A stretch of DNA of 64,000 nt from Desulfosporosinus sp. FKB (GTDB lineage Bacteria; Bacillota; Desulfitobacteriia; Desulfitobacteriales; Desulfitobacteriaceae): positions 26,010-90,009 of the forward strand of contig NZ_NADJ01000008.1 of assembly GCF_002196705.1 (NCBI RefSeq), written 5' to 3'. A program made the translations under genes and the position numbers. The notes below the pieces were generated by a model. That model was given only the letters and a program-made list of their open reading frames with translations, did no database searches and had not been told where the DNA came from. Positions 1 to 64,000 of the stretch are shown here, in pieces; position 1 is the stretch's first letter; each line of letters starts with the position of its first letter.

Positions 1-471
1 GTGGTTCTCATCGGCGGGGATTGTAATGAAAATCGTCTTCGCATTGCTCCAACAGTTCTGGACAACATAGCTAGGGAAGACCCGATCATGCAAGAAGAAA
101 TTTTTGGGCCAATATTACCGTTGTTGGAGTTCACCGATATTTCAGAGGTAATTCAGTTCGTCAATAGCCGCTCTAAACCACTTGCCTTATATCTCTTTAC
201 AACAAGTAAAGAGATTGAGTCGCGGATTATTCAAAGTATATCTTTTGGAGGAGGATGTATTAACGATACGATAGTTCATCTGGCGACCTCGAAACTGCCT
301 TTTGGTGGTGTGGGAGAAAGCGGAATGGGAAGTTATCACGGAAAATGGAGTTTTGATACCTTTACACATACTAAAAGCATTCTTAAAAAGTCTAATATAA
401 TCGATATAAAACTTAGATACCCACCTTATGAGAATAAACTAAATATCCTCAAAAAGTTATTTAACCTGTAA
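1..471 (+). CDS. Aldehyde dehydrogenase, C-terminal part (5' end outside window)
   Basis: C-terminal 156 residues of an NAD(P)-dependent aldehyde dehydrogenase, which oxidises aldehydes to acids. The segment shows the EEIFGPILP motif (the conserved Glu-Phe of the cofactor site) and, near the end, the PFGGVGESGMGSYHGK motif typical of the class 3 (YwdH/ALDH3-like) branch. That branch keeps a C-terminal tail like the one here, ending in a basic, Lys/Asn-rich stretch. The catalytic Cys and Rossmann region would lie upstream, outside the window, so the GTG at base 1 is probably not the real start. It converges on the ferritin-like gene. Family is fairly certain; substrate cannot be told. Confidence 0.9.
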   Translation: MVLIGGDCNENRLRIAPTVLDNIAREDPIMQEEIFGPILPLLEFTDISEVIQFVNSRSKPLALYLFTTSKEIESRIIQSISFGGGCINDTIVHLATSKLPFGGVGESGMGSYHGKWSFDTFTHTKSILKKSNIIDIKLRYPPYENKLNILKKLFNL

Positions 472-542
472 GAAAGGATTTGATTTGCGGAGATGCTAAA
501 AAACAAATAACAATTAAATTTAAATGGAATGGGCGGTAACTA

Positions 543-599
543 CCTTACAACAACAATTAGCAGTGAGACGTGCGCTCACTGCTAATTGTTGTTGTAAGG
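543..599. terminator. Perfect 25-bp hairpin between convergent genes
   Basis: Bases 543-567 and 575-599 are perfect reverse complements with a 7-nt loop. It lies between the converging aldehyde dehydrogenase and ferritin-like genes, so it could stop transcription in both directions. There is no T-run directly after either arm (T-rich sequence starts about 10 nt after the right arm). Its length and perfection are unusual for an ordinary terminator. Confidence 0.5.
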
Positions 600-604
600 A
601 GCAG

Positions 605-976
605 TTACTTTTTAGTAATTTTTTTTATCTCTTCTTCGACTTCTTGTGCTCCTTGAGTATAAAATTTTTCTTCATCTGGAGCCAATTCTTTTAGGAGTCT
701 TATAAATTCGCCGGCATGAACTCTTTCCTCATCAGCAATATCCGTTAAGACTTCGATGGCCAATTGATTATCTATGGATTCAGCCAGCTGCATGTATAGC
801 TGGATAGCTTCATATTCTGCAGAAATCATGAAGCGAATGGCTCTTATTAATTCTTGTTCGGATAGTTTGCAGTTTTTTGCTAGGCCGGAAAACGGATTTC
901 CGAAATCAGGCATAATGTCGACCGTTGCCAAAACTTTATAAAAGTCTGAAAAAGTTCTGTTTGCTTCCTGATTCAT
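605..976 (-). CDS. Ferritin-like / rubrerythrin-family di-iron protein
   Basis: A small four-helix di-iron carboxylate protein of the rubrerythrin/ferritin superfamily, probably for iron storage or peroxide detoxification in the cytoplasm. Metal-ligand motifs are visible: SAEYEAIQLY in one helix and DEERVHAGEF (ExxH) in the next. There is no rubredoxin CxxC domain. The acidic/basic tail ends in EEEIKKITKK. An alternative TTG start at 1045 would add 23 residues, but that stretch appears to be the end of the neighbouring IS607-type element, so ATG at 976 is preferred although its ribosome binding site is weak. Even the first few codons from 976 may come from the element. Some relatives are encapsulin cargo; no shell gene is visible here. 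Confidence 0.75.
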   Translation of the reverse strand: MNQEANRTFSDFYKVLATVDIMPDFGNPFSGLAKNCKLSEQELIRAIRFMISAEYEAIQLYMQLAESIDNQLAIEVLTDIADEERVHAGEFIRLLKELAPDEEKFYTQGAQEVEEEIKKITKK

Positions 977-2100
977 CGTATCCGATTTTGTCCGAAGACT
1001 ACTTTCGTTTGATATAACACTCCACAGGCTTAAATTCGGATGCAACGTATCCTACATATTGACAGTTGCTTTTAGGTGCTAGACTGCCAATTTATATCTC
1101 GAAAGATTGATGGAAGCATTGAAATCCCTATCTATCACTAAGCCACATTCACATCTATATATCCTGTCAGATAACTTCAAGTCTTGTTTTATAGTTCCAC
1201 AACAGGAACACAACTTACTTGATGGATACCACTTATCTGCTTCTGCAAACTCAATACCAAATCGTTCACATTTGTATTGAAGTTTCGACTTAAAGTCATA
1301 CAGTCTTTGCTTGGCTATAGCTTTAGATAGATGTCGATTTTTCATCATTCCCTTGATGTTCAAGGTGTTCAAGGTTTCCATAACCACTTTACAAGGTTTG
1401 GTTTTCACTATCGTATTTGTGGCTTGATGGATATGATTATTTCTGATTCCGTTTAACTTTCGATGTTGCATACGGATTTGGTTTTCGACGTTTATAATGT
1501 TGCTGGTTTTGACGAAACGGTTTCCCTCCTTATTCATTTCATATTTACGAGAAACTTTACGTTGCAACCTACGAAGCCGTTTCTCTAGCTTTTTAACACG
1601 TTGAGACTTATTGATATTTTTAAATGTCATTCCATTAGAGCATACTGCAAGTTCTTTAACACCAACGTCAATGCCTATTATTTCATCCGTCAATTGCTCT
1701 ATAATTTGTTCTTGCTCAATTCCTACACCGAGATACCAATACTTTCCGTCAAATGATACTCTAGGATTGGTGTGTTTTAAATCATTATCTGAGAGAAATT
1801 TTCCACCACTGGTATAATTCTTCTCTTGCTTGTTTAATGCCCAATTATAAGAAACTCTACAATAACCGATAGTCGTAGTCGTTCTCTTCAGTTGTAAGTT
1901 GCCCTTAATACCTAAGAAATGATTAAGTTGTTCTTGAGAGTAATAACGGTATCCACTGGGGGCAATGTTGAGGTTTTAGGGTATCGCTTTTGTTCCAGTT
2001 TCTTAATGTTTGCTCAGTCTTACCAATAAGTTTGGCAAATTCACCAATTGAATAATAGTTCAAGTCAATACACCTCTATTGGTAATGGTAAACCAATATA
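974..2100 (-). mobile_element. Decayed IS607-family element (approximate limits)
   Basis: Read on the minus strand, a MerR-like helix-turn-helix of a TnpA serine recombinase (from 2063) runs into a shortened TnpB (to 1079). On the left (2078-2097) ATTGGT and ACCAAT form a short inverted repeat before the tnpA start. On the right, 974-1045 contains the sequence TTTAAGCCTGTGGAG and ends in GAATCAGGAAGC, which resembles the conserved right-end/omega-RNA region downstream of tnpB genes as I recall it. The exact ends are inferred, not proven; no target duplication is expected for this family. Confidence 0.6.
1079..2063 (-). pseudogene. tnpA'-tnpB' fusion remnant of an IS607-type transposon
   Basis: Start TTG at 2063 follows AGAGGTG. 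The first about 38 codons read as an IS607 TnpA HTH (YYSIGEFAKLIGKTEQTL...). A run of five G on the + strand (1958-1962) breaks the frame: removing one base restores SGYRYYSQEQL and the start of the catalytic domain, IGYCRVS. Near 1849 the frame then jumps directly to TnpB sequence (YNWALN..., then FDGKYWYLGVGIE), so most of the recombinase and much of the TnpB N-terminus are deleted. The last 204 residues keep TnpB RuvC-I (GIDVGVKELAV), the zinc ribbon (CSCCG...CECG) and RuvC-III (DRDFNASINL). It cannot move by itself. Whether the truncated TnpB still has nuclease activity is doubtful. Confidence 0.85.
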
Positions 2101-2484
2101 AATTATCAATAGAGTTTTACACACTTTTATAAAGGTTTAATTAGTGTTTTATCCCTCCTCTATTTTGTCCGTTATTAAATAAGAAATCCAAAATTAAATA
2201 TAATTCTGAATTCGACACACAATAACAATCTCCTTTATATTTTAAATTTTATACAAAATACAAGAGGTTGCCGCTTAGTATTCCAAAAAGTTAGAATTAC
2301 AAAAATTTTCCGTCCGGAAGAGGAGAATAGGTCTGTCTTGAAGAAGTATCTTTTAATAGTTATTAATTGGAATTAAGAGTAATTCATTGCCTCGACAAAT
2401 GACTGACTAAAAAGGAGGTGCGGGTGAGTTCCTAATCTCTATTAGAAACATCTCGATGAATAAGTTTAGAAAGGAATGATTTTA
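2101..2484. promoter_or_regulatory. Non-coding region with a candidate Spo0A box
   Basis: About 380 bases between the IS607 remnant and the sensor kinase gene hold no convincing gene. TTCGACA at 2211-2217 is an exact reverse complement of the Spo0A-box consensus TGTCGAA, and CTCGACA at about 2392 differs by one base. The kinase downstream resembles sporulation kinases, so control by Spo0A is possible. A 7-base match can occur by chance. Confidence 0.3.
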
Positions 2485-3753
2485 ATGATGGAAAATCAAA
2501 ATAAACTTGTGGATTGCTCATTGTATATTTACCCGGAAAAAAATATGATTAAATCGAAATTCCTTTCTAAATCTCATGGTTTTATCGGTAAACGTGATAA
2601 TACTCGACATAATCGACAACATTATCTGAACAGACTTGACAGAGTTAGTGGTTTACGCAGAGAGACAATAGAGTCTTTAAGCGAGATTAGCGTTCAAGAA
2701 CCTTCAGGCTTGAAAAGGGATATTAGGCGCGATAATTTGCTCAGAAACTATCGCAAGCTTTTTGACCATTTTCATGACAGCTTATTAATCGTTAATTTAG
2801 AAGGGCAAATTCTTGAAGCTAATAGGGCTGCCTTAAAGGCCTATGGCTATACTCGGGAAGAGTTAAGCTGCATGAAAGTTCACGACCTTAGGGCAGAGGA
2901 GACAAAGGATCTTATTCACGATCAGCTGCGACAAGCAATTGAAAAAGGGATAACCTTTCAAACCTATCATGTTAGACGAAATAGAGAACGATTTTCGGTT
3001 GAAGTAAACTCTCAGCAAATTATGATTAGATCTGAAAAGCTATTGGTAAGTATTATACGAAATAGTTCAGAACAAAAGTGTTTGAAGATGGCTTCTCTTA
3101 ACAGAGAAGACTTAACTATACTTGAAAAGATTGCTTCAGGGTTAGCCCATGAAATTAGAAATTCAATCACAGGTGTTCATGGATTTCTCCAACTAGCAAT
3201 TCGCCAAAAGCTAACTCAGGATAAGTTCGCAGAACATTGTACTCTAATGCTTCAGGAACTTAACCGCGCTAACTACATTCTAAGTCAACTAATTCTCGCC
3301 TCAAATGACAAGGTTCTCAACCTGGAACTTAAAAATCTTAATCAACTATTAAGAACGATGATACCGTCAATTCAAGTTACTGCCGAGGCGCAAGGTAAAA
3401 TAATTAAATGTTATCTAGAAGAAATTCCGGATATTTTTTTAGATGAAAATGAAATTAAAGAATTGATTAGGAATCTAGTTGATAATGCCTTGGATTCTAT
3501 TACAACAGGGGGGACGGTTACCATAACTACAACATCCTCAAATAAATTATTGGTTTTACAAATTCAGGATAACGGTCCCGGCATAATTCCGGAAATTCTA
3601 AATCAACTAGGGACTCCGTTCCTGACCACGAAGGAAAGGGGAATCGGATTAGGCTTAGTTATTTGTGAAAACATCGTAGCTCGTCATAAGGGCACTATTA
3701 ATTTTCAGACCAGTAACCTGGGGACGACTGTAAGAGTTTCCTTTAGTTTGTGA
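2485..3753 (+). CDS. PAS-domain sensor histidine kinase (sporulation-kinase-like)
   Basis: A soluble sensor kinase of 422 residues without membrane segments. The N-terminal about 85 residues are basic and unrecognised. A PAS domain follows (about 88-195, with LLIVNLEGQILEANRAA and YGYTREEL), then a HisKA domain with phospho-acceptor H-box GLAHEIRNS, and a HATPase domain with N-box NLVDNALDSI, G1 box QDNGPGI and G2 box GIGLGLVICE. The usual HEIRNP has Ser in place of Pro. ATG at 2476 sits directly on the AAAGGA site, so ATG 2485 (9-nt spacing) is the better start. No response regulator is adjacent, as is usual for orphan KinA-type kinases feeding the Spo0 phosphorelay; that role is inferred. 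Confidence 0.88.
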   Translation: MMENQNKLVDCSLYIYPEKNMIKSKFLSKSHGFIGKRDNTRHNRQHYLNRLDRVSGLRRETIESLSEISVQEPSGLKRDIRRDNLLRNYRKLFDHFHDSLLIVNLEGQILEANRAALKAYGYTREELSCMKVHDLRAEETKDLIHDQLRQAIEKGITFQTYHVRRNRERFSVEVNSQQIMIRSEKLLVSIIRNSSEQKCLKMASLNREDLTILEKIASGLAHEIRNSITGVHGFLQLAIRQKLTQDKFAEHCTLMLQELNRANYILSQLILASNDKVLNLELKNLNQLLRTMIPSIQVTAEAQGKIIKCYLEEIPDIFLDENEIKELIRNLVDNALDSITTGGTVTITTTSSNKLLVLQIQDNGPGIIPEILNQLGTPFLTTKERGIGLGLVICENIVARHKGTINFQTSNLGTTVRVSFSL

Positions 3754-3866
3754 TCTTCTAAGAGAGAGTGAATATAGAAGTGGGGGTCTTAAAAATTGAA
3801 TAGAACCTTAATGAAAAAGGTAAAGATACTTTGGTTTATAGAAGGAATATAAAGGAAAAGTGTAGA

Positions 3867-3932
3867 ATGATAATTGTAAAGATGGTTAAGAATGAACATG
3901 GTTTCATCATGCTTATTGAAACTATACAATAG
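3867..3932 (+). pseudogene. 21-residue ORF resembling a truncated prepilin leader
   Basis: ATG at 3867 follows AAAGGA with suitable spacing. The peptide MIIVKMVKNEHGFIMLIETI ends one codon later. Basic residues followed by G-F and a hydrophobic run with Glu recall the class III signal of type IV prepilins, but Glu is at +6 rather than +5 and the frame stops at once. It may be the wreck of a pilin-like gene or chance. Confidence 0.2.
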
Positions 3933-3990
3933 TTAGTTCGCCTTGGCATATCCTGATAAAAGGAAACTCTTTGAGTAGGGGGGCAGGAGA

Positions 3991-4266
3991 ATGAACGAAG
4001 ATGTTGCAATAATTGAAGGTGTTTTTGACCTCCTCTTACCTGAAGTGCCATCGTCTCGATATAGATGGGGCAGAAAGGTTTGGCTTCGGGATATTGAAGT
4101 CGGGGCGAAAGGCAAACTCATATTTTTTGAAGATGGTGAATGCAATGTTACTAGTCTCAGCCGAATAAAAAGTATAAAGAGAACTTCGGATCACTTGGAA
4201 ATTTATACGAATAGCAGTATCTATAAATTAAGGCTTCTTGCCAGCGAATCTGTTAAGGACGTGTGA
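3991..4266 (+). CDS. Hypothetical 91-aa protein
   Basis: A small soluble protein with no family I recognise. It follows a G-rich ribosome binding site (AGGGGGGCAGGAGA). The sequence is mixed alpha/beta in appearance, with WGRKVWLRDIEVGAKGKLIFF and a C-terminal half rich in Ser/Thr and Arg/Lys (RIKSIKRTSDHLEIYTNSS), consistent with a small beta-barrel or PilZ/PH-like fold; that is only an impression. It has no signal peptide, membrane segment or cysteine cluster. It stands alone, converging on the G1 peptidase gene with a hairpin terminator between them. The opposite strand is also open here, but without a good start signal. Confidence 0.55.
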   Translation: MNEDVAIIEGVFDLLLPEVPSSRYRWGRKVWLRDIEVGAKGKLIFFEDGECNVTSLSRIKSIKRTSDHLEIYTNSSIYKLRLLASESVKDV

Positions 4267-4282
4267 ATTGTTAAAATGCAAA

Positions 4283-4308
4283 AACCAGGCATGAATTTAT
4301 GCCTGGTT
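4283..4308. terminator. Bidirectional hairpin terminator
   Basis: AACCAGGCAT (4283-4292) and ATGCCTGGTT (4299-4308) form a perfect 10-bp stem with a 6-nt loop, between the converging 91-aa gene and the G1 peptidase gene. The A-run before it gives a T-run for minus-strand transcripts. Confidence 0.75.
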
Positions 4309-4342
4309 ATAATTGTGCGTCTGTTACAGGTTATTACGAGCT

Positions 4343-5347
4343 TTAAAATTCCCAAGTCCAGACAAACCCGTCATCTTGTGATCCCTGGGTGATAGAGACG
4401 TGAATCCAACTGGAAGGAAATCTCTGAGTTCTATTTGGACGATATCCTTGGCTCGTTCCAGTACTTGAAGCTGAGTTTACAACATTGGTCGAGAATGATT
4501 CACCATCAGATCCAAGTTCTGAAGGAGCAATTAACACATCACCGCTTTGGGAAACGAGGGCAACAGGCTGTACGTTGCCAATGGATTTTAAGGATTGTCC
4601 ATTTACCATTGCAGAATGATAGGTGACCGATCCCATATTTGCTAACGGATATAATTGTCCATTCTGATTGGAAGGATCTTCACTAATCCACTCAGCCGAA
4701 GTTCCTATTCCCTGTGCATAATCTGAACTCAATGTTACAGGAGGAATTGTTTGACTTGGCGTCTCACCATTAATGGTAAAGGTTAACGTCCATGTTGAGC
4801 TTGAGCCTGTGGAGGGGGCTATACTGGCACTAATGGTGGAGCCAATTGGGACAGTCATGACGTTTTGGGCTGTCGAGGGCAATTCCTCCCAAAACACCTT
4901 AGCAACGGGCTGACCGTTATCAATTTCTTCAATTGTCCCCATTTGCAAAAGATCTGTAGAGGATACTCCCCCTAAACCAATCCACTGGGCCGCTACGGCA
5001 TCTGTTTGACTTGCACTAATAGTAGGAATCGTCCAGCTTCCGGAAACACTTGTATAACTCTCTCCGGTATCGGGAGTATTAATGTATCCTGCCCAATTCT
5101 CAGAGCCTTGGGTGTTTTCCGGAAGGGTAGTCGTAGTAGTCGTGGTATTGGAACTTTGTGGTTCTTGAAGTTGAGGAATTGGCATATGTTTGTGCTGGAA
5201 ATTTCTAAACATTTCGAAAGAAGACGCCAGCTTCTGATTTGTTGCAGTGGGAATTGGCATTCCATTAGTAAGAGAGCAGGCCCCCAATCCAACAAAGACA
5301 GCTAGAGCAAGAATTTGACTTTTAATTTTAATCGACTTAATTTTCAT
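4343..5347 (-). CDS. G1-family (eqolisin-like) glutamic peptidase lipoprotein
   Basis: A probable secreted acid endopeptidase anchored as a lipoprotein. Residues 1-24 form a signal with lipobox LGAC. A Pro/Ser/Thr-rich linker containing TTTTTTT follows to about residue 80. The peptidase G1 domain then runs from SENWAGYI to about residue 265 with VSGSWTIP, AAQWIGLGG, LLQMGT (candidate catalytic Gln) and SAEWISEDPS (candidate catalytic Glu). In eqolisins the Gln/Glu dyad cleaves at low pH. A strong site AGGAGGAGA precedes the ATG at 5347. Assignment rests on these motifs. It is transcribed divergently from a lipoprotein gene; a nutritional or cell-surface role in acid conditions is inference. 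Confidence 0.82.
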   Translation of the reverse strand: MKIKSIKIKSQILALAVFVGLGACSLTNGMPIPTATNQKLASSFEMFRNFQHKHMPIPQLQEPQSSNTTTTTTTLPENTQGSENWAGYINTPDTGESYTSVSGSWTIPTISASQTDAVAAQWIGLGGVSSTDLLQMGTIEEIDNGQPVAKVFWEELPSTAQNVMTVPIGSTISASIAPSTGSSSTWTLTFTINGETPSQTIPPVTLSSDYAQGIGTSAEWISEDPSNQNGQLYPLANMGSVTYHSAMVNGQSLKSIGNVQPVALVSQSGDVLIAPSELGSDGESFSTNVVNSASSTGTSQGYRPNRTQRFPSSWIHVSITQGSQDDGFVWTWEF

Positions 5348-5784
5348 ATAGTATCTCCTCCTCTCTAGTTTAATTTTTTAAAGAAGCATCAAAGTCTATG
5401 AATCGTTGAATAGAGTTTTAGGTCACCCCCATAAATACATGGTGAAGAATCTGTTGGTATTATTCTCTACGAATGTATAGAATCCTTCAAGGTAAATGAT
5501 AGTTCACATTTTCTTAAGACAATGTTCACATTGTATTATAAATCTTAGACCCACGTGAAAATAGAAGATGAAATGAACTGTCTGAAGGACTTAAGCTGTA
5601 TTGCCATCAAAGAATTGACTTAATGGTCCGATGTCTGATCTGTATTTAAAGTTTGCTCAATTTTAGGCTTTCACAGTTGCCATCTGTAGTGATTTGAGAG
5701 AGAATGTAAGAGGTAAAGATGTGCAAGTTGTTCTTTTGAGGTATTTTTGAGGTATTAATTTAAAAAGTTAGAGAGGTAAAATAG
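5348..5784. promoter_or_regulatory. Divergent intergenic region with 22-bp-spaced direct repeats
   Basis: This 437-base gap separates two divergent lipoprotein genes. GTTCACATT occurs at 5502-5510 and again at 5524-5532, exactly 22 bp apart (two helical turns), and the second copy lies in the inverted repeat CAATGTTCACATTG (5520-5533), followed by TATTATAA. This layout suits an OmpR-type regulator. No other structure is evident in the rest of the gap, and no firm promoter could be placed. Confidence 0.35.
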
Positions 5785-6408
5785 ATGAAGGTTCTGAAAA
5801 CCATCGCTTTAATGCTGATAATTTTTGCCCTAATGGGATGTAGCGCTGCTAAAGTGAAAACAACAGCTTCAACAACGAATGCAGAAACTCAAACCTCGAA
5901 ATCACAAGCCTCGACCCCGCAGGGACAAGCTGCGTCTGCCGATCCAACGTCCTTAACGACGGTCTCCCTTAAGTGGATTGGCTTAGATAAGGATCAATTA
6001 AGTCCAAATGACTTAAAAACTGATGGACAACCGGACGGACATTTTCATCTGACTGTCCCATTTAACCAATCGTCAGCTGTAAAATCGATCTGGATTCGCT
6101 ATTCTGAATTTGGCAAGTCTTTTAAATGGGGATGGATATATAACAAAAACCTTTCAATAGACGGATATAAGATGGCTGTTTTTGACAGCCTTGGTAATCA
6201 AATATTGCCTCAGAATGATAATGGGTACCGGGTAGACGGTTTAGCAGATTTCGATTTATATATTTCAGAACTCAATAATGAAAATGGGCGAGATACTTTT
6301 AAGTTTGAAAAAAACCAAACGTTCAATCTGGAACTTGATTATGTCACACAAGATAATCAGGTAGGTCGATATACTACCTCAGTTCAGTTAGTTGATTTTA
6401 ATAAATAG
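5785..6408 (+). CDS. Hypothetical lipoprotein
   Basis: A 207-residue exported lipoprotein with signal MKVLKTIALMLIIFALMGCS (lipobox LMGC, Cys at 19). A 40-residue linker rich in Thr, Ser, Gln and Ala (about 22-60) leads to a globular domain with many aromatic residues (KWIGLDKDQL, SIWIRYSEFGKSFKWGWIY) and acidic surface. It looks like a beta-sandwich, but I recognise no family. Ribosome binding site AGAGAGG at 5770-5776 supports the start. The gene is monocistronic, ending before a strong terminator. The linker composition resembles that of the deacetylase gene downstream, so both are probably cell-surface proteins. Confidence 0.75.
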   Translation: MKVLKTIALMLIIFALMGCSAAKVKTTASTTNAETQTSKSQASTPQGQAASADPTSLTTVSLKWIGLDKDQLSPNDLKTDGQPDGHFHLTVPFNQSSAVKSIWIRYSEFGKSFKWGWIYNKNLSIDGYKMAVFDSLGNQILPQNDNGYRVDGLADFDLYISELNNENGRDTFKFEKNQTFNLELDYVTQDNQVGRYTTSVQLVDFNK

Positions 6409-6438
6409 TATTAGACAAGGCTTTTTCCTAATATAATA

Positions 6439-6480
6439 AAGGCTCTCATTACGTTCTGGGTAATGAGGGCCTTATCTTTT
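6439..6480 (+). terminator. Rho-independent terminator
   Basis: A 14-bp stem (6439-6452 with 6460-6473, one G-U pair, 7-nt loop) is followed by TATCTTTTT. It ends the lipoprotein transcript. Confidence 0.9.
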
Positions 6481-6661
6481 TGGCCTTTCGCTATATTAAG
6501 GGAATTTGATTGTACAAGACAGTGTTAAAAAGAAGAGGTAATAAGCTCGGGGTGTCGAATAATTAGAATGAGGAGTAAAATTCCATAGAGCTTCGTGCAT
6601 AATGTCATTATTAGCCTCAAGATTATAGCTGCAGTTTAATCGGTACTAAGGATGTGAAACT

Positions 6662-7633
6662 TTGAGGAGAAAAAAGGCAGTAATTGTTACCATTTTAACA
6701 GGTTTGGGCGGATTAATTGTTGGCCTGACAGTTTTAGGTGCTATGTGGTTTAACGGCAATGCAGCAACGAAGGCGTCTATTGTTTCTCAGTCCTTGGGGA
6801 GTAGCAATAATTCACCTCCTGCGAAGGCTAAGACAATGAACGACGGAACGGATTCAAATTCTGGTAATTCCTCGCCTAACTCTGCTGAGACGTCTCCCCA
6901 AACAATGTCTTCACTTTCGTCTTCATCTTCACCCTCTCAAAGCCCTGCGACCAAGCCGGAAAAGCCGGAAGAGAATACCTCAAGCCAATCCTCAGCCTCA
7001 GCAGATCATCTTAATGGCCCTGCAGCTGATGTTATTTGGTCTCTTCCTGCCACAGCGAACGTGGTGTTCATAACGATAGATGATGGATGGTACCCGGATG
7101 ACTCTGTATTAGGAATCATGCATGCCCAGCATGTACCGATCTCGGCCTTTTTAATTGAAAATGCTGCTAAGGAGCACCCGGATTTTTGGCGATCATTTGT
7201 TGCCGCAGGAGGAGACATCGAGAATCATACAGTATCTCATCCGGATCTGACGAAAGATTCCCCAGCAGATGTGCTGAGCCAAATTAAAACTGCGCAAAGC
7301 TATTTAACATCATTTTCAACACCTACACTCTTCCGTCCACCCTACGGGGATTATAATCAAACAGTTTGTCAAGCTGCATATCAAGCCGGTATGAAACATT
7401 TAATCATGTGGAATGCAACCATGAGTGACAGTGGACTTCAGACATATAATGGAAAACCCCTTGCTCCCGGAAGCGTAATTTTACTGCATTGGAACGGCAA
7501 CTTAGGGTTTCAGCTGCAAAAATTGCTTAATATTATTGCCAAGCAGCACTTGGGAGTCGCTTCATTGCCTTATGCCTTGAATCATCCGAATAAGTTTCCT
7601 ATCACTTGGCCTAAGGAAGAGGCTGCTGATTAA
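6662..7633 (+). CDS. Membrane-anchored polysaccharide deacetylase (NodB domain)
   Basis: A carbohydrate esterase 4 enzyme that would remove acetyl groups from cell-wall or surface polysaccharide outside the cell. Start is TTG at 6662, 9 nt after AAGGA. Residues about 5-30 are one membrane segment or uncleaved signal. A disordered Ser/Pro/Lys/Asn linker covers about 38-118. The NodB domain follows with motif 1 FITIDDGW, motif 2 HTVSHP, motif 3 RPPYGD and the late motif LLHWNGN. The Asp-His-His metal site is therefore intact. The last residues are acidic. Natural substrate (peptidoglycan or exopolysaccharide) is not known. It is flanked by its own terminator, so it is likely a single-gene unit. 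Confidence 0.9.
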   Translation: MRRKKAVIVTILTGLGGLIVGLTVLGAMWFNGNAATKASIVSQSLGSSNNSPPAKAKTMNDGTDSNSGNSSPNSAETSPQTMSSLSSSSSPSQSPATKPEKPEENTSSQSSASADHLNGPAADVIWSLPATANVVFITIDDGWYPDDSVLGIMHAQHVPISAFLIENAAKEHPDFWRSFVAAGGDIENHTVSHPDLTKDSPADVLSQIKTAQSYLTSFSTPTLFRPPYGDYNQTVCQAAYQAGMKHLIMWNATMSDSGLQTYNGKPLAPGSVILLHWNGNLGFQLQKLLNIIAKQHLGVASLPYALNHPNKFPITWPKEEAAD

Positions 7634-7669
7634 AAACCTTTTGCTTACCCGATTGGGACGGGATTATCA

Positions 7670-7725
7670 AGAAAAGCTTCCCGACTGCTCAAGACATCAT
7701 AGCAGCAAGGAAGCTTTTCTTTTTA
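7670..7725 (+). terminator. Rho-independent terminator
   Basis: AGAAAAGCTTCC (7670-7681) pairs perfectly with 7709-7720, with a further CTGCT/AGCAG pairing in the loop, then a T-run. It ends the deacetylase transcript and lies just beyond the converging merR gene. Confidence 0.85.
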
Positions 7726-7755
7726 AAACCTGCAAATTACTGATTAGCGTTATCG

Positions 7756-8148
7756 TTATAATGAGTGTACTTGTCTGGTATTGGGTGAAATGTTGCAGCT
7801 TTTAGCATAACATTTGAGTTTGTGATCAATAGTTTTTAGGTTTTCTTTTAAATCTTCCATCTGTTTTAGGACTTCTTTTCGATGGTCAATAAACATTTGT
7901 CGGCGAATTTCCAGGGTCTTATCCCCTAAAAGGCACCATTCAATGTATTGCTTGATTTGTTTAATGGGCATTCCGGTGTTTTTCAAACAACAAATGAGCT
8001 TTATCCAATCAAGATCATCATCTGTAAATTCCCTATTTCCCGTTTTGCTTCGATCGACAAAGGGCAGAAGACCTTCTTTGTCATAATAGCGAATGGTGTG
8101 TGCAGTAAGATCAAATTTTTTTGCTACCTGGCTGATCGTATATCCCAT
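7756..8148 (-). CDS. MerR-family transcriptional regulator
   Basis: A 130-residue one-component regulator. The N-terminal winged HTH reads YTISQVAKKFDLTAHTIRYYDKEGLLP, then the wing and a coiled-coil dimerisation helix (about 80-112). The short C-terminus has CYAKSC, two cysteines four apart, but no obvious metal-binding loop of the MerR/CueR type. It is more like the AdhR/YfmP type, which often senses electrophiles or redox stress. The gene is 19 bp downstream of the DUF362 gene and presumably co-transcribed, and a MerR-type operator lies before that gene, so it most likely controls its own operon. The ligand is unknown. Confidence 0.92.
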   Translation of the reverse strand: MGYTISQVAKKFDLTAHTIRYYDKEGLLPFVDRSKTGNREFTDDDLDWIKLICCLKNTGMPIKQIKQYIEWCLLGDKTLEIRRQMFIDHRKEVLKQMEDLKENLKTIDHKLKCYAKSCNISPNTRQVHSL

Positions 8149-8167
8149 TAAAATACGACTCCTCTAA

Positions 8168-9274
8168 TTAGATTGTAATCAATTCATACGCCTTGCTGCC
8201 CAGACCTAGTTTTACTGCATGGTCTATACCTACTTTCCAGTCGGTGCTTGGATTAACGTCGGTAAAATGATCACTATGATTGTGGTCGCTTTTTTCGAGC
8301 AGACTTCCACTCATGACCGGCTGACGATTGACTGCGTCGGCGCAAGCTACATCGAGAGCAATCGGATCAAAGGAGGCAAACATCCCTACATTCGGAACAA
8401 TCGGAATATCGTTTTCGGCATGACAGTCGCAGAAAGGAGAAACATCAATAACTAAGCTGATGTGGAAATTTGGGCGATCATGGAGAACGGCCCAGGAATA
8501 TTCTGCCATTTTCTTATTCAAGATGTCATTAGATTCATCCCAAGCTGCCATAATCGCTCCAGTTGGGCAAACTCCAATACAACGACCACAGCCAACACAC
8601 TTATTATGATCGATAGACGCTTTATGATCAGCAACACTATTAGCACTATGAGCACAAATTTTTGTACACATACCGCAGCCAACGCACTGTTCTTGAGAAA
8701 CATGGGGTTTACCATTACTGTGCATCTCCATTTTACCTGCCCGTGAGCCGCATCCCATACCAATATTTTTTAGGGCGCCGCCAAAACCTGTAAGCTCATG
8801 GCCTTTAAAATGATTTAAAGAAATTATGATATCGGCATCCATAATAGCATGACCGATTTTCGCTTCTTTAACATATTCGCCGTTCTCAACAGGGACCAAA
8901 ACTTCATCAGTCCCTTTCAGGCCATCACCAATGAGAAGGTGACAGCCTGTAGAAAAAGGAGAAAAGCCGTTGACATAGGCAGATTCCAAATGTTCAAGAG
9001 CGTTTTTTCGTCCCCCTACATACAAGGTGTTACAATCTGTGAGAAACGGCTTTCCACCTAGATCTTTGACCATATCTACAACTGTTTTGGCAAAATTAGG
9101 GCGTAAATAGGCCAAATTCCCTGGCTCGCCAAAATGGATTTTAATGGCGACAAATTTTTTGTCAAAATCGATTTGCTGTATTCCGGCAGTTTTAATCAAA
9201 CGGTTTAGTTTTTGCTGTAAGTTTTCATTTATTGTTGTGTGTAAATTCGTAAAATAAACTTTTGACTTTTCCAT
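8168..9274 (-). CDS. DUF362 domain protein with 2[4Fe-4S] ferredoxin domain
   Basis: A 368-residue soluble iron-sulfur protein. A DUF362 domain covers most of the chain. A ferredoxin insert at about 185-245 carries CVGCGMCTKIC and CVGCGRCIGVCP, enough for two 4Fe-4S clusters; the first motif lacks the usual Pro after the last Cys. Further motifs are IKIHFGEPGN, NHFKGHELTGFGGALKNIGMG and DVSPFCDCH. Such proteins are common in anaerobes and are usually labelled electron-transfer proteins of unknown partner. Start ATG at 9274 has GGGGGAG in front. It is the first gene of a two-gene unit with merR, driven by a promoter with a MerR-type 19-bp spacer. Confidence 0.9.
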   Translation of the reverse strand: MEKSKVYFTNLHTTINENLQQKLNRLIKTAGIQQIDFDKKFVAIKIHFGEPGNLAYLRPNFAKTVVDMVKDLGGKPFLTDCNTLYVGGRKNALEHLESAYVNGFSPFSTGCHLLIGDGLKGTDEVLVPVENGEYVKEAKIGHAIMDADIIISLNHFKGHELTGFGGALKNIGMGCGSRAGKMEMHSNGKPHVSQEQCVGCGMCTKICAHSANSVADHKASIDHNKCVGCGRCIGVCPTGAIMAAWDESNDILNKKMAEYSWAVLHDRPNFHISLVIDVSPFCDCHAENDIPIVPNVGMFASFDPIALDVACADAVNRQPVMSGSLLEKSDHNHSDHFTDVNPSTDWKVGIDHAVKLGLGSKAYELITI

Positions 9275-9310
9275 ACATACTCCCCCAGTTTAAAACATTA
9301 TTCATTTCCT

Positions 9311-9341
9311 AGAATAAACCTTAGAGTCTACTCTAAGTCAA
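9311..9341 (-). promoter_or_regulatory. MerR-type promoter/operator (19-bp spacer with palindrome)
   Basis: On the minus strand, -35 TTGACT (9336-9341) and -10 TATTCT (9311-9316) are separated by 19 bp instead of 17. An 18-bp palindrome, CTTAGAGT-n2-ACTCTAAG (9320-9337), spans the spacer. This is the classic layout that MerR-family activators untwist to allow transcription. It lies 37 bp upstream of the DUF362 start. Confidence 0.85.
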
Positions 9342-9489
9342 GCCGTTTTCTATTAGAAAAGGTGAAATCTTTATAAATTTTTACATTAAATTGGCTTGGC
9401 TAAGATTCACTTCGTGGCCTGAAGTGCTTTTAATCATTGGCCTTAGGAATGGTGAATGACAGAAAATCACAATTTTCTTAGTTCAATCT

Positions 9490-10398
9490 CTAGCGATACT
9501 TTAAGGTTTTATGCTGCAGGTCTCGTCCTGTAATTGTATTTCTGAAAATCGTTCTGACGGCCTCAACGTAGTTTTCTGGATCTGTTAAGGAGGGACTATA
9601 GTGAGTGAGCCAGAGTTCGGCTGCGTGTCCTTCACGGGCGAGTAATGCGGCCTCAGAAAATGTCATATGCTTTTTTTGAATTGCTTTTTCCCGATCCTCT
9701 TCCTTGGCGTACATTCCTTCACAGATTAAAAGGTCTGAATTACTGATGAATGTTACTAAGTCTTCTGTTGGCCTGGTATCCGTACAGTAGCAAACTTTAA
9801 TACCTTTTCTTATGTCGCCCAAGACCATCTCTGGGCTAATTGTGTGATTTCCATAAGTTAAAGTAAAACCTTGCTGAAGAGACTTCCAATAATATACAGG
9901 AATATTTAGGGCTTCAGCCCTCGCGGCATTAAATTTTCTGCTCCGCGGCAGTTCGATAGAATAGGCCAAGCAGGCAAGGGAATGGTCGACAGGTAAACTT
10001 TTGATAAGAATTTGGTGAAGGGATGTTTCACCAACCTCAGCATCCGGCAATTCGATCAGTCTTAATTCGTAGGGCAGTAGAGGTGAAATGACTGTCAGGC
10101 CATCAACTATCTTTTTTAAGCCTGGAGGCCCGATTAAGGTTAGGACTTCTGATCTTCCGGAATTGGCAACCGTCAGAAGCAGCCCAGGTAATCCGGCTAT
10201 ATGGTCTGCATGATAATGAGTAAATAGGATGGCATCGATAGCCTTAAAACCCCATGCCGCCATTCTTAATGGGATTTGAGTTCCCTCGCCACAATCGACC
10301 AGAATCATTTTTCCGTTCCAGCGGATCAGAAGGGAAGACAGCCATCTGCCGGGAATCGGCAGCATGCCTCCTGTCCCCAATAAACAAACATCAAGCAT
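9490..10398 (-). CDS. rnz: Ribonuclease Z / metallo-beta-lactamase-fold protein
   Basis: A zinc endonuclease of the tRNase Z family, which trims the 3' trailer from tRNA precursors lacking encoded CCA. At 302 residues it matches the short (ElaC/RnZ-S) form. Visible motifs: LGTGGMLP, the histidine motif THYHADHIAGLPGLLL, PVDHS, CTDTRP (the metal-bridging Asp), HMTFSEAA and LWLTHYSP. The flexible arm typical of RNase Z is not clearly visible, so a related phosphodiesterase function remains possible. It follows mch with a 45-nt gap and is probably in the same transcript. Confidence 0.85.
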   Translation of the reverse strand: MLDVCLLGTGGMLPIPGRWLSSLLIRWNGKMILVDCGEGTQIPLRMAAWGFKAIDAILFTHYHADHIAGLPGLLLTVANSGRSEVLTLIGPPGLKKIVDGLTVISPLLPYELRLIELPDAEVGETSLHQILIKSLPVDHSLACLAYSIELPRSRKFNAARAEALNIPVYYWKSLQQGFTLTYGNHTISPEMVLGDIRKGIKVCYCTDTRPTEDLVTFISNSDLLICEGMYAKEEDREKAIQKKHMTFSEAALLAREGHAAELWLTHYSPSLTDPENYVEAVRTIFRNTITGRDLQHKTLKYR

Positions 10399-10443
10399 TG
10401 ATATCCCCTCAACATAAAGATTAACTTGATCGCATTTTGTTCA

Positions 10444-11418
10444 TTATGCTTTTATACAGAAAGATTGACGTAAGAGATTGATATTTACAGCTCCGGCATG
10501 AAAGGAATTGCCGCTGTTGATGTTGTTAAGCCAGACTTCAGCCGGACTAAATATTGTAGGATCAAGTTCGTAGAAATTTCCGTGACGTTCTATAAGTTCT
10601 TCAAATCGTTGAACATTATATTGGGATAAGGACGAAGGAATTTGTTTGACTATAGATTCTAGGGTCTTATCATCATCCTGGAGGTTAAAATAGACCGTTG
10701 CCCCGTAGAGAATCGCATCATTTGTACGCCCTAAAGCCCGAAGGTTATCTTTTGTTATGGGGGGGAGCGGGCAGGTACTCCAACCTGAAACAATCTTTCC
10801 TAAATCATAACCCAACAACCTTAGTTTTGATAGACCGGTTTCTAAGGCACGGGCGCTTACCTGAACAGAACCCACGAAGGAAGCCGTTGGTGCCGCTAAG
10901 ATATAGAGACTTGTCGGAGCGCAATTGCATACCTCCAATATTTGCTCAATTGCCTCATCAGTCGGAAGAGTGTCGCTTTCCAGGCAGATAATTGCAGTAT
11001 TTGATTCATCTCTATACCCTAGCGTTTCGAACAGACCACCCTCATGAACGATGGAGCGAATAGGCCCGGAACCTAAAACTACTTTTTCGCCATTCTTAAT
11101 CGGCCACCCAGCATACTGAGACGCTAAGCAAGCCCTTAGAGGATGATCAGTTATCACTTCCACGGACGGCCAGGGAAAATCTTTAAGATGAGACCAATGC
11201 AGTTCAACCCTAGCTAAACCGCCCAAGCACACTGAAGCGTATAAAACACCTGCCTCCCAACCGCCCAGTACCTGGATGCCGCAATCAATAATGGTTACGC
11301 CGTGACTTTTAGTCACATTAGTACCAAGTTGCTTATTTCTGGTGAGGAGCTGTTCTACGAAGGGGAAAGCTTGGCTATTAGGACTGAGTTCAGGATGCTG
11401 AATCAAGGGTAATGGCAT
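10444..11418 (-). CDS. mch: Methenyltetrahydromethanopterin cyclohydrolase
   Basis: Mch converts methenyl-H4MPT to formyl-H4MPT in C1 metabolism of methanogens, some sulfate-reducing archaea and methylotrophic bacteria. This 324-residue protein has the family length and conserved blocks: GIQVLGGWEAG, ACLASQYAGWPI, GSGPIRS, APTASFVGSVQVSAR, CPLPPITKDNLRALGRTNDA, ILYGATVYF, FYELDPTIFSPAEV, and LNNINSG near the end. It is cytosolic. Start ATG at 11418 follows AAAGGAAAGG. No other gene for methanopterin-linked C1 transfer is in the window, and organisms of this type normally use folate and FolD, so its substrate and role here are open. rnz follows. Confidence 0.88.
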   Translation of the reverse strand: MPLPLIQHPELSPNSQAFPFVEQLLTRNKQLGTNVTKSHGVTIIDCGIQVLGGWEAGVLYASVCLGGLARVELHWSHLKDFPWPSVEVITDHPLRACLASQYAGWPIKNGEKVVLGSGPIRSIVHEGGLFETLGYRDESNTAIICLESDTLPTDEAIEQILEVCNCAPTSLYILAAPTASFVGSVQVSARALETGLSKLRLLGYDLGKIVSGWSTCPLPPITKDNLRALGRTNDAILYGATVYFNLQDDDKTLESIVKQIPSSLSQYNVQRFEELIERHGNFYELDPTIFSPAEVWLNNINSGNSFHAGAVNINLLRQSFCIKA

Positions 11419-11545
11419 AATGATTCCTTTCCTTTAGTAAAAGAGATTTTTGCTTAAACTTTATTAAGTATTCCCAAGAGTATATCAAAAATATCAGGTG
11501 CCAATCTCTCTTTATCAGCAACTAAATTAATTAATTAATATAAGC

Positions 11546-11700
11546 TATAATAGAGAAGCTAGCAGGGTTAGACTACTTGAACTATGAAGAAAAACCTATT
11601 ATAATTTAGTTCATAGCTAGTCTTCAATGTATTAGATTAGGTAGCAAAGAAGCTATAATTTCCGGTTATTTCCGGGATATATAACTTCTCTTTTTTGTTT
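11546..11700 (+). ncRNA. Candidate small RNA with own promoter and terminator
   Basis: TATAAT at 11546-11551 could be a -10 site. From about 11557 the transcript would hold a long imperfect hairpin (AGACTA with TAGTCT, and CTATGAA with TTCATAG, around an A/U-rich loop) and end in a strong terminator. Length would be about 140 nt. There is no start codon with a ribosome binding site. No known family was recognised. Confidence 0.35.
11649..11696 (+). terminator. Rho-independent terminator in a gene-free region
   Basis: AGAAGCTATA and TATAACTTCT pair with one mismatch. The enclosed TCCGG and CCGGGA extend the helix, and six T follow. No protein gene precedes it on this strand, which points to a short RNA. 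Confidence 0.8.
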
Positions 11701-11765
11701 ATCTGGAAAACATAAGAAATAGAGGCCAATTTTACATAATTAATTTCTTAAATAGTGGTATGTTT

Positions 11766-11796
11766 TTTACAGATTTCTTTTAGGATTTACTATAAT
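11766..11796 (+). promoter_or_regulatory. Promoter of the nucleoside transporter operon
   Basis: TATAAT at 11791-11796 is a perfect -10. A weaker -35 (TTTACA 11766-11771 or TTACAG 11767-11772) lies 18-19 bp upstream. Transcription from about 11803 would give a 240-nt leader before the BMP gene. Confidence 0.55.
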
Positions 11797-11802
11797 CTTC
11801 AC

Positions 11803-12043
11803 AAAAGGTAAGTACATTAATAGTCGGTTTTGGCAGGATAAAATTTGGTTGCATTGCCACGGCATTTTTAAGATATAGATTTAAACTGGTCTAGGGATAT
11901 GTCTGTACTATTCACGAAAATCGGGAGGCAAGACGGCAATGCAGCTGTATTTTTGTGAATATAGACTGTCAAGTCAGGAAGAGGGGATGTAAAGACTTTA
12001 ATTTTGATAACGTAATCCAAGAATAATTAGTGGAGGAAAGAGC
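11803..12043 (+). promoter_or_regulatory. Structured 5' leader, riboswitch candidate
   Basis: TGCATTGCC (11850-11858) pairs perfectly with GGCAATGCA (11935-11943), enclosing about 76 nt. CTATTCACGAAAA (from 11908) can pair with TTTTTGTGAATATAG (from about 11950), and this second helix crosses the first, so the two form either a pseudoknot or a switch. I could not match it to the purine, cobalamin, TPP, FMN or c-di-GMP consensus. Downstream genes suggest a purine or nucleoside signal. Confidence 0.45.
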
Positions 12044-13180
12044 ATGAAATTATCTAAGAAAATCAGTATTTCTACGCTAGTCTTTGTCATGATCTTGACC
12101 CTGCTGCTTAGTGGCTGCTCGCAAACCAGTAAGCCGGCAGCGACTTCGGATCAAGGAAGCAGTCAGTCTGCAGGTCAAAAAATTAAAGTTGCCTTTGTAT
12201 ATGTCGGACCAGTAGGTGATTTCGGTTATACTTATGCTCAGGATCAAGGCCGAAAATACCTGGAATCTCATATGAAGAATGTTGAGACAACCTATGTTGA
12301 AAACATTCCGGAAACTGCTGACTGTGAACGTACTTTCACAGATCTTGCTCAAAAGGGTTACAATATTATTTTCGGTACCAGCTATGGCTACATGGATTAC
12401 ATGAAAGATGTATCTAAAAAATTCCCGAATGTCGTCTTCGAACATTGCAGCGGTTATAAAACAACAGACAATTTAGGCACATATTTCAATCGTGACTATC
12501 AAGCCCGCTATCTGACCGGTATGGTTGCCGGCAAATATACAAAGAGCAATATTCTCGGCTTCCTGGCACCGTTTGGTACCCCTGAGGTCATCCGTAATAT
12601 CGATGCCTTTACTCTTGGCGCCCAATCGGTAAATCCTAAAGTTCAAGTTAAAGTAGTCTGGACAAATTCATGGAACGATCCTGCAACAGAGAAAACGGCG
12701 GCCAATAGTTTGATTGATGCCGGCGCTGACGTTCTTGCTATGCATGTGGATTCGCCATCCTTTGCGCAAACAGCCCAGGATAGAGGTGTGCTGGCAATCG
12801 GCCACGATTCAGATATGTCGAAGTTTGCCCCTAATTCTATCCTCGTAGGTGACGTTTCCAATTGGGGCCCATACTTTGTTCAAGTAGTCAAAGATGTTAT
12901 GAACAAAACCTGGAAATCAAGTCAATACTTTGGCGGAATCAAAGATGGCGGTGTTATCGATATAACACCCTTTAGCTCCAAAGTCGATAAAGATTTCCAA
13001 GCAACTGTCACAGCGAAACGACAAGATATTATCGATGGTAAATTTGTTCCTTTCACAGGACCGGTTTACGATCAAAACGGTAACTTAAAGGTTAAAGACG
13101 GTGATAAAGCCACAGATGAGATGCTCCTTTCCATCAACTGGTTTGTCAAAGGCGTTGTGGGATCAATTCCCAAATCTTAA
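12044..13180 (+). CDS. BMP-family nucleoside-binding lipoprotein
   Basis: Substrate-binding protein of a PnrA/BmpA/NupN-type ABC transporter, which captures purine nucleosides outside the membrane. The signal has lipobox LLSGC (Cys at 25), followed by a Ser/Ala/Gln linker. The BMP domain begins at KIKVAFVYVGPVGDFGYT and includes GYNIIFGTSYGYMD, FGTPEVIRNIDAFTLGAQSVNP, DVLAMHVDSPSFAQTAQDRG and AIGHDSDMSKFAPNSIL. Start ATG has GTGGAGGAAAG in front. It heads the operon, and a strong hairpin separates it from the ATPase gene, which would allow higher expression of the binding protein. Nucleoside specificity is inferred from family and from the adenine deaminase downstream. Confidence 0.92.
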   Translation: MKLSKKISISTLVFVMILTLLLSGCSQTSKPAATSDQGSSQSAGQKIKVAFVYVGPVGDFGYTYAQDQGRKYLESHMKNVETTYVENIPETADCERTFTDLAQKGYNIIFGTSYGYMDYMKDVSKKFPNVVFEHCSGYKTTDNLGTYFNRDYQARYLTGMVAGKYTKSNILGFLAPFGTPEVIRNIDAFTLGAQSVNPKVQVKVVWTNSWNDPATEKTAANSLIDAGADVLAMHVDSPSFAQTAQDRGVLAIGHDSDMSKFAPNSILVGDVSNWGPYFVQVVKDVMNKTWKSSQYFGGIKDGGVIDITPFSSKVDKDFQATVTAKRQDIIDGKFVPFTGPVYDQNGNLKVKDGDKATDEMLLSINWFVKGVVGSIPKS

Positions 13181-13208
13181 CCGGCTAGAACAGAAGAATG
13201 ATGTTATC

Positions 13209-13239
13209 CGCAAACCGGCGAGTTTCTCGCCGGTTTGCG
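13209..13239 (+). terminator. Intercistronic hairpin after the binding-protein gene
   Basis: A perfect 14-bp stem (13209-13222 with 13226-13239) with a 3-nt TTT loop and no T-run after it. Such hairpins between a binding-protein gene and transporter genes usually stabilise the upstream mRNA or partly terminate transcription. Confidence 0.7.
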
Positions 13240-13262
13240 ATAATGTTGAAAGGGTGAGATCG

Positions 13263-14783
13263 ATGGGGAATACACCCATGGTGGAAATGCGCAAAATCAC
13301 AAAAGAGTTTCCGGGTATCCTTGCTAATGATCAAGTTTCACTGGTCGTTAACAAAGGCGAAATTCATGCTCTCTTGGGGGAAAATGGAGCGGGGAAGAGT
13401 ACGTTAATGAGCGTGCTCACTGGATTGTATCGGCCCGATGGGGGCGAAATATATATTGAAGGCAAGAAGGTTGAATTTTCTTCACCTAAGGATGCGGTCA
13501 ACAAGGGTATTGGCATGGTACATCAGCATTTTAAACTTGTTCAGCCCTTCACCGTCGCTGAAAATATTATGCTCAGCATTAAAGGGCTAAAACAAATATA
13601 CAACCTCAAAGAGATCGAAAGGCAAATTATTGAGCAATCGGAAGCTTTTGGGCTTTCTATTGATCCCAAGGCGAAAATCTGGCAGCTTTCGGTCGGTGAA
13701 CAGCAAAGGGTGGAAATTATAAAATTACTGCTTTTGGGTGCTAAATTTTTAATTCTTGATGAGCCAACGGCCGTATTGACACCTCAAGAAGCCAAGGCCC
13801 TCTATACTACCCTGCAAAAGATGGCCGCAAGCGGAAAAGCTATTGTCATTATCTCTCACAAAATGAACGAGGTTATGGAAAACACCGATTCTATCACTGT
13901 TCTCCGAGACGGGAGATCTATTGGGACTGTTCAAACGAAAACGACAAATGAAATAGAGCTTGCCAAAATGATGGTTGGCAGAAATATTTCCTCCACAACT
14001 GGGAAGACGTTGTCTGCCAAAACTGATATACTCATGACTTTAGCAAATGTTTCAGCCTTAGGCGACAATGGTTTATTAAAATTGAAAAATATTTCAATGG
14101 ATATATATAAAGGAGAAATCCTCGGCATAGCCGGTGTTGACGGCAACGGGCAGAAAGAACTGGCAGAAACGGTGGCAGGTCTGCGTTCTGCCAAACAAGG
14201 AACTATTGCTTTCTGCGGCAAGGATTGTACAAAGTCAGGGCGTAAAAAGCGAATTAACCTCGGTATTAGCTATGTACCGGAGGATCGTATGACTACCGGT
14301 CTCGTGACCGACCTTAACGCTTACGAAAATGTTGCGCTTAAAAGCTATCGCAAGTATCCGGGAGCCTTTATTTCCTGGGACAAAGTCAAACATGATTCTG
14401 AACAATTGATTGAGAAATTTGATGTTCGGTTGGCGAGTATGTCCAATCCCGTTAAAATGATGTCGGGAGGAAATATTCAGAAGCTCCTTCTGGCACGGGA
14501 AATCGATTCCAATCCTAAATTGATTATCGCTGTTTATCCCATGCGCGGTCTGGACATTGGTGCCACGGATTATGTAAGACGTTTGCTTATCGGAGAGAGT
14601 GAGAAGGGCAAGACTGTACTTCTTATCTCGGAAGACCTGGAAGACATCCTTTCCATGACAGACCGCATCATCGTTATGCACGGGGGAGAAATCATGGGTG
14701 TCGTTAAGCCGAACGAGACATCGCGTGAAGAAATCGGTCTGATGATGGCCGGCAAAAGAAAGGTAGGTCTTCATGAAGCATAA
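13263..14783 (+). CDS. ABC transporter ATPase, nucleoside (NupO-like), two NBDs
   Basis: Energises the BMP-type nucleoside importer at the inner face of the membrane. The 506 residues contain two nucleotide-binding domains. The first has Walker A GENGAGKST, signature LSVGEQQRVEII and Walker B LILDEPTAVLTP. The second has no standard Walker A (GVDGNGQKE), signature MSGGNIQKLLLA and LIIAVYPMRGLDIGA, as is normal for the sugar/nucleoside subfamily. The ATG at 13263 follows AAAGGGTGAG, and the open frame upstream overlaps the BMP gene and is not used. The gene overlaps the next permease by 11 bp. Confidence 0.93.
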   Translation: MGNTPMVEMRKITKEFPGILANDQVSLVVNKGEIHALLGENGAGKSTLMSVLTGLYRPDGGEIYIEGKKVEFSSPKDAVNKGIGMVHQHFKLVQPFTVAENIMLSIKGLKQIYNLKEIERQIIEQSEAFGLSIDPKAKIWQLSVGEQQRVEIIKLLLLGAKFLILDEPTAVLTPQEAKALYTTLQKMAASGKAIVIISHKMNEVMENTDSITVLRDGRSIGTVQTKTTNEIELAKMMVGRNISSTTGKTLSAKTDILMTLANVSALGDNGLLKLKNISMDIYKGEILGIAGVDGNGQKELAETVAGLRSAKQGTIAFCGKDCTKSGRKKRINLGISYVPEDRMTTGLVTDLNAYENVALKSYRKYPGAFISWDKVKHDSEQLIEKFDVRLASMSNPVKMMSGGNIQKLLLAREIDSNPKLIIAVYPMRGLDIGATDYVRRLLIGESEKGKTVLLISEDLEDILSMTDRIIVMHGGEIMGVVKPNETSREEIGLMMAGKRKVGLHEA

Positions 14784-15846
14784 ACTTTTAGGAAGTTGGG
14801 AGATAAAGAAAACAAATACAAGCTCTGGGTTAAAGAAGGTTGTCATCTCTGTAACTTCCATCATCCTGGGTTTAATCTTTGCGGGTCTTTTTGTGCTGCT
14901 TACCGGGAAAAACCCTTTGGAACTTTACACTGAGATAGTGCAATCCTCTGTAGGTTCTATCTATGGCTTAAGTGAAACCATCGTAGAAATGATTCCTCTT
15001 GCCTTGTGCTCCTTGGGGGTCTCTTTGGCTTTCCGTATGCAATTATGGAACATTGGAGCGGAAGGCCAATTTTATATGGGAGCTTTTGGGGCAACCTATT
15101 TTGCTCTCTTCTTTTCCGGTTTGCCTAAACTGGTACTTCTGCCCCTGATGTTACTCGCAGGGTTAATTTGTGGGGGACTTTGGGCTTTGATTCCTGCCCT
15201 GCCGAAGGCCTTTTGGAATGTTAATGAAACGATCAGTTCTCTTTTACTTAACTATGTGGCTTACCTTTGGATTGCCTACCTTGTATATGGCCCATGGAAG
15301 GATCCGAAAGGAAATAACTTTCCCCTGACAAAGCAGTTTTCAGATAACGGAACAATTCCTGTTTTCGGGAACACTCGCATCAGCTATGCGCTTTTTTTAA
15401 TGGCTATTATTGCAGTTATTCTATTTTTTATTCTTAAGTATTCTAAATGGGGTTATGAGATACGTGTCAGTGGTTCCAGCCGCAAAGCCGCTGATTATGC
15501 AGGTATGAGCTATATTAAAAATGTCTTAATGGTTATGTTTTTGAGCGGGGCCATATCAGGAATTGCTGGGATGGCTGAGGTATCAGGCGTTCTCCACCGC
15601 TTACAGCAGACTATTTCTCCGGGCTACGGTTATACCGCCATACTTATTGCCCTGCTGGCCCGTCTGAATCCCATCAGTATCCTCCTTGTATCCTTTTTAA
15701 TGGGCGGATTGCTTGTAGGAGGCTATAGTTTGCAGACCTCCGGTTTTCCCTCAAGCATGGTTTCTATGTTTCAAGGCTCGATACTATTCTTCGTACTGGC
15801 AGGCGAAATTTTTAATAATTACCGATTGGTAAGAAAGAAGGCATGA
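14773..15846 (+). CDS. ABC transporter permease, nucleoside (NupP-like)
   Basis: One of two membrane subunits of the nucleoside importer. At 357 residues it has about eight to ten hydrophobic segments and the BPD_transp_2 (branched-chain-type) features MQLWNIGAEGQFYMGAFGA, NETISSLLLNYVAY, and SRKAADYAGMSYIKN (cytoplasmic coupling helix). It begins in the end of the ATPase gene (11-bp overlap), with AAAGGTAGGTC as ribosome binding site. Only 4 bp separate it from the second permease. Family and partner are clear from operon structure; exact substrate is inferred. Confidence 0.93.
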   Translation: MKHKLLGSWEIKKTNTSSGLKKVVISVTSIILGLIFAGLFVLLTGKNPLELYTEIVQSSVGSIYGLSETIVEMIPLALCSLGVSLAFRMQLWNIGAEGQFYMGAFGATYFALFFSGLPKLVLLPLMLLAGLICGGLWALIPALPKAFWNVNETISSLLLNYVAYLWIAYLVYGPWKDPKGNNFPLTKQFSDNGTIPVFGNTRISYALFLMAIIAVILFFILKYSKWGYEIRVSGSSRKAADYAGMSYIKNVLMVMFLSGAISGIAGMAEVSGVLHRLQQTISPGYGYTAILIALLARLNPISILLVSFLMGGLLVGGYSLQTSGFPSSMVSMFQGSILFFVLAGEIFNNYRLVRKKA

Positions 15847-15850
15847 TGGT

Positions 15851-16783
15851 ATGGATCTGAATTATTTAATCGCCATCCTTGCCTCCGGCGTTGTTGCAGG
15901 CACTCCGATTTTATATGCTTCTCTTGGTGAAGTAATCACAGAGCGTGCCGGCATTTTGAATCTGGGGGTTGAAGGCATGATGCTCGTGGGGGCAGTAAGT
16001 GCTTTTTACGTGGGAACGTTTTCCCAGAATAAATGGCTGGGTTTACTGGTAGCTATCGTCGCCGGCGGACTTATGGCCCTAATTCATGCGGTAATAACCA
16101 TTGTTTTTCGGGCCAATCAGGTGGCGAGCGGTTTAGCTTTGACGATTTTTGGCACAGGCTTATCGGCTTACTTAGGTCGTACGTTAGTCGGAATTCCGCC
16201 GACGTCAACGTTTAAAGCTGTTCCTCTTCCGGGTCTCTCTCAAATTCCTATCATCGGCAAAATTCTATTCAATCAGGATCTTATGGTTTACCTGAGCGTG
16301 ATTCTTGTTGTTGTTCTTTGGTTTGTCTTTTATATAACAAAGGCAGGCCTTCTTCTTAGGGCAGCCGGGGAAAATCCGTCGGCTGTTGATGCCTTGGGAC
16401 ACAATATTTTTTTGGTTCGCTATGCTGCAGTCATAGGGGGAGGCATGTTTGCAGGCGCCGGGGGCGCTTATCTATCCTTAGCTTATTCTCCTTCTTGGGT
16501 TGAAAACATGTCGGCAGGCCGTGGCTGGATCGCCGTCGCCCTTGTTATTTTTGCCGTCTGGGATCCTGCTCGCGCTTTGTTGGGAGCCTGGCTGTTTGGG
16601 GTCATTGCTTCACTGGGGTTACATCTTCAGGCTTTAGGCGTGATGATTCCGTCCTATTTTTTGCAAATGCTTCCTTATATTTTTACGTTTATTGTTTTGG
16701 TTATTACAACGAGGGAGACGAAAACCAGGCGTTCAGGAACACCGGCTGCTCTTGGAATTCCATACTCGCGTGAGGAACGTTAG
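15851..16783 (+). CDS. ABC transporter permease, nucleoside (NupQ-like)
   Basis: Second membrane subunit of the importer, 310 residues, strongly hydrophobic with about eight to nine membrane segments. It shows the conserved LGEVITERAGILNLGVEGMM near the N-terminus and AAGENPSAVDALGHNIFLVRYAAV as the coupling region, features of the YufQ/NupQ type. The final 20 residues are basic and cytoplasmic (TRETKTRRSG). It follows its sister permease with a 4-bp gap, and adenine deaminase comes after a 161-nt spacer with two hairpins. Confidence 0.93.
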   Translation: MDLNYLIAILASGVVAGTPILYASLGEVITERAGILNLGVEGMMLVGAVSAFYVGTFSQNKWLGLLVAIVAGGLMALIHAVITIVFRANQVASGLALTIFGTGLSAYLGRTLVGIPPTSTFKAVPLPGLSQIPIIGKILFNQDLMVYLSVILVVVLWFVFYITKAGLLLRAAGENPSAVDALGHNIFLVRYAAVIGGGMFAGAGGAYLSLAYSPSWVENMSAGRGWIAVALVIFAVWDPARALLGAWLFGVIASLGLHLQALGVMIPSYFLQMLPYIFTFIVLVITTRETKTRRSGTPAALGIPYSREER

Positions 16784-16809
16784 TGAACTCGTTCAACTAA
16801 AGCAGAACA

Positions 16810-16912
16810 TCGGGGCTTCGGTGGCGAAAGTGTCCTGTGGACGCTTTCACCAAAAGCGCCTAGCCCATAACATATTTGATTTTAAGGGAGCCAACGCGAA
16901 AAAAGTTGGCTC
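16810..16912 (+). other. Two hairpins between permease and adenine deaminase genes
   Basis: GGTG-n3-AAAGTGTCC and GGACGCTTTCACC (about 16818-16852) form one imperfect hairpin. GAGCCAAC (16888-16895) and GTTGGCTC (16905-16912) form a second, followed by TTACTTTG rather than a clean T-run. The second may act as a partial terminator that lowers ade expression relative to the transporter. Confidence 0.5.
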
Positions 16913-16944
16913 TTACTTTGTATTCTTGCTAAGGGGGGATAGCT

Positions 16945-18705
16945 ATGCGAACTTACGAAGATATTAAAACAGTGCTTGAAGCGGGTTTGAAAATTCAGGA
17001 TTGTGATCTGAAGCTGGAAAATGTTAATCTGGTCAATGTTTATTCCTCACAGATTTATCCCACGAACATATATATTAAGGGAAAACGAATTGTATCTATT
17101 GATCCTCAAGCAAGTTTAACAGCCAAAGAGACTCTCAATTGCCAGGGGATGTATGCCATACCGGGTTTAATTGACGGACATATGCATTTTGAAACTACAT
17201 TGCTCTCACCGGAGTCCCTGGCCGAAGTTCTTGTACCTCAAGGTACGACAACCCTGATGGCTGATCTTATGGAGATTGCCAATGTTGCGGGGATTGAGGG
17301 GGTCAAAGCTTTATTAAATTCGATTGCGAGTCTTCCTTATCGAACCTATATTCAGGTTTCTTCCCGAGTCCCCACAGCGCCGGGCTTAGAGACCACCGGA
17401 GGGGTTTTAGGACTGACCGAAGTCGAAGAATTGTTAAACTGGCGGGAAAGTATTAGCTTAGGCGAACTTGATCCCTCGAAGGTCCTTTTTGTCCAAGATG
17501 AATATCTGCAAAAAATCGCTGCCTCCCTAAGCCGCCGAAAGATTGTTAACGGACATGCTATTGGTCGGTCCGGACAGGAGCTCAATGCCTATGCCAGCGC
17601 GGGTATGTCTGATGACCATGAATGTGTGACGTTCCAACAGCTTTTGGAGAGAGTGCAGTTAGGGATGACGGTGATGATTCGGGAAGGAAGCACGGAACGT
17701 AATGTTGAAGAACTTATTCGCGGGGTTATTAGGCAGGGACTAAGCTCTGAACATTTAATATTCTGCACCGATGACAAGCATGTCATTGATATTCGTAACG
17801 AAGGTCATATTAACTACAATGTTAATAAAGCGATTTCGCTGGGAATGAGACCAATTCAAGCGATCCAAATGGCAACCTTGAATCCAGCAAGGCATTTCCG
17901 CTTAGAGGATGAGATCGGGAGTATTACCCCTGGAAGATTGGCGGATATACTTCTCGTCAAAGAATTGTCGGATATTACTCCCGTCAAGGTAATATATGAA
18001 GGAAACGTTGTTGCTGAGAACGGTCGGCTTGTGAAGGAAAGCAACCAGGGATGTTATCCTGAGTGGATTAAAGAGACTGTTAAACTCCAAAAACCTATTA
18101 CGGAAGATTCCTTTCACATACCTGCCAAAAGGCAAGGACCGAGCACTCGGGTAAACGTGATTCGTATCTATAACGATCAAATTATTAACGAATGGGATTT
18201 TGAGGAATTACCTGTAGTTAAGGGGCAAATTGCCAATAACCCTGATCAAGATGTTTTAAAGCTTGCCATTGTTGAACGCTATGGTAAGACAGGAGGGGTT
18301 GGGATTGGTTTCGTAAAGGGGTTTCGCCTGAAGCGAGGAGCTTTAGCTACCTCCATGTCTCATGACCATCATAATATTGTCTGCGTTGGGACAAATGATA
18401 AGGATATGGCCTGTGCGGTAAACATGATTCACAAGCTGCAAGGCGGGATGGCGGCTGTTAATAATGGTGAGATTATTGGAAAGATGGAATTGCCAATTGG
18501 CGGTTTAATGAGTGAAAAACCGGCTGAAGTTGTGCTCGGAGAGCTCGAAGAGGTAAATAAGGCAGCTCGGCAATTAGGGTGTACCTTGCCCTCACCGTTT
18601 ATGACCTTATGCTTTATTTCCTTACCAACAGTTCCTAAATTAGGCCTGACAGATTTTGGGCTTGTAGATGTGCTCGAACACAAATTAATCGATTTAGAAC
18701 TATAA
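16945..18705 (+). CDS. ade: Adenine deaminase
   Basis: Converts adenine to hypoxanthine plus ammonia in purine salvage, a cytosolic metallo-amidohydrolase. At 586 residues it matches the family. Motifs: AIPGLIDGHMHFETTLLSP (metal-binding HxH), the PTAPGLETTGG block, NGHAIGRSGQELNAY with DDHEC, MIREGS, FCTDDKH, and a C-terminal domain with AVVNNGEIIGKMELPIGGLMS typical of the AdeC group. The start has AAGGGGGG in front. Following the purine-type transporter, it fits a pathway in which imported adenine or adenosine-derived base is used for nitrogen and purines. A strong terminator follows. Confidence 0.95.
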   Translation: MRTYEDIKTVLEAGLKIQDCDLKLENVNLVNVYSSQIYPTNIYIKGKRIVSIDPQASLTAKETLNCQGMYAIPGLIDGHMHFETTLLSPESLAEVLVPQGTTTLMADLMEIANVAGIEGVKALLNSIASLPYRTYIQVSSRVPTAPGLETTGGVLGLTEVEELLNWRESISLGELDPSKVLFVQDEYLQKIAASLSRRKIVNGHAIGRSGQELNAYASAGMSDDHECVTFQQLLERVQLGMTVMIREGSTERNVEELIRGVIRQGLSSEHLIFCTDDKHVIDIRNEGHINYNVNKAISLGMRPIQAIQMATLNPARHFRLEDEIGSITPGRLADILLVKELSDITPVKVIYEGNVVAENGRLVKESNQGCYPEWIKETVKLQKPITEDSFHIPAKRQGPSTRVNVIRIYNDQIINEWDFEELPVVKGQIANNPDQDVLKLAIVERYGKTGGVGIGFVKGFRLKRGALATSMSHDHHNIVCVGTNDKDMACAVNMIHKLQGGMAAVNNGEIIGKMELPIGGLMSEKPAEVVLGELEEVNKAARQLGCTLPSPFMTLCFISLPTVPKLGLTDFGLVDVLEHKLIDLEL

Positions 18706-18774
18706 TCTTAACAGCGGTCTCGAGGATTAAAGAAACTGGTTTAAGGTTAGGTTGAATTAAAGATCCTGAATTGA

Positions 18775-18820
18775 AAGAAAGACAAAAAGCGAGGGGGAAT
18801 TCTCGTTTTTTGTCTTTCTT
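18775..18820 (+). terminator. Rho-independent terminator after ade
   Basis: A 19-bp stem (18775-18793 with 18802-18820, one G-U pair, 8-nt loop), with T-rich sequence inside and after the right arm. The remaining 228 bases to the response regulator gene show no gene; a promoter for that operon must lie there but could not be placed with confidence. Confidence 0.88.
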
Positions 18821-19048
18821 AATCTTTTTGTAACTTTTTTTAAGAACTTTGTAAAAAAGAAAAGGACAAGATAGTGTATTGTATTAATATCCCGATTAAG
18901 ACAAGTTAAGCTCAAGAAATGAAGAAGTTCAACTGATTTCTAAGGTTTGCCCAATAACCCATAAAATGATTACCCTCGGCGGTATAACTTGGTTTACAAT
19001 AAAGGGGCAGGTTTAATACTTAGAAACTCGATGAGATGGAGTGGTCTG

Positions 19049-19747
19049 ATGAAGGAGAAGAAAACAAAAATACTGGTTGTTGAAGATGAAGAATCAATCA
19101 GGCGCTTTATAACTCTGAATTTATTTGCGGCGGGATATCATGTGGAAGAGGCAATAACCGGTGAAGAAGCTCTGTCTATACTTAAGACGTTTTTTCCTGA
19201 TGTTGTCGTACTTGATCTCATGCTGCCCGGTATTAGCGGTCTGGAAGTCTGCCAACAAATTCGTCAATCCATGCCGGAAACCTTAGTTATTATGCTGACA
19301 GCCAAAGGTCAGGATACAGATAAAATCTTAGGTTTGGAACTAGGCGCGGATGATTATATGGTTAAACCATTTAATCCCTTTGAATTAATTGCCCGCATTA
19401 AAGCAGTGCTTCGGCGAAGTATGGGACCAAGAGAGACAAAACAAATCCTCAACTGTGGAGATTTGTGTTTGGATATAACTTCAAACAAATTTTTCAAGCA
19501 GCAGATTGAAATTGAGTTGACTCCGACTGAATTTGCTTTATTAAAAATATTTATGGAAAACCCAGAAAAGGCACTTAAACGAAATGAGATGCTTAATGCT
19601 GTCTGGGGAGAAGATTACTTTGGCGATACCAAAACACTGGATGTGCATATCAGGCGCTTACGGGAGAAAATTGAGGATAACCCATCACAACCTAACTATA
19701 TTAAGACAGTTTGGGGTTCAGGGTATCGCTGGCAGCAGGAGTCTTAA
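19049..19747 (+). CDS. OmpR/PhoB-family response regulator
   Basis: DNA-binding regulator of a two-component system, 232 residues. The receiver domain starts at KILVVEDEESI (acidic pocket EDE), has phospho-acceptor Asp in VVVLDLMLPG and conserved Lys in DYMVKPFNP. A winged-helix output domain covers about 130-230 (IELTPTEFALLKIF, TLDVHIRRLREKIE, WGSGYRW). The ATG at 19049 has GGAGTGG just upstream; a TTG at 18989 would add 20 unconserved residues. One base separates its stop from the kinase start. Confidence 0.94.
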   Translation: MKEKKTKILVVEDEESIRRFITLNLFAAGYHVEEAITGEEALSILKTFFPDVVVLDLMLPGISGLEVCQQIRQSMPETLVIMLTAKGQDTDKILGLELGADDYMVKPFNPFELIARIKAVLRRSMGPRETKQILNCGDLCLDITSNKFFKQQIEIELTPTEFALLKIFMENPEKALKRNEMLNAVWGEDYFGDTKTLDVHIRRLREKIEDNPSQPNYIKTVWGSGYRWQQES

Positions 19748-19748
19748 G

Positions 19749-21143
19749 ATGAGAGGTATAAGAGCAAGGCTTACGGCCAATTTCATGATTGTTATTATTA
19801 TCACGGTCACAATTTTGGAACTGCTTCTTATTTACACTGTCCGGCGCAATTATTATGGCAGTTTAGAAGGAAGTCTCACCAATCAGATAAAAATTTCGGC
19901 TGATTTATATGCCAAATATTTTTCGGATACTTCGCTCAAGGAAAATGTTCTTTACAACGTTGATGCTTTTTGGAACCAAAGTAATGCAGAAGTGGAGATC
20001 GTTGACAAGGACGGAAACATTGTCATGGACTCACAAGGGACGATTCCTTCTGAGAAAGTTGCCTATGACGATATAAAGGATGCCCTAACAGGTAAGACGG
20101 GAAAATGGATTGGGACCCTTAGCGGTCAAAAGGTTATGGCTGTCTCTTATCCTTTAAAAGCTAAAGATCAGATCGTTGGTGCCCTGCGCTTTATCACCTC
20201 CTTAAGTGCTGTCGATGAAGATATTCAAAATACAGCCGTTATTTTTATTGCCATTGGTGTCGCAGTCGTCGTTATTGTCGGATTAATCAGTATCTTCCTG
20301 GCAAATACAATAATTGTTCCTTTGCAGGAAGTGACTGAAGCAGCTCAAGAGATGGCCGCCGGAAACTTTCAAGCCCGCAGTAAAAATACCCATCAAGATG
20401 AAATCGGCAAGCTTTCCAATACACTAAACTATATGGCTGATGAAATCGTCAAGAAAGAACAACTGAAAAATGACTTTATTTCTTCGGTGTCTCATGAACT
20501 TCGTACACCTCTAACTTCAATTATGGGCTGGGCTATAACGCTTCAAAATGAACAATTTCAGCATAAAGATATGCTCAATGACGGGCTCGGCATCATTGCT
20601 AAAGAGAGTGAACGCTTAACTCATATGGTAGAAGAACTTTTGGATTTTTCTAAGTTTATTTCCGGCAGAATTAAGCTCCAAAATGAAGAAATAAACTTAG
20701 AAAATCTTATGGAATATATTCACAAACAATTAACGCCCAGGGCAGTCCGGGAAAATGTAAATTTTAACCTCGAATATCCGGAAAATTTACCAATGATCAT
20801 GTCCGATGCTAATCGTTTGAAACAGTTGTTCATTAATGTTTTAGATAATGCCTTTAATTTTACGTCTCCTGGCGGGTGGATTACCTTTCAGGCAAAGTTT
20901 CAGGAAGACGTGCTTATGATTATAATTTCTGATAATGGATGTGGAATTAGGGCGGATGAATTGCCCATGGTCAAAGAAAAATTTTACAAAGGGAAAAGCT
21001 CACACTCTAAAAATGGGATCGGTTTGTCAATATGCGAGGAGATTGTCACTTTAATTGGTGGCAAATTAGAAATTAAGAGCGTGTTAGATCAAGGAACAAA
21101 TGTCACGATTACCCTGCCTAAAGGGGTGATTCTTGATGACTAG
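19749..21143 (+). CDS. Membrane sensor histidine kinase with HAMP domain
   Basis: Partner kinase of the preceding regulator. The 464 residues comprise a first membrane helix (about 10-32), an external sensor domain of about 130 residues (ADLYAKYFSD..., cache-like impression), a second helix (TAVIFIAIGVAVVVIVGLIS), HAMP, HisKA with SVSHELRTPLTSI, and HATPase with NVLDNAFNFTS, ISDNGCGI and GIGLSICEEI. AGGAG before the ATG at 19749 lies in the end of the regulator gene. The layout resembles PhoR/WalK-type kinases; signal unknown. Its last codons overlap the lipoprotein gene by 8 bp, so the three products are probably made together. Confidence 0.93.
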   Translation: MRGIRARLTANFMIVIIITVTILELLLIYTVRRNYYGSLEGSLTNQIKISADLYAKYFSDTSLKENVLYNVDAFWNQSNAEVEIVDKDGNIVMDSQGTIPSEKVAYDDIKDALTGKTGKWIGTLSGQKVMAVSYPLKAKDQIVGALRFITSLSAVDEDIQNTAVIFIAIGVAVVVIVGLISIFLANTIIVPLQEVTEAAQEMAAGNFQARSKNTHQDEIGKLSNTLNYMADEIVKKEQLKNDFISSVSHELRTPLTSIMGWAITLQNEQFQHKDMLNDGLGIIAKESERLTHMVEELLDFSKFISGRIKLQNEEINLENLMEYIHKQLTPRAVRENVNFNLEYPENLPMIMSDANRLKQLFINVLDNAFNFTSPGGWITFQAKFQEDVLMIIISDNGCGIRADELPMVKEKFYKGKSSHSKNGIGLSICEEIVTLIGGKLEIKSVLDQGTNVTITLPKGVILDD

Positions 21144-22602
21144 GATTGTCAGACTTTTGATCATGATGCTTATCATTTTTTTGCTTGGCGGATGTACTAA
21201 ACTTTCCTGGACTACTGCGGGGAAAATTATTCCGCCAAACAGCAATGTCTGCCCTTTGGAAGGAAAATGGGTTGTGATTCAGGACTTGAGTGCCAGCAGA
21301 CACGGCGGAGATAATGATCAAATATGGATTGGAGATAGTGCCCAGTTCACCCGGGGAGCAGCTATGCTCGGAAATTATGTCTGGAACCAGCCCTCTTATA
21401 AAATAAAAAAGGTCAATTCCACGGATTATTTAATGACAAAATACTTGATGCTTTCAAGTAGTTTAGTGCCGAATAATACGGTAATTGAAGTAACCACCGT
21501 ATCAACTTCTGAAAACTTTTTGGGTGAATTTATCAGGGTTGATGATTTCAAGCTTATCGCCTTCGCCGAGAACAAGGTATTGCTGCTGAAAAAGGTATCG
21601 GATCAAGTGGACAGTTCCTTAGCTGCTGCCAATCCTAATGAAGCAACTATAAGTCAAAAAGGCAGGCCCGCAACGTCAGGTGTTTTGCTGGGGTTAAAAA
21701 TTCCTGAAAATGATGGTCATGCCTATCAGACGCTTTGGATAGCAGCAAACAATGGAAAACTTCACCCGATATTAACGGAGAAAGATATATTTTTTCCGCG
21801 AAGCAGTGGATTTTGGTTTCTGCAAGTCCAGAATGTGTCGGACGGAGCTATAAAAGAGGATGAATTATCAGCGCGTGACGTTTCGACTAAAATTTCAGGA
21901 CTTGAAACAAAAGCGATGAAGATTACTCAACATGATATTCCAGAGACGATACACCAAAAAATTATAGATTATGTTGGTAATGATTATGTAGCCATTGAAA
22001 ACAAAGTTGATGGCGTCAATCAATTGCAGGTATTACCTGTTGACAAAATCTCAGCCCAAGAAGGAGTTAAGATATCTGACTTACTGGAAAATGGAGGATC
22101 TGTCGTTTATAACAATGCCAGGGATCAAGCTATTCAATCTCTAAGAAGTAAAGGAATTTTAGCGACGGATAATGATGAAAGTGAGGAGAATTTTGGGCTT
22201 ACTCGTAAAAATGGACATTGGTATCTGCAGGGGAGAATTAACTATCAAGACGAGAATATCCCTCGCTATCTGGACTATAATGTCAATTTAATTCCTCCTG
22301 CCAAAATGGTTTCTTATGACACACTGTGTCTTAGCTGGCAAAATATCAAAGACCGAGTTCCTGATGCTATGGATGCATTCACTTCACCTAATCGAGATAT
22401 CGCTATAATTACGACCAAAACTAAGCTCTATGTTTACGGAATTACTAATGCTGAGTTAGGCAGCGAACCTTTGACGAAAATAAATTTGAAAGAAGGGGAG
22501 GCGGTTGTTATGGCTGAATGGGCTACGGGATCTTATGTTGAAAATTGGGAGAAAGCTTTCGCGGCAAATGGTGCACAGAAGTATGATCTGACATCACCGT
22601 AA
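21136..22602 (+). CDS. Hypothetical lipoprotein, third gene of the two-component operon
   Basis: A 488-residue exported lipoprotein of unknown function. The signal is short (about 22 residues) with lipobox LLGGC. The rest is hydrophilic with beta-rich periodicity; phrases such as LLGLKIPENDGHAYQTLWIAANNGKLHPI and MDAFTSPNRDIAIITTKTKLYVYGI suggest a propeller or sandwich-like extracellular domain, but I recognise no family. ATG at 21136 (or TTG at 21133) lies in the kinase stop region, after AAGGGGTG, so translation is coupled. By position it could modulate the kinase, as lipoproteins or membrane proteins encoded beside WalK or PhoR-type kinases do; that is inference. Confidence 0.8.
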   Translation: MTRIVRLLIMMLIIFLLGGCTKLSWTTAGKIIPPNSNVCPLEGKWVVIQDLSASRHGGDNDQIWIGDSAQFTRGAAMLGNYVWNQPSYKIKKVNSTDYLMTKYLMLSSSLVPNNTVIEVTTVSTSENFLGEFIRVDDFKLIAFAENKVLLLKKVSDQVDSSLAAANPNEATISQKGRPATSGVLLGLKIPENDGHAYQTLWIAANNGKLHPILTEKDIFFPRSSGFWFLQVQNVSDGAIKEDELSARDVSTKISGLETKAMKITQHDIPETIHQKIIDYVGNDYVAIENKVDGVNQLQVLPVDKISAQEGVKISDLLENGGSVVYNNARDQAIQSLRSKGILATDNDESEENFGLTRKNGHWYLQGRINYQDENIPRYLDYNVNLIPPAKMVSYDTLCLSWQNIKDRVPDAMDAFTSPNRDIAIITTKTKLYVYGITNAELGSEPLTKINLKEGEAVVMAEWATGSYVENWEKAFAANGAQKYDLTSP

Positions 22603-22659
22603 CGGAGCAAAAGGGAATACTGATAAGTTGTTAACTATATAATAGAAAGGTTGACCACT

Positions 22660-22761
22660 ATGAGTTTTGATTTTTTTCTTACAGCTTCTGTATTTTCTAT
22701 TTTAGGTTATAGTTTGTGCTATATTACTATGGCTCATAATAAGGAAATCAATAAAGAATAG
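22660..22761 (+). CDS. Small membrane protein, 33 aa
   Basis: An ORF of 33 codons with ATG at 22660 and AAAGG upstream at 9-nt spacing. The peptide starts MSFDFFLTASVFSILGYSLC, continues as one hydrophobic helix to about residue 25 and ends with a charged tail (HNKEINKE). This is the form of a single-pass small membrane protein. It lies 57 bases after the lipoprotein gene and may belong to the same transcript. No family was recognised. Confidence 0.5.
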   Translation: MSFDFFLTASVFSILGYSLCYITMAHNKEINKE

Positions 22762-22787
22762 GGGCTCTCTAATTATCGAAGGATTGT

Positions 22788-23039
22788 CCACTCCCACTCG
22801 CTTGCGCGGAGCTTCGTTTCTTCCATATAATTTTTTCACGCTTCGTCTTATAACAACCTACTTTAGAAGTTTACAGTTTAACAGGATAGACAATTAAATA
22901 AAGTTAAATAAAGTAAGCAGCAATTAATTTATTAAAAAAGCAGGCCTTTATCAGTATGGTAATGATAATGCCTGCCTTTCCTATTATTTGTAAACGTTTT
23001 ATTCAATTGTAAGACTCTCGCTTCTACAAGTGGGAGTGG
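22788..23039. repeat. Inverted repeat flanking a 230-bp gene-free stretch
   Basis: CCACTCCCACT (22788-22798) is the exact reverse complement of AGTGGGAGTGG (23029-23039). The right copy is also part of a local imperfect hairpin (CTCTCGCTTCTACAAGTGGGAG), of the kind found at the ends of IS200/IS605-type elements. The enclosed bases hold a terminator but no gene. Confidence 0.35.
22933..22980 (-). terminator. Terminator for the abl/usp operon
   Basis: GCAGGC (22940-22945) pairs with GCCTGC (22970-22975) around an inner TTATC/GATAA helix. On the minus strand it is followed by TTTTTTAAT. It lies about 75 bases beyond the universal stress protein gene. Confidence 0.75.
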
Positions 23040-23053
23040 TTATCTGAATGAGT

Positions 23054-23476
23054 TTACTTGACAATTAGAACGGGACATGGAGCATATTTTAAGACTGTTT
23101 GCTGGGTATTGTCCTGCAATATACTAGATAATATTCCAAAGTTTTTAATGCCCAGGACTATTAGATTGACTTTTTCTTCTTTCGCAATTGCTGGTATCAA
23201 GAGTGCTGAATTACCGGTTGCAGTTCTTTGACAAACAGAAGCAGGATTGATGTCCAGCTCCTGCAATAAGTTATTTAAAATGTCTTCCCCTTCGAGTTTT
23301 GATAAAGAGACGCACTTACCCTCAGGGCCTAGAGCGCCATAATAAAATAAGATGATCTGTTGAACATAAAGAACGGTTAACTTGGAGCCTGTGCTTCGGG
23401 CCAATTGAAAAGCATGATGCAAGGCACGTTTAGAAACTGAAGAAGTATCGACAGAGACCAGAATTTTGTTATACAT
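23054..23476 (-). CDS. Universal stress protein (UspA family)
   Basis: A 140-residue single-domain Usp. It begins MYNKILVSVDTSSVSKRALH, as usual for the family, and ends with VLKYAPCPVLIVK. The ATP-binding signature G-x2-G-x9-G-(S/T) is not intact (GIKNFGILSSILQDNTQQ), so it may belong to the non-ATP-binding branch. ATG at 23476 has AGGGGA 7 nt upstream; the longer TTG version is unlikely. It lies 11 bp after ablB, so it is probably the third gene of the osmolyte operon and made under the same stress. Confidence 0.88.
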   Translation of the reverse strand: MYNKILVSVDTSSVSKRALHHAFQLARSTGSKLTVLYVQQIILFYYGALGPEGKCVSLSKLEGEDILNNLLQELDINPASVCQRTATGNSALLIPAIAKEEKVNLIVLGIKNFGILSSILQDNTQQTVLKYAPCPVLIVK

Positions 23477-23487
23477 AATGAATTCCC

Positions 23488-24312
23488 CTAGCGAACCCAA
23501 AGGTTCATATCTTCAAAAGAACCCGCGATATGGCAATTGTTTATTAAGCGGCCTTGAAATTTGTAGCCAAGCTTATGGAATACTCTGTTCATGCCGTAAG
23601 ATTGAGCGCGAGCCAGGGTATAGAGAGTTAAATTACTGTAAGCTTTAAGTTCTTGTTCTAAAAGGCCAAGACATGATTCGGAGAGTGAACGTCCTCTGTA
23701 TTCTTTTAGGGTGGCACAATCTGTCATTTCGCAACGATTTAGAACGTGATCAGGGTAAGTAGCTGCAACAGCAACTAAACAATTCCGGGATATGGCACCA
23801 GCAAAAATATTACCTTTTTGAATCAATGAGCGGATATATTGAGGATTGTCCACCGGCGAGGGGTAGGTAGTAAACACTCGAGTTAATAGTTCTGATATTT
23901 CTTCGGCAAAAGACTCGTCCAGTAATTTTAACTCTACCTCGGAAGGTGTTTGTGGTAATTTACTAATTGGTTTCAGTCTAATAGTATTTAGTATCTCATT
24001 TTCTAAGTGGCTGTTAGTTGAATGGCCACGAACATTATTAACATAGTAGGCAAGGCTTATACTGAATTTTTTCTCCTCACCTAAGAGACTTCCTTCTAAG
24101 CGGAAACCACCGCGTAAAAATTCCGAAACATCTCTTGGCGATGCCCATAGCCATATCTTTTCCAAGTTCTTTTTAGCAGCTAAATCAATTAGGTGCCGGC
24201 CAAATGAAGAAGGTTTAGTATTTGGAGCATAGTTATTTACAATTAGTCGACTATTCCGTTTATCGAAAATTATGCTTTTTGAAAGACTTGGCAAATTTGT
24301 CGTCTTAAGCAT
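23488..24312 (-). CDS. ablB: Beta-lysine N6-acetyltransferase
   Basis: Acetylates beta-lysine with acetyl-CoA to give N6-acetyl-beta-lysine, a compatible solute. The 274 residues end in a GNAT domain (about 135-260), with [33 protein letters not shown] as the acetyl-CoA-binding region and [25 protein letters not shown] near the end. The N-terminal half is typical of AblB. It overlaps ablA by 8 bp, and the pairing with lysine 2,3-aminomutase makes the assignment firm. Confidence 0.92.
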
Positions 24313-25588
24313 CTATCTCACCCCTGCAGGCTAAAGAAACTTTCTTTCGTCTTTTTAATCTCAAATTTTCTTGAGGTGTCAGGCTTATTAGTTCGCCTCT
24401 TAGTAACTTTCCAAGGCCAATTTGGCGAGAATTTGCGAGTGGACAGATATCTTCACAGTTTCCGCAACGACTTTCATTTCGTGTGGGTTCCTGATATACG
24501 GTAATGACTCCTTCATAATTTCTTAGAATGATTTTGTCGTTAGATTGAGAAATTAGATAGTTTGGCTGCAGGGGGATTTTTCCACCGCCGCCTGGGGCGT
24601 CAACAACAAAGGTAGGAACTGCGAAACCTGAAGTATGCCCTCTTAGCATTTCAATAATTTCTATACCGGTACTTACAGAGGTTCTAAAATGTTCAATACC
24701 ATTAGATAAATCGCATTGGTAAAGATAGTAAGGCCTTACCCTGTTTTTCACAAGTTCATGGACCAGTTTCTTCATAATAGCAGGACAATCGTTAATGCCT
24801 TTAAGTAAGACCGATTGGTTTCCAAGCGGTATACCGGCATTGGCTAACTTGCTCAAGGCGCTGCATGCTTCAGTAGTAAGTTCTTTAGGATGATTGAAAT
24901 GAGTGTTAATCCAGATGGGGTGGTATTTCTGTAATACCTCAATAAGGTGATCGGTAATTCGCATGGGAAGAACAACAGGCGTTCTTGTGCCAATACGAAT
25001 AATTTCTACGTGCGGGATGGAACGCAGATTAGAAAGGATAAATTCTATACGTTCATCGGAAAGCGTGAAAGGGTCTCCGCCAGATATTAATACATCTCGT
25101 ATTTGTGGGTTGGAGCGAATATACTCAACAGCGAGTTTGAAACGATTCAGGGGCAAGGCATGATCAGTTTGACCAGCCATTCTCCTTCTAGTGCAATGAC
25201 GGCAATACATGGAGCATTGATCTGTTACAAGAAGCAGAACACGGTCAGGATAGCGGTGTGTAAGCCCGGGTACTGGTGAATCAGCCTCTTCATGAAGAGG
25301 ATCGGTTAAATCGCAAGGAGATTTTTGTAATTCATGAACTGTGGGAATCGACTGTTTTTTAATCGGACATTCCGGGTCCTGAAAATCTATTAAGGAAAAA
25401 TAGTAGGGTGTTATTGCCATACGGAAATTCTTCAAGCAACGTCTAATGTGCTCAATTTCCTCGGGGAGCAGAGATATATAATTCAGTAATTCCTCGTGTG
25501 TTGTAATTCTATTGGACATCTGCCAATGCCAATCATTCCATTGTTCCTGACTGATATTGGGAAATAACAGTTCTTTCTTCAATGCCAT
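24305..25588 (-). CDS. ablA: L-lysine 2,3-aminomutase
   Basis: A radical SAM, PLP-dependent enzyme that turns lysine into beta-lysine, first step of N6-acetyl-beta-lysine synthesis. The radical SAM motif CSMYCRHC is at about residue 127, and further blocks are [31 protein letters not shown] and a PLP-lysine region [15 protein letters not shown]. The 427 residues match the KamA/AblA family. A C-terminal CGNCEDICP provides extra cysteines, possibly for zinc. AAGGAGG is very close to the ATG at 25588, and a TTG two codons later has better spacing, so the exact start is uncertain. Lysine fermentation is the alternative use of KamA, but ablB next door favours the osmolyte. Confidence 0.94.
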
Positions 25589-25685
25589 TCCTCCTTAGAA
25601 ATTTTTTTACCGTAGGATTTAAAAACATAAGCAGATAATTTTATGAAAGAAGGAAAATATATTCCAACAAACAACTCTTTATATA

Positions 25686-25714
25686 ATACTAAGTTGTCAG
25701 AACCCAAAAGTCAA
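25686..25714 (-). promoter_or_regulatory. Promoter of the abl operon
   Basis: On the minus strand, TTGACT (25709-25714) and TAGTAT (25686-25691) are 17 bp apart, about 100 bases upstream of ablA. CTAAGTTGTCAG within the spacer repeats a motif seen again downstream (see the 25819-25845 inverted repeat). Confidence 0.6.
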
Positions 25715-25778
25715 CCTTTTTTAAATTGAAAGAGCTCACTTAAGGTGGGGGTTATACGCATAAAGAAGGAAAGCGGAA

Positions 25779-25845
25779 TTGACCTTTCTCTTAAAAATAT
25801 GATATAGTTTTAGTATAAACAACTTAATACATAAAATAAAGTTGT
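25779..25845 (+). promoter_or_regulatory. Promoter and operator-like inverted repeat before amino-acid ABC genes
   Basis: TTGACC (25779-25784) and TATAGT (25803-25808) are 18 bp apart. Just after lies ACAACTT (25819-25825) with AAGTTGT (25839-25845), a perfect 7-bp inverted repeat with a 13-nt spacer. AAGTTGTC also sits in the ablA promoter spacer, so one regulator might control both directions. Confidence 0.5.
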
Positions 25846-25958
25846 CGGTTAAAAAATTGTATGATACTTAGTGGGGAATATGGGGGTGATTTTTTTCATT
25901 TCTAAATAATTTGAATATTTAGTTAGGTCAAATAAGTTTGAGGAGGAAGAAATTTATT

Positions 25959-26741
25959 ATGAAGAAAATTAATATACTTTTCCTTGTAATTCTTGTGTTA
26001 CTCATTGTAACCGGCTGCAGTTCTACCAAAACCAATAGTGCTGCGGCGACAACATTAGACCAAATTAAAGAGGAGGGAGCCTTGACTTTCGCCATGAGCG
26101 GACAATACCCTCCGTTTAACTATTATAATGAGCAAAATCAACTTACGGGATTTGATGTGGAAATAGGTGAGGAAATAGCAAAAAGAATCGGTGTGAAGTC
26201 TGCTCCCATCGCTGTTGAATGGGATGGGATTATTGCCGGGTTAGAAGCCAAAAAATTTGATATGATCCTGGGAAGTATGGCGATCACAGATGAGAGACTG
26301 AAGAAAGTAAATTTTAGCGATCCCTATTATCGTTCGGGAGCACAGGTTATTGTTCCCACAAATTCAAATATCACTGGTAGAGCGGATCTTAATGGGAAAA
26401 CTGTAGGAGTTGTATTAGGCACAACTTATGAAACTAAAGCTCGAGATTTAGGCGCGACGGTCAAGACATACAAAGGCGACCCGGATGCCTTTAGGGATAT
26501 GTTTAATGGCAGGTTGGATGCAGTAATAACAGATAAGATTGTTGGCCTTAATGCTATCAAAAAAAATAAATATCCCTTTAAGCTGGCAGGGAATTTGTTG
26601 TATGAAGAAAAAATGGGAATTGCCATTCGCAAAGATAGTCCGAAATTACTTGAGTCAGTAAATAATGCCTTGGCTAAAATGATGGAAGATGGTACTTATA
26701 AAAAAATTAGTGAAAAATATTTTGATGCGGATATTCGTTAA
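25959..26741 (+). CDS. Amino-acid ABC transporter substrate-binding lipoprotein
   Basis: Extracytoplasmic binding protein (SBP_bac_3) for a polar amino acid. Signal with lipobox VTGC, then the domain opening LTFAMSGQYPPFNYYNEQNQ, with LTGFDVEIGEEIAKRIG and WDGIIAGLEAKKFDMILGSMAIT, typical of glutamine/arginine/cystine binders. At 260 residues it is normal length. A frame from TTG 25938 runs through the AGGAGG site itself, so ATG 25959 is the start (spacing about 12 nt). It heads a three-gene operon. The divergent lysine aminomutase gene makes a basic amino acid plausible, but specificity is not shown. Confidence 0.92.
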   Translation: MKKINILFLVILVLLIVTGCSSTKTNSAAATTLDQIKEEGALTFAMSGQYPPFNYYNEQNQLTGFDVEIGEEIAKRIGVKSAPIAVEWDGIIAGLEAKKFDMILGSMAITDERLKKVNFSDPYYRSGAQVIVPTNSNITGRADLNGKTVGVVLGTTYETKARDLGATVKTYKGDPDAFRDMFNGRLDAVITDKIVGLNAIKKNKYPFKLAGNLLYEEKMGIAIRKDSPKLLESVNNALAKMMEDGTYKKISEKYFDADIR

Positions 26742-26796
26742 TAAGAGGATAAGAGGGGTGAAGTTAAGACCGTAGATTGATTGGAGGTAACATTCA

Positions 26797-27465
26797 TTGA
26801 ATCTTGATTTTACAATTATTTTTAAATATATGCCCTATCTTATGAAGGCGGCAGGTTTGACTATTGAGCTCGCAGTGTTGGGGATTGCTCTAGGTATTCT
26901 TTTGGGTTTACTGGCAGCTCTTTTAAAGATATCCCATACCCCACTTCGGTTCATTGCAAACTTTTATATTTGGCTTATTCGGGGAACTCCTTTGCTTGTT
27001 CAGCTTTTTCTTATTTACTACGGTCTACCACAGTTTGGCGTTAAGCTGAGTGCTTTTGCATCGTCTATCCTTGGTCTGGGAATTAACAGTGGTGGGTATC
27101 TTGCCGAGGTATTTCGGGGAGGAATTGAAGCCATTCCCGTTGGACAAACGGAGGCGTCTTTATCCCTTGGGATGGGGAAATTTTTGGCAATGCGCAGAAT
27201 TATTCTGCCCCAAGCATTGCGAATTGCCTTACCTGCTTTAGGCAATCAATTTATCATTAGCTTAAAAGATTCATCGCTTTGTTCTGTAATTACAATGTCT
27301 GAGCTTCTGCAGACATCTCAGCGTTTTGCTAGTGTGACCTTTGCTTCGACGGAATTCTATACGACTGCAGCAGCTTTCTATTTAATAATGACAACCGTAA
27401 TTTCCGTCGTTTTGCGCAGTATGGAATGGCGATTAGCTGTTGAAAATCGTACAAGGGGGTATTAA
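26797..27465 (+). CDS. Amino-acid ABC transporter permease
   Basis: Membrane subunit of the polar amino-acid uptake system, 222 residues with five predicted helices. The HisM-type permease features are [37 protein letters not shown] and the EAA coupling motif ([21 protein letters not shown]). Start is TTG at 26797 with GGAGG upstream. Its stop is 1 bp before the likely start of the ATPase gene, so the two are coupled. Confidence 0.93.
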
Positions 27466-27466
27466 T

Positions 27467-28222
27467 TTGGAATTGGCCTATGCACCGGAAAAATCAATTA
27501 TCGATGTTCATGGTTTAATCAAAGAGTTTGGCAAAGCTCGTGTTCTTAACGGTATTGATACGTCAGTATCGGCAGGTGAGGTTGTAGTGCTTATCGGGGC
27601 AAGTGGCTCTGGCAAAAGCACGTTTCTTCGTTGTTTAAATGGATTGGAGTCTATTACTTCAGGAGAAATTTTAATCTCTAGTGTGCCGGTGGAGAAGAAA
27701 TCAAAAAATCTTCTGGATATTCGACGCCAAGTTGGAATGGTCTTTCAACAATTCAACCTATTTCCGCATTTGACGGCATTACAAAATATTATTGAAGCCC
27801 CTATTCATGTACTTCATCAAAAAAAAGAGGAGGCGGTTCAAATTGCCACAGACCTGCTCACCAAAGTAGGCCTTTCGGATAAACGGGATTATTACCCGAG
27901 CTCACTTTCGGGCGGGCAATGTCAAAGAGTGGCAATTGCCAGAGCGCTTGCCATGCATCCCAAAATAATGCTCTTTGATGAGCCGACATCTGCTCTTGAT
28001 CCTGAATTGGTCGGAGAAGTTCTCACCGTCATGAAACAATTAGCTGAAGACGGGATGACTATGATTGTCGTGACTCATGAAATGAGTTTTGCTCGTGAAG
28101 TGTCTGACAGAGTAATATTTATCGATGGTGGTCGTATTGTTGAAGAAGGAACGCCATTTGAAATTTTCGCCGGACCGCAAGAGAAACGAACCAAGGCATT
28201 TCTGCGAAGAATCAGTAATTAA
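27467..28222 (+). CDS. Amino-acid ABC transporter ATPase
   Basis: ATP-binding subunit of the polar amino-acid uptake system (GlnQ/HisP type), 251 residues. Walker [11 protein letters not shown]-loop [12 protein letters not shown], signature [15 protein letters not shown], Walker [15 protein letters not shown] and switch His in VVTHEM are all intact. The best start is TTG at 27467, about 8 nt after AAGGGGG; a longer frame from 27440 overlaps the permease and has no such site. A GC-rich hairpin ends the operon. Confidence 0.94.
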
Positions 28223-28238
28223 TTCCATTCGAAAATAG

Positions 28239-28264
28239 AAGAGCCGGGCAAATGCCCGGCTCTT
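28239..28264 (+). terminator. Terminator after the amino-acid transporter operon
   Basis: AAGAGCCGGGCA (28239-28250) and TGCCCGGCTCTT (28253-28264) are perfectly complementary. It lacks a long T-run. It also lies beyond the converging SASP gene. Confidence 0.75.
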
Positions 28265-28295
28265 AACCAAGGGATTCATTAAATTACTTGATTTT

Positions 28296-28481
28296 TTATG
28301 ACATTCTGTTCCCTGGAATGTTACGCTCGGCTAACTCAATAGCCATTTTCACCATATTTCCACAGTCCCTTGAAGAAACTCCTCCAAAACCTTCTTGATG
28401 AAGGGTCCCAGCAAATCCTAACTCTTGAGCAATTTGCTCTTTCAACTCGTTTGACATAATACTGCTGCGTCGTCTTGACAT
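28296..28481 (-). CDS. Alpha/beta-type small acid-soluble spore protein
   Basis: A 61-residue SASP that coats and protects spore DNA. It shows the family pattern: SNELKEQIAQELGF (the Glu-Ile-Ala type site where the GPR protease cuts lies here) and SRDCGNMVKMAIELAERNI (DNA-binding helix block). ATG at 28481 has GGGAGGA 6 nt upstream; an upstream ATG adds only six residues without a better site. Transcription in the forespore by sigma-G is expected; CATATACTA about 75 bases upstream recalls part of a sigma-G -10, but this is weak. The gene shows that the organism can sporulate or descends from one that did. Confidence 0.95.
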   Translation of the reverse strand: MSRRRSSIMSNELKEQIAQELGFAGTLHQEGFGGVSSRDCGNMVKMAIELAERNIPGNRMS

Positions 28482-28730
28482 GTGGAATCCTCCCTTCAAA
28501 TGGTGGTTTCTTGCAATATACTGTTTCTGATGAAAGCATTGTTAGTATATGATTATAAGGCAAAGCTATGTATTAAAAAATTTACTTCAGTTCAATAATT
28601 TGGAATTTAAACTGCTTTTAGAGCTATTCCTTCTTTGATTTAGGCAGAACTTATATTTCGTTGGCTTTCAAATGGAAAAAAGATATAATATGAGAAAAAA
28701 ATAACAGCAGACGGAAAGAAGGAGAGGAGT

Positions 28731-29339
28731 ATGGTTAATTATACGGCAGCTCAGGAGTTAGCGCTGGAAAAGTTTGGAGCAAATTCTTTAGAAGTTATAT
28801 CCCACTATTCAAAGTATCCTCTTGTGGGTAATACCCTTTCCATTGATTTTTTGGGCGGTCAATATATCCTGGATTATCCCAGCGGTATTTTTAAAACTGC
28901 TAATTCCTTCGAAAAGGAACTATCTCTACCAACGCAAATATTAATCCTTCATTACTTGGCAAATATCGCTGAGGTTGAAGAGACTGGAAAATTAATATCA
29001 TTTAAAGAATTACCCGGAGGAAGCATCTATATCCAGCCCTTTACCCATCGGGCCATTGATCCATTGGTCAGATTCTTTGGGGATAAGCCGGATAAACTAA
29101 AAGAAGTGGTCAGTCATTTAGGGGGATATGCTAATAGCCTCGGAGATGTGGGAGTGACCATCAGGGCTTTTCCGCGCGTACCGGTTACATTGATACTATG
29201 GAGAGGGGATGATGAATTTCCAGCTTCGGGGAATATTCTATTTGATTCTTCAGCATCTTTAATGCTGCCAACTGAAGACTATGCCGTTCTTGCCAGTGCT
29301 ATTGTTGCCAGGCTAAAAGGGTTAAGCTCTATGATTTAG
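28731..29339 (+). CDS. DUF3786 domain protein
   Basis: A 202-residue soluble protein, apparently of the DUF3786 family known mainly from anaerobic bacteria. The central and C-terminal blocks GGQYILDYPSG, LHYLANIAEVEETGKLISFKELPGG and VPVTLILWRGDDEFPASGNILFDSSAS are characteristic. Function is unknown; relatives are often found near corrinoid or iron-sulfur enzymes. AAGGAGAGGAG precedes the ATG. It is a single-gene unit ended by a strong terminator. Confidence 0.8.
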   Translation: MVNYTAAQELALEKFGANSLEVISHYSKYPLVGNTLSIDFLGGQYILDYPSGIFKTANSFEKELSLPTQILILHYLANIAEVEETGKLISFKELPGGSIYIQPFTHRAIDPLVRFFGDKPDKLKEVVSHLGGYANSLGDVGVTIRAFPRVPVTLILWRGDDEFPASGNILFDSSASLMLPTEDYAVLASAIVARLKGLSSMI

Positions 29340-29391
29340 ATAAGCCACTATCTTATGAGACCTATTCTGGGAATTAAAGAAATTGGTATTT

Positions 29392-29431
29392 ATAAAACTT
29401 TGTTCGGCAAGAACAAAGTTTTATTTTTTTT
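29392..29431 (+). terminator. Rho-independent terminator
   Basis: A perfect 14-bp stem (29392-29405 with 29411-29424, loop GGCAA), then seven T. It ends the DUF3786 transcript. Confidence 0.92.
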
Positions 29432-29444
29432 ATGTTTATATCTG

Positions 29445-29560
29445 AAGAGGTTCCAAGCGACTTCGGGGCTGAATAGGTTTTCCTAACCGGGGTGAACTCT
29501 ATCCCCACCGAAGCAATGTATGGGAACCACTTCCACTTATATAAGCGGGAGTCTTATGAT
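29445..29560 (+). mobile_element. Orphan IS200/IS605-type right end (omega-RNA-like) without tnpB
   Basis: CTTCGG (29461-29466) can pair with CCGAAG (29508-29513), enclosing two small hairpins (GGTT/AACC at 29476-29488; GGGG/CCCC at 29489-29506). Then comes AAGCAATG and a terminal hairpin ACTTCC...GGGAGT (29529-29552). This order of elements resembles, as I recall it, the 3' region of IS605-group tnpB genes that encodes the guide RNA scaffold. No tnpB or tnpA lies beside it. It sits between a terminator and the ku gene. Confidence 0.45.
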
Positions 29561-29675
29561 TTGATAAGTCTAATTTTTAACAGTTTCGCTGATAATATTC
29601 GCAGAGGAAATAGCCATAATGGTTTTGCATGAATCCATTCCTTATGGTTCACACTATATTTGAGGAGGTGAGCTT

Positions 29676-30575
29676 ATGCATACGTTATGGAAAGGCTCAA
29701 TCAGTTTTGGTCTGGTAAATGTTCCTGTTAAAATGCATGCTGCAACGGAATCACAAGAGTTTAAATTTAATTATTTGCATAAGGACTGTCAGCATAGAAT
29801 CCGGTCAATTAAAAAATGTCCTTATTGTGATCGGGAAGTTGAAATGGCTGATTTGGTCAAAGGATATGAATATGAGAAAGATCATTATGTAATTATGGAT
29901 GAAGAAGAACTATCTGCTTTAGAACAACCTACTAGTCGATCTATCGAGATTCTTGATTTCATTAACTTGAGTGAAATTGATCCGATCTATTATGATAAAT
30001 CATATTATTTGTCTCCCGAGGAGACTGCTCAAAAAGCTTATCGTCTGTTGTGTCAAGCTATGGAAGAAAGCGGGAAAGTTGCTTTGGCTCGAGTTACCAT
30101 GCGATCGAAGCAACACTTAGCCTGCCTGCGCGTTTTTGAAGAAGGGCTGGTTTTAGAGACCATGCACTATCCACAGGAAATACGACATATGGAGGCATCC
30201 TGGGGCCGAATTGTTCCAACAGAAACTGAATTAACAATGGCACGACAATTAATCGATAATTTAGCACGTCCATTCGAACCAGAAAAATACAGAGATGAAG
30301 TGCATGAACAGGTGGCGGAGATGATCGAAAGTAAGATTGCGGGAGAAAGCTTTGAAGTTGAAGCTCCTTCTAAAGGCGGTCAGGTCGTAGATTTAATGGA
30401 AGCACTGCGGGCCAGCATTGCCTTAACAGAGCAAGAAAAAGGAAAAATGGAAGCTGCAGAAACAACGCAGAATTTGAATCATAATGATGCCGCTCCTAAT
30501 GAACAGGTGCAGCAACCCCCTAAAACTACCCTGACTCCCAGAAAACGAGCCATCCGACGAGCAAAAGGAGCGTGA
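29676..30575 (+). CDS. ku: Ku DNA end-binding protein (non-homologous end joining)
   Basis: Forms a homodimeric ring on broken DNA ends and recruits ligase LigD, important for spores. The 299 residues open with the conserved LWKGSISFGLVNVPVKMHAAT and contain CPYCDREVEMADLVKGYEY, PIYYDKSYYLSPEE, a Ku core with MRSKQHLACLRVFEEGLVLETMHY, then a basic C-terminal tail (LTPRKRAIRRAKGA) that usually helps DNA threading. GAGGAGGTGAG precedes the ATG. No ligD is in the window, so its partner must be elsewhere or ligation is done by another ligase. Confidence 0.95.
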   Translation: MHTLWKGSISFGLVNVPVKMHAATESQEFKFNYLHKDCQHRIRSIKKCPYCDREVEMADLVKGYEYEKDHYVIMDEEELSALEQPTSRSIEILDFINLSEIDPIYYDKSYYLSPEETAQKAYRLLCQAMEESGKVALARVTMRSKQHLACLRVFEEGLVLETMHYPQEIRHMEASWGRIVPTETELTMARQLIDNLARPFEPEKYRDEVHEQVAEMIESKIAGESFEVEAPSKGGQVVDLMEALRASIALTEQEKGKMEAAETTQNLNHNDAAPNEQVQQPPKTTLTPRKRAIRRAKGA

Positions 30576-30685
30576 ATTTGAGAGAGATTCCGCATTATTT
30601 TACTTAATATCAAAAAATTCAACAAAGTTTTAGGCAGGAGATGACTCCCTATGCCCCGAAAAGATGGGCAAGGGAGGGGCTTAGG

Positions 30686-31807
30686 ATGGAGATAGATAAC
30701 GAGAAACTATTTCGGGCGGCATTTCGGACAATGAAAGGTGTTGGTAGTCAGCATCTGCGTTTGCTTATTGCCTATTTCGGAAGCGCTGTGCAGGCATGGG
30801 AGGCTGGCCAAAAGGATTATTTAAAGATTGCCCCTCAAGGGAAGTGGGTTGTTGAAGTACTGAAGGAACGAAAAAGAATTGATCCTTGGAAAATAGGGGC
30901 AGACCTTAGGGCACGGAACATTAAGGTCGTTACCCCCCAGGATCGTAATTATCCTTCTCTTTTACTTGAATTAACCGATATTCCGCCTCTTCTTTATTAT
31001 CAGGGATACCTTGAAGACAATTCAGCTGTCTTGGCAATTGTTGGCTCACGGCAAGCAACAGCCTATGGAAAATCTGCAGCACGTATGTTAGCTCGTGATG
31101 CGGCAGCCCAAGGTCTTGTTGTTGTAAGCGGACTTGCACGCGGCATTGATACGGCGGCTCATCAAGGAGCCCTTGAAGGCCATGGAATTACCTGGGCTTT
31201 TCTGGGATGCGGTTTAGATCAGATTTATCCGCGGGAAAATTATCATTTAGCTAAGGAAATCTTAGATGAGGGTGCTTTGATCAGTGAGTTTCCTCCCGGA
31301 ACACCACCCCTTGCCGCGAACTTTCCTGCACGGAATCGGCTGATTAGTGGCTCTTCTCGAGGCGTTATAGTGGTTGAGGCAGCAGAAAGAAGCGGAGCAA
31401 TGATTACAGTTGATTTTGCTTTAGAACAAGGACGGGAGGTTTTCGCAGTTCCCGGACCTATTTTTAGTCCACAAAGTCGCGGGCCACACACTTTATTACG
31501 TCAAGGAGCCAAAATCGCCGAAGGAATTGAGGATATTTGGAATGAGTGTTTTTCTACAATGGAAGCCAAGACTGTAAAGAAAGGTCCTTCTGGACAGCAT
31601 ACGTATAAAAAGGGGAAATATCCCGAAACGGACGATCATAGAGTTATTCTTCAGCAACTAAGTGACGTTCCCCTCCATATTGACCAACTGGCATTACACT
31701 CGTCGTTATCGGTAGCTTCCCTGTCACTGGCTTTGTTGGAATTGCAATTACAAGGAAAAATTAAGCAATTACCGGGACAAAATTATGTATTAGTTCGTGA
31801 GTGCTAG
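30686..31807 (+). CDS. dprA: DNA processing protein DprA (Smf)
   Basis: Binds incoming single-stranded DNA and loads RecA during natural transformation; widely conserved even in non-competent species. The 373 residues contain an N-terminal SAM-like region, the Rossmann-like DprA core (LAIVGSRQATAYG, VVSGLARGIDTAAHQGAL, ISEFPPGTPP, FPARNRLISG) and a C-terminal winged helix. ATG at 30686 has GGGAGGGG 6 nt upstream; ATG at 30641 lies directly on AGGAG and is less likely. It opens the dprA-topA-trmFO-xerC-hslVU-codY arrangement also known in Bacillus. Confidence 0.94.
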   Translation: MEIDNEKLFRAAFRTMKGVGSQHLRLLIAYFGSAVQAWEAGQKDYLKIAPQGKWVVEVLKERKRIDPWKIGADLRARNIKVVTPQDRNYPSLLLELTDIPPLLYYQGYLEDNSAVLAIVGSRQATAYGKSAARMLARDAAAQGLVVVSGLARGIDTAAHQGALEGHGITWAFLGCGLDQIYPRENYHLAKEILDEGALISEFPPGTPPLAANFPARNRLISGSSRGVIVVEAAERSGAMITVDFALEQGREVFAVPGPIFSPQSRGPHTLLRQGAKIAEGIEDIWNECFSTMEAKTVKKGPSGQHTYKKGKYPETDDHRVILQQLSDVPLHIDQLALHSSLSVASLSLALLELQLQGKIKQLPGQNYVLVREC

Positions 31808-32021
31808 ACATCCGACTAAAAAGGCGTTAAGATAGGCATTAGTTTTACCGGCGCAAATTATATCTTGATGTTAGTCATTTTTTAGGCATTTTATTTAGAA
31901 ATTTCTGTATTAATAATTATTTAATAAATTTGCAAAACCAGTAAATCAATGGGAAACTATAGCAAGTTGATCGTTTGGAAAACAAATCAACAAGGCTCTT
32001 AAGTTTATTTGAGGTGAAATT

Positions 32022-34112
32022 ATGTCGAAAACGCTTGTAATAGTAGAATCTCCAGCCAAAGCTAAATCAATCAGCAAATTTCTGGGAAATCGTTATACCG
32101 TAAAAGCTTCAATGGGACATTTGCGGGACTTACCTAAAAGTCAGTTAGGAGTTGATTTAGATCATGATTATGAGCCGAAATATATTGCTATTCGTGGTCG
32201 TGGAGATTTAATTAAAGATTTACGTTCAGCTGCTAAAGGCGCTGAAAAAATTTTTCTTGCTTCTGACCCGGACCGTGAAGGGGAAGCAATCGCCTGGCAT
32301 CTTTCTTTCCTGTTAGGCCTTAAGCAAGGAGAAAAGAACCGTATTGAATTTCATGAAATTACGAAGTCTGCAATCCAGGCAGCCATAAAACACCCTCGTG
32401 AACTTGATGCGGATCGGGTGGATGCCCAACAGGCTCGTCGGGTTTTAGATAGATTAGTGGGTTACCAATTAAGTCCTTTGCTCTGGAGAAAAATTAAAAA
32501 GGGCTTAAGTGCCGGTCGAGTCCAATCTGTAGCTGTTCGCCTCGTCGAGGATCGGGAGGAACAAATTCGCTCTTTTGTGTCAGAAGAATACTGGAGTTTA
32601 ACTGCGAATCTTGAGTCTAAGGGTGGTAGATTTGGGGCAAAACTATTAAAAAAGGCGGATAAAAAAATATCTATTTCCTCCAAAGCTGAAATGGAAATGA
32701 TTCTGGAGGACATTAAGGGGAAAGAGTATAACGTTTCAGACGTTCGAGCCAAAGAAAAGAAAAAGCAGCCCGCACCGCCTTTCACGACGAGCAGCTTACA
32801 GCAAGAAGCTCATCGAAAACTAAGCTTTTCACCGAAACGTACAATGATGTTAGCACAACAGCTTTATGAAGGTCTTGACTTAGGTAAGGAAGGTACTGTC
32901 GGACTTATTACTTACATGCGTACTGACTCAGTTAAAGTGGCTGAAGTTGCCCAAAGCGAAGCGAAAGAGTGGATCTTAGCTCATTATGGAAATGATTATT
33001 ATCCCTCGGAACCTCGTCAGTTTACTAATAAGGGTCGTTCTCAAGAGGCCCATGAAGCGATTCGGCCTACCCTTCCGCTGCGTTCTCCTGAATCGGTGAA
33101 AGGGATTTTGTCACGTGATCAATTACGTTTGTACCGTTTGATCTGGGAGCGGTTTATTGCCAGTCAAATGAGCGCAGCTATTATGGATACTTTGACCGTC
33201 GATATCCTTGTAGGCGATGCCCTCTTCCGGGCCAACACCTCAACGATCCGTTTCCCGGGCTTTTTAGCGGTTTATGAGGAAGGAAAAGATGAGGAAGACG
33301 TCCTGGATGATGAACAAAGTTCACTGACTTTTTCTGTTTTACCAGGCGAACCTCTTAAACTTATTCAATTGCAAGAAAAACAACATTTTACAGAGCCGCC
33401 GCCGCGCTATACCGAGGCTTCCTTGGTGCGGAAGTTAGAAGAGGAAGGCATTGGAAGGCCGAGTACCTATGCGCCCACAATTGAAACTATCCAAACCAGA
33501 GGTTATGTTGTCAAAGAAGAAAAGCAATTGATTCCAACGGAACTGGGAGACATCGTTATTTCTCTTCTTAAAGAGCATTTCCCTGACATCGTAAACCTAG
33601 AATTTACGGCGAATTTGGAAGAAAAACTCGATCTTATCGAAGAAGGAAGGGTTCCCTGGAAGTCTGTTGTACAAGAATATTACCTGCCTTTCTCCGAGAC
33701 TCTTGCTCTGGCCGAGGAACGCATTGGAAAAGTAAAAATTGAGGATCAGGTATCAGAGGAGATTTGTGAGAATTGCGGACGCAATATGGTTATTAAGATG
33801 GGGCGATATGGTAAATTCTTAGCTTGTCCCGGATTTCCGGAGTGCCGAAATACAAAGCCATTTTTAGAACAAGTTGGTGCAAATTGTCCTAAATGTGACA
33901 AACCCCTTGTTCTGCGGCGTTCAAAGAAAGGCCGTAAGTTTTTTGGCTGCAGCTCTTACCCTGAGTGCGATTTTGTTTCGTGGGAAATGCCGGCTCCTGA
34001 ACCTTGTCCGGAATGTCAGCAAATGATGGTAATCAAGACGTCCAAGCGGCAAAAGAAGTATGTATGTACAAATCCGGAATGCCGATTTACGAGGATCATC
34101 GAAGAAGAGTAA
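32022..34112 (+). CDS. topA: DNA topoisomerase I (type IA)
   Basis: Relaxes negative supercoils by passing DNA through a single-strand break. The 696 residues start with the TOPRIM domain (KTLVIVESPAKAKSI; SDPDREGEAIAWHL). The catalytic Tyr is about residue 298 in ITYMRTDSVK. Three C-terminal zinc ribbons follow: CENCG...CPGFPEC, CPKC...CSSYPEC and CPEC...CTNPEC. Length and domains are standard for Firmicutes. It starts with ATG after GAGGTG and is followed 29 bp later by trmFO. Confidence 0.97.
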   Translation: MSKTLVIVESPAKAKSISKFLGNRYTVKASMGHLRDLPKSQLGVDLDHDYEPKYIAIRGRGDLIKDLRSAAKGAEKIFLASDPDREGEAIAWHLSFLLGLKQGEKNRIEFHEITKSAIQAAIKHPRELDADRVDAQQARRVLDRLVGYQLSPLLWRKIKKGLSAGRVQSVAVRLVEDREEQIRSFVSEEYWSLTANLESKGGRFGAKLLKKADKKISISSKAEMEMILEDIKGKEYNVSDVRAKEKKKQPAPPFTTSSLQQEAHRKLSFSPKRTMMLAQQLYEGLDLGKEGTVGLITYMRTDSVKVAEVAQSEAKEWILAHYGNDYYPSEPRQFTNKGRSQEAHEAIRPTLPLRSPESVKGILSRDQLRLYRLIWERFIASQMSAAIMDTLTVDILVGDALFRANTSTIRFPGFLAVYEEGKDEEDVLDDEQSSLTFSVLPGEPLKLIQLQEKQHFTEPPPRYTEASLVRKLEEEGIGRPSTYAPTIETIQTRGYVVKEEKQLIPTELGDIVISLLKEHFPDIVNLEFTANLEEKLDLIEEGRVPWKSVVQEYYLPFSETLALAEERIGKVKIEDQVSEEICENCGRNMVIKMGRYGKFLACPGFPECRNTKPFLEQVGANCPKCDKPLVLRRSKKGRKFFGCSSYPECDFVSWEMPAPEPCPECQQMMVIKTSKRQKKYVCTNPECRFTRIIEEE

Positions 34113-34141
34113 GTCATCTGCAGGGATAGGGGAGTTTTAAT

Positions 34142-35470
34142 ATGCAAAATGTTACTGTTATCGGTGGAGGGCTGGCAGGCTCAGAAGCTGCTTGGCAGCT
34201 TGCCAAACGCGGGGTGAAGGTAGACTTATTTGAAATGAGACCTGTTAAATTTACCCCTGCTCACCATACTGAATGGTTTGCAGAATTAGTTTGCAGCAAT
34301 TCGCTGCGTGCAGCAGGATTGGAGAATGCCGTTGGTTTATTAAAAGAAGAGATGCGGCGCTTAGATTCGTTAATTATGAGCGCTGCCGATCACACCATGG
34401 TGCCTGCCGGGGGTGCTCTGGCAGTTGACCGGAGTTTGTTTTCCAAGGAGATTACGCAGCGATTAATGGAACATCCTAATGTTACTATTCACAGGGAGGA
34501 AGTTCGTTCTCTGCCAGAGGAAGGAATTGTGATCGCAGCCAGTGGCCCGCTGACTTCAGATGATTTAGCGAGGGATATTTCCCGTTTAACCGGCGAGGAA
34601 GCCCTTTCCTTTTATGATGCAGCTGCCCCCATTGTAACCTATGAATCTATCGATATGAGCAAGGCCTTTTGGGCTTCGAGATATAACAAAGGTGAAGCAG
34701 ATTATCTTAATTGTCCTATGTCCAAGGAAGACTATGAATTGTTTCATCAAGAACTGACCAGTGCGGAAACAGCTGAAGTTCAAGGCTTTGAGCAGGGAGA
34801 GGTATTCGAAGGCTGCCTGCCTGTCGAAGTCATGGCTAAGCGCGGCATTCAAACCTTAACCTTTGGACCGCTCAAGCCTGTTGGCCTTCAAGATCCTCGA
34901 ACAGATAAAAAACCTTTTGCGGTTGTTCAGCTGCGCAAGGAGAATCAGACGGGAACCCTTTTGAATTTGGTAGGCTTTCAAACCCATCTTAAATGGGGTG
35001 AACAGAAACGAGTATTTTCTTTGATACCTGGTCTGGAAAAAGCCGAGTTTGCACGCTTTGGCGTGATGCACCGCAATACTTTTTTAAATGCTCCCAAAGT
35101 CCTCAGAGCAGACTTTAGCCTCAAGGGCAAACCATCACTTTTCTTTGCAGGGCAAATTACCGGTGTGGAAGGGTATGTGGAATCCGCGTCCAGCGGTCTT
35201 TTGGCAGGTCTTAATGCCTGGAGGCGTTTACAGCAGATGGAAACCTTAGTGTTTCCGCCGGAAACAACGTTGGGGGGATTGGCAAGGCATCTTGAGGGTT
35301 CACCCAGTCAGAGCTTTCAGCCAATGAATATTAATTTTGGTTTGTTGCCACCTTTGAGTGAACGGATACGAAATAAGCGAGAAAAAAATAGCAGAATTTC
35401 TCAGCGAGCTCTGGACTCTTTGCGTGAGTTCTGTTCTCGAGAAAACTTAGAGGAGGCTGGCAGGTGTTAG
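34142..35470 (+). CDS. trmFO: Methylenetetrahydrofolate-tRNA-(uracil54-C5)-methyltransferase
   Basis: A folate- and FAD-dependent enzyme that makes m5U54 in the tRNA T-loop. It has 442 residues, with the FAD-binding [18 protein letters not shown] at the N-terminus, LVCSNSLRA (conserved Cys) and the C-terminal INFGLLPPL block. The start is 29 bp after topA, with GGGGAG upstream. Its stop overlaps the xerC start by 7 bp. Position between topA and xerC is the usual one in Bacillus and clostridia. Confidence 0.97.
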
Positions 35471-36378
35471 CCGATGAGGCCCTAAGTTTGTTTGCGGGCT
35501 ATCAGCATTCTCAAAACCGGTCCGAACATACGGTTATAGCATACCAAAACGATCTGGGGCAATTTTTTCGTTTTGCGGCTTTGGAGTTGGGGCAAGAACC
35601 TGAAAACCTAAGGGTTGATCAGATCGACGTTTATATTGCTCGTAGTTTTTTGGGGATACTAACAGACCAAGGACTGTCACGCAAAAGTATGGCTCGTAAA
35701 CTTGCTGCTTTAAGATCGTTGTTTAAGTTTTTATGTCGTGAAGGGATACTGCAGATGAATCCGATACAGCGAATCGCAAGTCCCAAGGTGGGAAGAAAAC
35801 TCCCGCATTTTCTCTATCTTGATCAAGTTGAGGGTTTGCTTCATGCGTCTGATTGTACACAGCTTCTCGGTGCACGAGATCAAGTGATTATGGAACTTCT
35901 ATACGGCTCAGGGCTTAGAGTTAGCGAACTTGTTAGTTTAAATCGTGAGAGTCTGGATTTAGACGGCGGATTGATTAGGGTTTTGGGCAAGGGAAATAAG
36001 GAAAGGGTTGTGCCCATTACAAATTATGCGCGCGAAGCGGTTAATCACTATCTGAATATGCGCGGTGACAACCATGAAGCTCTCCTCTTAAATTATCAAG
36101 GGACACGTTTGACAGATCGTTCTGTGCGCCGGATTTTGGATAAGCTAGTAACGAGAGTGTCTTTAGAACAGCATGTGAATCCGCATATGCTCAGGCACTC
36201 TTTTGCTACTCATCTCTTAGACGGCGGAGCAGATTTGAGGAGTGTTCAAGAATTGCTTGGACATCAAAAACTAACATCAACTCAGATTTATACTCACCTG
36301 ACCCGTGAACGTTTAAAAGAGGTTTACGGAAAGGCACATCCTCGAGCAAAAACAACTATTGACCCATTAGAAAAATAA
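35464..36378 (+). CDS. xerC: Tyrosine recombinase XerC (CodV-like)
   Basis: Resolves chromosome dimers at dif sites together with XerD. The 304 residues have the N-terminal SAM-like core-binding domain and the catalytic domain with Arg in SGLRVSELV, Lys in [22 protein letters not shown] (HxxR), [15 protein letters not shown] with the His and catalytic Tyr. It starts with GTG at 35464, within the last codons of trmFO, with GAGGAGGCTGGCAG as site. Location before hslV matches CodV. All catalytic residues are present. Confidence 0.95.
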
Positions 36379-36462
36379 ATTTTCACAAAAAGTTGCAAAT
36401 TGTCTACAATTGACTTGACACGCGGAAAATGCCCTAGTAAACTGCATAAAGGAGGAGTTATC

Positions 36463-36993
36463 ATGTTTCATGCAACGACGATTGTCGCAGTGAAAAGAGG
36501 GGAGCATGTTGCCATCGCGGGAGATGGGCAAGTAACCTTCGGGCAGGCCACTGTGATGAAACATAAAGCCCGGAAAGTGCGCCGCTTATTTCACGGTAAG
36601 GTAATTACCGGATTTGCAGGCTCAGTAGCGGATGCTTTTACACTTTTTGATAAATTCGAGCAAAAACTCGAAGAATATCATGGGAACCTGCAACGAGCAG
36701 CTGTTGAGCTGGCTAAGGAATGGCGTATGGATAAAATGCTTAGGAATCTTGAGGCCTTGCTCTTAGTCGCAGATAGCCAAAATCTCTTAATTGTTTCCGG
36801 ATCTGGGGAAGTCATTGAACCCGATGATGGTATTGCCGCTATTGGTTCGGGAGGAAACTATGCTTTAGCTGCTGCTCGCGCCTTAGTTAAGCATACAAAC
36901 CTTACACCGGCGGAAATTGTTAGAGAATCAATGCTTGTAGCTGCCGGGATTTGTGTTTATACCAATGAACAAATTATGGTTGAAGAGTTATAG
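36463..36993 (+). CDS. hslV: ATP-dependent protease HslV (ClpQ) peptidase subunit
   Basis: Threonine/serine-type peptidase that forms a double hexamer capped by HslU. The 176 residues start [10 protein letters not shown], where the nucleophile Thr must be exposed by removing MFHA; this recalls the extended N-terminus of Bacillus ClpQ. Motifs [36 protein letters not shown] and [16 protein letters not shown] are typical. ATG at 36463 has AAAGGAGGAG; the longer frame from 36400 is not needed. hslU follows after 17 bp. Confidence 0.96.
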
Positions 36994-37010
36994 GGGGTGA
37001 TATTGATACC

Positions 37011-38393
37011 ATGGAAAGCTTAACTCCTCGAGAAATTGTCCGTGAATTGGACTCCTATATTGTTGGACAAGATGCCGGTAAACGGGCTGTTGCAGTTGCT
37101 TTGCGCAATCGCTATCGGCGTTCTTTGCTGCCTGAAAAGTTGCAGGATGATATCATTCCCAAAAACATCTTAATGATCGGTCCTACTGGTGTCGGCAAAA
37201 CAGAGATTGCCAGACGCTTAGCGAAACTTGTTCGAGCTCCTTTTATTAAAATCGAGGCAACAAAATTTACCGAAGTGGGATATGTGGGCCGTGATGTAGA
37301 GGCTATTATCCGGGACTTAGTAGAAATTGCCTTACGGATGGTCAAGTCTGAACGTGCAGAAATGGTTCAGACACAGGCCGCAATCAACGCTGAGAAACGT
37401 TTACTTGAACTCCTGGTTCCCGGAAAACATTCTGAAAAATCCTCAGCGAATCCCTTCCAGATGCTGTTTGGACAATCTTCGGAGACGGAGAAGGACGATA
37501 ATATCACTCCAGAGCTTGATAAAGAGCGGGCGCTGGCAGCGGAACGTCTGCGAAGTGGAGAACTGGAAGAGAAAATTATTGAGATTTCCGTTGAAGAGAC
37601 GACACCCCTATCGGATATGTTAGGGAATAATATGATGGAGATGGGCCTGAATATTCAGGATATGGTGTCCGGGATACTGCCTAAACGGCATAAAAAGAGA
37701 AAAGTAAGTGTCAAAGAAGCACGCAAAATTTTAATCAACGAAGAAACTCAAAATTTAATTGATCAAGATGAGGCTGTTAACGAAGCCATTCACAGGACTG
37801 AACATGAGGGTATTGTCTTCTTGGATGAAATTGATAAGATTGCCGGGCGCGAAGGTTCCGGAGGTCCCGATGTATCGAGGGGCGGAGTACAGCGAGATAT
37901 TCTTCCCATCGTCGAAGGTTCAACTGTAGTTACCAAATATGGTCCAGTCAAAACTGATCATATTCTTTTCATCGCTGCCGGGGCATTTCATCTCAGCAAA
38001 CCTTCAGATCTTATTCCGGAACTGCAAGGAAGATTCCCCATCAGGGTTGAATTAGAATCTTTAAGTGTTGCAGATTTCAAACGTATCCTAACTGAACCTC
38101 AATCGTCGTTAATTAAGCAATATAGTGCTTTGTTAGGGACAGAAGGGATAAGAGTGGAATTTACAGAGAATGCTATTGATGAATTAGCTGAAGTTGCCTA
38201 TAAAGTAAATTCTACCACTGAAAATATTGGCGCGCGACGCCTCCATACAATTATTGAAAAAGTTTTGGAGGAGCTGTCCTTTGAAGCGTCTGAACTTCCT
38301 GAAGATTACACCGTAACGATCAATCGAGAATACGTTCAGCATCGTTTGGGTAATGTAATTCAAAACCAAGATTTGGCGCGTTATATTTTATAA
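37011..38393 (+). CDS. hslU: ATP-dependent protease HslU (ClpY) ATPase subunit
   Basis: AAA+ unfoldase that feeds substrates to HslV. The 460 residues have [23 protein letters not shown], Walker [26 protein letters not shown], the intermediate I-domain (about 115-240, acidic, variable), Walker [10 protein letters not shown] and the C-terminal tail RYIL that inserts into HslV. The start has GGGGGTGAT upstream. codY follows after 38 bp. Confidence 0.97.
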
Positions 38394-38431
38394 TCTAAAA
38401 TCCGAAGCAAGTTAAGGAGGACAAAAAACTT

Positions 38432-39223
38432 ATGGAACAATTATTAGAAAAAACAAGAGCTATCAATAAATTAATTCAGCGTGCTGCTGGAAATCCCGTT
38501 GATTTTGAAGAAATGGCTAAGGTGCTTCGCCAAGCCATTATTGCTAATTGTTATATTGTCGGACGTCGGGGGAAAATCTTAGGCTATAGCTTTATGAACC
38601 ACTTCGTTTGTGGGACGATGGATGAAATCGTTATGCATTCCGAGCGCTTCCCTGAAAGCTACAATGACGGACTTATGAAAATCAGCGAGACAAAGACGAA
38701 CACCACTCAAGTTGCTAACGGGTGCATCTTTGACTGCAATACGCCATGCCATTTCAACAATAAAGTAACAACCGTCGTTCCAATTTTAGGCGGAGGCGAA
38801 AGAGTTGGGACTCTTGTTTTGGCTAAATATGATGAAGAATTTAAGGAAGAAGATCTTGTTCTTGCCGAATATGGTGCAACAGTCGTGGGAATGGAAATTT
38901 TAAGGGTTAAAGCTGAACGCGCTGAAGAGGAAGCCCGCAAAAAAGCGGCAGTACAAATTGCTGTTGGTACTTTATCTTACTCCGAACTTGAAGCTGTTGA
39001 ACATATCTTTGCTGAATTAGGCGGAGGAGAGGGACTATTGGTAGCCAGCAAGATTGCTGATCGAGTTGGGATTACTCGTTCGGTTATTGTTAATGCTCTC
39101 CGTAAGTTTGAATCGGCCGGAGTTATTGAGTCTAAGTCCTTGGGAATGAAGGGAACTTATATTCGAGTTTTGAATGATTATCTTCTCGACGAATTGGATA
39201 AACACATCAAACATGCAAAGTAA
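38432..39223 (+). CDS. codY: GTP- and branched-chain amino-acid-sensing repressor CodY
   Basis: Global nutritional regulator that represses amino-acid uptake, synthesis and often sporulation or competence genes when GTP and branched-chain amino acids are plentiful. The 263 residues have the N-terminal GAF domain ([16 protein letters not shown]...; [17 protein letters not shown]) and a C-terminal winged HTH ([34 protein letters not shown]). AAGGAGG lies upstream. Position after hslU is conserved in Bacillus and relatives. Confidence 0.97.
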
Positions 39224-39247
39224 ACTGATGTGCCGGAGGTGGTTTTC

Positions 39248-39706
39248 GTGGATGAGCATGAATATATTTACCAATTGAGACCGCTTGTCATCCCTGGCCT
39301 CTTCTTTCTCGTCCTTTACCCTATACTTTTGGGGTGTATCTTTTTATTTCACAAGTTTCCGAGTATGGAACTAAACGTACTCATAGGGATATATTGTCTT
39401 AGTGTTCTTGGCATTCTCTCCTTATGGGTTATCGGTAAGAGTAAACGTGTTCTCATCAAAGAAGAGCAGATTATCTTCAGCTCCTTATTAGGAAAACACG
39501 TTCTTGAACCGAAAGACATCCGTCGAGTTGCTTTTTATTTTGACGGAAAGGGACAAGAAGTTGCGCAAATTCGCACAGGAGATGTCTTTTTCTACTTAAG
39601 TGAATTTTACTTTCCTTTCCCGGAACTCATGAGCGACTTGGAGAATTTTATTCGGGAGCATAAACTGCGATCGAATTTACAGAACTATCTAGGATTAAAT
39701 GAATGA
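39248..39706 (+). CDS. Hypothetical membrane protein (PH-domain-like)
   Basis: A 152-residue protein with two membrane helices (about 14-34 and 42-65) followed by a cytoplasmic or external domain with the pattern of bacterial PH/YdbT-like domains (KRVLIKEEQIIFSSLLGKHVLEPKDIRRVAFYF). Function unknown. GTG at 39248 sits 7 nt after GGAGGT and is preferred to GTG 39230, which would lie before that site. It starts 24 bp after codY and is probably in the same transcript. Confidence 0.7.
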   Translation: MDEHEYIYQLRPLVIPGLFFLVLYPILLGCIFLFHKFPSMELNVLIGIYCLSVLGILSLWVIGKSKRVLIKEEQIIFSSLLGKHVLEPKDIRRVAFYFDGKGQEVAQIRTGDVFFYLSEFYFPFPELMSDLENFIREHKLRSNLQNYLGLNE

Positions 39707-39785
39707 TCTTTATCATCGGTTGCTAATGTTGCCTTTACGTTAGGTTTTTGCACTGTCGGATCTTATGAATTAGGTTTGTTTTTCA

Positions 39786-39933
39786 TTGCATTAAGGTTAG
39801 TATTATGCTAATCTATTCTCAGTGTGGTTTATTGACACACGCAGTGGGATTGGAGCGCTGTTCTTTGTAAGGACAAAGGGCGTTCGGGGATGAACCTGCG
39901 GAGGAAAAAACAAAAGAAAGTAGGTATGAAAAA
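39786..39933 (+). promoter_or_regulatory. Promoter and structured leader of rpsB
   Basis: TTGCAT (39786-39791) and TAATCT (39809-39814) could form a promoter with 17-bp spacing. The leader holds GTGTG/CACAC and CTTTGT/ACAAAG (39863-39878) hairpins inside a closing CGCAG/CTGCG helix (39840-39844 with 39896-39900) that abuts GGAGGA. The form suggests feedback by a ribosomal protein, probably S2. Confidence 0.45.
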
Positions 39934-40668
39934 ATGGCAGTTATCTCTATGAAGCAATTGCTGGAAGCCGGTGTTCATTTTGGACACCAAACACGTCGCT
40001 GGAATCCTAAGATGGCCCGTTATATTTTTACAGAACGTAATGGAATCTATATCATCGATTTGCAAAAAACTGTAAAAAAGGTTGACGAAGCTTATAATTT
40101 CGTCCGTAACCTGGCCACCGATGGAGGAACTATGCTCTTTGTCGGCACTAAAAAACAGGCTCAGGAGTCTGTTAAAGAAGAAGCTGAACGTTGTGGCATG
40201 TTTTTCGTTAATGAACGTTGGCTCGGAGGAATGCTGACGAACTTCCAAACAATTCAAAAAAGGGTTGACCGTTTGCGCGAACTGGAAAGAATGGAAACTG
40301 AGGGAGTTTTCGAAGTACTCACTAAGAAAGAAGTGTCTGCACTTCGCCATGAGATGGAGAAATTGGAGCGTTTCTTAGGCGGTATTAAGAATATGAAGAA
40401 ACTTCCGGATGCGTTATTCATCGTTGATCCTCGTAAAGAACGCATTGCAGTGGCAGAGGCACGCCGTTTAAATATTCCGATAGTTGCCATTGTTGATACG
40501 AACTGTGACCCTGATGAGATTGATGTTGTAATTCCGGCTAACGATGATGCCATTCGTGCCGTTAAATTGCTGACTGCTAAAATGGCTGATGCAATTATTG
40601 AAGGACAACAAGGCAGTGTGGATGAAGCTGAAGAAGCAGCGGAAACCGGAGAAGCAGCTGAAGGATAA
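39934..40668 (+). CDS. rpsB: 30S ribosomal protein S2
   Basis: Core small-subunit ribosomal protein at the head-body junction. 244 residues, starting [27 protein letters not shown], with [30 protein letters not shown] and [23 protein letters not shown] as expected. The acidic tail ([12 protein letters not shown]) is common in Firmicutes. The direct ribosome binding site is weak (AAGTAGGT), consistent with regulation in the leader. tsf follows after a strong palindrome. Confidence 0.98.
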
Positions 40669-40669
40669 A

Positions 40670-40722
40670 ACTCGAAATTCGAAGTTCGAGGCGCGAAATT
40701 TCGAAGTTCGCGCCTCGAATTT
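40670..40722 (+). terminator. Interlocked palindromes between rpsB and tsf
   Basis: TTCGAGGCGCGAA (40685-40697) pairs perfectly with TTCGCGCCTCGAA (40707-40719). The same bases can instead form two smaller hairpins, CTCGAA...TTCGAG and CGCGAA...TTCGCG. No T-run of note follows (TTTTGCG). It could be a partial terminator, an mRNA-processing site or a mobile palindromic repeat. Confidence 0.6.
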
Positions 40723-40799
40723 TGCGCTAAAAACTATTGCAAATAATCAAATATCGGCACGTGCCCTGAGCATTGTGTATTGAATTCGGAGGGTTGATT

Positions 40800-41453
40800 A
40801 TGGCTGAAATTACGGCAGCGCTGGTTAAAGAGTTACGTGAACGTACCGGCGCAGGAATGATGGATTGCAAAAAGGCTTTAACTGAGTGTAATGGTGATAT
40901 GGATAAGGCTAGTGACTTTTTACGTGAAAAAGGATTAGCGGCTGCAGCGAAAAAAGCAGGACGAGTTGCCGCAGAAGGAACTGTTGAGTCCTATATCCAT
41001 GGAGGCGGACGCATCGGAGTACTCCTGGAAGTGAATTGTGAAACAGACTTTGTGGCTCGCGGAGAGGAATTTAAATTACTGGTTAAGGATGTTGCTATGC
41101 ATATCGCTGCTGCAAATCCTCAATATCTCAACAAAGAAGAGGTTCCTGCAGATGTCCTGCAGCATGAGCGAGATATTTTGAAGGCTCAAGCTCTTAATGA
41201 AGGGAAGCCGGAAAAAATCATCGAAAAGATGGTTGAAGGACGTATCGAGAAATATTATAAAGAAGTATGTTTAATGGAACAAGCTTTTGTCAAAGATCCT
41301 GATAAGACCATTAGCGATTTAGTACTTGATAAAACTGCTAAAATCGGGGAACGAATTGTTATTCGTCGCTTTACTCGCTATGAATTAGGTGCAGGTATTG
41401 AAAAACGGCAAGAGGATTTTGCTTCAGAAGTCATGAAAGAAATTAATCGATAA
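40800..41453 (+). CDS. tsf: Translation elongation factor Ts
   Basis: Nucleotide exchange factor for EF-Tu. The 217 residues begin [20 protein letters not shown] with [25 protein letters not shown], followed by [14 protein letters not shown] and a single dimerisation domain, the usual short Firmicute form. ATG at 40800 has GGAGGG upstream, so the longer frame from 40773 is not used. A terminator follows. Confidence 0.98.
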
Positions 41454-41471
41454 TTGTTAGAAAATTCATCT

Positions 41472-41498
41472 AGAGAACACCCTGGTGTTCTCTTTTTC
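41472..41498 (+). terminator. Rho-independent terminator after tsf
   Basis: AGAGAACACC (41472-41481) and GGTGTTCTCT (41484-41493) pair perfectly, followed by TTTT. pyrH begins 54 bases later, so read-through is probable. Confidence 0.85.
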
Positions 41499-41527
41499 GA
41501 ATATAAAGTGACTCAGTACTTACTTGA

Positions 41528-42827
<1,300 letters not shown>

Positions 42828-42831
<4 letters not shown>

Positions 42832-43046
42832 CATTTTCGTGGTATGGATTAAGTTGGGATGAAGTAAGAAGAGATCTTGAAGCTTTGGATAAACCGTATG
42901 CTTTCCAAATCACTTATCCGCGTGGTAAAATGGAAACGGGGGGCAGCTTACGAGTTGTTCGCCTGCGGGAATCTGAAGATCGAGTAGATGTTATTTTGGC
43001 CCATGAGAAGTACTTACGCTGTGAGCATCGACCCCCTAATTGTTAA
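42828..43046 (+). CDS. Conserved-looking hypothetical protein, 72 aa
   Basis: A small soluble protein starting in the frr stop (ATGA overlap) and ending in a terminator. Sequence: MTFSWYGLSWDEVRRDLEAL, with a later basic RGKMETGGSLRVVRLRESEDRVDVILAHE block. The tight coupling and codon use like that of its neighbours suggest a real gene. I recognise no family; the beta-strand pattern LRVVRLR...VDVILAHE suggests a small mixed fold. The tail RCEHRPPNC overlaps the hairpin. Confidence 0.7.
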
Positions 43047-43056
43047 GGGGGTCTTT
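43030..43056 (+). terminator. Terminator overlapping the end of the 72-aa gene
   Basis: GACCCCCT (43030-43037) pairs with AGGGGGTC (43046-43053), followed by TTT. The stop codon of the small gene lies inside the hairpin. It separates pyrH-frr from uppS, probably only partly. Confidence 0.7.
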
Positions 43057-43120
43057 GACCTCTCTATGTGATTCTGACCGATCTGTTTGGGAATCGAATA
43101 TCATATTATGAGGTGGAATA

Positions 43121-43885
43121 ATGTGGTTCAAATCTTGGAACCAAACGAAAGATAGTTTACCAGACCAGGTCGCTATGGACTGCCTCCCTCGTCATATTGC
43201 TATTATCATGGATGGGAATGGGCGCTGGGCCCGGAAACGTGCCTTGCCTCGTTCGATGGGACATCGAGCAGGTGTTGAAGCCTTGCGCAAAATAGTTAAG
43301 ACTTGTTCTAAATTAGGAATTGAAGTCCTGACAGTCTATGCATTTTCGACGGAAAACTGGAGCAGACCTAAGGATGAAGTTGGCATATTAATGAAGTTGT
43401 TAACCGAATATCTCAGAAAGGAACTCGAAGAACTGCATCAAAATAATGTTGTCATTCGAGCCATTGGGATACTTAAGGATCTTCCTCTGGAAGCACAACA
43501 TGAATTAGAACGTGCCGTAGAGCGCACTAAAAACAATTCAGGGTTAGTCCTTAATCTGGCCTTAAATTACGGTGGACGCTCCGAGATTATTGATGCGGTC
43601 AAGAAAATGAGCCAAGATGTTTTAGAAGGAAAACAAAAGATTGACGATATTGATGAGAAAATCTTTAGCGATAAGCTTTTTACGGGCGGACTTCCTGACC
43701 CTGATTTATTAATAAGAACTTCGGGTGAAATGAGATTAAGTAATTTTCTCTTATGGCAGCTGGCTTATACTGAGATTATGGTTGTTGAGGAGTTCTGGCC
43801 AGACTTTGGAGAAAACTCCTTAATAGAGGCGATAAAAGTATACCAGAAAAGAGATCGCCGTTTTGGCGGAATACATACAAATTGA
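43121..43885 (+). CDS. uppS: Undecaprenyl diphosphate synthase (cis-prenyltransferase)
   Basis: Makes the C55 lipid carrier for cell-wall synthesis. The 254 residues have HIAIIMDGNGRWARKRALPRS (catalytic Asp), GHRAGVEALRKIVKTCSKLGIEVLTVYAFSTENWSRP and a C-terminal block PDPDLLIRTSGEMRLSNFLLWQLAYTE, with DFGENSLIEAI near the end. GAGGTGG precedes the ATG. cdsA follows 10 bp after. Confidence 0.97.
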   Translation: MWFKSWNQTKDSLPDQVAMDCLPRHIAIIMDGNGRWARKRALPRSMGHRAGVEALRKIVKTCSKLGIEVLTVYAFSTENWSRPKDEVGILMKLLTEYLRKELEELHQNNVVIRAIGILKDLPLEAQHELERAVERTKNNSGLVLNLALNYGGRSEIIDAVKKMSQDVLEGKQKIDDIDEKIFSDKLFTGGLPDPDLLIRTSGEMRLSNFLLWQLAYTEIMVVEEFWPDFGENSLIEAIKVYQKRDRRFGGIHTN

Positions 43886-43895
43886 GGAAATTGTG

Positions 43896-44678
43896 ATGTT
43901 TAAACGAACCATTAGTGCCTTGATTGGTGCTCCGCTTCTTTTAGGACTGACGTATTTGGGCGGCCCTTATACAGCTTTTCTTGTGGCAGTGCTGGCCTTA
44001 TTAGGTTTGCGCGAGTTCTTGCGCATAGGCAAACATATGGGCATGAAGGTTTGGAATATACTGACTGCCCTGGCGACAGTTGGCTGGCTCGTCATTGTTT
44101 TCAGGTACGGCTCTGAGTGGATGTCAACAGCTATTATATTCTGGCTGCTTATTACCTTTGGCCGTCTTGCTCTGACTTACCCGGAGACACCCCTCACTGA
44201 AGCTAGTTTTAATTTTTTAGCTGTCATGTATTCAACAGTTTTGCTATCCCATTTATACTTACTGCGCCAACTTCCTCATGGTTTAGAGTGGACCCTTCTG
44301 ACATTTTTTTTGGTATGGGCGACGGATACTGGTGCATACCTTATTGGAAGAGGATTTGGCAGACATATGTTAGCTCCTCAGGTTAGCCCTAAGAAAACTG
44401 TCGAAGGTTCCATTGGCGGATTGTTGTCAAGTGTTCTCGTCGCTCTTTTGTTTTGGCGCTTAGCGAATGACGCAGCATTTCTTACGTATTTTGTTTTAGG
44501 AATTACGATTGGCATTAGTGCTCAAATTGGTGATCTTTTCGAATCAGCTTTAAAGCGAACTGCGGGGGTTAAAGATTCTGGAAGCATAATACCGGGACAC
44601 GGAGGGATCTTAGATCGGTTTGACAGCCTGATTTTTGCTCTTCCATTGGTATATTATGGTGTGATTTTGCTGTCGTGA
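43896..44678 (+). CDS. cdsA: Phosphatidate cytidylyltransferase
   Basis: Membrane enzyme that makes CDP-diacylglycerol for phospholipids. The 260 residues have about seven to eight membrane helices and the signature SPKKTVEGSIGGLLSS plus KDSGSIIPGHGGILDRFDS near the C-terminus. ATG at 43896 has TGAGGAAA upstream and is better than the 43863 start inside uppS. Confidence 0.96.
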   Translation: MFKRTISALIGAPLLLGLTYLGGPYTAFLVAVLALLGLREFLRIGKHMGMKVWNILTALATVGWLVIVFRYGSEWMSTAIIFWLLITFGRLALTYPETPLTEASFNFLAVMYSTVLLSHLYLLRQLPHGLEWTLLTFFLVWATDTGAYLIGRGFGRHMLAPQVSPKKTVEGSIGGLLSSVLVALLFWRLANDAAFLTYFVLGITIGISAQIGDLFESALKRTAGVKDSGSIIPGHGGILDRFDSLIFALPLVYYGVILLS

Positions 44679-44688
44679 GGTGAGAGTT

Positions 44689-45792
44689 ATGAGCATAGAC
44701 CAAAAGCATCCTTTGTGGACTAATCTTAATAGACTTGCTCTGGTAACGAGTATTCTAATCCTATTGAAGATTTTTACCTATTTTTTTCAAGTGTTTTTGC
44801 CTGTCTTTGGCGAGGTTTTGGGGGAGGCCTTTGGTGCGTTTTTACCTTTTATAATAGCGCTTATTCTTGCTTTTTTGCTCGAACCCTTGGTCGTCAGAAT
44901 TATGCACGTCATTCATATACGACGGCCCTTTGCTGCGATTCTTACGTTAATTCTAGCCATTGCTGTTCTTAGTCTTTTTGTCTTCTTAATTGTTGCCAGG
45001 CTCTACACCGAGCTATCTGAATTAGCGGTTACTCTTCCTAATTATGGTTATTTAGTAAGTTTGGTGACTCATCAAATTGATACCATCGAAAAGTATGTGA
45101 CTGTTAATCCTCAGATCCAAAGTACTTTGACCACATCCACTGAGAGCCTCGCAAGAATGCTTCAAGAATGGGCAAAATCCGGGAGCTTATTTTTGCTTGG
45201 CTTTCTTACTGCTTTGCCTCGTGTCTTTATTGTTATGGTTGTCTCACTCGTGGGAACGTTAATGATGAGTTCCAGCTATCCTAATGTCCGGCAGTTTATC
45301 TCAAATCTTTTTCCGCGCCGCTGGCATGTCAGCGCTCAGGCAGTTAGTCAGGACTTAGGGGCTGCGGTTGTCGGCTATATTCGGGCTTTGGCAATTCTGA
45401 TGTCGGTTACGGCATTTTCAACGATTATCGGCCTTCTGATTATTGGGAACAGGTATGCGGTTACCTTAGGTGTCTTAGCAGGATTATTAGACGCCGTTCC
45501 CATTGTAGGAACGGGTCTCTTATTCGGCCCCTGGATTATCGGCTTGTTAATTCTGGGCTCTTTCGGTGCAGCTCTTAAGGTCCTGATTATGTGGGTTGTT
45601 ACGGTTGTGGTTCGGCAGTTTCTGGAGCCTAAAATCATGTCTCAGGGAATTGGACTGCACCCTCTGCCTACATTGATATCTATGTATGTCGGACTTGAGC
45701 TTTTAGGATTCGTTGGCATTTTGGTCGGTCCGGGTATCGTCATTAGTTATGAGGCGTTACGTAAAGTCGGAATTTTTGGGCGTAGGGATTAA
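44689..45792 (+). CDS. AI-2E family transporter / permease
   Basis: A 367-residue integral membrane protein of the AI-2E (PerM/YtvI/YdbI) family, with about seven to eight hydrophobic segments and characteristic FGEVLGEAFGAFLPFIIALILAFLLEPLV near the start and LGVLAGLLDAVPIVGTGLLFGPWII and the later VVRQFLEPKIMSQGIGLHPL block. Members have been linked to export, Na+/H+ antiport or sporulation (YtvI); which applies here is unknown. ATG at 44689 follows GAGGTGAG and is better than GTG 44680. It lies 10 bp after cdsA; dxr follows. Confidence 0.88.
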   Translation: MSIDQKHPLWTNLNRLALVTSILILLKIFTYFFQVFLPVFGEVLGEAFGAFLPFIIALILAFLLEPLVVRIMHVIHIRRPFAAILTLILAIAVLSLFVFLIVARLYTELSELAVTLPNYGYLVSLVTHQIDTIEKYVTVNPQIQSTLTTSTESLARMLQEWAKSGSLFLLGFLTALPRVFIVMVVSLVGTLMMSSSYPNVRQFISNLFPRRWHVSAQAVSQDLGAAVVGYIRALAILMSVTAFSTIIGLLIIGNRYAVTLGVLAGLLDAVPIVGTGLLFGPWIIGLLILGSFGAALKVLIMWVVTVVVRQFLEPKIMSQGIGLHPLPTLISMYVGLELLGFVGILVGPGIVISYEALRKVGIFGRRD

Positions 45793-45835
45793 AGGCTCAG
45801 GAGGGTCACTTAAACCAGTTATTAACAGGAAGAAG

Positions 45836-46987
45836 ATGATGTTTGAGTTGAAAACGCTAACCATCTTAGGCTCAACAGGCTCAATCGGACGTCAAACCTT
45901 GGACGTTGTTCACCATTCGGAGGGGCAGCTAAAGGTTCATGCTTTGGCAGCTGATAAAAATGTAAAACTAATAGAAGAGCAGGCCCGTTCTGTTCATCCG
46001 GCTGTTGTAGTTATGATGGATGAAGGTGCGGCTCGCGAACTTCGGGAACGATTGTCGGATACATCGATAAGAGTCATGCAGGGCATGGACGGTATGATAA
46101 ACTCGGTAGTTGCCCAAGAAGTGGATACCGTCGTTACTGCGCTTTCCGGGCGTATTGGGCTGGAACCGACTCTTTCGGCTCTTGAAGCCGGAAAGGCAAT
46201 CGCTTTGGCTAATAAGGAAACCTTGGTAGCCGGCGGAGAGTTGGTTATGGCGAAAGCAAAAGCCATGAATTGCCCGATTATTCCTGTCGACAGCGAACAC
46301 TCGGCTGTTTTCCAGTGCCTTGAAGAGAATCCTGAAACCATCGAAACTATAATTTTGACCGCCTCAGGAGGCCCTTTTTTTGGCTGGTCCAAGCAGGAGT
46401 TGGCGAATGTCACCCTTGAAAAGGCATTACGTCATCCAAACTGGTCTATGGGAGCAAAGATCACCATCGATTCTGCTACTATGATGAATAAAGGACTCGA
46501 AGTCATAGAGGCTCATCATTTATTTGCTGTCGATTATGACCACATTGAAGTTCTTATCCATCCACAAAGTGTTGTTCATTCTATGGTGCAATATCGTGAT
46601 GGCTCTGTTCTAGCCCAATTAGGAAAAGCGGATATGCGCTTACCAATACAATATGCTTTGAGTTATCCGACGCGCTGGAAAAATCCCTTTGAGCGACTCG
46701 ATCTAAGGGGGAAAACTCTTACGTTTTTCGAGCCCGATTTGGAAGGCTTTCCGGCTTTAACTTTAGCCTATAAGGCAGGACGAAGAGGCGGAACGCTTCC
46801 TGCAGTTATGAATGCAGCAAATGAGGTTGCCGTATCGGCTTTTCTGCAAAATAAACTAAGCTATCTTAAAATTTACAAGATTGTGGAAAAGGTCTGTTCT
46901 GAGCATCATGTTTTAGATCATCCGGAATTGGGAAGTATACTCGATGCAGACACATGGGCACGAGGCCGTACCTTAGAACTCCTTTAG
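45836..46987 (+). CDS. dxr: 1-deoxy-D-xylulose 5-phosphate reductoisomerase
   Basis: Second step of the MEP isoprenoid pathway, NADPH-dependent. About 383 residues: NADPH site LTILGSTGSIGRQTLDVV, ALANKETLVAGGELVMAKA, PVDSEHSAVFQCL, ILTASGGPFFG and NWSMGAKITIDSATMMNKGLEVIEAHHLF (metal and substrate residues). The start is ATG 45836 or the adjacent ATG 45839, after AGGAAG; the frame from 45713 overlaps the permease and is not used. With uppS, cdsA and ispG it forms an isoprenoid/lipid block. Confidence 0.97.
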   Translation: MMFELKTLTILGSTGSIGRQTLDVVHHSEGQLKVHALAADKNVKLIEEQARSVHPAVVVMMDEGAARELRERLSDTSIRVMQGMDGMINSVVAQEVDTVVTALSGRIGLEPTLSALEAGKAIALANKETLVAGGELVMAKAKAMNCPIIPVDSEHSAVFQCLEENPETIETIILTASGGPFFGWSKQELANVTLEKALRHPNWSMGAKITIDSATMMNKGLEVIEAHHLFAVDYDHIEVLIHPQSVVHSMVQYRDGSVLAQLGKADMRLPIQYALSYPTRWKNPFERLDLRGKTLTFFEPDLEGFPALTLAYKAGRRGGTLPAVMNAANEVAVSAFLQNKLSYLKIYKIVEKVCSEHHVLDHPELGSILDADTWARGRTLELL

Positions 46988-47136
46988 GGTTGGTATTGGT
47001 TTTTATTCGGCCTAGTTAATGAGTATTTCAAAAACATTGTAACGTTTCATGACTGTGAACTCAAAAAACTTCTATCTATGGGTTTTATCATAGATGGCCG
47101 AAGGTTTTTGGATGTCGAGATAAAGGAGGGTTAAAT

Positions 47137-48207
47137 GTGACTACAGCGCTCGCCATTATTTTCGTTTTTGGAAGTATGGTCATGATTCATGAGTTTGGTC
47201 ATTATATGGTTGCTAAATTAATCGGTGTGAGAGTTATAGAGTTCAGTTTTGGCTTTGGCCCTAAAATTATTGGGTATCAAGGGAAGGACACTCTCTATGC
47301 CTGGAGGCTTATACCTCTGGGGGGATTTGTAAAACTTCACGGTATGGACGCGGAAATCGATGAACAAGGGAGAACAATCATAGCCCCTGTTGATGATGAA
47401 CAAAGCTTTATGAACAAGCCGGTCTGGCAGCGCATGGCGGTAATAGCTGCGGGCCCGCTCATGAATTTTGTTTTAGCGATTGTCTTGTTTGTCGGTGTTT
47501 TTGCCTATCTGGGAGTGCCGACTCAGAGCAACAGCAACGCTATTGGTTCTCTTGTCAGCGGAAAACCTGCAGCATCCGCTGGGATACAGCCTGGCGATAA
47601 AATTCTGGCAGTAAACCAAGAACCTACACCCGATTGGAATCGTCTGACTGAAGTTATTCACGGCAAACCGAATCAACAACTCGCCCTTACCATCGAAGGT
47701 GCCAAGGGAAATAAGACTCATGTTGTTTCGATCAAGACGGAGAAAGATGCCCAAACAGGGTATGGGATGATTGGAATTGCGCCGCAAGTCGTTTATATGC
47801 ACGCGTCAATTCTTCAATCAACGGGATTCGGACTGCAGCGCACCTTAGACTTTACAAAGTTCATTGTGGTGACATTAACCCAAATGGTTACGGGTAAAAT
47901 TCCCGCTGACGTGGGTGGCCCTGTAATGATTGCCCAAGCAATCGGAGAAGGCGCTCACGAAGGGCTGTCCAATTTACTTGGTTTAACTGGGGTCTTAAGC
48001 ATTCAATTAGGTCTTATTAACTTGTTTCCGATTCCGGCGTTGGATGGAAGCAGACTTGTTTTCTTGCTGTTTGAAGGTTTACGAGGGAAACCCTTAAACC
48101 CAGAAAAAGAAAATATGATTCATCTGGTGGGGTTTGTTTTGCTCATGGCCTTAATGATTGCTGTTACTTACAAAGATGTGGTGCGCCTTTTTGTTAAGGC
48201 CGGGTAG
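47137..48207 (+). CDS. rseP: RIP metalloprotease RseP (site-2 protease)
   Basis: Intramembrane zinc protease that cleaves anti-sigma factors and remnant signal peptides. The 356 residues have HEFGHYMVAK with the zinc HExxH in the first helix, a PDZ domain (about 125-210) and the second metal motif INLFPIPALDGSRLVFLLFE. Start is GTG at 47137 after AAAGGAGGG. A 9-bp hairpin (47072-47097) lies in the 149-base gap after dxr. ispG follows after 24 bp. Confidence 0.96.
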   Translation: MTTALAIIFVFGSMVMIHEFGHYMVAKLIGVRVIEFSFGFGPKIIGYQGKDTLYAWRLIPLGGFVKLHGMDAEIDEQGRTIIAPVDDEQSFMNKPVWQRMAVIAAGPLMNFVLAIVLFVGVFAYLGVPTQSNSNAIGSLVSGKPAASAGIQPGDKILAVNQEPTPDWNRLTEVIHGKPNQQLALTIEGAKGNKTHVVSIKTEKDAQTGYGMIGIAPQVVYMHASILQSTGFGLQRTLDFTKFIVVTLTQMVTGKIPADVGGPVMIAQAIGEGAHEGLSNLLGLTGVLSIQLGLINLFPIPALDGSRLVFLLFEGLRGKPLNPEKENMIHLVGFVLLMALMIAVTYKDVVRLFVKAG

Positions 48208-48231
48208 ACGAAGAGAGAATCTGGAGGCAAT

Positions 48232-49314
48232 ATGTTGCAAAGAAAGAAAACGAAACCGGTGCAGATAGGCTCTGTAGTTATTGGCGGTGGAGCTCCTGTC
48301 GTTGTACAATCTATGACTAATACGGATACACGTGACGTGGAGAAGACACTGCTGCAGATTAATAACTTGGCTCAAGCCGGGTGTGAAGTTGTGCGGCTTG
48401 CCGTTTTGGACATGGATGCAGCAGAGGCTTTGAATGCTATTGTCCTTGCAAGTCCTCTCCCGACCATTGCCGACATTCATTTTGACTATCGCCTGGCCAT
48501 TCGAGCACTTGAGCAGGGAATCCACGGTTTGCGCCTCAATCCGGGAAATATTGGTGCTCGCTGGAAGGTTCAAGAAGTTGTGAAAGCGGCAAAAGAACGG
48601 CAAGTTCCTATTCGTATTGGAGTCAATGGGGGATCATTGGAAAAAGAGATTTTAGAAAAATATGGGGAACCAACGGCTGCCGGAATGGTGGAAAGTGCTC
48701 TTAGACATATACGGCTCCTGGAAGACGAAGGTTATGATAAGATAAAAGTTTCCTTGAAAGCCTCTTCCGTTCCCATAATGCTGCAAGCTTATCGCCAAAT
48801 ATCAGAATGTGTTGATTACCCCTTACATTTAGGTGTCACTGAGGCGGGAACAGTTCGCTCTGGTGTGGTAAGATCAGCGGTTGGCATTGGTACGTTACTT
48901 GCTGAAGGAATCGGAGATACCATTCGAGTATCCTTAACTGGTGATCCTGTGCACGAGATTCCCGTCGCGCTTGAAATATTGCATGTTCTTGGGTTAAGAC
49001 AACGGAGCATTGATTTAATCAGTTGTCCTACTTGTGGACGAACTCAAGTTGATCTGGCGGCCTTGGCCGAAAAAGTGGAGGAACGGCTTTCGCAGCTTCC
49101 TCCTTTAGATAAACCTTTGAAAGTTGCCGTTATGGGCTGTGCAGTTAATGGCCCCGGTGAAGCTCGCGATGCTGATTTAGGAATCGCCGGAGGCAAGGGA
49201 AAAGGACTTTTATTCCGAAAGGGAGAAATTGTCGCTAGTCTTAGTGAAGAGGAGCTCTTGCCGGCCTTACTTAAAGAAATTGAAAGCTACGTGTCAGCCC
49301 ACAAAAAGCAGTGA
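48232..49314 (+). CDS. ispG: 4-hydroxy-3-methylbut-2-en-1-yl diphosphate synthase (GcpE)
   Basis: A 4Fe-4S enzyme of the MEP pathway. The 360 residues have VVVQSMTNTDTRDVEKTLLQI at the TIM-barrel start, GLRLNPGNIG, and the cluster-binding SCPTCGRTQVDL with MGCAVNGPGEARDADLGIAGG at the C-terminus, which is the short (bacterial, non-plant) form. GGAGG is upstream. A hairpin of transposon-end type follows. Confidence 0.97.
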   Translation: MLQRKKTKPVQIGSVVIGGGAPVVVQSMTNTDTRDVEKTLLQINNLAQAGCEVVRLAVLDMDAAEALNAIVLASPLPTIADIHFDYRLAIRALEQGIHGLRLNPGNIGARWKVQEVVKAAKERQVPIRIGVNGGSLEKEILEKYGEPTAAGMVESALRHIRLLEDEGYDKIKVSLKASSVPIMLQAYRQISECVDYPLHLGVTEAGTVRSGVVRSAVGIGTLLAEGIGDTIRVSLTGDPVHEIPVALEILHVLGLRQRSIDLISCPTCGRTQVDLAALAEKVEERLSQLPPLDKPLKVAVMGCAVNGPGEARDADLGIAGGKGKGLLFRKGEIVASLSEEELLPALLKEIESYVSAHKKQ

Positions 49315-49316
49315 TC

Positions 49317-49350
49317 TCGGAATCCCCCTTACTTCATAGAAGTGGGGGCA
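49317..49350 (+). repeat. Hairpin resembling an IS200/IS605 terminal palindrome
   Basis: CCCCC-TT-ACTTC (49324-49335) pairs with GAAGTGGGGG (49339-49348), preceded by CGGAAT. There is no T-run, so it is not a clean terminator. Its form matches the terminal palindromes seen near 23020 and 29540. Confidence 0.45.
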
Positions 49351-49404
49351 TTAGCTGGGGATAGATACCTATTATTGTTACATAATGGAAAGGAATGGCT
49401 ATAA

Positions 49405-51129
49405 ATGCGCGTTAGTCAATTATTAAATCCAACTCTGCGTGAGGTACCTGCTGAAGCGGAAATTATTAGTCATCAATTGATGCTTCGAGCGGGCTTAATA
49501 CGCAAATCTGCTGCGGGAGTATATACCTATTTGCCCCTTGGTTTACGAGTCTTAAAAAAGATTGAAGCTATAGTTCGTCAAGAAATGGATAGTAAAGGCG
49601 GGCAAGAAGTATTGATGCCAATTATGCAGCCTGCGGAATTATGGCGAGAAAGCGGACGCTGGGACGTTTACGGCGAAGAAATGTTTCGCTTAAAGGACCG
49701 TCATCAGAGAGAGTTCTGCCTGGGACCGACTCATGAAGAAATTATTACTGATCTAATTCGGGGAGAAATTCGCTCTTATAAACAACTGCCAATTCTTCTC
49801 TACCAGATTCAAAATAAATATCGGGATGAACGTCGCCCTCGCTTTGGTTTGATGCGCGGACGGGAATTCATTATGAAAGACTTATATTCCTTTGACCGCG
49901 ATGAAGCAGGTCTTGATGTTAGTTATCAGAAAATGTACGATGCCTATTGCCGGATTTTTTCTCGCTGTGGTTTAGCCTACCGTCCCGTTGAAGCCGATGC
50001 GGGAGCGATTGGCGGTACAGGCGGTACCCATGAATTTATGGTGTTGGCTGATTCGGGCGAGAACTCTGTTGTTTATTGTCCGGATTGTAACTATGCAGCA
50101 AATGTTGAAAAAGCAGAGTGTCGGCCTCAGCCTGTACAAGCTAAAGCAGAAGAGGGAAAACGTCAATTGGTGCACACGCCTGGTGTAAAAACGATTGACG
50201 AAGCCTCAGATTTCTTAAAAATCCCGGCAACCAGCTTGATTAAGTCCCTGCTTTATCAAGGAGATGACAAACTTTTCCTCGTACTCGTTCGCGGAGATCG
50301 GGAGCTCAATGAGATCAAGATAAATAATGCCTTAGGTGGGTTTATTTCTCTCCAACTCGCTTCGCCAGAGACTGTAAAGAAACTATTGGGATGTGCCCCA
50401 GGTTCCGTCGGTCCTGTTGAAGTACCGCCAAGTTTATTGGTTATTGCTGATCAAGAGGTCCCATTAATGGAATATGCTGTTTGTGGCGCCAATAAGGACG
50501 ATTATCATCTTGTCGGTATCAATCCGAAAACAGAACTGCGGATTGATCAGATTCATGATTTAAGGACTATTGTTCCAGGAGAAGCATGCCCGAATTGCGG
50601 GGCTTCTCTCAAAGAGGCTCGGGGCATTGAAGTTGGTCAAGTCTTTAAACTTGGAACCAAGTACAGTAAAGCTTTGGGGGCAACATTCTTAGATGAAAAC
50701 GGTGTGGAAAAGCCTTGCGTCATGGGATGCTATGGCGTTGGTGTGAGTCGTACAATGGCGTCTGCGATTGAGCAGAATTATGATGAATCGGGGATCATTT
50801 GGCCAATACCGATCGCACCTTATCATTGTATTCTTGTACCGGTAAGCACGAAAGATACTCAAGTGGCTGAAGCTACTGAAAAACTCTATCAAGAACTTCA
50901 AAGCTTGGGAGTTGAAGTTATTTTAGATGATCGGGATGAACGAGCGGGTGTTAAGTTCAAAGATGCAGATTTAGTTGGCTATCCCTTACGTATCACCATT
51001 GGAAGTAAGGCACTAGCCAATGGACAAGTTGAGCTTAAAGAACGAAAAGGCGGCGATATACGCTTAGTTTCTCTAAATGATGCTGCTGGGCAGGTCAAAG
51101 CTATTATTGAAAAAGGCATGTCATTTTGA
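49405..51129 (+). CDS. proS: Prolyl-tRNA synthetase (bacterial type)
   Basis: Class II aminoacyl-tRNA synthetase, 574 residues with the YbaK-like editing insertion (about 230-390). Motifs: [32 protein letters not shown] (motif region), [23 protein letters not shown] with Y in place of [14 protein letters not shown] (motif 3) and a C-terminal anticodon-binding domain ([20 protein letters not shown]). ATG after GAAAGGAATGG. Confidence 0.97.
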
Positions 51130-51168
51130 TCGTCTCTTTAGGGGGAGCAAAATGACATGGTTCTAAGG

Positions 51169-51197
51169 TTGCACATGTTGGATGGATATGCTATATT
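51169..51197 (+). promoter_or_regulatory. Promoter of the rimP-nusA-infB operon
   Basis: TTGCAC (51169-51174) and TATATT (51192-51197) are 17 bp apart, about 170 bases before rimP. Confidence 0.65.
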
Positions 51198-51226
51198 AAT
51201 ATAAGGAATTTGTAGTGATTGTTGGA

Positions 51227-51262
51227 AAGGAGTGGGTAGTAGCCCGCTCCTTCGTTTGTTCC
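51227..51262 (+). terminator. Leader hairpin, attenuator candidate for rimP-nusA
   Basis: AAGGAGTGGG (51227-51236) pairs with CCCGCTCCTT (51243-51252, one G-U pair), followed by a T-rich CGTTTGTTCC. Such leader hairpins before rimP-nusA could let NusA regulate its own operon. Confidence 0.55.
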
Positions 51263-51364
51263 CTATCGGAAAGTATTAACTGAGAATAACTCGAGAACAT
51301 TTTCGTTAAAATATACTGAGAACCTTCTTTTCTCCTTAGCTAAATTGATAAAGGGGCGCTTAAT

Positions 51365-51823
51365 ATGAATGATTCCTTGGAACAACAAATCGCGTTGCTA
51401 GTTGAGCCATATGCTAAAGAAAAAGGGCTTGAATTAGTCGATGTTGAGTACATAAAAGAAGGTGCACATTGGTATTTGCGTCTCTTTATTGATAAAGAGG
51501 GGGGCGTGGATATGGACGATTGTGCTGAGATGAGTCACGCCGTGAGTGATATGCTTGACGAGAAAAACCCAATTCCTCAGGCGTATATGTTAGAAGTTTC
51601 TTCTCCCGGCCTGGAACGGCCTCTTAAAAAAGACGGAGATTTTATCCGTTTCCAGGGAAGGTTAGTTACAGTACATACGACGTCGCTGGTTCAAGGATAC
51701 AATGAATTCACCGGTAATCTGGTAGGCCTTATAGACGGCGAAATTGTCTTAGAGCATGAAAATAATCGGATTTCGATTCCGCGTGCCTTGGCGAAGAATA
51801 CTCACCTAGCATTAGATTTTTAG
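51365..51823 (+). CDS. rimP: Ribosome maturation factor RimP
   Basis: Needed for 30S subunit assembly. The 152 residues have the N-terminal alpha/beta domain (GLELVDVEYIKEGAHWYLRLFIDKEGGVDMDDCAEMS) and a C-terminal SH3-like domain (LEVSSPGLERPLKK...). First gene of the rimP-nusA-rnpM-ylxQ-infB-rbfA operon. AAAGGGGCG lies before the ATG. Confidence 0.96.
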   Translation: MNDSLEQQIALLVEPYAKEKGLELVDVEYIKEGAHWYLRLFIDKEGGVDMDDCAEMSHAVSDMLDEKNPIPQAYMLEVSSPGLERPLKKDGDFIRFQGRLVTVHTTSLVQGYNEFTGNLVGLIDGEIVLEHENNRISIPRALAKNTHLALDF

Positions 51824-51862
51824 ATTAGTTAGGGACAATAGAATAAGGAGGAACAAGGAAAA

Positions 51863-53194
51863 ATGAATATGGACTTCATCGAGGCTCTTCATGAATTGGA
51901 AAAAGGGCGGGGAATTTCTGCTGAGATTTTATTTGAGGCTATTGAAGCCGCACTAATTTCCGCTTACAAGAAGAATTTCGGGTCTTTACAAAACGTACGA
52001 GTTCTTATCGACCGCATGACGGGAGAGTTTAAAGTATTCGCTCGCAAAACGATCGTGGAAAATGTTGAAGATTCGCGAACTCAAGTCAGTTTGGACGATG
52101 CTCAAAAAATTAATCCTAGCTATCAGCTTGAAGATATCGTTGAGTATGAAGTAACGCCGCGTGATTTTGGACGAATTGCAGCTCAAACAGCCAAACAGGT
52201 TGTCGTTCAGCGTATCAGAGAAGCTGAACGAGGTATGATTTATGATGAGTATGTTAATCGGGAAGGCGATATTGTTACTGGCGTTGTACAGCGATATGAA
52301 CAGAAGAATGTTATCGTTGACTTAGGTAAAGTCGAGGCGGTATTACCGGCACAAGAACAAATTCCCGGTGAGGTTTACCAATCCTTTGAGAGAATAAAAA
52401 CCTATGTTGTGGAAGTTAAAAAAACCACGAAAGGTCCCCAAATTATGCTGTCACGGACTCATCCGGGTCTGATAAAGCGCTTATTTGAATTGGAAGTACC
52501 GGAGATTCACGATGGGGTTGTTGAAATAAAAGGCGTTTCCCGAGAGGCGGGCGCCCGCTCCAAAATTGCAGTCTATTCGCGGGATTCTAATGTCGATCCG
52601 GTTGGAGCTTGTGTTGGGCCGAAAGGAACGAGAGTTCAGACCATCGTCACGGAGTTAAAAGGGGAAAAAATTGACATCGTTAATTTTTCCACCGACCCTC
52701 ATGAATTTGTCGCTAATGCCCTTTCACCGGCTAAGGTTGTGGGAGTTTATCCGAAAACTAATGAGAAAGTAGCTGTCGTTGTTGTTCCCGACTATCAGTT
52801 ATCTCTTGCTATTGGCAAGGAAGGGCAAAATGCCCGTTTAGCCGCTAAATTAACAGGATGGAAGATCGATATTAAAAGCGAATCTCAAGCAGTTGCTTTA
52901 AACCTTGTTTCGGAAAACCCAGAGGATGGGGGCGAAAATTTTGAGGACTACGGCGAATATGAAGAGTATATGGAATATGATGAATTTGCAGATATAGATC
53001 AAAGTCAGGATGACGAACAGGAATACGTTGAAGATGAGTCGGCTTTAGATAATGATGATACTAACGAATTTCAAAACTCTGACGAATATAACGAGGAATC
53101 GATTAAACAACTATCCGATCAAGACATGGATGATATCTTGGATTGGGTGTCTGAGGACGATTTGAACGAAACCATTACTTCTGAGAAGAAATAA
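51863..53194 (+). CDS. nusA: Transcription termination/antitermination factor NusA
   Basis: Binds RNA polymerase and RNA to control pausing and termination. The 443 residues have the N-terminal polymerase-binding domain, S1 domain (about 130-200, GDIVTGVVQRYEQKNVIVDLG), and two KH domains (GACVGPKGTRVQTIV; LAIGKEGQNARLAAKLTGW). After about residue 355 comes a very acidic Glu/Asp/Tyr-rich tail of about 90 residues that is longer than in many Firmicutes. AAGGAGGAAC precedes the start. Confidence 0.97.
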   Translation: MNMDFIEALHELEKGRGISAEILFEAIEAALISAYKKNFGSLQNVRVLIDRMTGEFKVFARKTIVENVEDSRTQVSLDDAQKINPSYQLEDIVEYEVTPRDFGRIAAQTAKQVVVQRIREAERGMIYDEYVNREGDIVTGVVQRYEQKNVIVDLGKVEAVLPAQEQIPGEVYQSFERIKTYVVEVKKTTKGPQIMLSRTHPGLIKRLFELEVPEIHDGVVEIKGVSREAGARSKIAVYSRDSNVDPVGACVGPKGTRVQTIVTELKGEKIDIVNFSTDPHEFVANALSPAKVVGVYPKTNEKVAVVVVPDYQLSLAIGKEGQNARLAAKLTGWKIDIKSESQAVALNLVSENPEDGGENFEDYGEYEEYMEYDEFADIDQSQDDEQEYVEDESALDNDDTNEFQNSDEYNEESIKQLSDQDMDDILDWVSEDDLNETITSEKK

Positions 53195-53215
53195 TGAAAT
53201 TGGGAGGGTGAAGGT

Positions 53216-53479
53216 ATGAAAACACGGAAAGTTCCCATGCGGATGTGTTTGGGTTGTCAACAAATGAAACCTAAAAAAGGGCTTCTGAGAATCGTTAGAA
53301 CTCCAGAAGGAACTGTTGAACTCGATTCCACGGGGAAAAGGAATGGACGTGGAGCATACATTTGCTCTGACTTGACTTGCTTTAGAACGGCAGTTCGTGA
53401 GCATCGGTTCAGAAAAGCCTTTGAAGTGGATATTGATCCTAAGGTTTTTGCAGATTTGGAAGGGAAGATTTCTCCGTGA
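53216..53479 (+). CDS. rnpM: RNase P modulator RnpM (YlxR)
   Basis: A small RNA-binding protein of 87 residues that in Bacillus inhibits RNase P. It has the YlxR signature PMRMCLGCQQMKPKKGLLRIV, with CxxC, and GRGAYICSDLTCFRTAV. GGGAGGGTGAAGG lies upstream of the ATG. It lies between nusA and the L7Ae-like gene as in Bacillus, overlapping the latter by 4 bp. Confidence 0.93.
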   Translation: MKTRKVPMRMCLGCQQMKPKKGLLRIVRTPEGTVELDSTGKRNGRGAYICSDLTCFRTAVREHRFRKAFEVDIDPKVFADLEGKISP

Positions 53480-53772
53480 ATTCACGAATCCAGGCCTTAA
53501 TGGGACTCGCACGCCGAGCAGGCAAAATAGCCTCCGGGGAAGCACAAGTTGAGGCTTTATTAAAAAAAAAGAAGGGATATTGCCTTATCTTGGCCGAAGA
53601 TGCACCAGGGGCTTATAAAAAATTTGATCAGTGGGCAAAAGATTTAAAACTGCCAGTGGTTGTCACTGGAACTAAGCACGAGTTAGGGCATTCAATAGGA
53701 CTTTCGCCGCGTTCAGCAGTTCTTATATTAGATCAGGGGTTTGCAAAAGCTATTTTACTAGCAAGGAGCTGA
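53476..53772 (+). CDS. ylxQ: L7Ae/L30e-like K-turn RNA-binding protein (YlxQ)
   Basis: A 98-residue ribosomal L7Ae-family protein, probable RNA (K-turn) binder. Typical sequence: IQALMGLARRAGKIASGEAQVEALLKKKKGYCLILAEDAPGA, with TKHELGHSIGLSPRSAVLILDQGFAKAI. GTG start overlaps the rnpM stop by 4 bp. infB follows after 44 bp. Confidence 0.92.
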   Translation: MNSRIQALMGLARRAGKIASGEAQVEALLKKKKGYCLILAEDAPGAYKKFDQWAKDLKLPVVVTGTKHELGHSIGLSPRSAVLILDQGFAKAILLARS

Positions 53773-53816
53773 TGCTTGGAGCGTAATGGGGGAGCCGAAT
53801 ATGTGGGGGTGGTTAA

Positions 53817-56723
53817 ATGAGTATTCGTGTTCATGAATTAGCAAAGGAATTAAACTTTAGCAGTAAAGAAGTGATTACAAGACTCTTAGCTTTAGGAACA
53901 GATGTTAAAAATCATTTAAGTACTGTCGATCAAAAAGATGCAGATCGTTTAAGGGATCAACTGAAGGGAAAGGAGATAAATTTGGATCATTCTGAACGCA
54001 AAAATTCTGAGGAAATAAAAACTAAAACATCTGAAATCGGTCAAGAAGAACGGACAGCGGAAGGGCGGCCTTCAATGTCACGTCCCGCTTATCAAGGACA
54101 ACCGCAAGGTTCTCGTTCAAATCAAGTCCATAACCAAGGTCCGCGGCCTAATGCCCAAGGACCTTCTCAAGGACCCCGCACGGGTACTCAAAGCCCACGC
54201 CCAGGATATCATGGCCAAGGGCAATCCCAAGGCCCGAGACAAGGCTATCAAGGGCAACCACCAGGACCACGCCCCAGTTACCAAGGACAACCCCAAGGGC
54301 CAAGACAAGGTTACCAGGGACAATCTCAAGGGCCGAGACAAGGTTACCAGGGACAATCTCAAGGGCCGAGACAAGGTTATCAGGGACAATCTCAAGGGCC
54401 AAGACAAGGTTACCAGGGACAATCTCAAGGGCCAAGACAAGGTTACCAGGGACAATCTCAAGGGCCGAGACAAGGTTACCAGGGACAATCCCAAGGGCCT
54501 CGTCCAGGCTACCAGGGACAATCCCAAGGGCCGAGACCGGGCTATCAGGGACAATCCCAAGGGCCGAGACCGGGCTATCAGGGACAATCCCAAGGGCCGA
54601 GACCGGGCTATCAGGGACAATCCCAAGGACCGAGACAAGGCTATCAGGGACAATCCCAAGGACCGAGACCGGGCTATCAGGGACAATCCCAAGGACCGAG
54701 ACAAGGTTACCAAGGACAATCCCAAGGGCCTCGTCCAGGCTACCAGGGACAATCTCAAGGCCCGCGTTCTTCATCTGCCCGAGCTGGGGCAGGTATCCCA
54801 GCAGCTCCGGTAATAACGGAACAAGTGAAACGACAAACACCAGCCAGCAAAAAGGCGCAGGATAAAGCCTATGAACGAAAACGCGAAATGGAAAAAGAAC
54901 GCGAAAGTGTGCTCCGCACACCCCATAGACGCGCTCAAAAACAGCCGAAGAAAGAAGTTAAAGATACTACTCCAAAACACATTGTCATTCAGGAATCAAT
55001 CTCTGTTCAAGATTTAGCCATTAAAATGAGCCGCAAAGCCGGAGAACTCATAAAACATCTTATGAATTTAGGAGTTATGGCAACAATCAATCAAGAACTG
55101 GATTCGGAAACAGCAACTATTCTTGCCAATGAAATGGGTGTTACCGTTGAAGTAAAAGCCGAAAAGTCCTTAGCCGTTATCGAAGATATAGAAGATGATC
55201 CGAAGGACCTTGCTTTCCGCCCGCCGGTGGTTACAGTAATGGGGCATGTTGACCATGGAAAAACCTCTCTGTTGGATGCAATTCGTACTACGAATGTTAC
55301 TTCTTCCGAAGCTGGAGGGATTACCCAGCATATCGGTGCCTACCAGGTCGAGATTAATGGCCAGAAGATAACCTTTTTAGATACGCCCGGTCACGAAGCC
55401 TTTACGGCAATGCGGGCACGCGGTGCTCAAGTAACAGATATAGCGGTACTTGTGGTTGCAGCTGATGACGGAGTTATGCCTCAAACAGTCGAAGCTATTA
55501 ATCATGCCAAGGCCGCAGAAGTCCCGATTATTGTGGCTATTAATAAAATCGATAAGGAAAATGCTACCCCCGAAAGAGTTAAGCAAGAATTAACCGAATA
55601 CGGATTAGTGGTCGAAGAATGGGGCGGAGACACGATTGCTGTTCCCGTATCGGCAAAATCAAAGGTTAATATCGAGCAGCTTTTGGAAATGATACTCCTC
55701 GTTGCAGAAGTTCGTGACCTTAAGGCCAATCCTAACCGACTGGCAGCAGGGACCGTCATCGAAGCTGAGCTGGATAAAGGAAAGGGACCTATAGCCACGG
55801 TACTTGTCTCTAAGGGAACACTCAATGTTGGGGATGTTGCTGTTGCAGGCTGTGCCTTTGGCCGAATTCGAGCTATGGTCGATGACAAGGGCCGACGTGT
55901 TAAAAAGGCTGGCCCGTCCATGCCCGTTGAAATACAGGGTCTGTCAGAAGTGCCTGAAGCCGGAGAGCCTTTTGCTGTGGTAGCTGATGAAAAATTAGCG
56001 CGTCAAATTACCTCGGCACGGACTGCAGTAAGAAAGGTTGAAGAGTCAAAGCGTACTGTCGTAAAAGTCAGTTTGGAGGACCTCTTTGATAAGATCAAAG
56101 AAGGAGAAATTAAAGAGCTCAATATCATCATTAAGGCCGATGTTCAAGGTTCAGTAGAAGCCCTTAGACAATCCCTATTGAGGCTTTCAACGGATGAAGT
56201 CCGCGTAAATCCTATTCATGGCGGTGTTGGTGCAATTAATGAAAATGACATAATGTTAGCCTCTGCCTCCAACGCGATTATCATTGGCTTTAATGTTCGG
56301 GCAGATTCCAATATGAAAGCTACAGCAGATCTTGAAGGCGTTGATTTACGATTTTACAGAGTCATCTATGATGCCATTGAAGATGTTAAGGCAGCTATGA
56401 CTGGTCTCTTGGATCCAACTTTTAAAGAAGTTGTTCTTGGTAAAGCTGAAGTTCGCCAAGTTTTCAAAGTTCCCAAAGCAGGAACTGTTGCCGGTTGTAT
56501 GGTAACAGAAGGAAAAATTCTTCGTTCGGCAAAGGTACGCGTTATCAGGGATGGCATTGTGGTTCATGAAGGAGAAATGGAATCTCTGCGACGCTTCAAA
56601 GATGATGTCAAAGAGGTCTTAGAGAGCTTTGAATGTGGAATTGGAATCGAAAAATATAATGACATTAAAGAAGGAGATATCCTTGAAGCATTTGCTCTAG
56701 AAGAGGAAAAACGAACATTATAG
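53817..56723 (+). CDS. infB: Translation initiation factor IF-2 with long repeat-rich N-terminus
   Basis: GTPase that places initiator tRNA on the 30S subunit. 968 residues: a first IF2N domain (residues 1-50, [22 protein letters not shown]), then a disordered Gly/Gln/Pro/Arg-rich region (about 75-325) with 14 tandem 11-residue repeats at 165-318, a basic linker, a second IF2N domain (about 390-440), the G domain starting [18 protein letters not shown] at about 472 (also DTPGHE and NKIDK), and the C-terminal beta-barrel and initiator-tRNA-binding domains. The core is complete. GGGGGTGG precedes the ATG. Confidence 0.98.
54309..54770 (+). repeat. 14 tandem 33-bp repeats within infB
   Basis: Fourteen units of exactly 33 bp, each encoding [10 protein letters not shown] followed by Q or P (one ends in S). 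Units differ mainly at silent sites (TAC/TAT, TCT/TCC, GGG/GGA, CGA/CGT), and third-position patterns fall into neighbouring groups, so the array grew by duplication. Looser copies precede it from about 54220. Reading frames on both strands stay open over the repeats. Confidence 0.97.
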
Positions 56724-56743
56724 TAATCCCAGGAGGGATACCT

Positions 56744-57118
56744 ATGTCAAAACATCGACCTAACCGTTTGGCTGAAACCCTTAAAGAAGAAATATCTCAA
56801 ATGATTTTAGTTGAACTCAAAGATCCTCGAATAGGCTTTGTCACAGTAACAAGTGTGGATGTGGCTAATGATTTAGCTCATGCTAAAGTCTATGTTAGTG
56901 TTATGGGCAATGAAGAGGATACTAAAACATCTTTAGATACCCTTAATAGAGCGGCTGGTTTTATGAGAAGTGAAATCGGGAAACGAATTCGTTTGCGACA
57001 TGCACCAGCCATAGTTTTCGTCAACGATCCATCAATCCAACATGGTGCCCATATTGCTAAGTTGCTGCGCGATGTTGGTGCAGCGGATACTGCAGACAAG
57101 GATGAATCGCATGAGTGA
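56744..57118 (+). CDS. rbfA: Ribosome-binding factor A
   Basis: 30S maturation factor that binds near the decoding centre. The 124 residues have RPNRLAETLKEEISQMILVELKDPRIGFVTVTSVD and the KH-like fold with HAPAIVFVNDPSIQHGAHIAKLL. AGGAGGG precedes the start. It overlaps nrnA by 8 bp. Confidence 0.97.
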   Translation: MSKHRPNRLAETLKEEISQMILVELKDPRIGFVTVTSVDVANDLAHAKVYVSVMGNEEDTKTSLDTLNRAAGFMRSEIGKRIRLRHAPAIVFVNDPSIQHGAHIAKLLRDVGAADTADKDESHE

Positions 57119-58091
57119 ACGTCTATTAACAGAAGAAATACTGGAAGTCCTGAGAAAAGCGCCATCGGTGGCGCTTTTCTCCCATGTCTCGCCGGATGGC
57201 GATTGCTTAGGGTCTATGTTGGCTCTTGGACTTGCCCTCGAAACAATGGGCAAAAAGGTAACGTTCTTTAATCCGGACCGCGTACCGATGGCTTTAGCTT
57301 TTTTGCCGGGTTCTGATCGTATTCGGCAAACTTTGCCGGACCCGAGGCCTCAAGTTTTAGTCTTTGTGGATTGTACGGATCTAAAACGTGTATCATTAAC
57401 TCCGGATTATTTAGATGATAGCATTGTTATTAATATTGATCATCATATTTCAAATCAAAAGTTCGGACATTTAAACTGGATTAATGATCAGGCGAGCGCT
57501 TGTGCTGAAATTTGTCTAACGTTGCTTAAACAATTGGGAATAGCTATTAATCGAGAAATAGCGGCAAATCTCTATACAGGCATTGTGACAGATTCAGGAT
57601 GTTTTCAATATAGCAATACAACAGCGCACACTCATCGCCTGACCGCAGAACTTATTGAGACGGGATTGGATTTAGCAGCCATCCATTATCATTTATTTGA
57701 CCAGAAACCGCTTGCGCAGATAAAGCTCTTGCAAGCAGCCTTAAATAGTCTGGAGCTTTATGCTGAAGGTCAGCTGGCAGTCATGACCTTAACTCTTGAG
57801 GATTTCCGGCAAAGCGCAGCTGACCAGGAACTCAGTGAGGGATTGGTTAATCATGCTAGGAGCATTAAAGGGGTTGAGGTAGCCGTCTTGCTCAAGGAAG
57901 TGGGAGCACAAGAGATTAAGAGTGGTTTTCGCTCCAACTTATGGTTTGATGTCAATATGACTGCAGCGCAATTTGGCGGCGGGGGACATCAGCGTGCTGC
58001 CGGCTGTACATTCAAGGTTTCACTAACTGAGGCTAAGCAACAGGTCATTAGTGCCATTGAGGAGGGGTTGATCCTTGGACGGCATCGTTAA
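57111..58091 (+). CDS. nrnA: Bifunctional oligoribonuclease / pAp phosphatase (DHH-DHHA1)
   Basis: Degrades nanoRNAs and 3'-phosphoadenosine-5'-phosphate. The 326 residues have HVSPDGDCLGSMLAL (Asp motif), VLVFVDCTD, NIDHHISNQKFG (DHH), GIVTDSGCFQYSN and the C-terminal DHHA1 motif GGGGHQRAAGC. ATG at 57111 starts inside the rbfA end, after AAGGATG; longer frames from 57042 are not supported. It overlaps truB by 17 bp. Confidence 0.95.
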   Translation: MSERLLTEEILEVLRKAPSVALFSHVSPDGDCLGSMLALGLALETMGKKVTFFNPDRVPMALAFLPGSDRIRQTLPDPRPQVLVFVDCTDLKRVSLTPDYLDDSIVINIDHHISNQKFGHLNWINDQASACAEICLTLLKQLGIAINREIAANLYTGIVTDSGCFQYSNTTAHTHRLTAELIETGLDLAAIHYHLFDQKPLAQIKLLQAALNSLELYAEGQLAVMTLTLEDFRQSAADQELSEGLVNHARSIKGVEVAVLLKEVGAQEIKSGFRSNLWFDVNMTAAQFGGGGHQRAAGCTFKVSLTEAKQQVISAIEEGLILGRHR

Positions 58092-58959
58092 CGTACTCAA
58101 ACCGCCGGGAATGACCTCTGCGGATGTTGTTGCTTGGATGCGCAGAACACTGAAGACAAAGAAAATTGGTCACACCGGCACTTTGGATCCTGGAGTTGTT
58201 GGAGTTTTGCCCATCTGTATAGGAAAAGGAACTCGTCTTGCTGAATATATTACTGAGCAGGGAAAGGCATATCTTGCCGAGGTCACCTTTGGAATTAAAA
58301 CCGAAACCCAAGACTCTTTTGGGAAAACGGTCTACGAGAAACAGCCTTTTCTTCAACGAACTGAAGTTGAGAGAGTGTTAAGGAAATTTGCAGGCAAAAT
58401 TTCTCAAATTCCTCCCATGTTCTCAGCGGTACACAAAGACGGCAAGCGCTTATATGAATTTGCTCGGCAAGGAATTTCTATAGAACGAGAGCCGCGTGAG
58501 GTAACTCTTTATAAGATCGAGCTTAAGAAGTGGTATGAAGATGAATTTCCGAGGGCAATTTTATATATCGAGTGTTCCAAAGGGACCTATATTCGAACAT
58601 TGTGTCATGACTTAGGTGAGGACTTAGGCTGCGGGGCTTATATGTCTTACTTGCTTCGGGTTCGGTCCGGCCCCTTTGAAATTCAAGACAGCTGGACTCT
58701 CGAAGAGATCGACGAGACAGTTCAAACATCACCGGTTCCCTTCCTTTTGCCTTTAACAGCCGGCATTGATCTTCCCAAGGTCTACTTATCAGCTGCCCGG
58801 GCTAATGCTTTTCGCAATGGGTTATCAACTAAGAGAGAACTAGTCAGGACCTCAGACCCTATTTCAAATTCTCAGGTTCAAGTTCTTGAGGGAGAACTGT
58901 TAATTGGAATTGGAGTGTGGCGTGAAAATTCTCTCTTTCCCTATAAGGTTATTGGATGA
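58075..58959 (+). CDS. truB: tRNA pseudouridine-55 synthase
   Basis: Forms pseudouridine at position 55 of the tRNA T-loop. The 294 residues have GIVNVLKPPGMTSADVV, IGHTGTLDPGVVGVLPICIGKGTR with catalytic Asp, YLAEVTFGIKTETQDSFG, PPMFSAVHKDGKRLYEFAR and CSKGTYIRTLCHDLGE. Start is TTG at 58075, 7 nt after GAGGAGGGG, inside the nrnA gene. ribF follows after 18 bp. Confidence 0.97.
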   Translation: MDGIVNVLKPPGMTSADVVAWMRRTLKTKKIGHTGTLDPGVVGVLPICIGKGTRLAEYITEQGKAYLAEVTFGIKTETQDSFGKTVYEKQPFLQRTEVERVLRKFAGKISQIPPMFSAVHKDGKRLYEFARQGISIEREPREVTLYKIELKKWYEDEFPRAILYIECSKGTYIRTLCHDLGEDLGCGAYMSYLLRVRSGPFEIQDSWTLEEIDETVQTSPVPFLLPLTAGIDLPKVYLSAARANAFRNGLSTKRELVRTSDPISNSQVQVLEGELLIGIGVWRENSLFPYKVIG

Positions 58960-58977
58960 TTTAGGAGGTCAAAATCC

Positions 58978-59901
58978 GTGCAAGTTCAAACAAATATGCC
59001 AACTAATAAAGAGCCTTGTGTATTGGCATTAGGAAATTTTGATGGAGTGCACCTTGGACATCGTCGTTTGCTTGAGCATGGATTGAGACAAGCTGAACGT
59101 TTGGGAGTAGGTCTTAGTGTTTTGCTCTTTGAGCCCCATCCCTTGAAAGTTCTCCAGCCTGAACGAGGAATTCAGTTACTTACGACGAATCAAGAACGTT
59201 TGAAATATTTTGAGGAGATCGGGGTAAACACAGTATTTCTCATTCCTTTTACTCGTGAGATGGCCAATACTTCACCGGAAGACTTTGTCATCAGGATTCT
59301 TATGCCCTTAGGGGTAGTTCGCGTTGTTGTGGGTTTTAACTATTCGTTTGGTGCTCATGGCAAGGGAAATCCAGAACTAATCCAGCTATTAGGTAAGCAA
59401 TATGGATTTGGAGTAAGCGTTCTTCAAGCACAGATGCTTGAAGGAAGGGTTATTTCTTCGAGCAGTATCCGTAAAGCTTTACTGCAAGGAGATATTGCTT
59501 TGGCGAGTGCCCTCCTGGGCCGATCTCCCAGCTTAAGCGGAACAGTGATTCATGGGGAAGAACGCGGACGATTATTGGGTTATCCAACCGCAAACCTTCG
59601 CCCAAATGAGGACATACTAATTCCCAAACGAGGTGTCTATGCTGTTTGGTCAACTATTAATGGTGCCTTTGTATCAGGTATGATGAATATCGGTATGAAG
59701 CCTACGTTTCATGATATGTATGGGACGAGTGTTGAAGTGAATTTCTTCGATTTTAACGGAGACTTATACGGTCAGGAATTAACAATTCATATTGAGGAAC
59801 GGTTGCGTGACGAGAGGAAATTCGATGGCATTAACGAACTTCTCCTTCAATTGAAAACCGATAAAATAAAAGCTCAGAGTCTTCTCAAGGGATTGTTTTA
59901 A
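58978..59901 (+). CDS. ribF: Bifunctional riboflavin kinase / FAD synthetase
   Basis: Makes FMN and FAD from riboflavin. The 307 residues have the nucleotidyltransferase domain (LALGNFDGVHLGHRRLLEHG, the HxGH-like motif; SSSIRKAL) and the C-terminal riboflavin kinase domain (GRLLGYPTANLRP, GVYAVWS, VEVNFFDFNGDLYG). Start is GTG at 58978 with GGAGGT upstream. It ends the rimP-to-ribF run; rpsO has its own promoter. Confidence 0.97.
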   Translation: MQVQTNMPTNKEPCVLALGNFDGVHLGHRRLLEHGLRQAERLGVGLSVLLFEPHPLKVLQPERGIQLLTTNQERLKYFEEIGVNTVFLIPFTREMANTSPEDFVIRILMPLGVVRVVVGFNYSFGAHGKGNPELIQLLGKQYGFGVSVLQAQMLEGRVISSSSIRKALLQGDIALASALLGRSPSLSGTVIHGEERGRLLGYPTANLRPNEDILIPKRGVYAVWSTINGAFVSGMMNIGMKPTFHDMYGTSVEVNFFDFNGDLYGQELTIHIEERLRDERKFDGINELLLQLKTDKIKAQSLLKGLF

Positions 59902-59915
59902 AGAAGGCCCGGAAC

Positions 59916-59944
59916 TTTACAAAAGCCAAAGAACCATGTATACT
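59916..59944 (+). promoter_or_regulatory. Promoter of rpsO
   Basis: TTTACA (59916-59921) and TATACT (59939-59944) are exactly 17 bp apart, just after ribF. The transcript would start at about 59951. Confidence 0.78.
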
Positions 59945-59959
59945 ATCATAGAACCTATG

Positions 59960-60032
59960 GGACCCGCTGACTCGGCTTATCGAAGCTCCGACGGTGTGCT
60001 GGGTAGTAGGGAATATTAATTATTGGAGGAAA
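59960..60032 (+). promoter_or_regulatory. Structured rpsO leader (S15 feedback candidate)
   Basis: ACCC (about 59962) can pair with GGGT (60001-60004) around a CGGCTT/AAGCTCCG hairpin (about 59972-59990), giving a junction-like fold before the GGAGG site. S15 represses its own mRNA through such leaders in several bacteria; identity here is inferred. Confidence 0.4.
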
Positions 60033-60037
60033 TTAAC

Positions 60038-60304
60038 ATGCTGACACCTGAAAAGAAACAAGAGATTATAGTTAAATATGCTCAACACGAAGGAGATACT
60101 GGTTCCCCGGAAGTCCAGATTGCTCTCCTTACGGAACGTATTACCTATTTAACGGAACATTTTAAAACTCACAAAAAAGACCATCATTCGCGGCGTGGGC
60201 TTTTAAAAATGGTTGGTTCCAGACGTTCGTTATTAAACTATCTGAAAAAAGTTGATTTTGAACGTTATCGTAATATTATTACCGCCCTTGGTTTGAGAAA
60301 ATAA
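60038..60304 (+). CDS. rpsO: 30S ribosomal protein S15
   Basis: Early-binding small-subunit protein, 88 residues: [20 protein letters not shown] with [34 protein letters not shown] and [13 protein letters not shown] at 60038 has GGAGGAAA upstream; the 60023 start would precede that site. A terminator follows and pnp begins 197 bases later. Confidence 0.98.
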
Positions 60305-60319
60305 TAAAGATAGTACTAT

Positions 60320-60348
60320 AGAAGTGGGTCATTTGATCCACTTCTTTT
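60320..60348 (+). terminator. Terminator after rpsO
   Basis: AGAAGTGGGTC (60320-60330) pairs with GATCCACTTCT (60335-60345, one G-U pair), then TTT. Partial read-through into pnp is likely, as in other bacteria. Confidence 0.85.
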
Positions 60349-60500
60349 AACGTTTTTAAAAGTTTTTCCTTATATTTACGTATAATTCAGAGATATTCTT
60401 AGGTAAAGAGTTTTTTTTACAAATTGCAGGAAATAATAATAATATGTCGAAGAGGAAACAAGTTAAAAAGAAGGATTGAAAGTTTTAAGGAGGTTCCATT

Positions 60501-62654
60501 GTGAAACAGGAAGTATTTGAAAAGTCAATCTCCGTCGGCGGACGAACGATGACTTTCCAAACCGGAAAAATTGGCAAGCAGGCTGGTGGCGCAATTTTTC
60601 TTCGTTATGGGGATACAGTAGTATCTGCTTTTGCAACATGTAGTCCAGCACCGAGGGAAGGTATTGATTTCTTTCCTCTCACAGTTGAATTCGAAGAACG
60701 TATGTATGCCGCTGGTAAGATTCCAGGCGGATTCATTAAACGTGAAGGAAAAGCCAGTGAAAAGGCGACCTTATCTGCCCGTTTAATAGATCGTCCCATT
60801 CGTCCGTTATTTCCTGAAGGGTTTCGTAACGATGTCCAAGTAGTAGCGACTGTCATGTCGGTTGATCAGGACTGTGCGACCGATATCACGGCAATTAATG
60901 CCGCATCAGCCGCTCTTGCTGTCTCAAATGTTCCTTTCGAGGGACCTGTTGCGGCGGTCACAGTTGGACTTGTGGATGGGGAATTTATAATTAATCCTAC
61001 GATTGAACAAAGCGGTAAGAGTAAGATGCATCTAACAGTAGCTGGAACAGAAGAAGCCGTTATGATGGTTGAAGCCGGTGCTCAAGAAGTCGAAGAACAG
61101 TTAATGCTCGAAGCTATTATGTTTGGACATTCTGAAATCAAAAAACTTGCTAAGTTCATTGCAGAGTATCGTGAAGAAGCTTTACAGCTGGGCTTGGCAA
61201 AGGAAAAAATGGAAGTCCAATTCGATAAAATTCCTGAAACCATTGTTGAGGCAGTTAAAGCCTATGCCTATACCAGGTTAGATGCTGCTGTTCGCGTCGA
61301 GGAGAAAAAGGCCAGGGAAAGTGCTATTGATGAAGTAAAAGTCGATGCTCTGAAATTCTTTGCGGCTGAGTTCCCCGATGATATGAAGGCGGTAGAAACT
61401 GTTTTAGAGGACATGGTCCATTTAATTGTCCGTAAATTAATTACAGATGAACATATTCGCCCTGATGGCCGGGCTGTTGATGAAGTGCGTCCTATTAGTA
61501 TTGAGGTAGGAATTTTACCTCGAACTCATGGTTCAGGTCTCTTTACCAGGGGGCAAACTCAAGTATTAACCGTCGCTACGTTAGGGGCTGCTGGAGATGA
61601 ACAAATTCTAGATGGTTTAGGATTAGAACGTTCAAAACGTTACATACATCATTATAACTTTCCGCCCTACAGTGTCGGAGAAACACGACCCATGCGTGGA
61701 CCGGGCCGTAGGGAGATTGGACATGGTGCCTTGGCGGAAAGAGCGCTTGTTCCAGTTTTACCGGATGAAAATGAATTTCCCTATACGATACGTCTGGTAT
61801 CGGAAGTATTGGAATCCAATGGCTCCAGTTCTATGGCCTCCGTTTGCGGAAGCACTCTTTCCTTGATGGATGCCGGTGTTCCGATTACGGCACCAGTTGC
61901 CGGCGTGGCCATGGGTCTAATTAAGGAAGGCGATAATTTCGCAATTCTTACAGATATCCAGGGACTAGAGGATCACTTTGGAGATATGGATTTCAAAGTC
62001 GCGGGCACGAGCAAAGGGGTAACGGCTCTGCAAATGGATATAAAAATTAAAGGAGTTTCCCGCGAAGTTCTTGCCCAAGGACTCACTCAGGCTAAAGCCG
62101 GTCGCCTCTTTATTCTCGATAAGATGCTGGCCGTTCTTGATAAACCTCGACCAGAACTTTCAATCTATGCGCCGCGCATTATTACCGCCTCAATACATCC
62201 AGATAAAATACGCGATGTTATTGGACCAGGTGGAAAAACCATCAAGAAAATTATTGAAGAAACGGGCGTTAAAATTGATATTGAGGATGATGGCCGCGTC
62301 TTTATCTCTTCTGTTGCCGGAGAAGGCGGGGAGCAAGCTTTAAAAATTATTCAGGCTTTAACTCAAGACGTCGAGGTTGGTAAAATCTATAAAGGAAAAG
62401 TTACCCGAGTCATGGATTTTGGAGCTTTTGTAGAGGTTATTCCCGGAGTCCTTGGACTGAGCGGAAAAGAAGGATTAGTGCATATTTCACAACTGTCTCA
62501 GGAACGAGTCGAAAAGGTTGAAGATGTCGTAAAAGTTGGCGATGAAATTACGGTGAAGGCTACGGCCATTGATAAACAGGGTCGATTGAATCTTTCTCGT
62601 AAAGAAGCGATGGCAAGTGCTCGAAAGGACCCTGCTGTTAGTTCATCAAAGTAG
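60501..62654 (+). CDS. pnp: Polyribonucleotide nucleotidyltransferase (PNPase)
   Basis: Phosphorolytic 3'-to-5' exoribonuclease of the RNA degradosome. The 717 residues comprise two RNase PH domains (first from [21 protein letters not shown], second from [18 protein letters not shown], with [14 protein letters not shown] and [13 protein letters not shown]), a KH domain ([20 protein letters not shown]) and a C-terminal S1 domain ([20 protein letters not shown]). Start is GTG at 60501 after AAGGAGG. Confidence 0.98.
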
Positions 62655-62722
62655 CTAATATTTTTTAATGATCAGTCTGTTAATTCCCCTCTGAGCATAA
62701 ATTTATGGAAGGGGGGACGCGA

Positions 62723-63481
62723 ATGTTTATTAACTTAAAAATCTCGCGACGAATTCTCTCGTTAGGCGGGATTTTCTTTCTCTTGTTGCTTGGAATTATC
62801 GTTGAGCATAAGATGGTGCTTTCCACTTCCCATGTTTCTAAGCCTGTGGAACAAATCAATACGGATCAGAAAGTCATGGCCCTTACTATCAATGTTGATT
62901 GGGGAGAAGAGTTTATTCCGGCAATGTTGGAAGCTTTAGATAATGACCATGCGAAGGCTACGTTTTTTGTAACGGGCCGCTGGGCTAAAAAAAACCCGGA
63001 ATTGTTAAAAGAGATAGCAAATCGCGGTCATGAGATTGAAAATCATGGCTATTCCCATCCCCATCCTGATAATTTATCAGTTGGAGCAAATCAGGAAGAG
63101 ATAAAAAAAACAGAGAGTATTATCCAGGGGATTATCGGCAGAAGAACTCATTTCTATGCGCCGCCCTATGGAGAAAAGGGAGCGCCAGGATTACGGGCGG
63201 CGGATCTGTTAGGGTATCAGACAATTTTGTGGACCTTAGATACTGTGGATTGGCGCGAGGGAAGCACACCAGGAATCATTGCTCAAAGAGTTATTAATCC
63301 AGCTGTACGGTTTGGCATCAAGCCTGAAAAAAATGGTGCCATCGTTTTAATGCATCCGAAATTAAATACAGTAAAGGCTTTACCGATTATTTTAGGCCAG
63401 TTGACTCGCGAAGGATTTACCTTCCAAACTCTCGATGCACTAATAACATTTGATCAGATCGGAAATACTACCTCACGATGA
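62723..63481 (+). CDS. YlxY-like polysaccharide deacetylase family protein
   Basis: A 252-residue membrane-anchored NodB-domain protein. One N-terminal helix (about 10-28) is followed by the domain MALTINVDWGEEF, where the usual DDG of motif 1 is DWG: the second Asp, a metal ligand, is replaced. Motif 2 is ENHGYSHPHP, motif 3 APPYGEKGAPG and the late motif LMHPK. The same place between pnp and a carboxypeptidase gene is held by ylxY in Bacillus subtilis, so it is probably the orthologue; deacetylase activity is doubtful given the altered motif. ATG at 62723 has GGGGGGACGCGA before it. Confidence 0.88.
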   Translation: MFINLKISRRILSLGGIFFLLLLGIIVEHKMVLSTSHVSKPVEQINTDQKVMALTINVDWGEEFIPAMLEALDNDHAKATFFVTGRWAKKNPELLKEIANRGHEIENHGYSHPHPDNLSVGANQEEIKKTESIIQGIIGRRTHFYAPPYGEKGAPGLRAADLLGYQTILWTLDTVDWREGSTPGIIAQRVINPAVRFGIKPEKNGAIVLMHPKLNTVKALPIILGQLTREGFTFQTLDALITFDQIGNTTSR

Positions 63482-63503
63482 ACTTAAAAGTTGAGGTGGT
63501 TTG

Positions 63504-64000
63504 ATGATCAGTCGAACGTGGACGCGTGCTTGTTGCTGCGTCTTTCTTTGTATCACATGTCTCGCTTTCTGTGGGGTAGAACCCGCCTATGCCTCTTCTA
63601 GTCAAGCCGTTAAATCAATAAAATCGTCAAAAGCTGCTCGGCCAAAACAACCCGCAAAGAGCACGACCCCGACGAAGTCTGCTGCACCTGAAAAATCAGT
63701 TGCCGACCAGCAGGGACCAGGCAGAATTAGCGCAGATGCGGCAGTGCTTATGGACGTTAAAACAGGGGACATTCTCTTTGGAAAACAAGAAAACAAACGC
63801 CGTCCTCCTGCCAGTACTACTAAAATCATGACGGCAATTTTAGGCTTTGAACTTGGAAATTCGGATGAAGTTGTTACTGTTAGTCAAAAGGCTGCCAATG
63901 TTGGTGAAGCAACCTTACATCTTGACCCGGGAGAGAAAATTAATCTTTATGAACTAATTACCGGGGCCTTGGTTAAATCTGGAAACGATGCTTGTGTGGC
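63504..64000 (+). CDS. D-alanyl-D-alanine carboxypeptidase, N-terminal part (runs off the window)
   Basis: Opens at ATG 63504, 4 nt after GAGGTGG, and is still open at the window end after 165 codons. Signal peptide about 1-30 with six cysteines (RACCCVFLCITCLAFCG), then a basic Lys/Pro/Ser linker (about 33-70), then the serine peptidase S11 (PBP5-like) domain: ISADAAVLMDVKTGDILFG, catalytic PASTTKIMTA (SxxK) and KSGNDACVA (SxN). The KTG motif lies beyond the window. It trims peptidoglycan side chains. Neighbours suggest a sporulation (DacB/DacF) role, which is only inferred. Confidence 0.93.
   Translation, partial: MISRTWTRACCCVFLCITCLAFCGVEPAYASSSQAVKSIKSSKAARPKQPAKSTTPTKSAAPEKSVADQQGPGRISADAAVLMDVKTGDILFGKQENKRRPPASTTKIMTAILGFELGNSDEVVTVSQKAANVGEATLHLDPGEKINLYELITGALVKSGNDACV

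Follow-up and report, generated by a model that had tools for sequence, protein, structure and literature searches.

Introduction

Mch, the methanopterin cyclohydrolase, is widely used in genome analyses and surveys as a marker of H4MPT-linked C1 metabolism, and its archaeal representatives yield an N5-formyl product. The reference enzymes are those of methanogens and methylotrophs (1qlm, 4gvq, 4fio). In the Bacillota, Mch is also encoded in H4MPT C1 operons, together with fhcABCD, mtdB-like and mptN-like genes, both in the genus Desulfosporosinus (genomes G013, G015 and G033) and in other families. One review cautions that heterotrophs which are not methylotrophs also have fae1 and mch (PMC3763247). 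The literature searched (titles and abstracts, with subscription journals mostly outside) contained no description of a lone mch gene in the Bacillota, and there is nothing on Mch in the accessible part of PMC11451228.

Here, we analyze such a gene in a stretch of 64,000 nucleotides from Desulfosporosinus sp. FKB (hereafter called the window), which is part of a 5.1-Mb genome (G000) that is rated 100% complete and contains a single Mch. The encoded protein resembles the Mch of methanogens and methylotrophs in its full-length sequence family, its fold and an Arg/Glu pair, and it has the same invariant core as Mch from the Bacillota operons. However, it is specified by a stand-alone gene, and no partner making or using H4MPT was found in G000. 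Whereas operon mch lies between the genes for FhcC and an MptN-like ligase, lone mch is found in varying places with varying neighbours. A further group of Bacillota MCH proteins, termed type B in this study, also occurs in genomes without RFAP synthase but forms a separate clade, carries Gln at position 147 and mostly also at position 194, and is encoded among genes for importers, FolB, amidohydrolases and dehydrogenases. Finally, the folate enzymes FolD, FchA/FTCD_C and 5-FCL belong to unrelated families; they would share the substrate pool proposed below with the lone Mch, and all three are present in G000.

Results

A full-length Mch with a conserved core

The gene at positions 10444-11418 (minus strand) encodes a protein of 324 amino acids and starts with an ATG that has AGGAAAGGAA closely upstream. 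Its product matches the Pfam family MCH (PF02289) with 362 bits (cut-off 25; E 3e-108) over profile positions 3-311 of 311 and the NCBIfam model TIGR03120 with 334.4 bits (cut-off 228.8). The phmmer matches are four solved Mch sequences from methanogens and Archaeoglobus, with a value of 5.4e-81 for the Methanopyrus enzyme. An AlphaFold model (mean pLDDT 90.4) aligns with the latter (1qlm) with a Z score of 46.9 over 311 residues at 41% identity, and the best four rows of the PDB comparison are all Mch (Z 44-47), the best unrelated chain reaching a Z score of 4.9. A chance open reading frame or gene fragment is thus ruled out by the full-length family match and the Mch fold, and the protein genuinely belongs to the Mch family, as judged from its sequence and predicted fold and in line with the sequence-only reading. 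TIGR03120 is also passed by a type-B protein (L101:7564-8523; 335 bits), while another one just fails (223 bits), so that a match to this model is no proof of H4MPT use.

The putative catalytic pair Arg190 and Glu193, encoded at 10840..10851 on the minus strand, aligns in the phmmer comparison with Arg183 and Glu186 of Archaeoglobus Mch, which we take to be the catalytic residues; the solved chains 4gvq and 4gvr differ at Glu186 (E to Q). Both residues are invariant over all lone, operon and type-B rows. As a reference, we used the 54 columns that are invariant in 12 operon and 2 archaeal rows, leaving out the long-branch operon protein L111, which retains 44 of them. The window protein keeps 49 of these columns, compared with 45-52 in the lone rows and 35-42 in the type-B rows, and 35 columns do not vary among lone copies, operon copies (at least 92%) and archaeal sequences. 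The window protein also has C64, E147 and T194, all of which are altered in type-B copies, with E147 replaced by Gln in 17 of 17 and T194 in 14 of 17 proteins. Residues fixed in the lone clade comprise C166 (25/25) as well as F18, P106, H125, G127 and L192 (each in at least 24/25), and S197 is another lone-only residue. In the window protein, YNV occupies the place of the DYG stretch found in operon Mch. No column in the alignment unites lone and type-B Mch against operon Mch. Judged by these residues, the window protein has the predicted catalytic core of a genuine Mch, altered at a few positions. Since the pocket residues mostly resemble those of true Mch, the sequence gives no positive sign for the use of folate.

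H4MPT, methanofuran and folate genes in the genome

RFAP synthase catalyzes the committed step of H4MPT synthesis. Searches of G000 for this enzyme (control positive in four archaea), for Fae and FTR and for the methanofuran enzyme 4-HFC-P synthase (control archaea positive in each case) yielded no match, nor did a search for Mpt_N, the N-terminal domain of MtdB, for which three relatives were positive but no control genome. These five families made up the marker set. As none of the five was matched, a full H4MPT gene set elsewhere in G000 is rejected, and any H4MPT in this organism is left unexplained by known genes. Thus, the window protein has the family and fold of Mch, yet the genome gave no sign that the cofactor contained in its name is made in the organism. 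Nor is the gene a member of an H4MPT C1 operon, as its surroundings comprise genes for tRNase Z, a DUF362 protein, a MerR regulator and a Bmp ABC transporter.

The sequence-only reading had described mch as lone and apart from C1 genes, and had proposed a genome-wide search that included fae, mtdB, RFAP synthase and fhc genes. Both descriptions hold: G000 has one Mch, no C1 gene among the neighbours and no FTR, and none of these four (FTR representing fhc and Mpt_N representing mtdB) was matched. As to a partial H4MPT-like pathway in the lineage, none of the five markers was matched in G000, but H4MPT C1 operons, as judged by FTR, exist in four Desulfosporosinus genomes.

FolD and one FTCD_C (FchA-type) protein are encoded next to each other on contig C26 of G000, and a second FTCD_C protein and 5-FCL are present as well. 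Each of the three families is found in 44 of the 45 family genomes. Mch as a stand-in for an absent folate cyclohydrolase or an absent 5-FCL is therefore rejected. Because these enzymes occur in nearly all genomes, with or without Mch, no simple replacement is seen, and 5-FCL and Mch show no see-saw pattern across the 45 genomes. With FolD, FTCD_C and 5-FCL already in place, the need for a recruitment of Mch to folate in G000 is weakened.

Distribution of lone and operon copies

The family sample comprised 45 genomes, 29 of them from the genus Desulfosporosinus. Mch matches were obtained in 25 genomes, 24 from the genus and one from another genus (G007), and an intact lone copy is present in 22 of the 29 genus genomes and in G007. 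The resulting 25 lone copies comprise 24 in the genus, with two intact copies each in G025 and G032, and the one in G007. No intact lone copy was obtained from the other seven genus genomes (G008, G015, G021, G022, G024, G026 and G030), not all of which are complete; G015 and G022 contain a fragment each. Losses and breakages of this kind show that the gene is dispensable. The gene is thus lone in G000 but no single oddity, as it belongs to one clade kept through 22 of 29 genus genomes.

FTR is found in only four of the 45 genomes (G012, G013, G015 and G033), so that 20 of the 23 genomes with an intact lone Mch have no FTR. RFAP synthase exceeds its cut-off in G013, G015, G033 and G040 (4/45), and Mpt_N is matched in G013, G015 and G033 (3/45). 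G012 (completeness 99, 970 contigs) has FTR and 4HFCP synthase but no match to RFAP synthase or Mpt_N. Full H4MPT operons thus exist in the genus, in a minority of genomes. G013 has two of them, one of which (L031) is ordered 4HFCP synthase, CitG-like protein, MptN-like ligase, Mch, FhcC, FTR/FhcD, FhcA, FhcB, FwdD-like protein, a 412-aa protein and MtdB-like protein. Their occurrence in four Desulfosporosinus genomes, as judged by FTR, places a source of the lone gene close at hand. In G012, G013 and G033, operon-type and lone Mch are found together, which argues that the lone protein is more than a substitute for a lost operon copy.

Two side observations concern the H4MPT genes of the family. 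The fhcB gene of the above operon (L031:13154-14467, minus strand) contains one in-frame TGA in the sequence context DNP(A/S)SY*HGPGV, as do those of L035, L108 and L109 (4/4 checked); its position is presumably the FwdB active site, where it resembles a selenocysteine codon. Separately, 4HFCP synthase and RFAP synthase were matched in G040 (78% complete, 490 contigs), another genome of this family, but Mch and FTR were not.

Phylogeny and selection

The Mch tree comprised 57 rows, namely the 25 lone copies, 13 operon and 17 type-B proteins and two archaeal enzymes, with proteins shorter than 310 aa left out. For the outside-family rows, 398 Bacillota genomes were sampled; 26 had a match, three of them in the family, and 17 of the other 23 were read, the remainder being G103, G142, G204, G229, G266 and G327, while further copies (e.g. 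in G254) were not all included. Gene calls at the loci correspond to the longest open reading frame.

The phylogeny that the sequence-only reading had suggested groups all 25 lone copies in one clade (support 99/95) that is nested among the operon (type A) rows. It stands next to four closely related operon proteins of Desulfosporosinus, although this join is not firm (support 92/79). The nearest relatives of the window protein outside the lone clade are the operon Mch of L031, L032 and L034, with 57-58% identity. Type-B proteins form a separate clade (support 100/100), and a grouping of the window protein with them is rejected (p-AU 2.4e-5).

In 11 of 13 lone pairs, dN/dS ranges from 0.077 to 0.211, the other two being saturated, and three operon pairs give values of 0.061-0.158. 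The lone Mch is thus under purifying selection. For the window and L055 (G009), the identities are 74.7% for Mch (dS 1.73), 75.2% for tRNase Z (dS 1.58), 89.1% for DUF362 (dS 1.95) and 98.1% for the Bmp protein (dS 0.52), where dS values near or above 1.5 approach saturation. Mch diverges in step with tRNase Z and DUF362, which fits vertical descent in place rather than recent import.

Type-B clusters in other Bacillota

Outside the family, we read 20 regions from 17 genomes, with Pfam assignments made on one member of each cluster. Eight genomes have an H4MPT operon and ten have MCH in type-B clusters, with G278 containing both. The 12 type-B loci (L101-L107, L110 and L117-L120) often contain paired MCH paralogues. 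They further include genes for a Bmp-type substrate-binding protein (6 of 12), FMN_red (6), FolB (4), E1-alpha/E1-beta/E2 dehydrogenase components (5), Amidohydro_1 (5) and a shorter MCH paralogue (5), along with GntR or LacI regulators, ECF-type importers, SDR, AFOR and Fe-ADH. The shorter paralogue (240-271 aa) adjoins a full MCH, as at L101:14169-14891 (Pfam, 78.6 bits) and L107:9897-10703 (TIGR03120, 56 bits, below cut-off).

RFAP synthase exceeds its cut-off in 8/8 operon genomes but in 0/9 genomes with type-B copies only; among the six unread genomes, it does so only in G266. MCH proteins without H4MPT synthesis therefore exist in a second, separate clade. From their gene content, we infer that type-B clusters may serve the breakdown of pterins or related heterocycles, possibly by an undescribed pathway. 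The Bmp importer near the window gene could be thought to mark the latter as a type-B member. This assignment is rejected by the tree topology as well as by E147 and T194, and the window Bmp protein is only 24.5-33.4% identical to its type-B counterparts.

Neighbourhood and intergenic region

Downstream of mch, at a distance of 45 bp, follows a gene for ribonuclease Z (tRNase Z; 9490-10398, minus strand; NF000801, 364.8 bits, cut-off 252), and beyond it lie genes for a DUF362 and 4Fe-4S ferredoxin protein (8168..9274, minus strand) and a MerR-family regulator (7756..8148, minus strand), both assigned by profile match. On the other side, a divergent ABC-transporter run on the plus strand is led by a gene for a Bmp/PnrA-like substrate-binding protein (12044..13180; profile match), followed by those for the ATPase (13101-14783) and the permeases (14773-15846 and 15851-16783).

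The pairing of mch with the tRNase Z gene, which had been highlighted previously, is real as an adjacency but carries little meaning, since it recurs in only 3 of 25 lone loci (window, L041 and L055); a functional pair is thus rejected. Elsewhere, lone mch follows a response-regulator gene (10/25 loci, mostly with an HD protein gene in between), precedes a PHO4 phosphate transporter gene (3/25) or lies close after acetolactate synthase genes (2/25; L045 and L049), with the remaining copies in other settings. No constant partner was found among the 25 neighbourhoods, and, ordinary genes aside, no neighbour lies nearby in the same orientation in two or more lone sub-clades. An amidohydrolase near some lone copies was considered as a second FhcA and rejected, as its FhcA matches are only local (roughly 60-80 residues).

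The intergenic region separating mch from the divergent bmp operon includes a 135-bp block (11566-11700) that is 80-89% identical in the trio formed by the window, L041 and L055. This block contains back-to-back promoter-like sites, among them TTGAAG-18-TATAAT facing mch (11598..11627, minus strand), which recurs with the same hexamers and spacing in L055 and in a weaker form in L041; as the scan returned 6 sites against 6.0 expected, only its conservation supports this candidate promoter. On the plus strand, the block includes a hairpin followed by a T-run, about 350 bp before bmp, which is a candidate for a short RNA or an attenuator. Upstream of bmp, at about 11850-11950, the trio also shares copies of GCATTGCC and GGCAATGC roughly 80 bp apart, which may represent an operator pair or a folded leader. 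Rfam gave nothing at gathering score for the window mch/bmp intergenic region. Over 20 lone loci (short versions), it returned four c-di-AMP elements, within a few hundred bases of mch at L014, L015, L018 and L021, and one cobalamin element; at L014, where the order was examined, the element lies downstream of mch, and a riboswitch on mch was rejected. Elsewhere in the window, we noted a RAGATH-18 RNA (965-1028, minus strand; 73.3 bits, gathering score 44.9) and a protein of the Peptidase A4 family (4343-5347, minus strand; E 5.7e-24), a family that is mostly fungal.

Discussion

Our results leave a conserved cyclohydrolase in a genome in which five H4MPT and methanofuran markers are unmatched. 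For this genome, they favour a recruitment to folate or another pterin, the second of the two possibilities raised by the sequence-only reading, and on balance we lean towards the view that the lone Mch has been retained to act on some tetrahydropterin that is not H4MPT. Its gene probably goes back to an H4MPT/methanofuran C1 operon like those still present in some Desulfosporosinus, whose mch would have become a stand-alone gene once in the family. From then on it would have been inherited vertically, with purifying selection maintaining it although the cofactor pathway is absent. The ancestral chemistry has most likely been retained, such that Arg190 and Glu193 would activate a water molecule and this water would open the N5,N10-methenyl (imidazolinium) ring of a tetrahydropterin to give an N5-formyl product, or the reverse.

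Given that no route to H4MPT is apparent in G000, some other methenyl-tetrahydropterin should serve as substrate, and methenyl-THF, the only such compound that G000 is expected to make, becomes the first candidate. Given that archaeal Mch yields an N5-formyl product, the product from folate would be 5-formyl-THF, and the lone Mch may thus interconvert methenyl-THF and 5-formyl-THF, thereby buffering or storing the folate one-carbon pool. We put forward folate in particular only as a tentative and somewhat doubtful proposal. To our knowledge, all Mch enzymes tested are specific for H4MPT, which counts against it, and the lack of an operon partner pointing to a pathway speaks against a role with folate and with other tetrahydropterins alike.

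An enzyme that still acts on H4MPT, taken up from methanogens or made by genes that the models miss, is supported by the 49 of 54 operon/archaeal columns kept by the window protein, including C64, E147 and T194, by the three lone loci with a Bmp-type ABC importer divergent to mch, and by the three genomes with lone and operon Mch together. We nevertheless judge this unlikely, because without RFAP synthase, FTR, Mpt_N and Fae no enzyme was found that supplies or uses the formyl or methenyl carrier. Moreover, the importer is absent from most lone loci, is not close to its type-B counterparts and stands beside a gene that is presumably adenine-deaminase-like, which suggests purines. We consider it similarly improbable that the lone Mch has become a ring-opening hydrolase that degrades pterins, purines or other N-heterocycles, the role apparently acquired by type-B MCH. 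The latter do provide a precedent, as MCH is found without RFAP synthase in all nine genomes with type-B copies only, in clusters with importers, FolB, amidohydrolases, FMN reductase and GntR/LacI regulators; some lone copies lie near genes for C-N hydrolases (agmatine-deiminase family, carbon-nitrogen hydrolase, hydantoinase), and the residues fixed specifically in the lone clade point the same way. However, the window protein is far from type B in the tree, no column joins the two groups against operon Mch, and the neighbours of the lone gene are inconstant.

The least likely of the rival explanations, and a very improbable one, is that the lone Mch is a functionless relic of a lost H4MPT operon in slow decay. 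Its absence or breakage in 7 of 29 genus genomes, the fragments in G022 and G015 and the missing DYG stretch of the window protein are in line with such decay. It is the dN/dS values (0.08-0.21) and the spread of intact copies over 22 of 29 genomes that place this explanation last; the 35 columns invariant over lone, operon and archaeal rows and the duplicate intact copies in G025 and G032 also oppose it.

Taken together, MCH may have left C1 metabolism twice in the Bacillota. One departure would have led to the stand-alone tetrahydropterin cyclohydrolase of Desulfosporosinus, which possibly makes or uses 5-formyl-folate, the other to a catabolic hydrolase of pterins or heterocycles in type-B clusters. 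We see even chances for this scenario, which would make 'mch' a misleading methanopterin marker in the phylum. In the organism studied here, Mch alone is no evidence of H4MPT. Since most of the genus retains an mch gene that is under purifying selection yet unaccompanied by the pathway, automated annotation will infer methanopterin metabolism in sulfate reducers in which no synthesis of the cofactor has been found. The 23 genomes with intact lone copies, three of which also have an operon copy, represent a natural comparison series. Should folate or a different pterin prove to be its substrate, the lone Mch would add a second substrate to a cyclohydrolase so far regarded as restricted to one cofactor.
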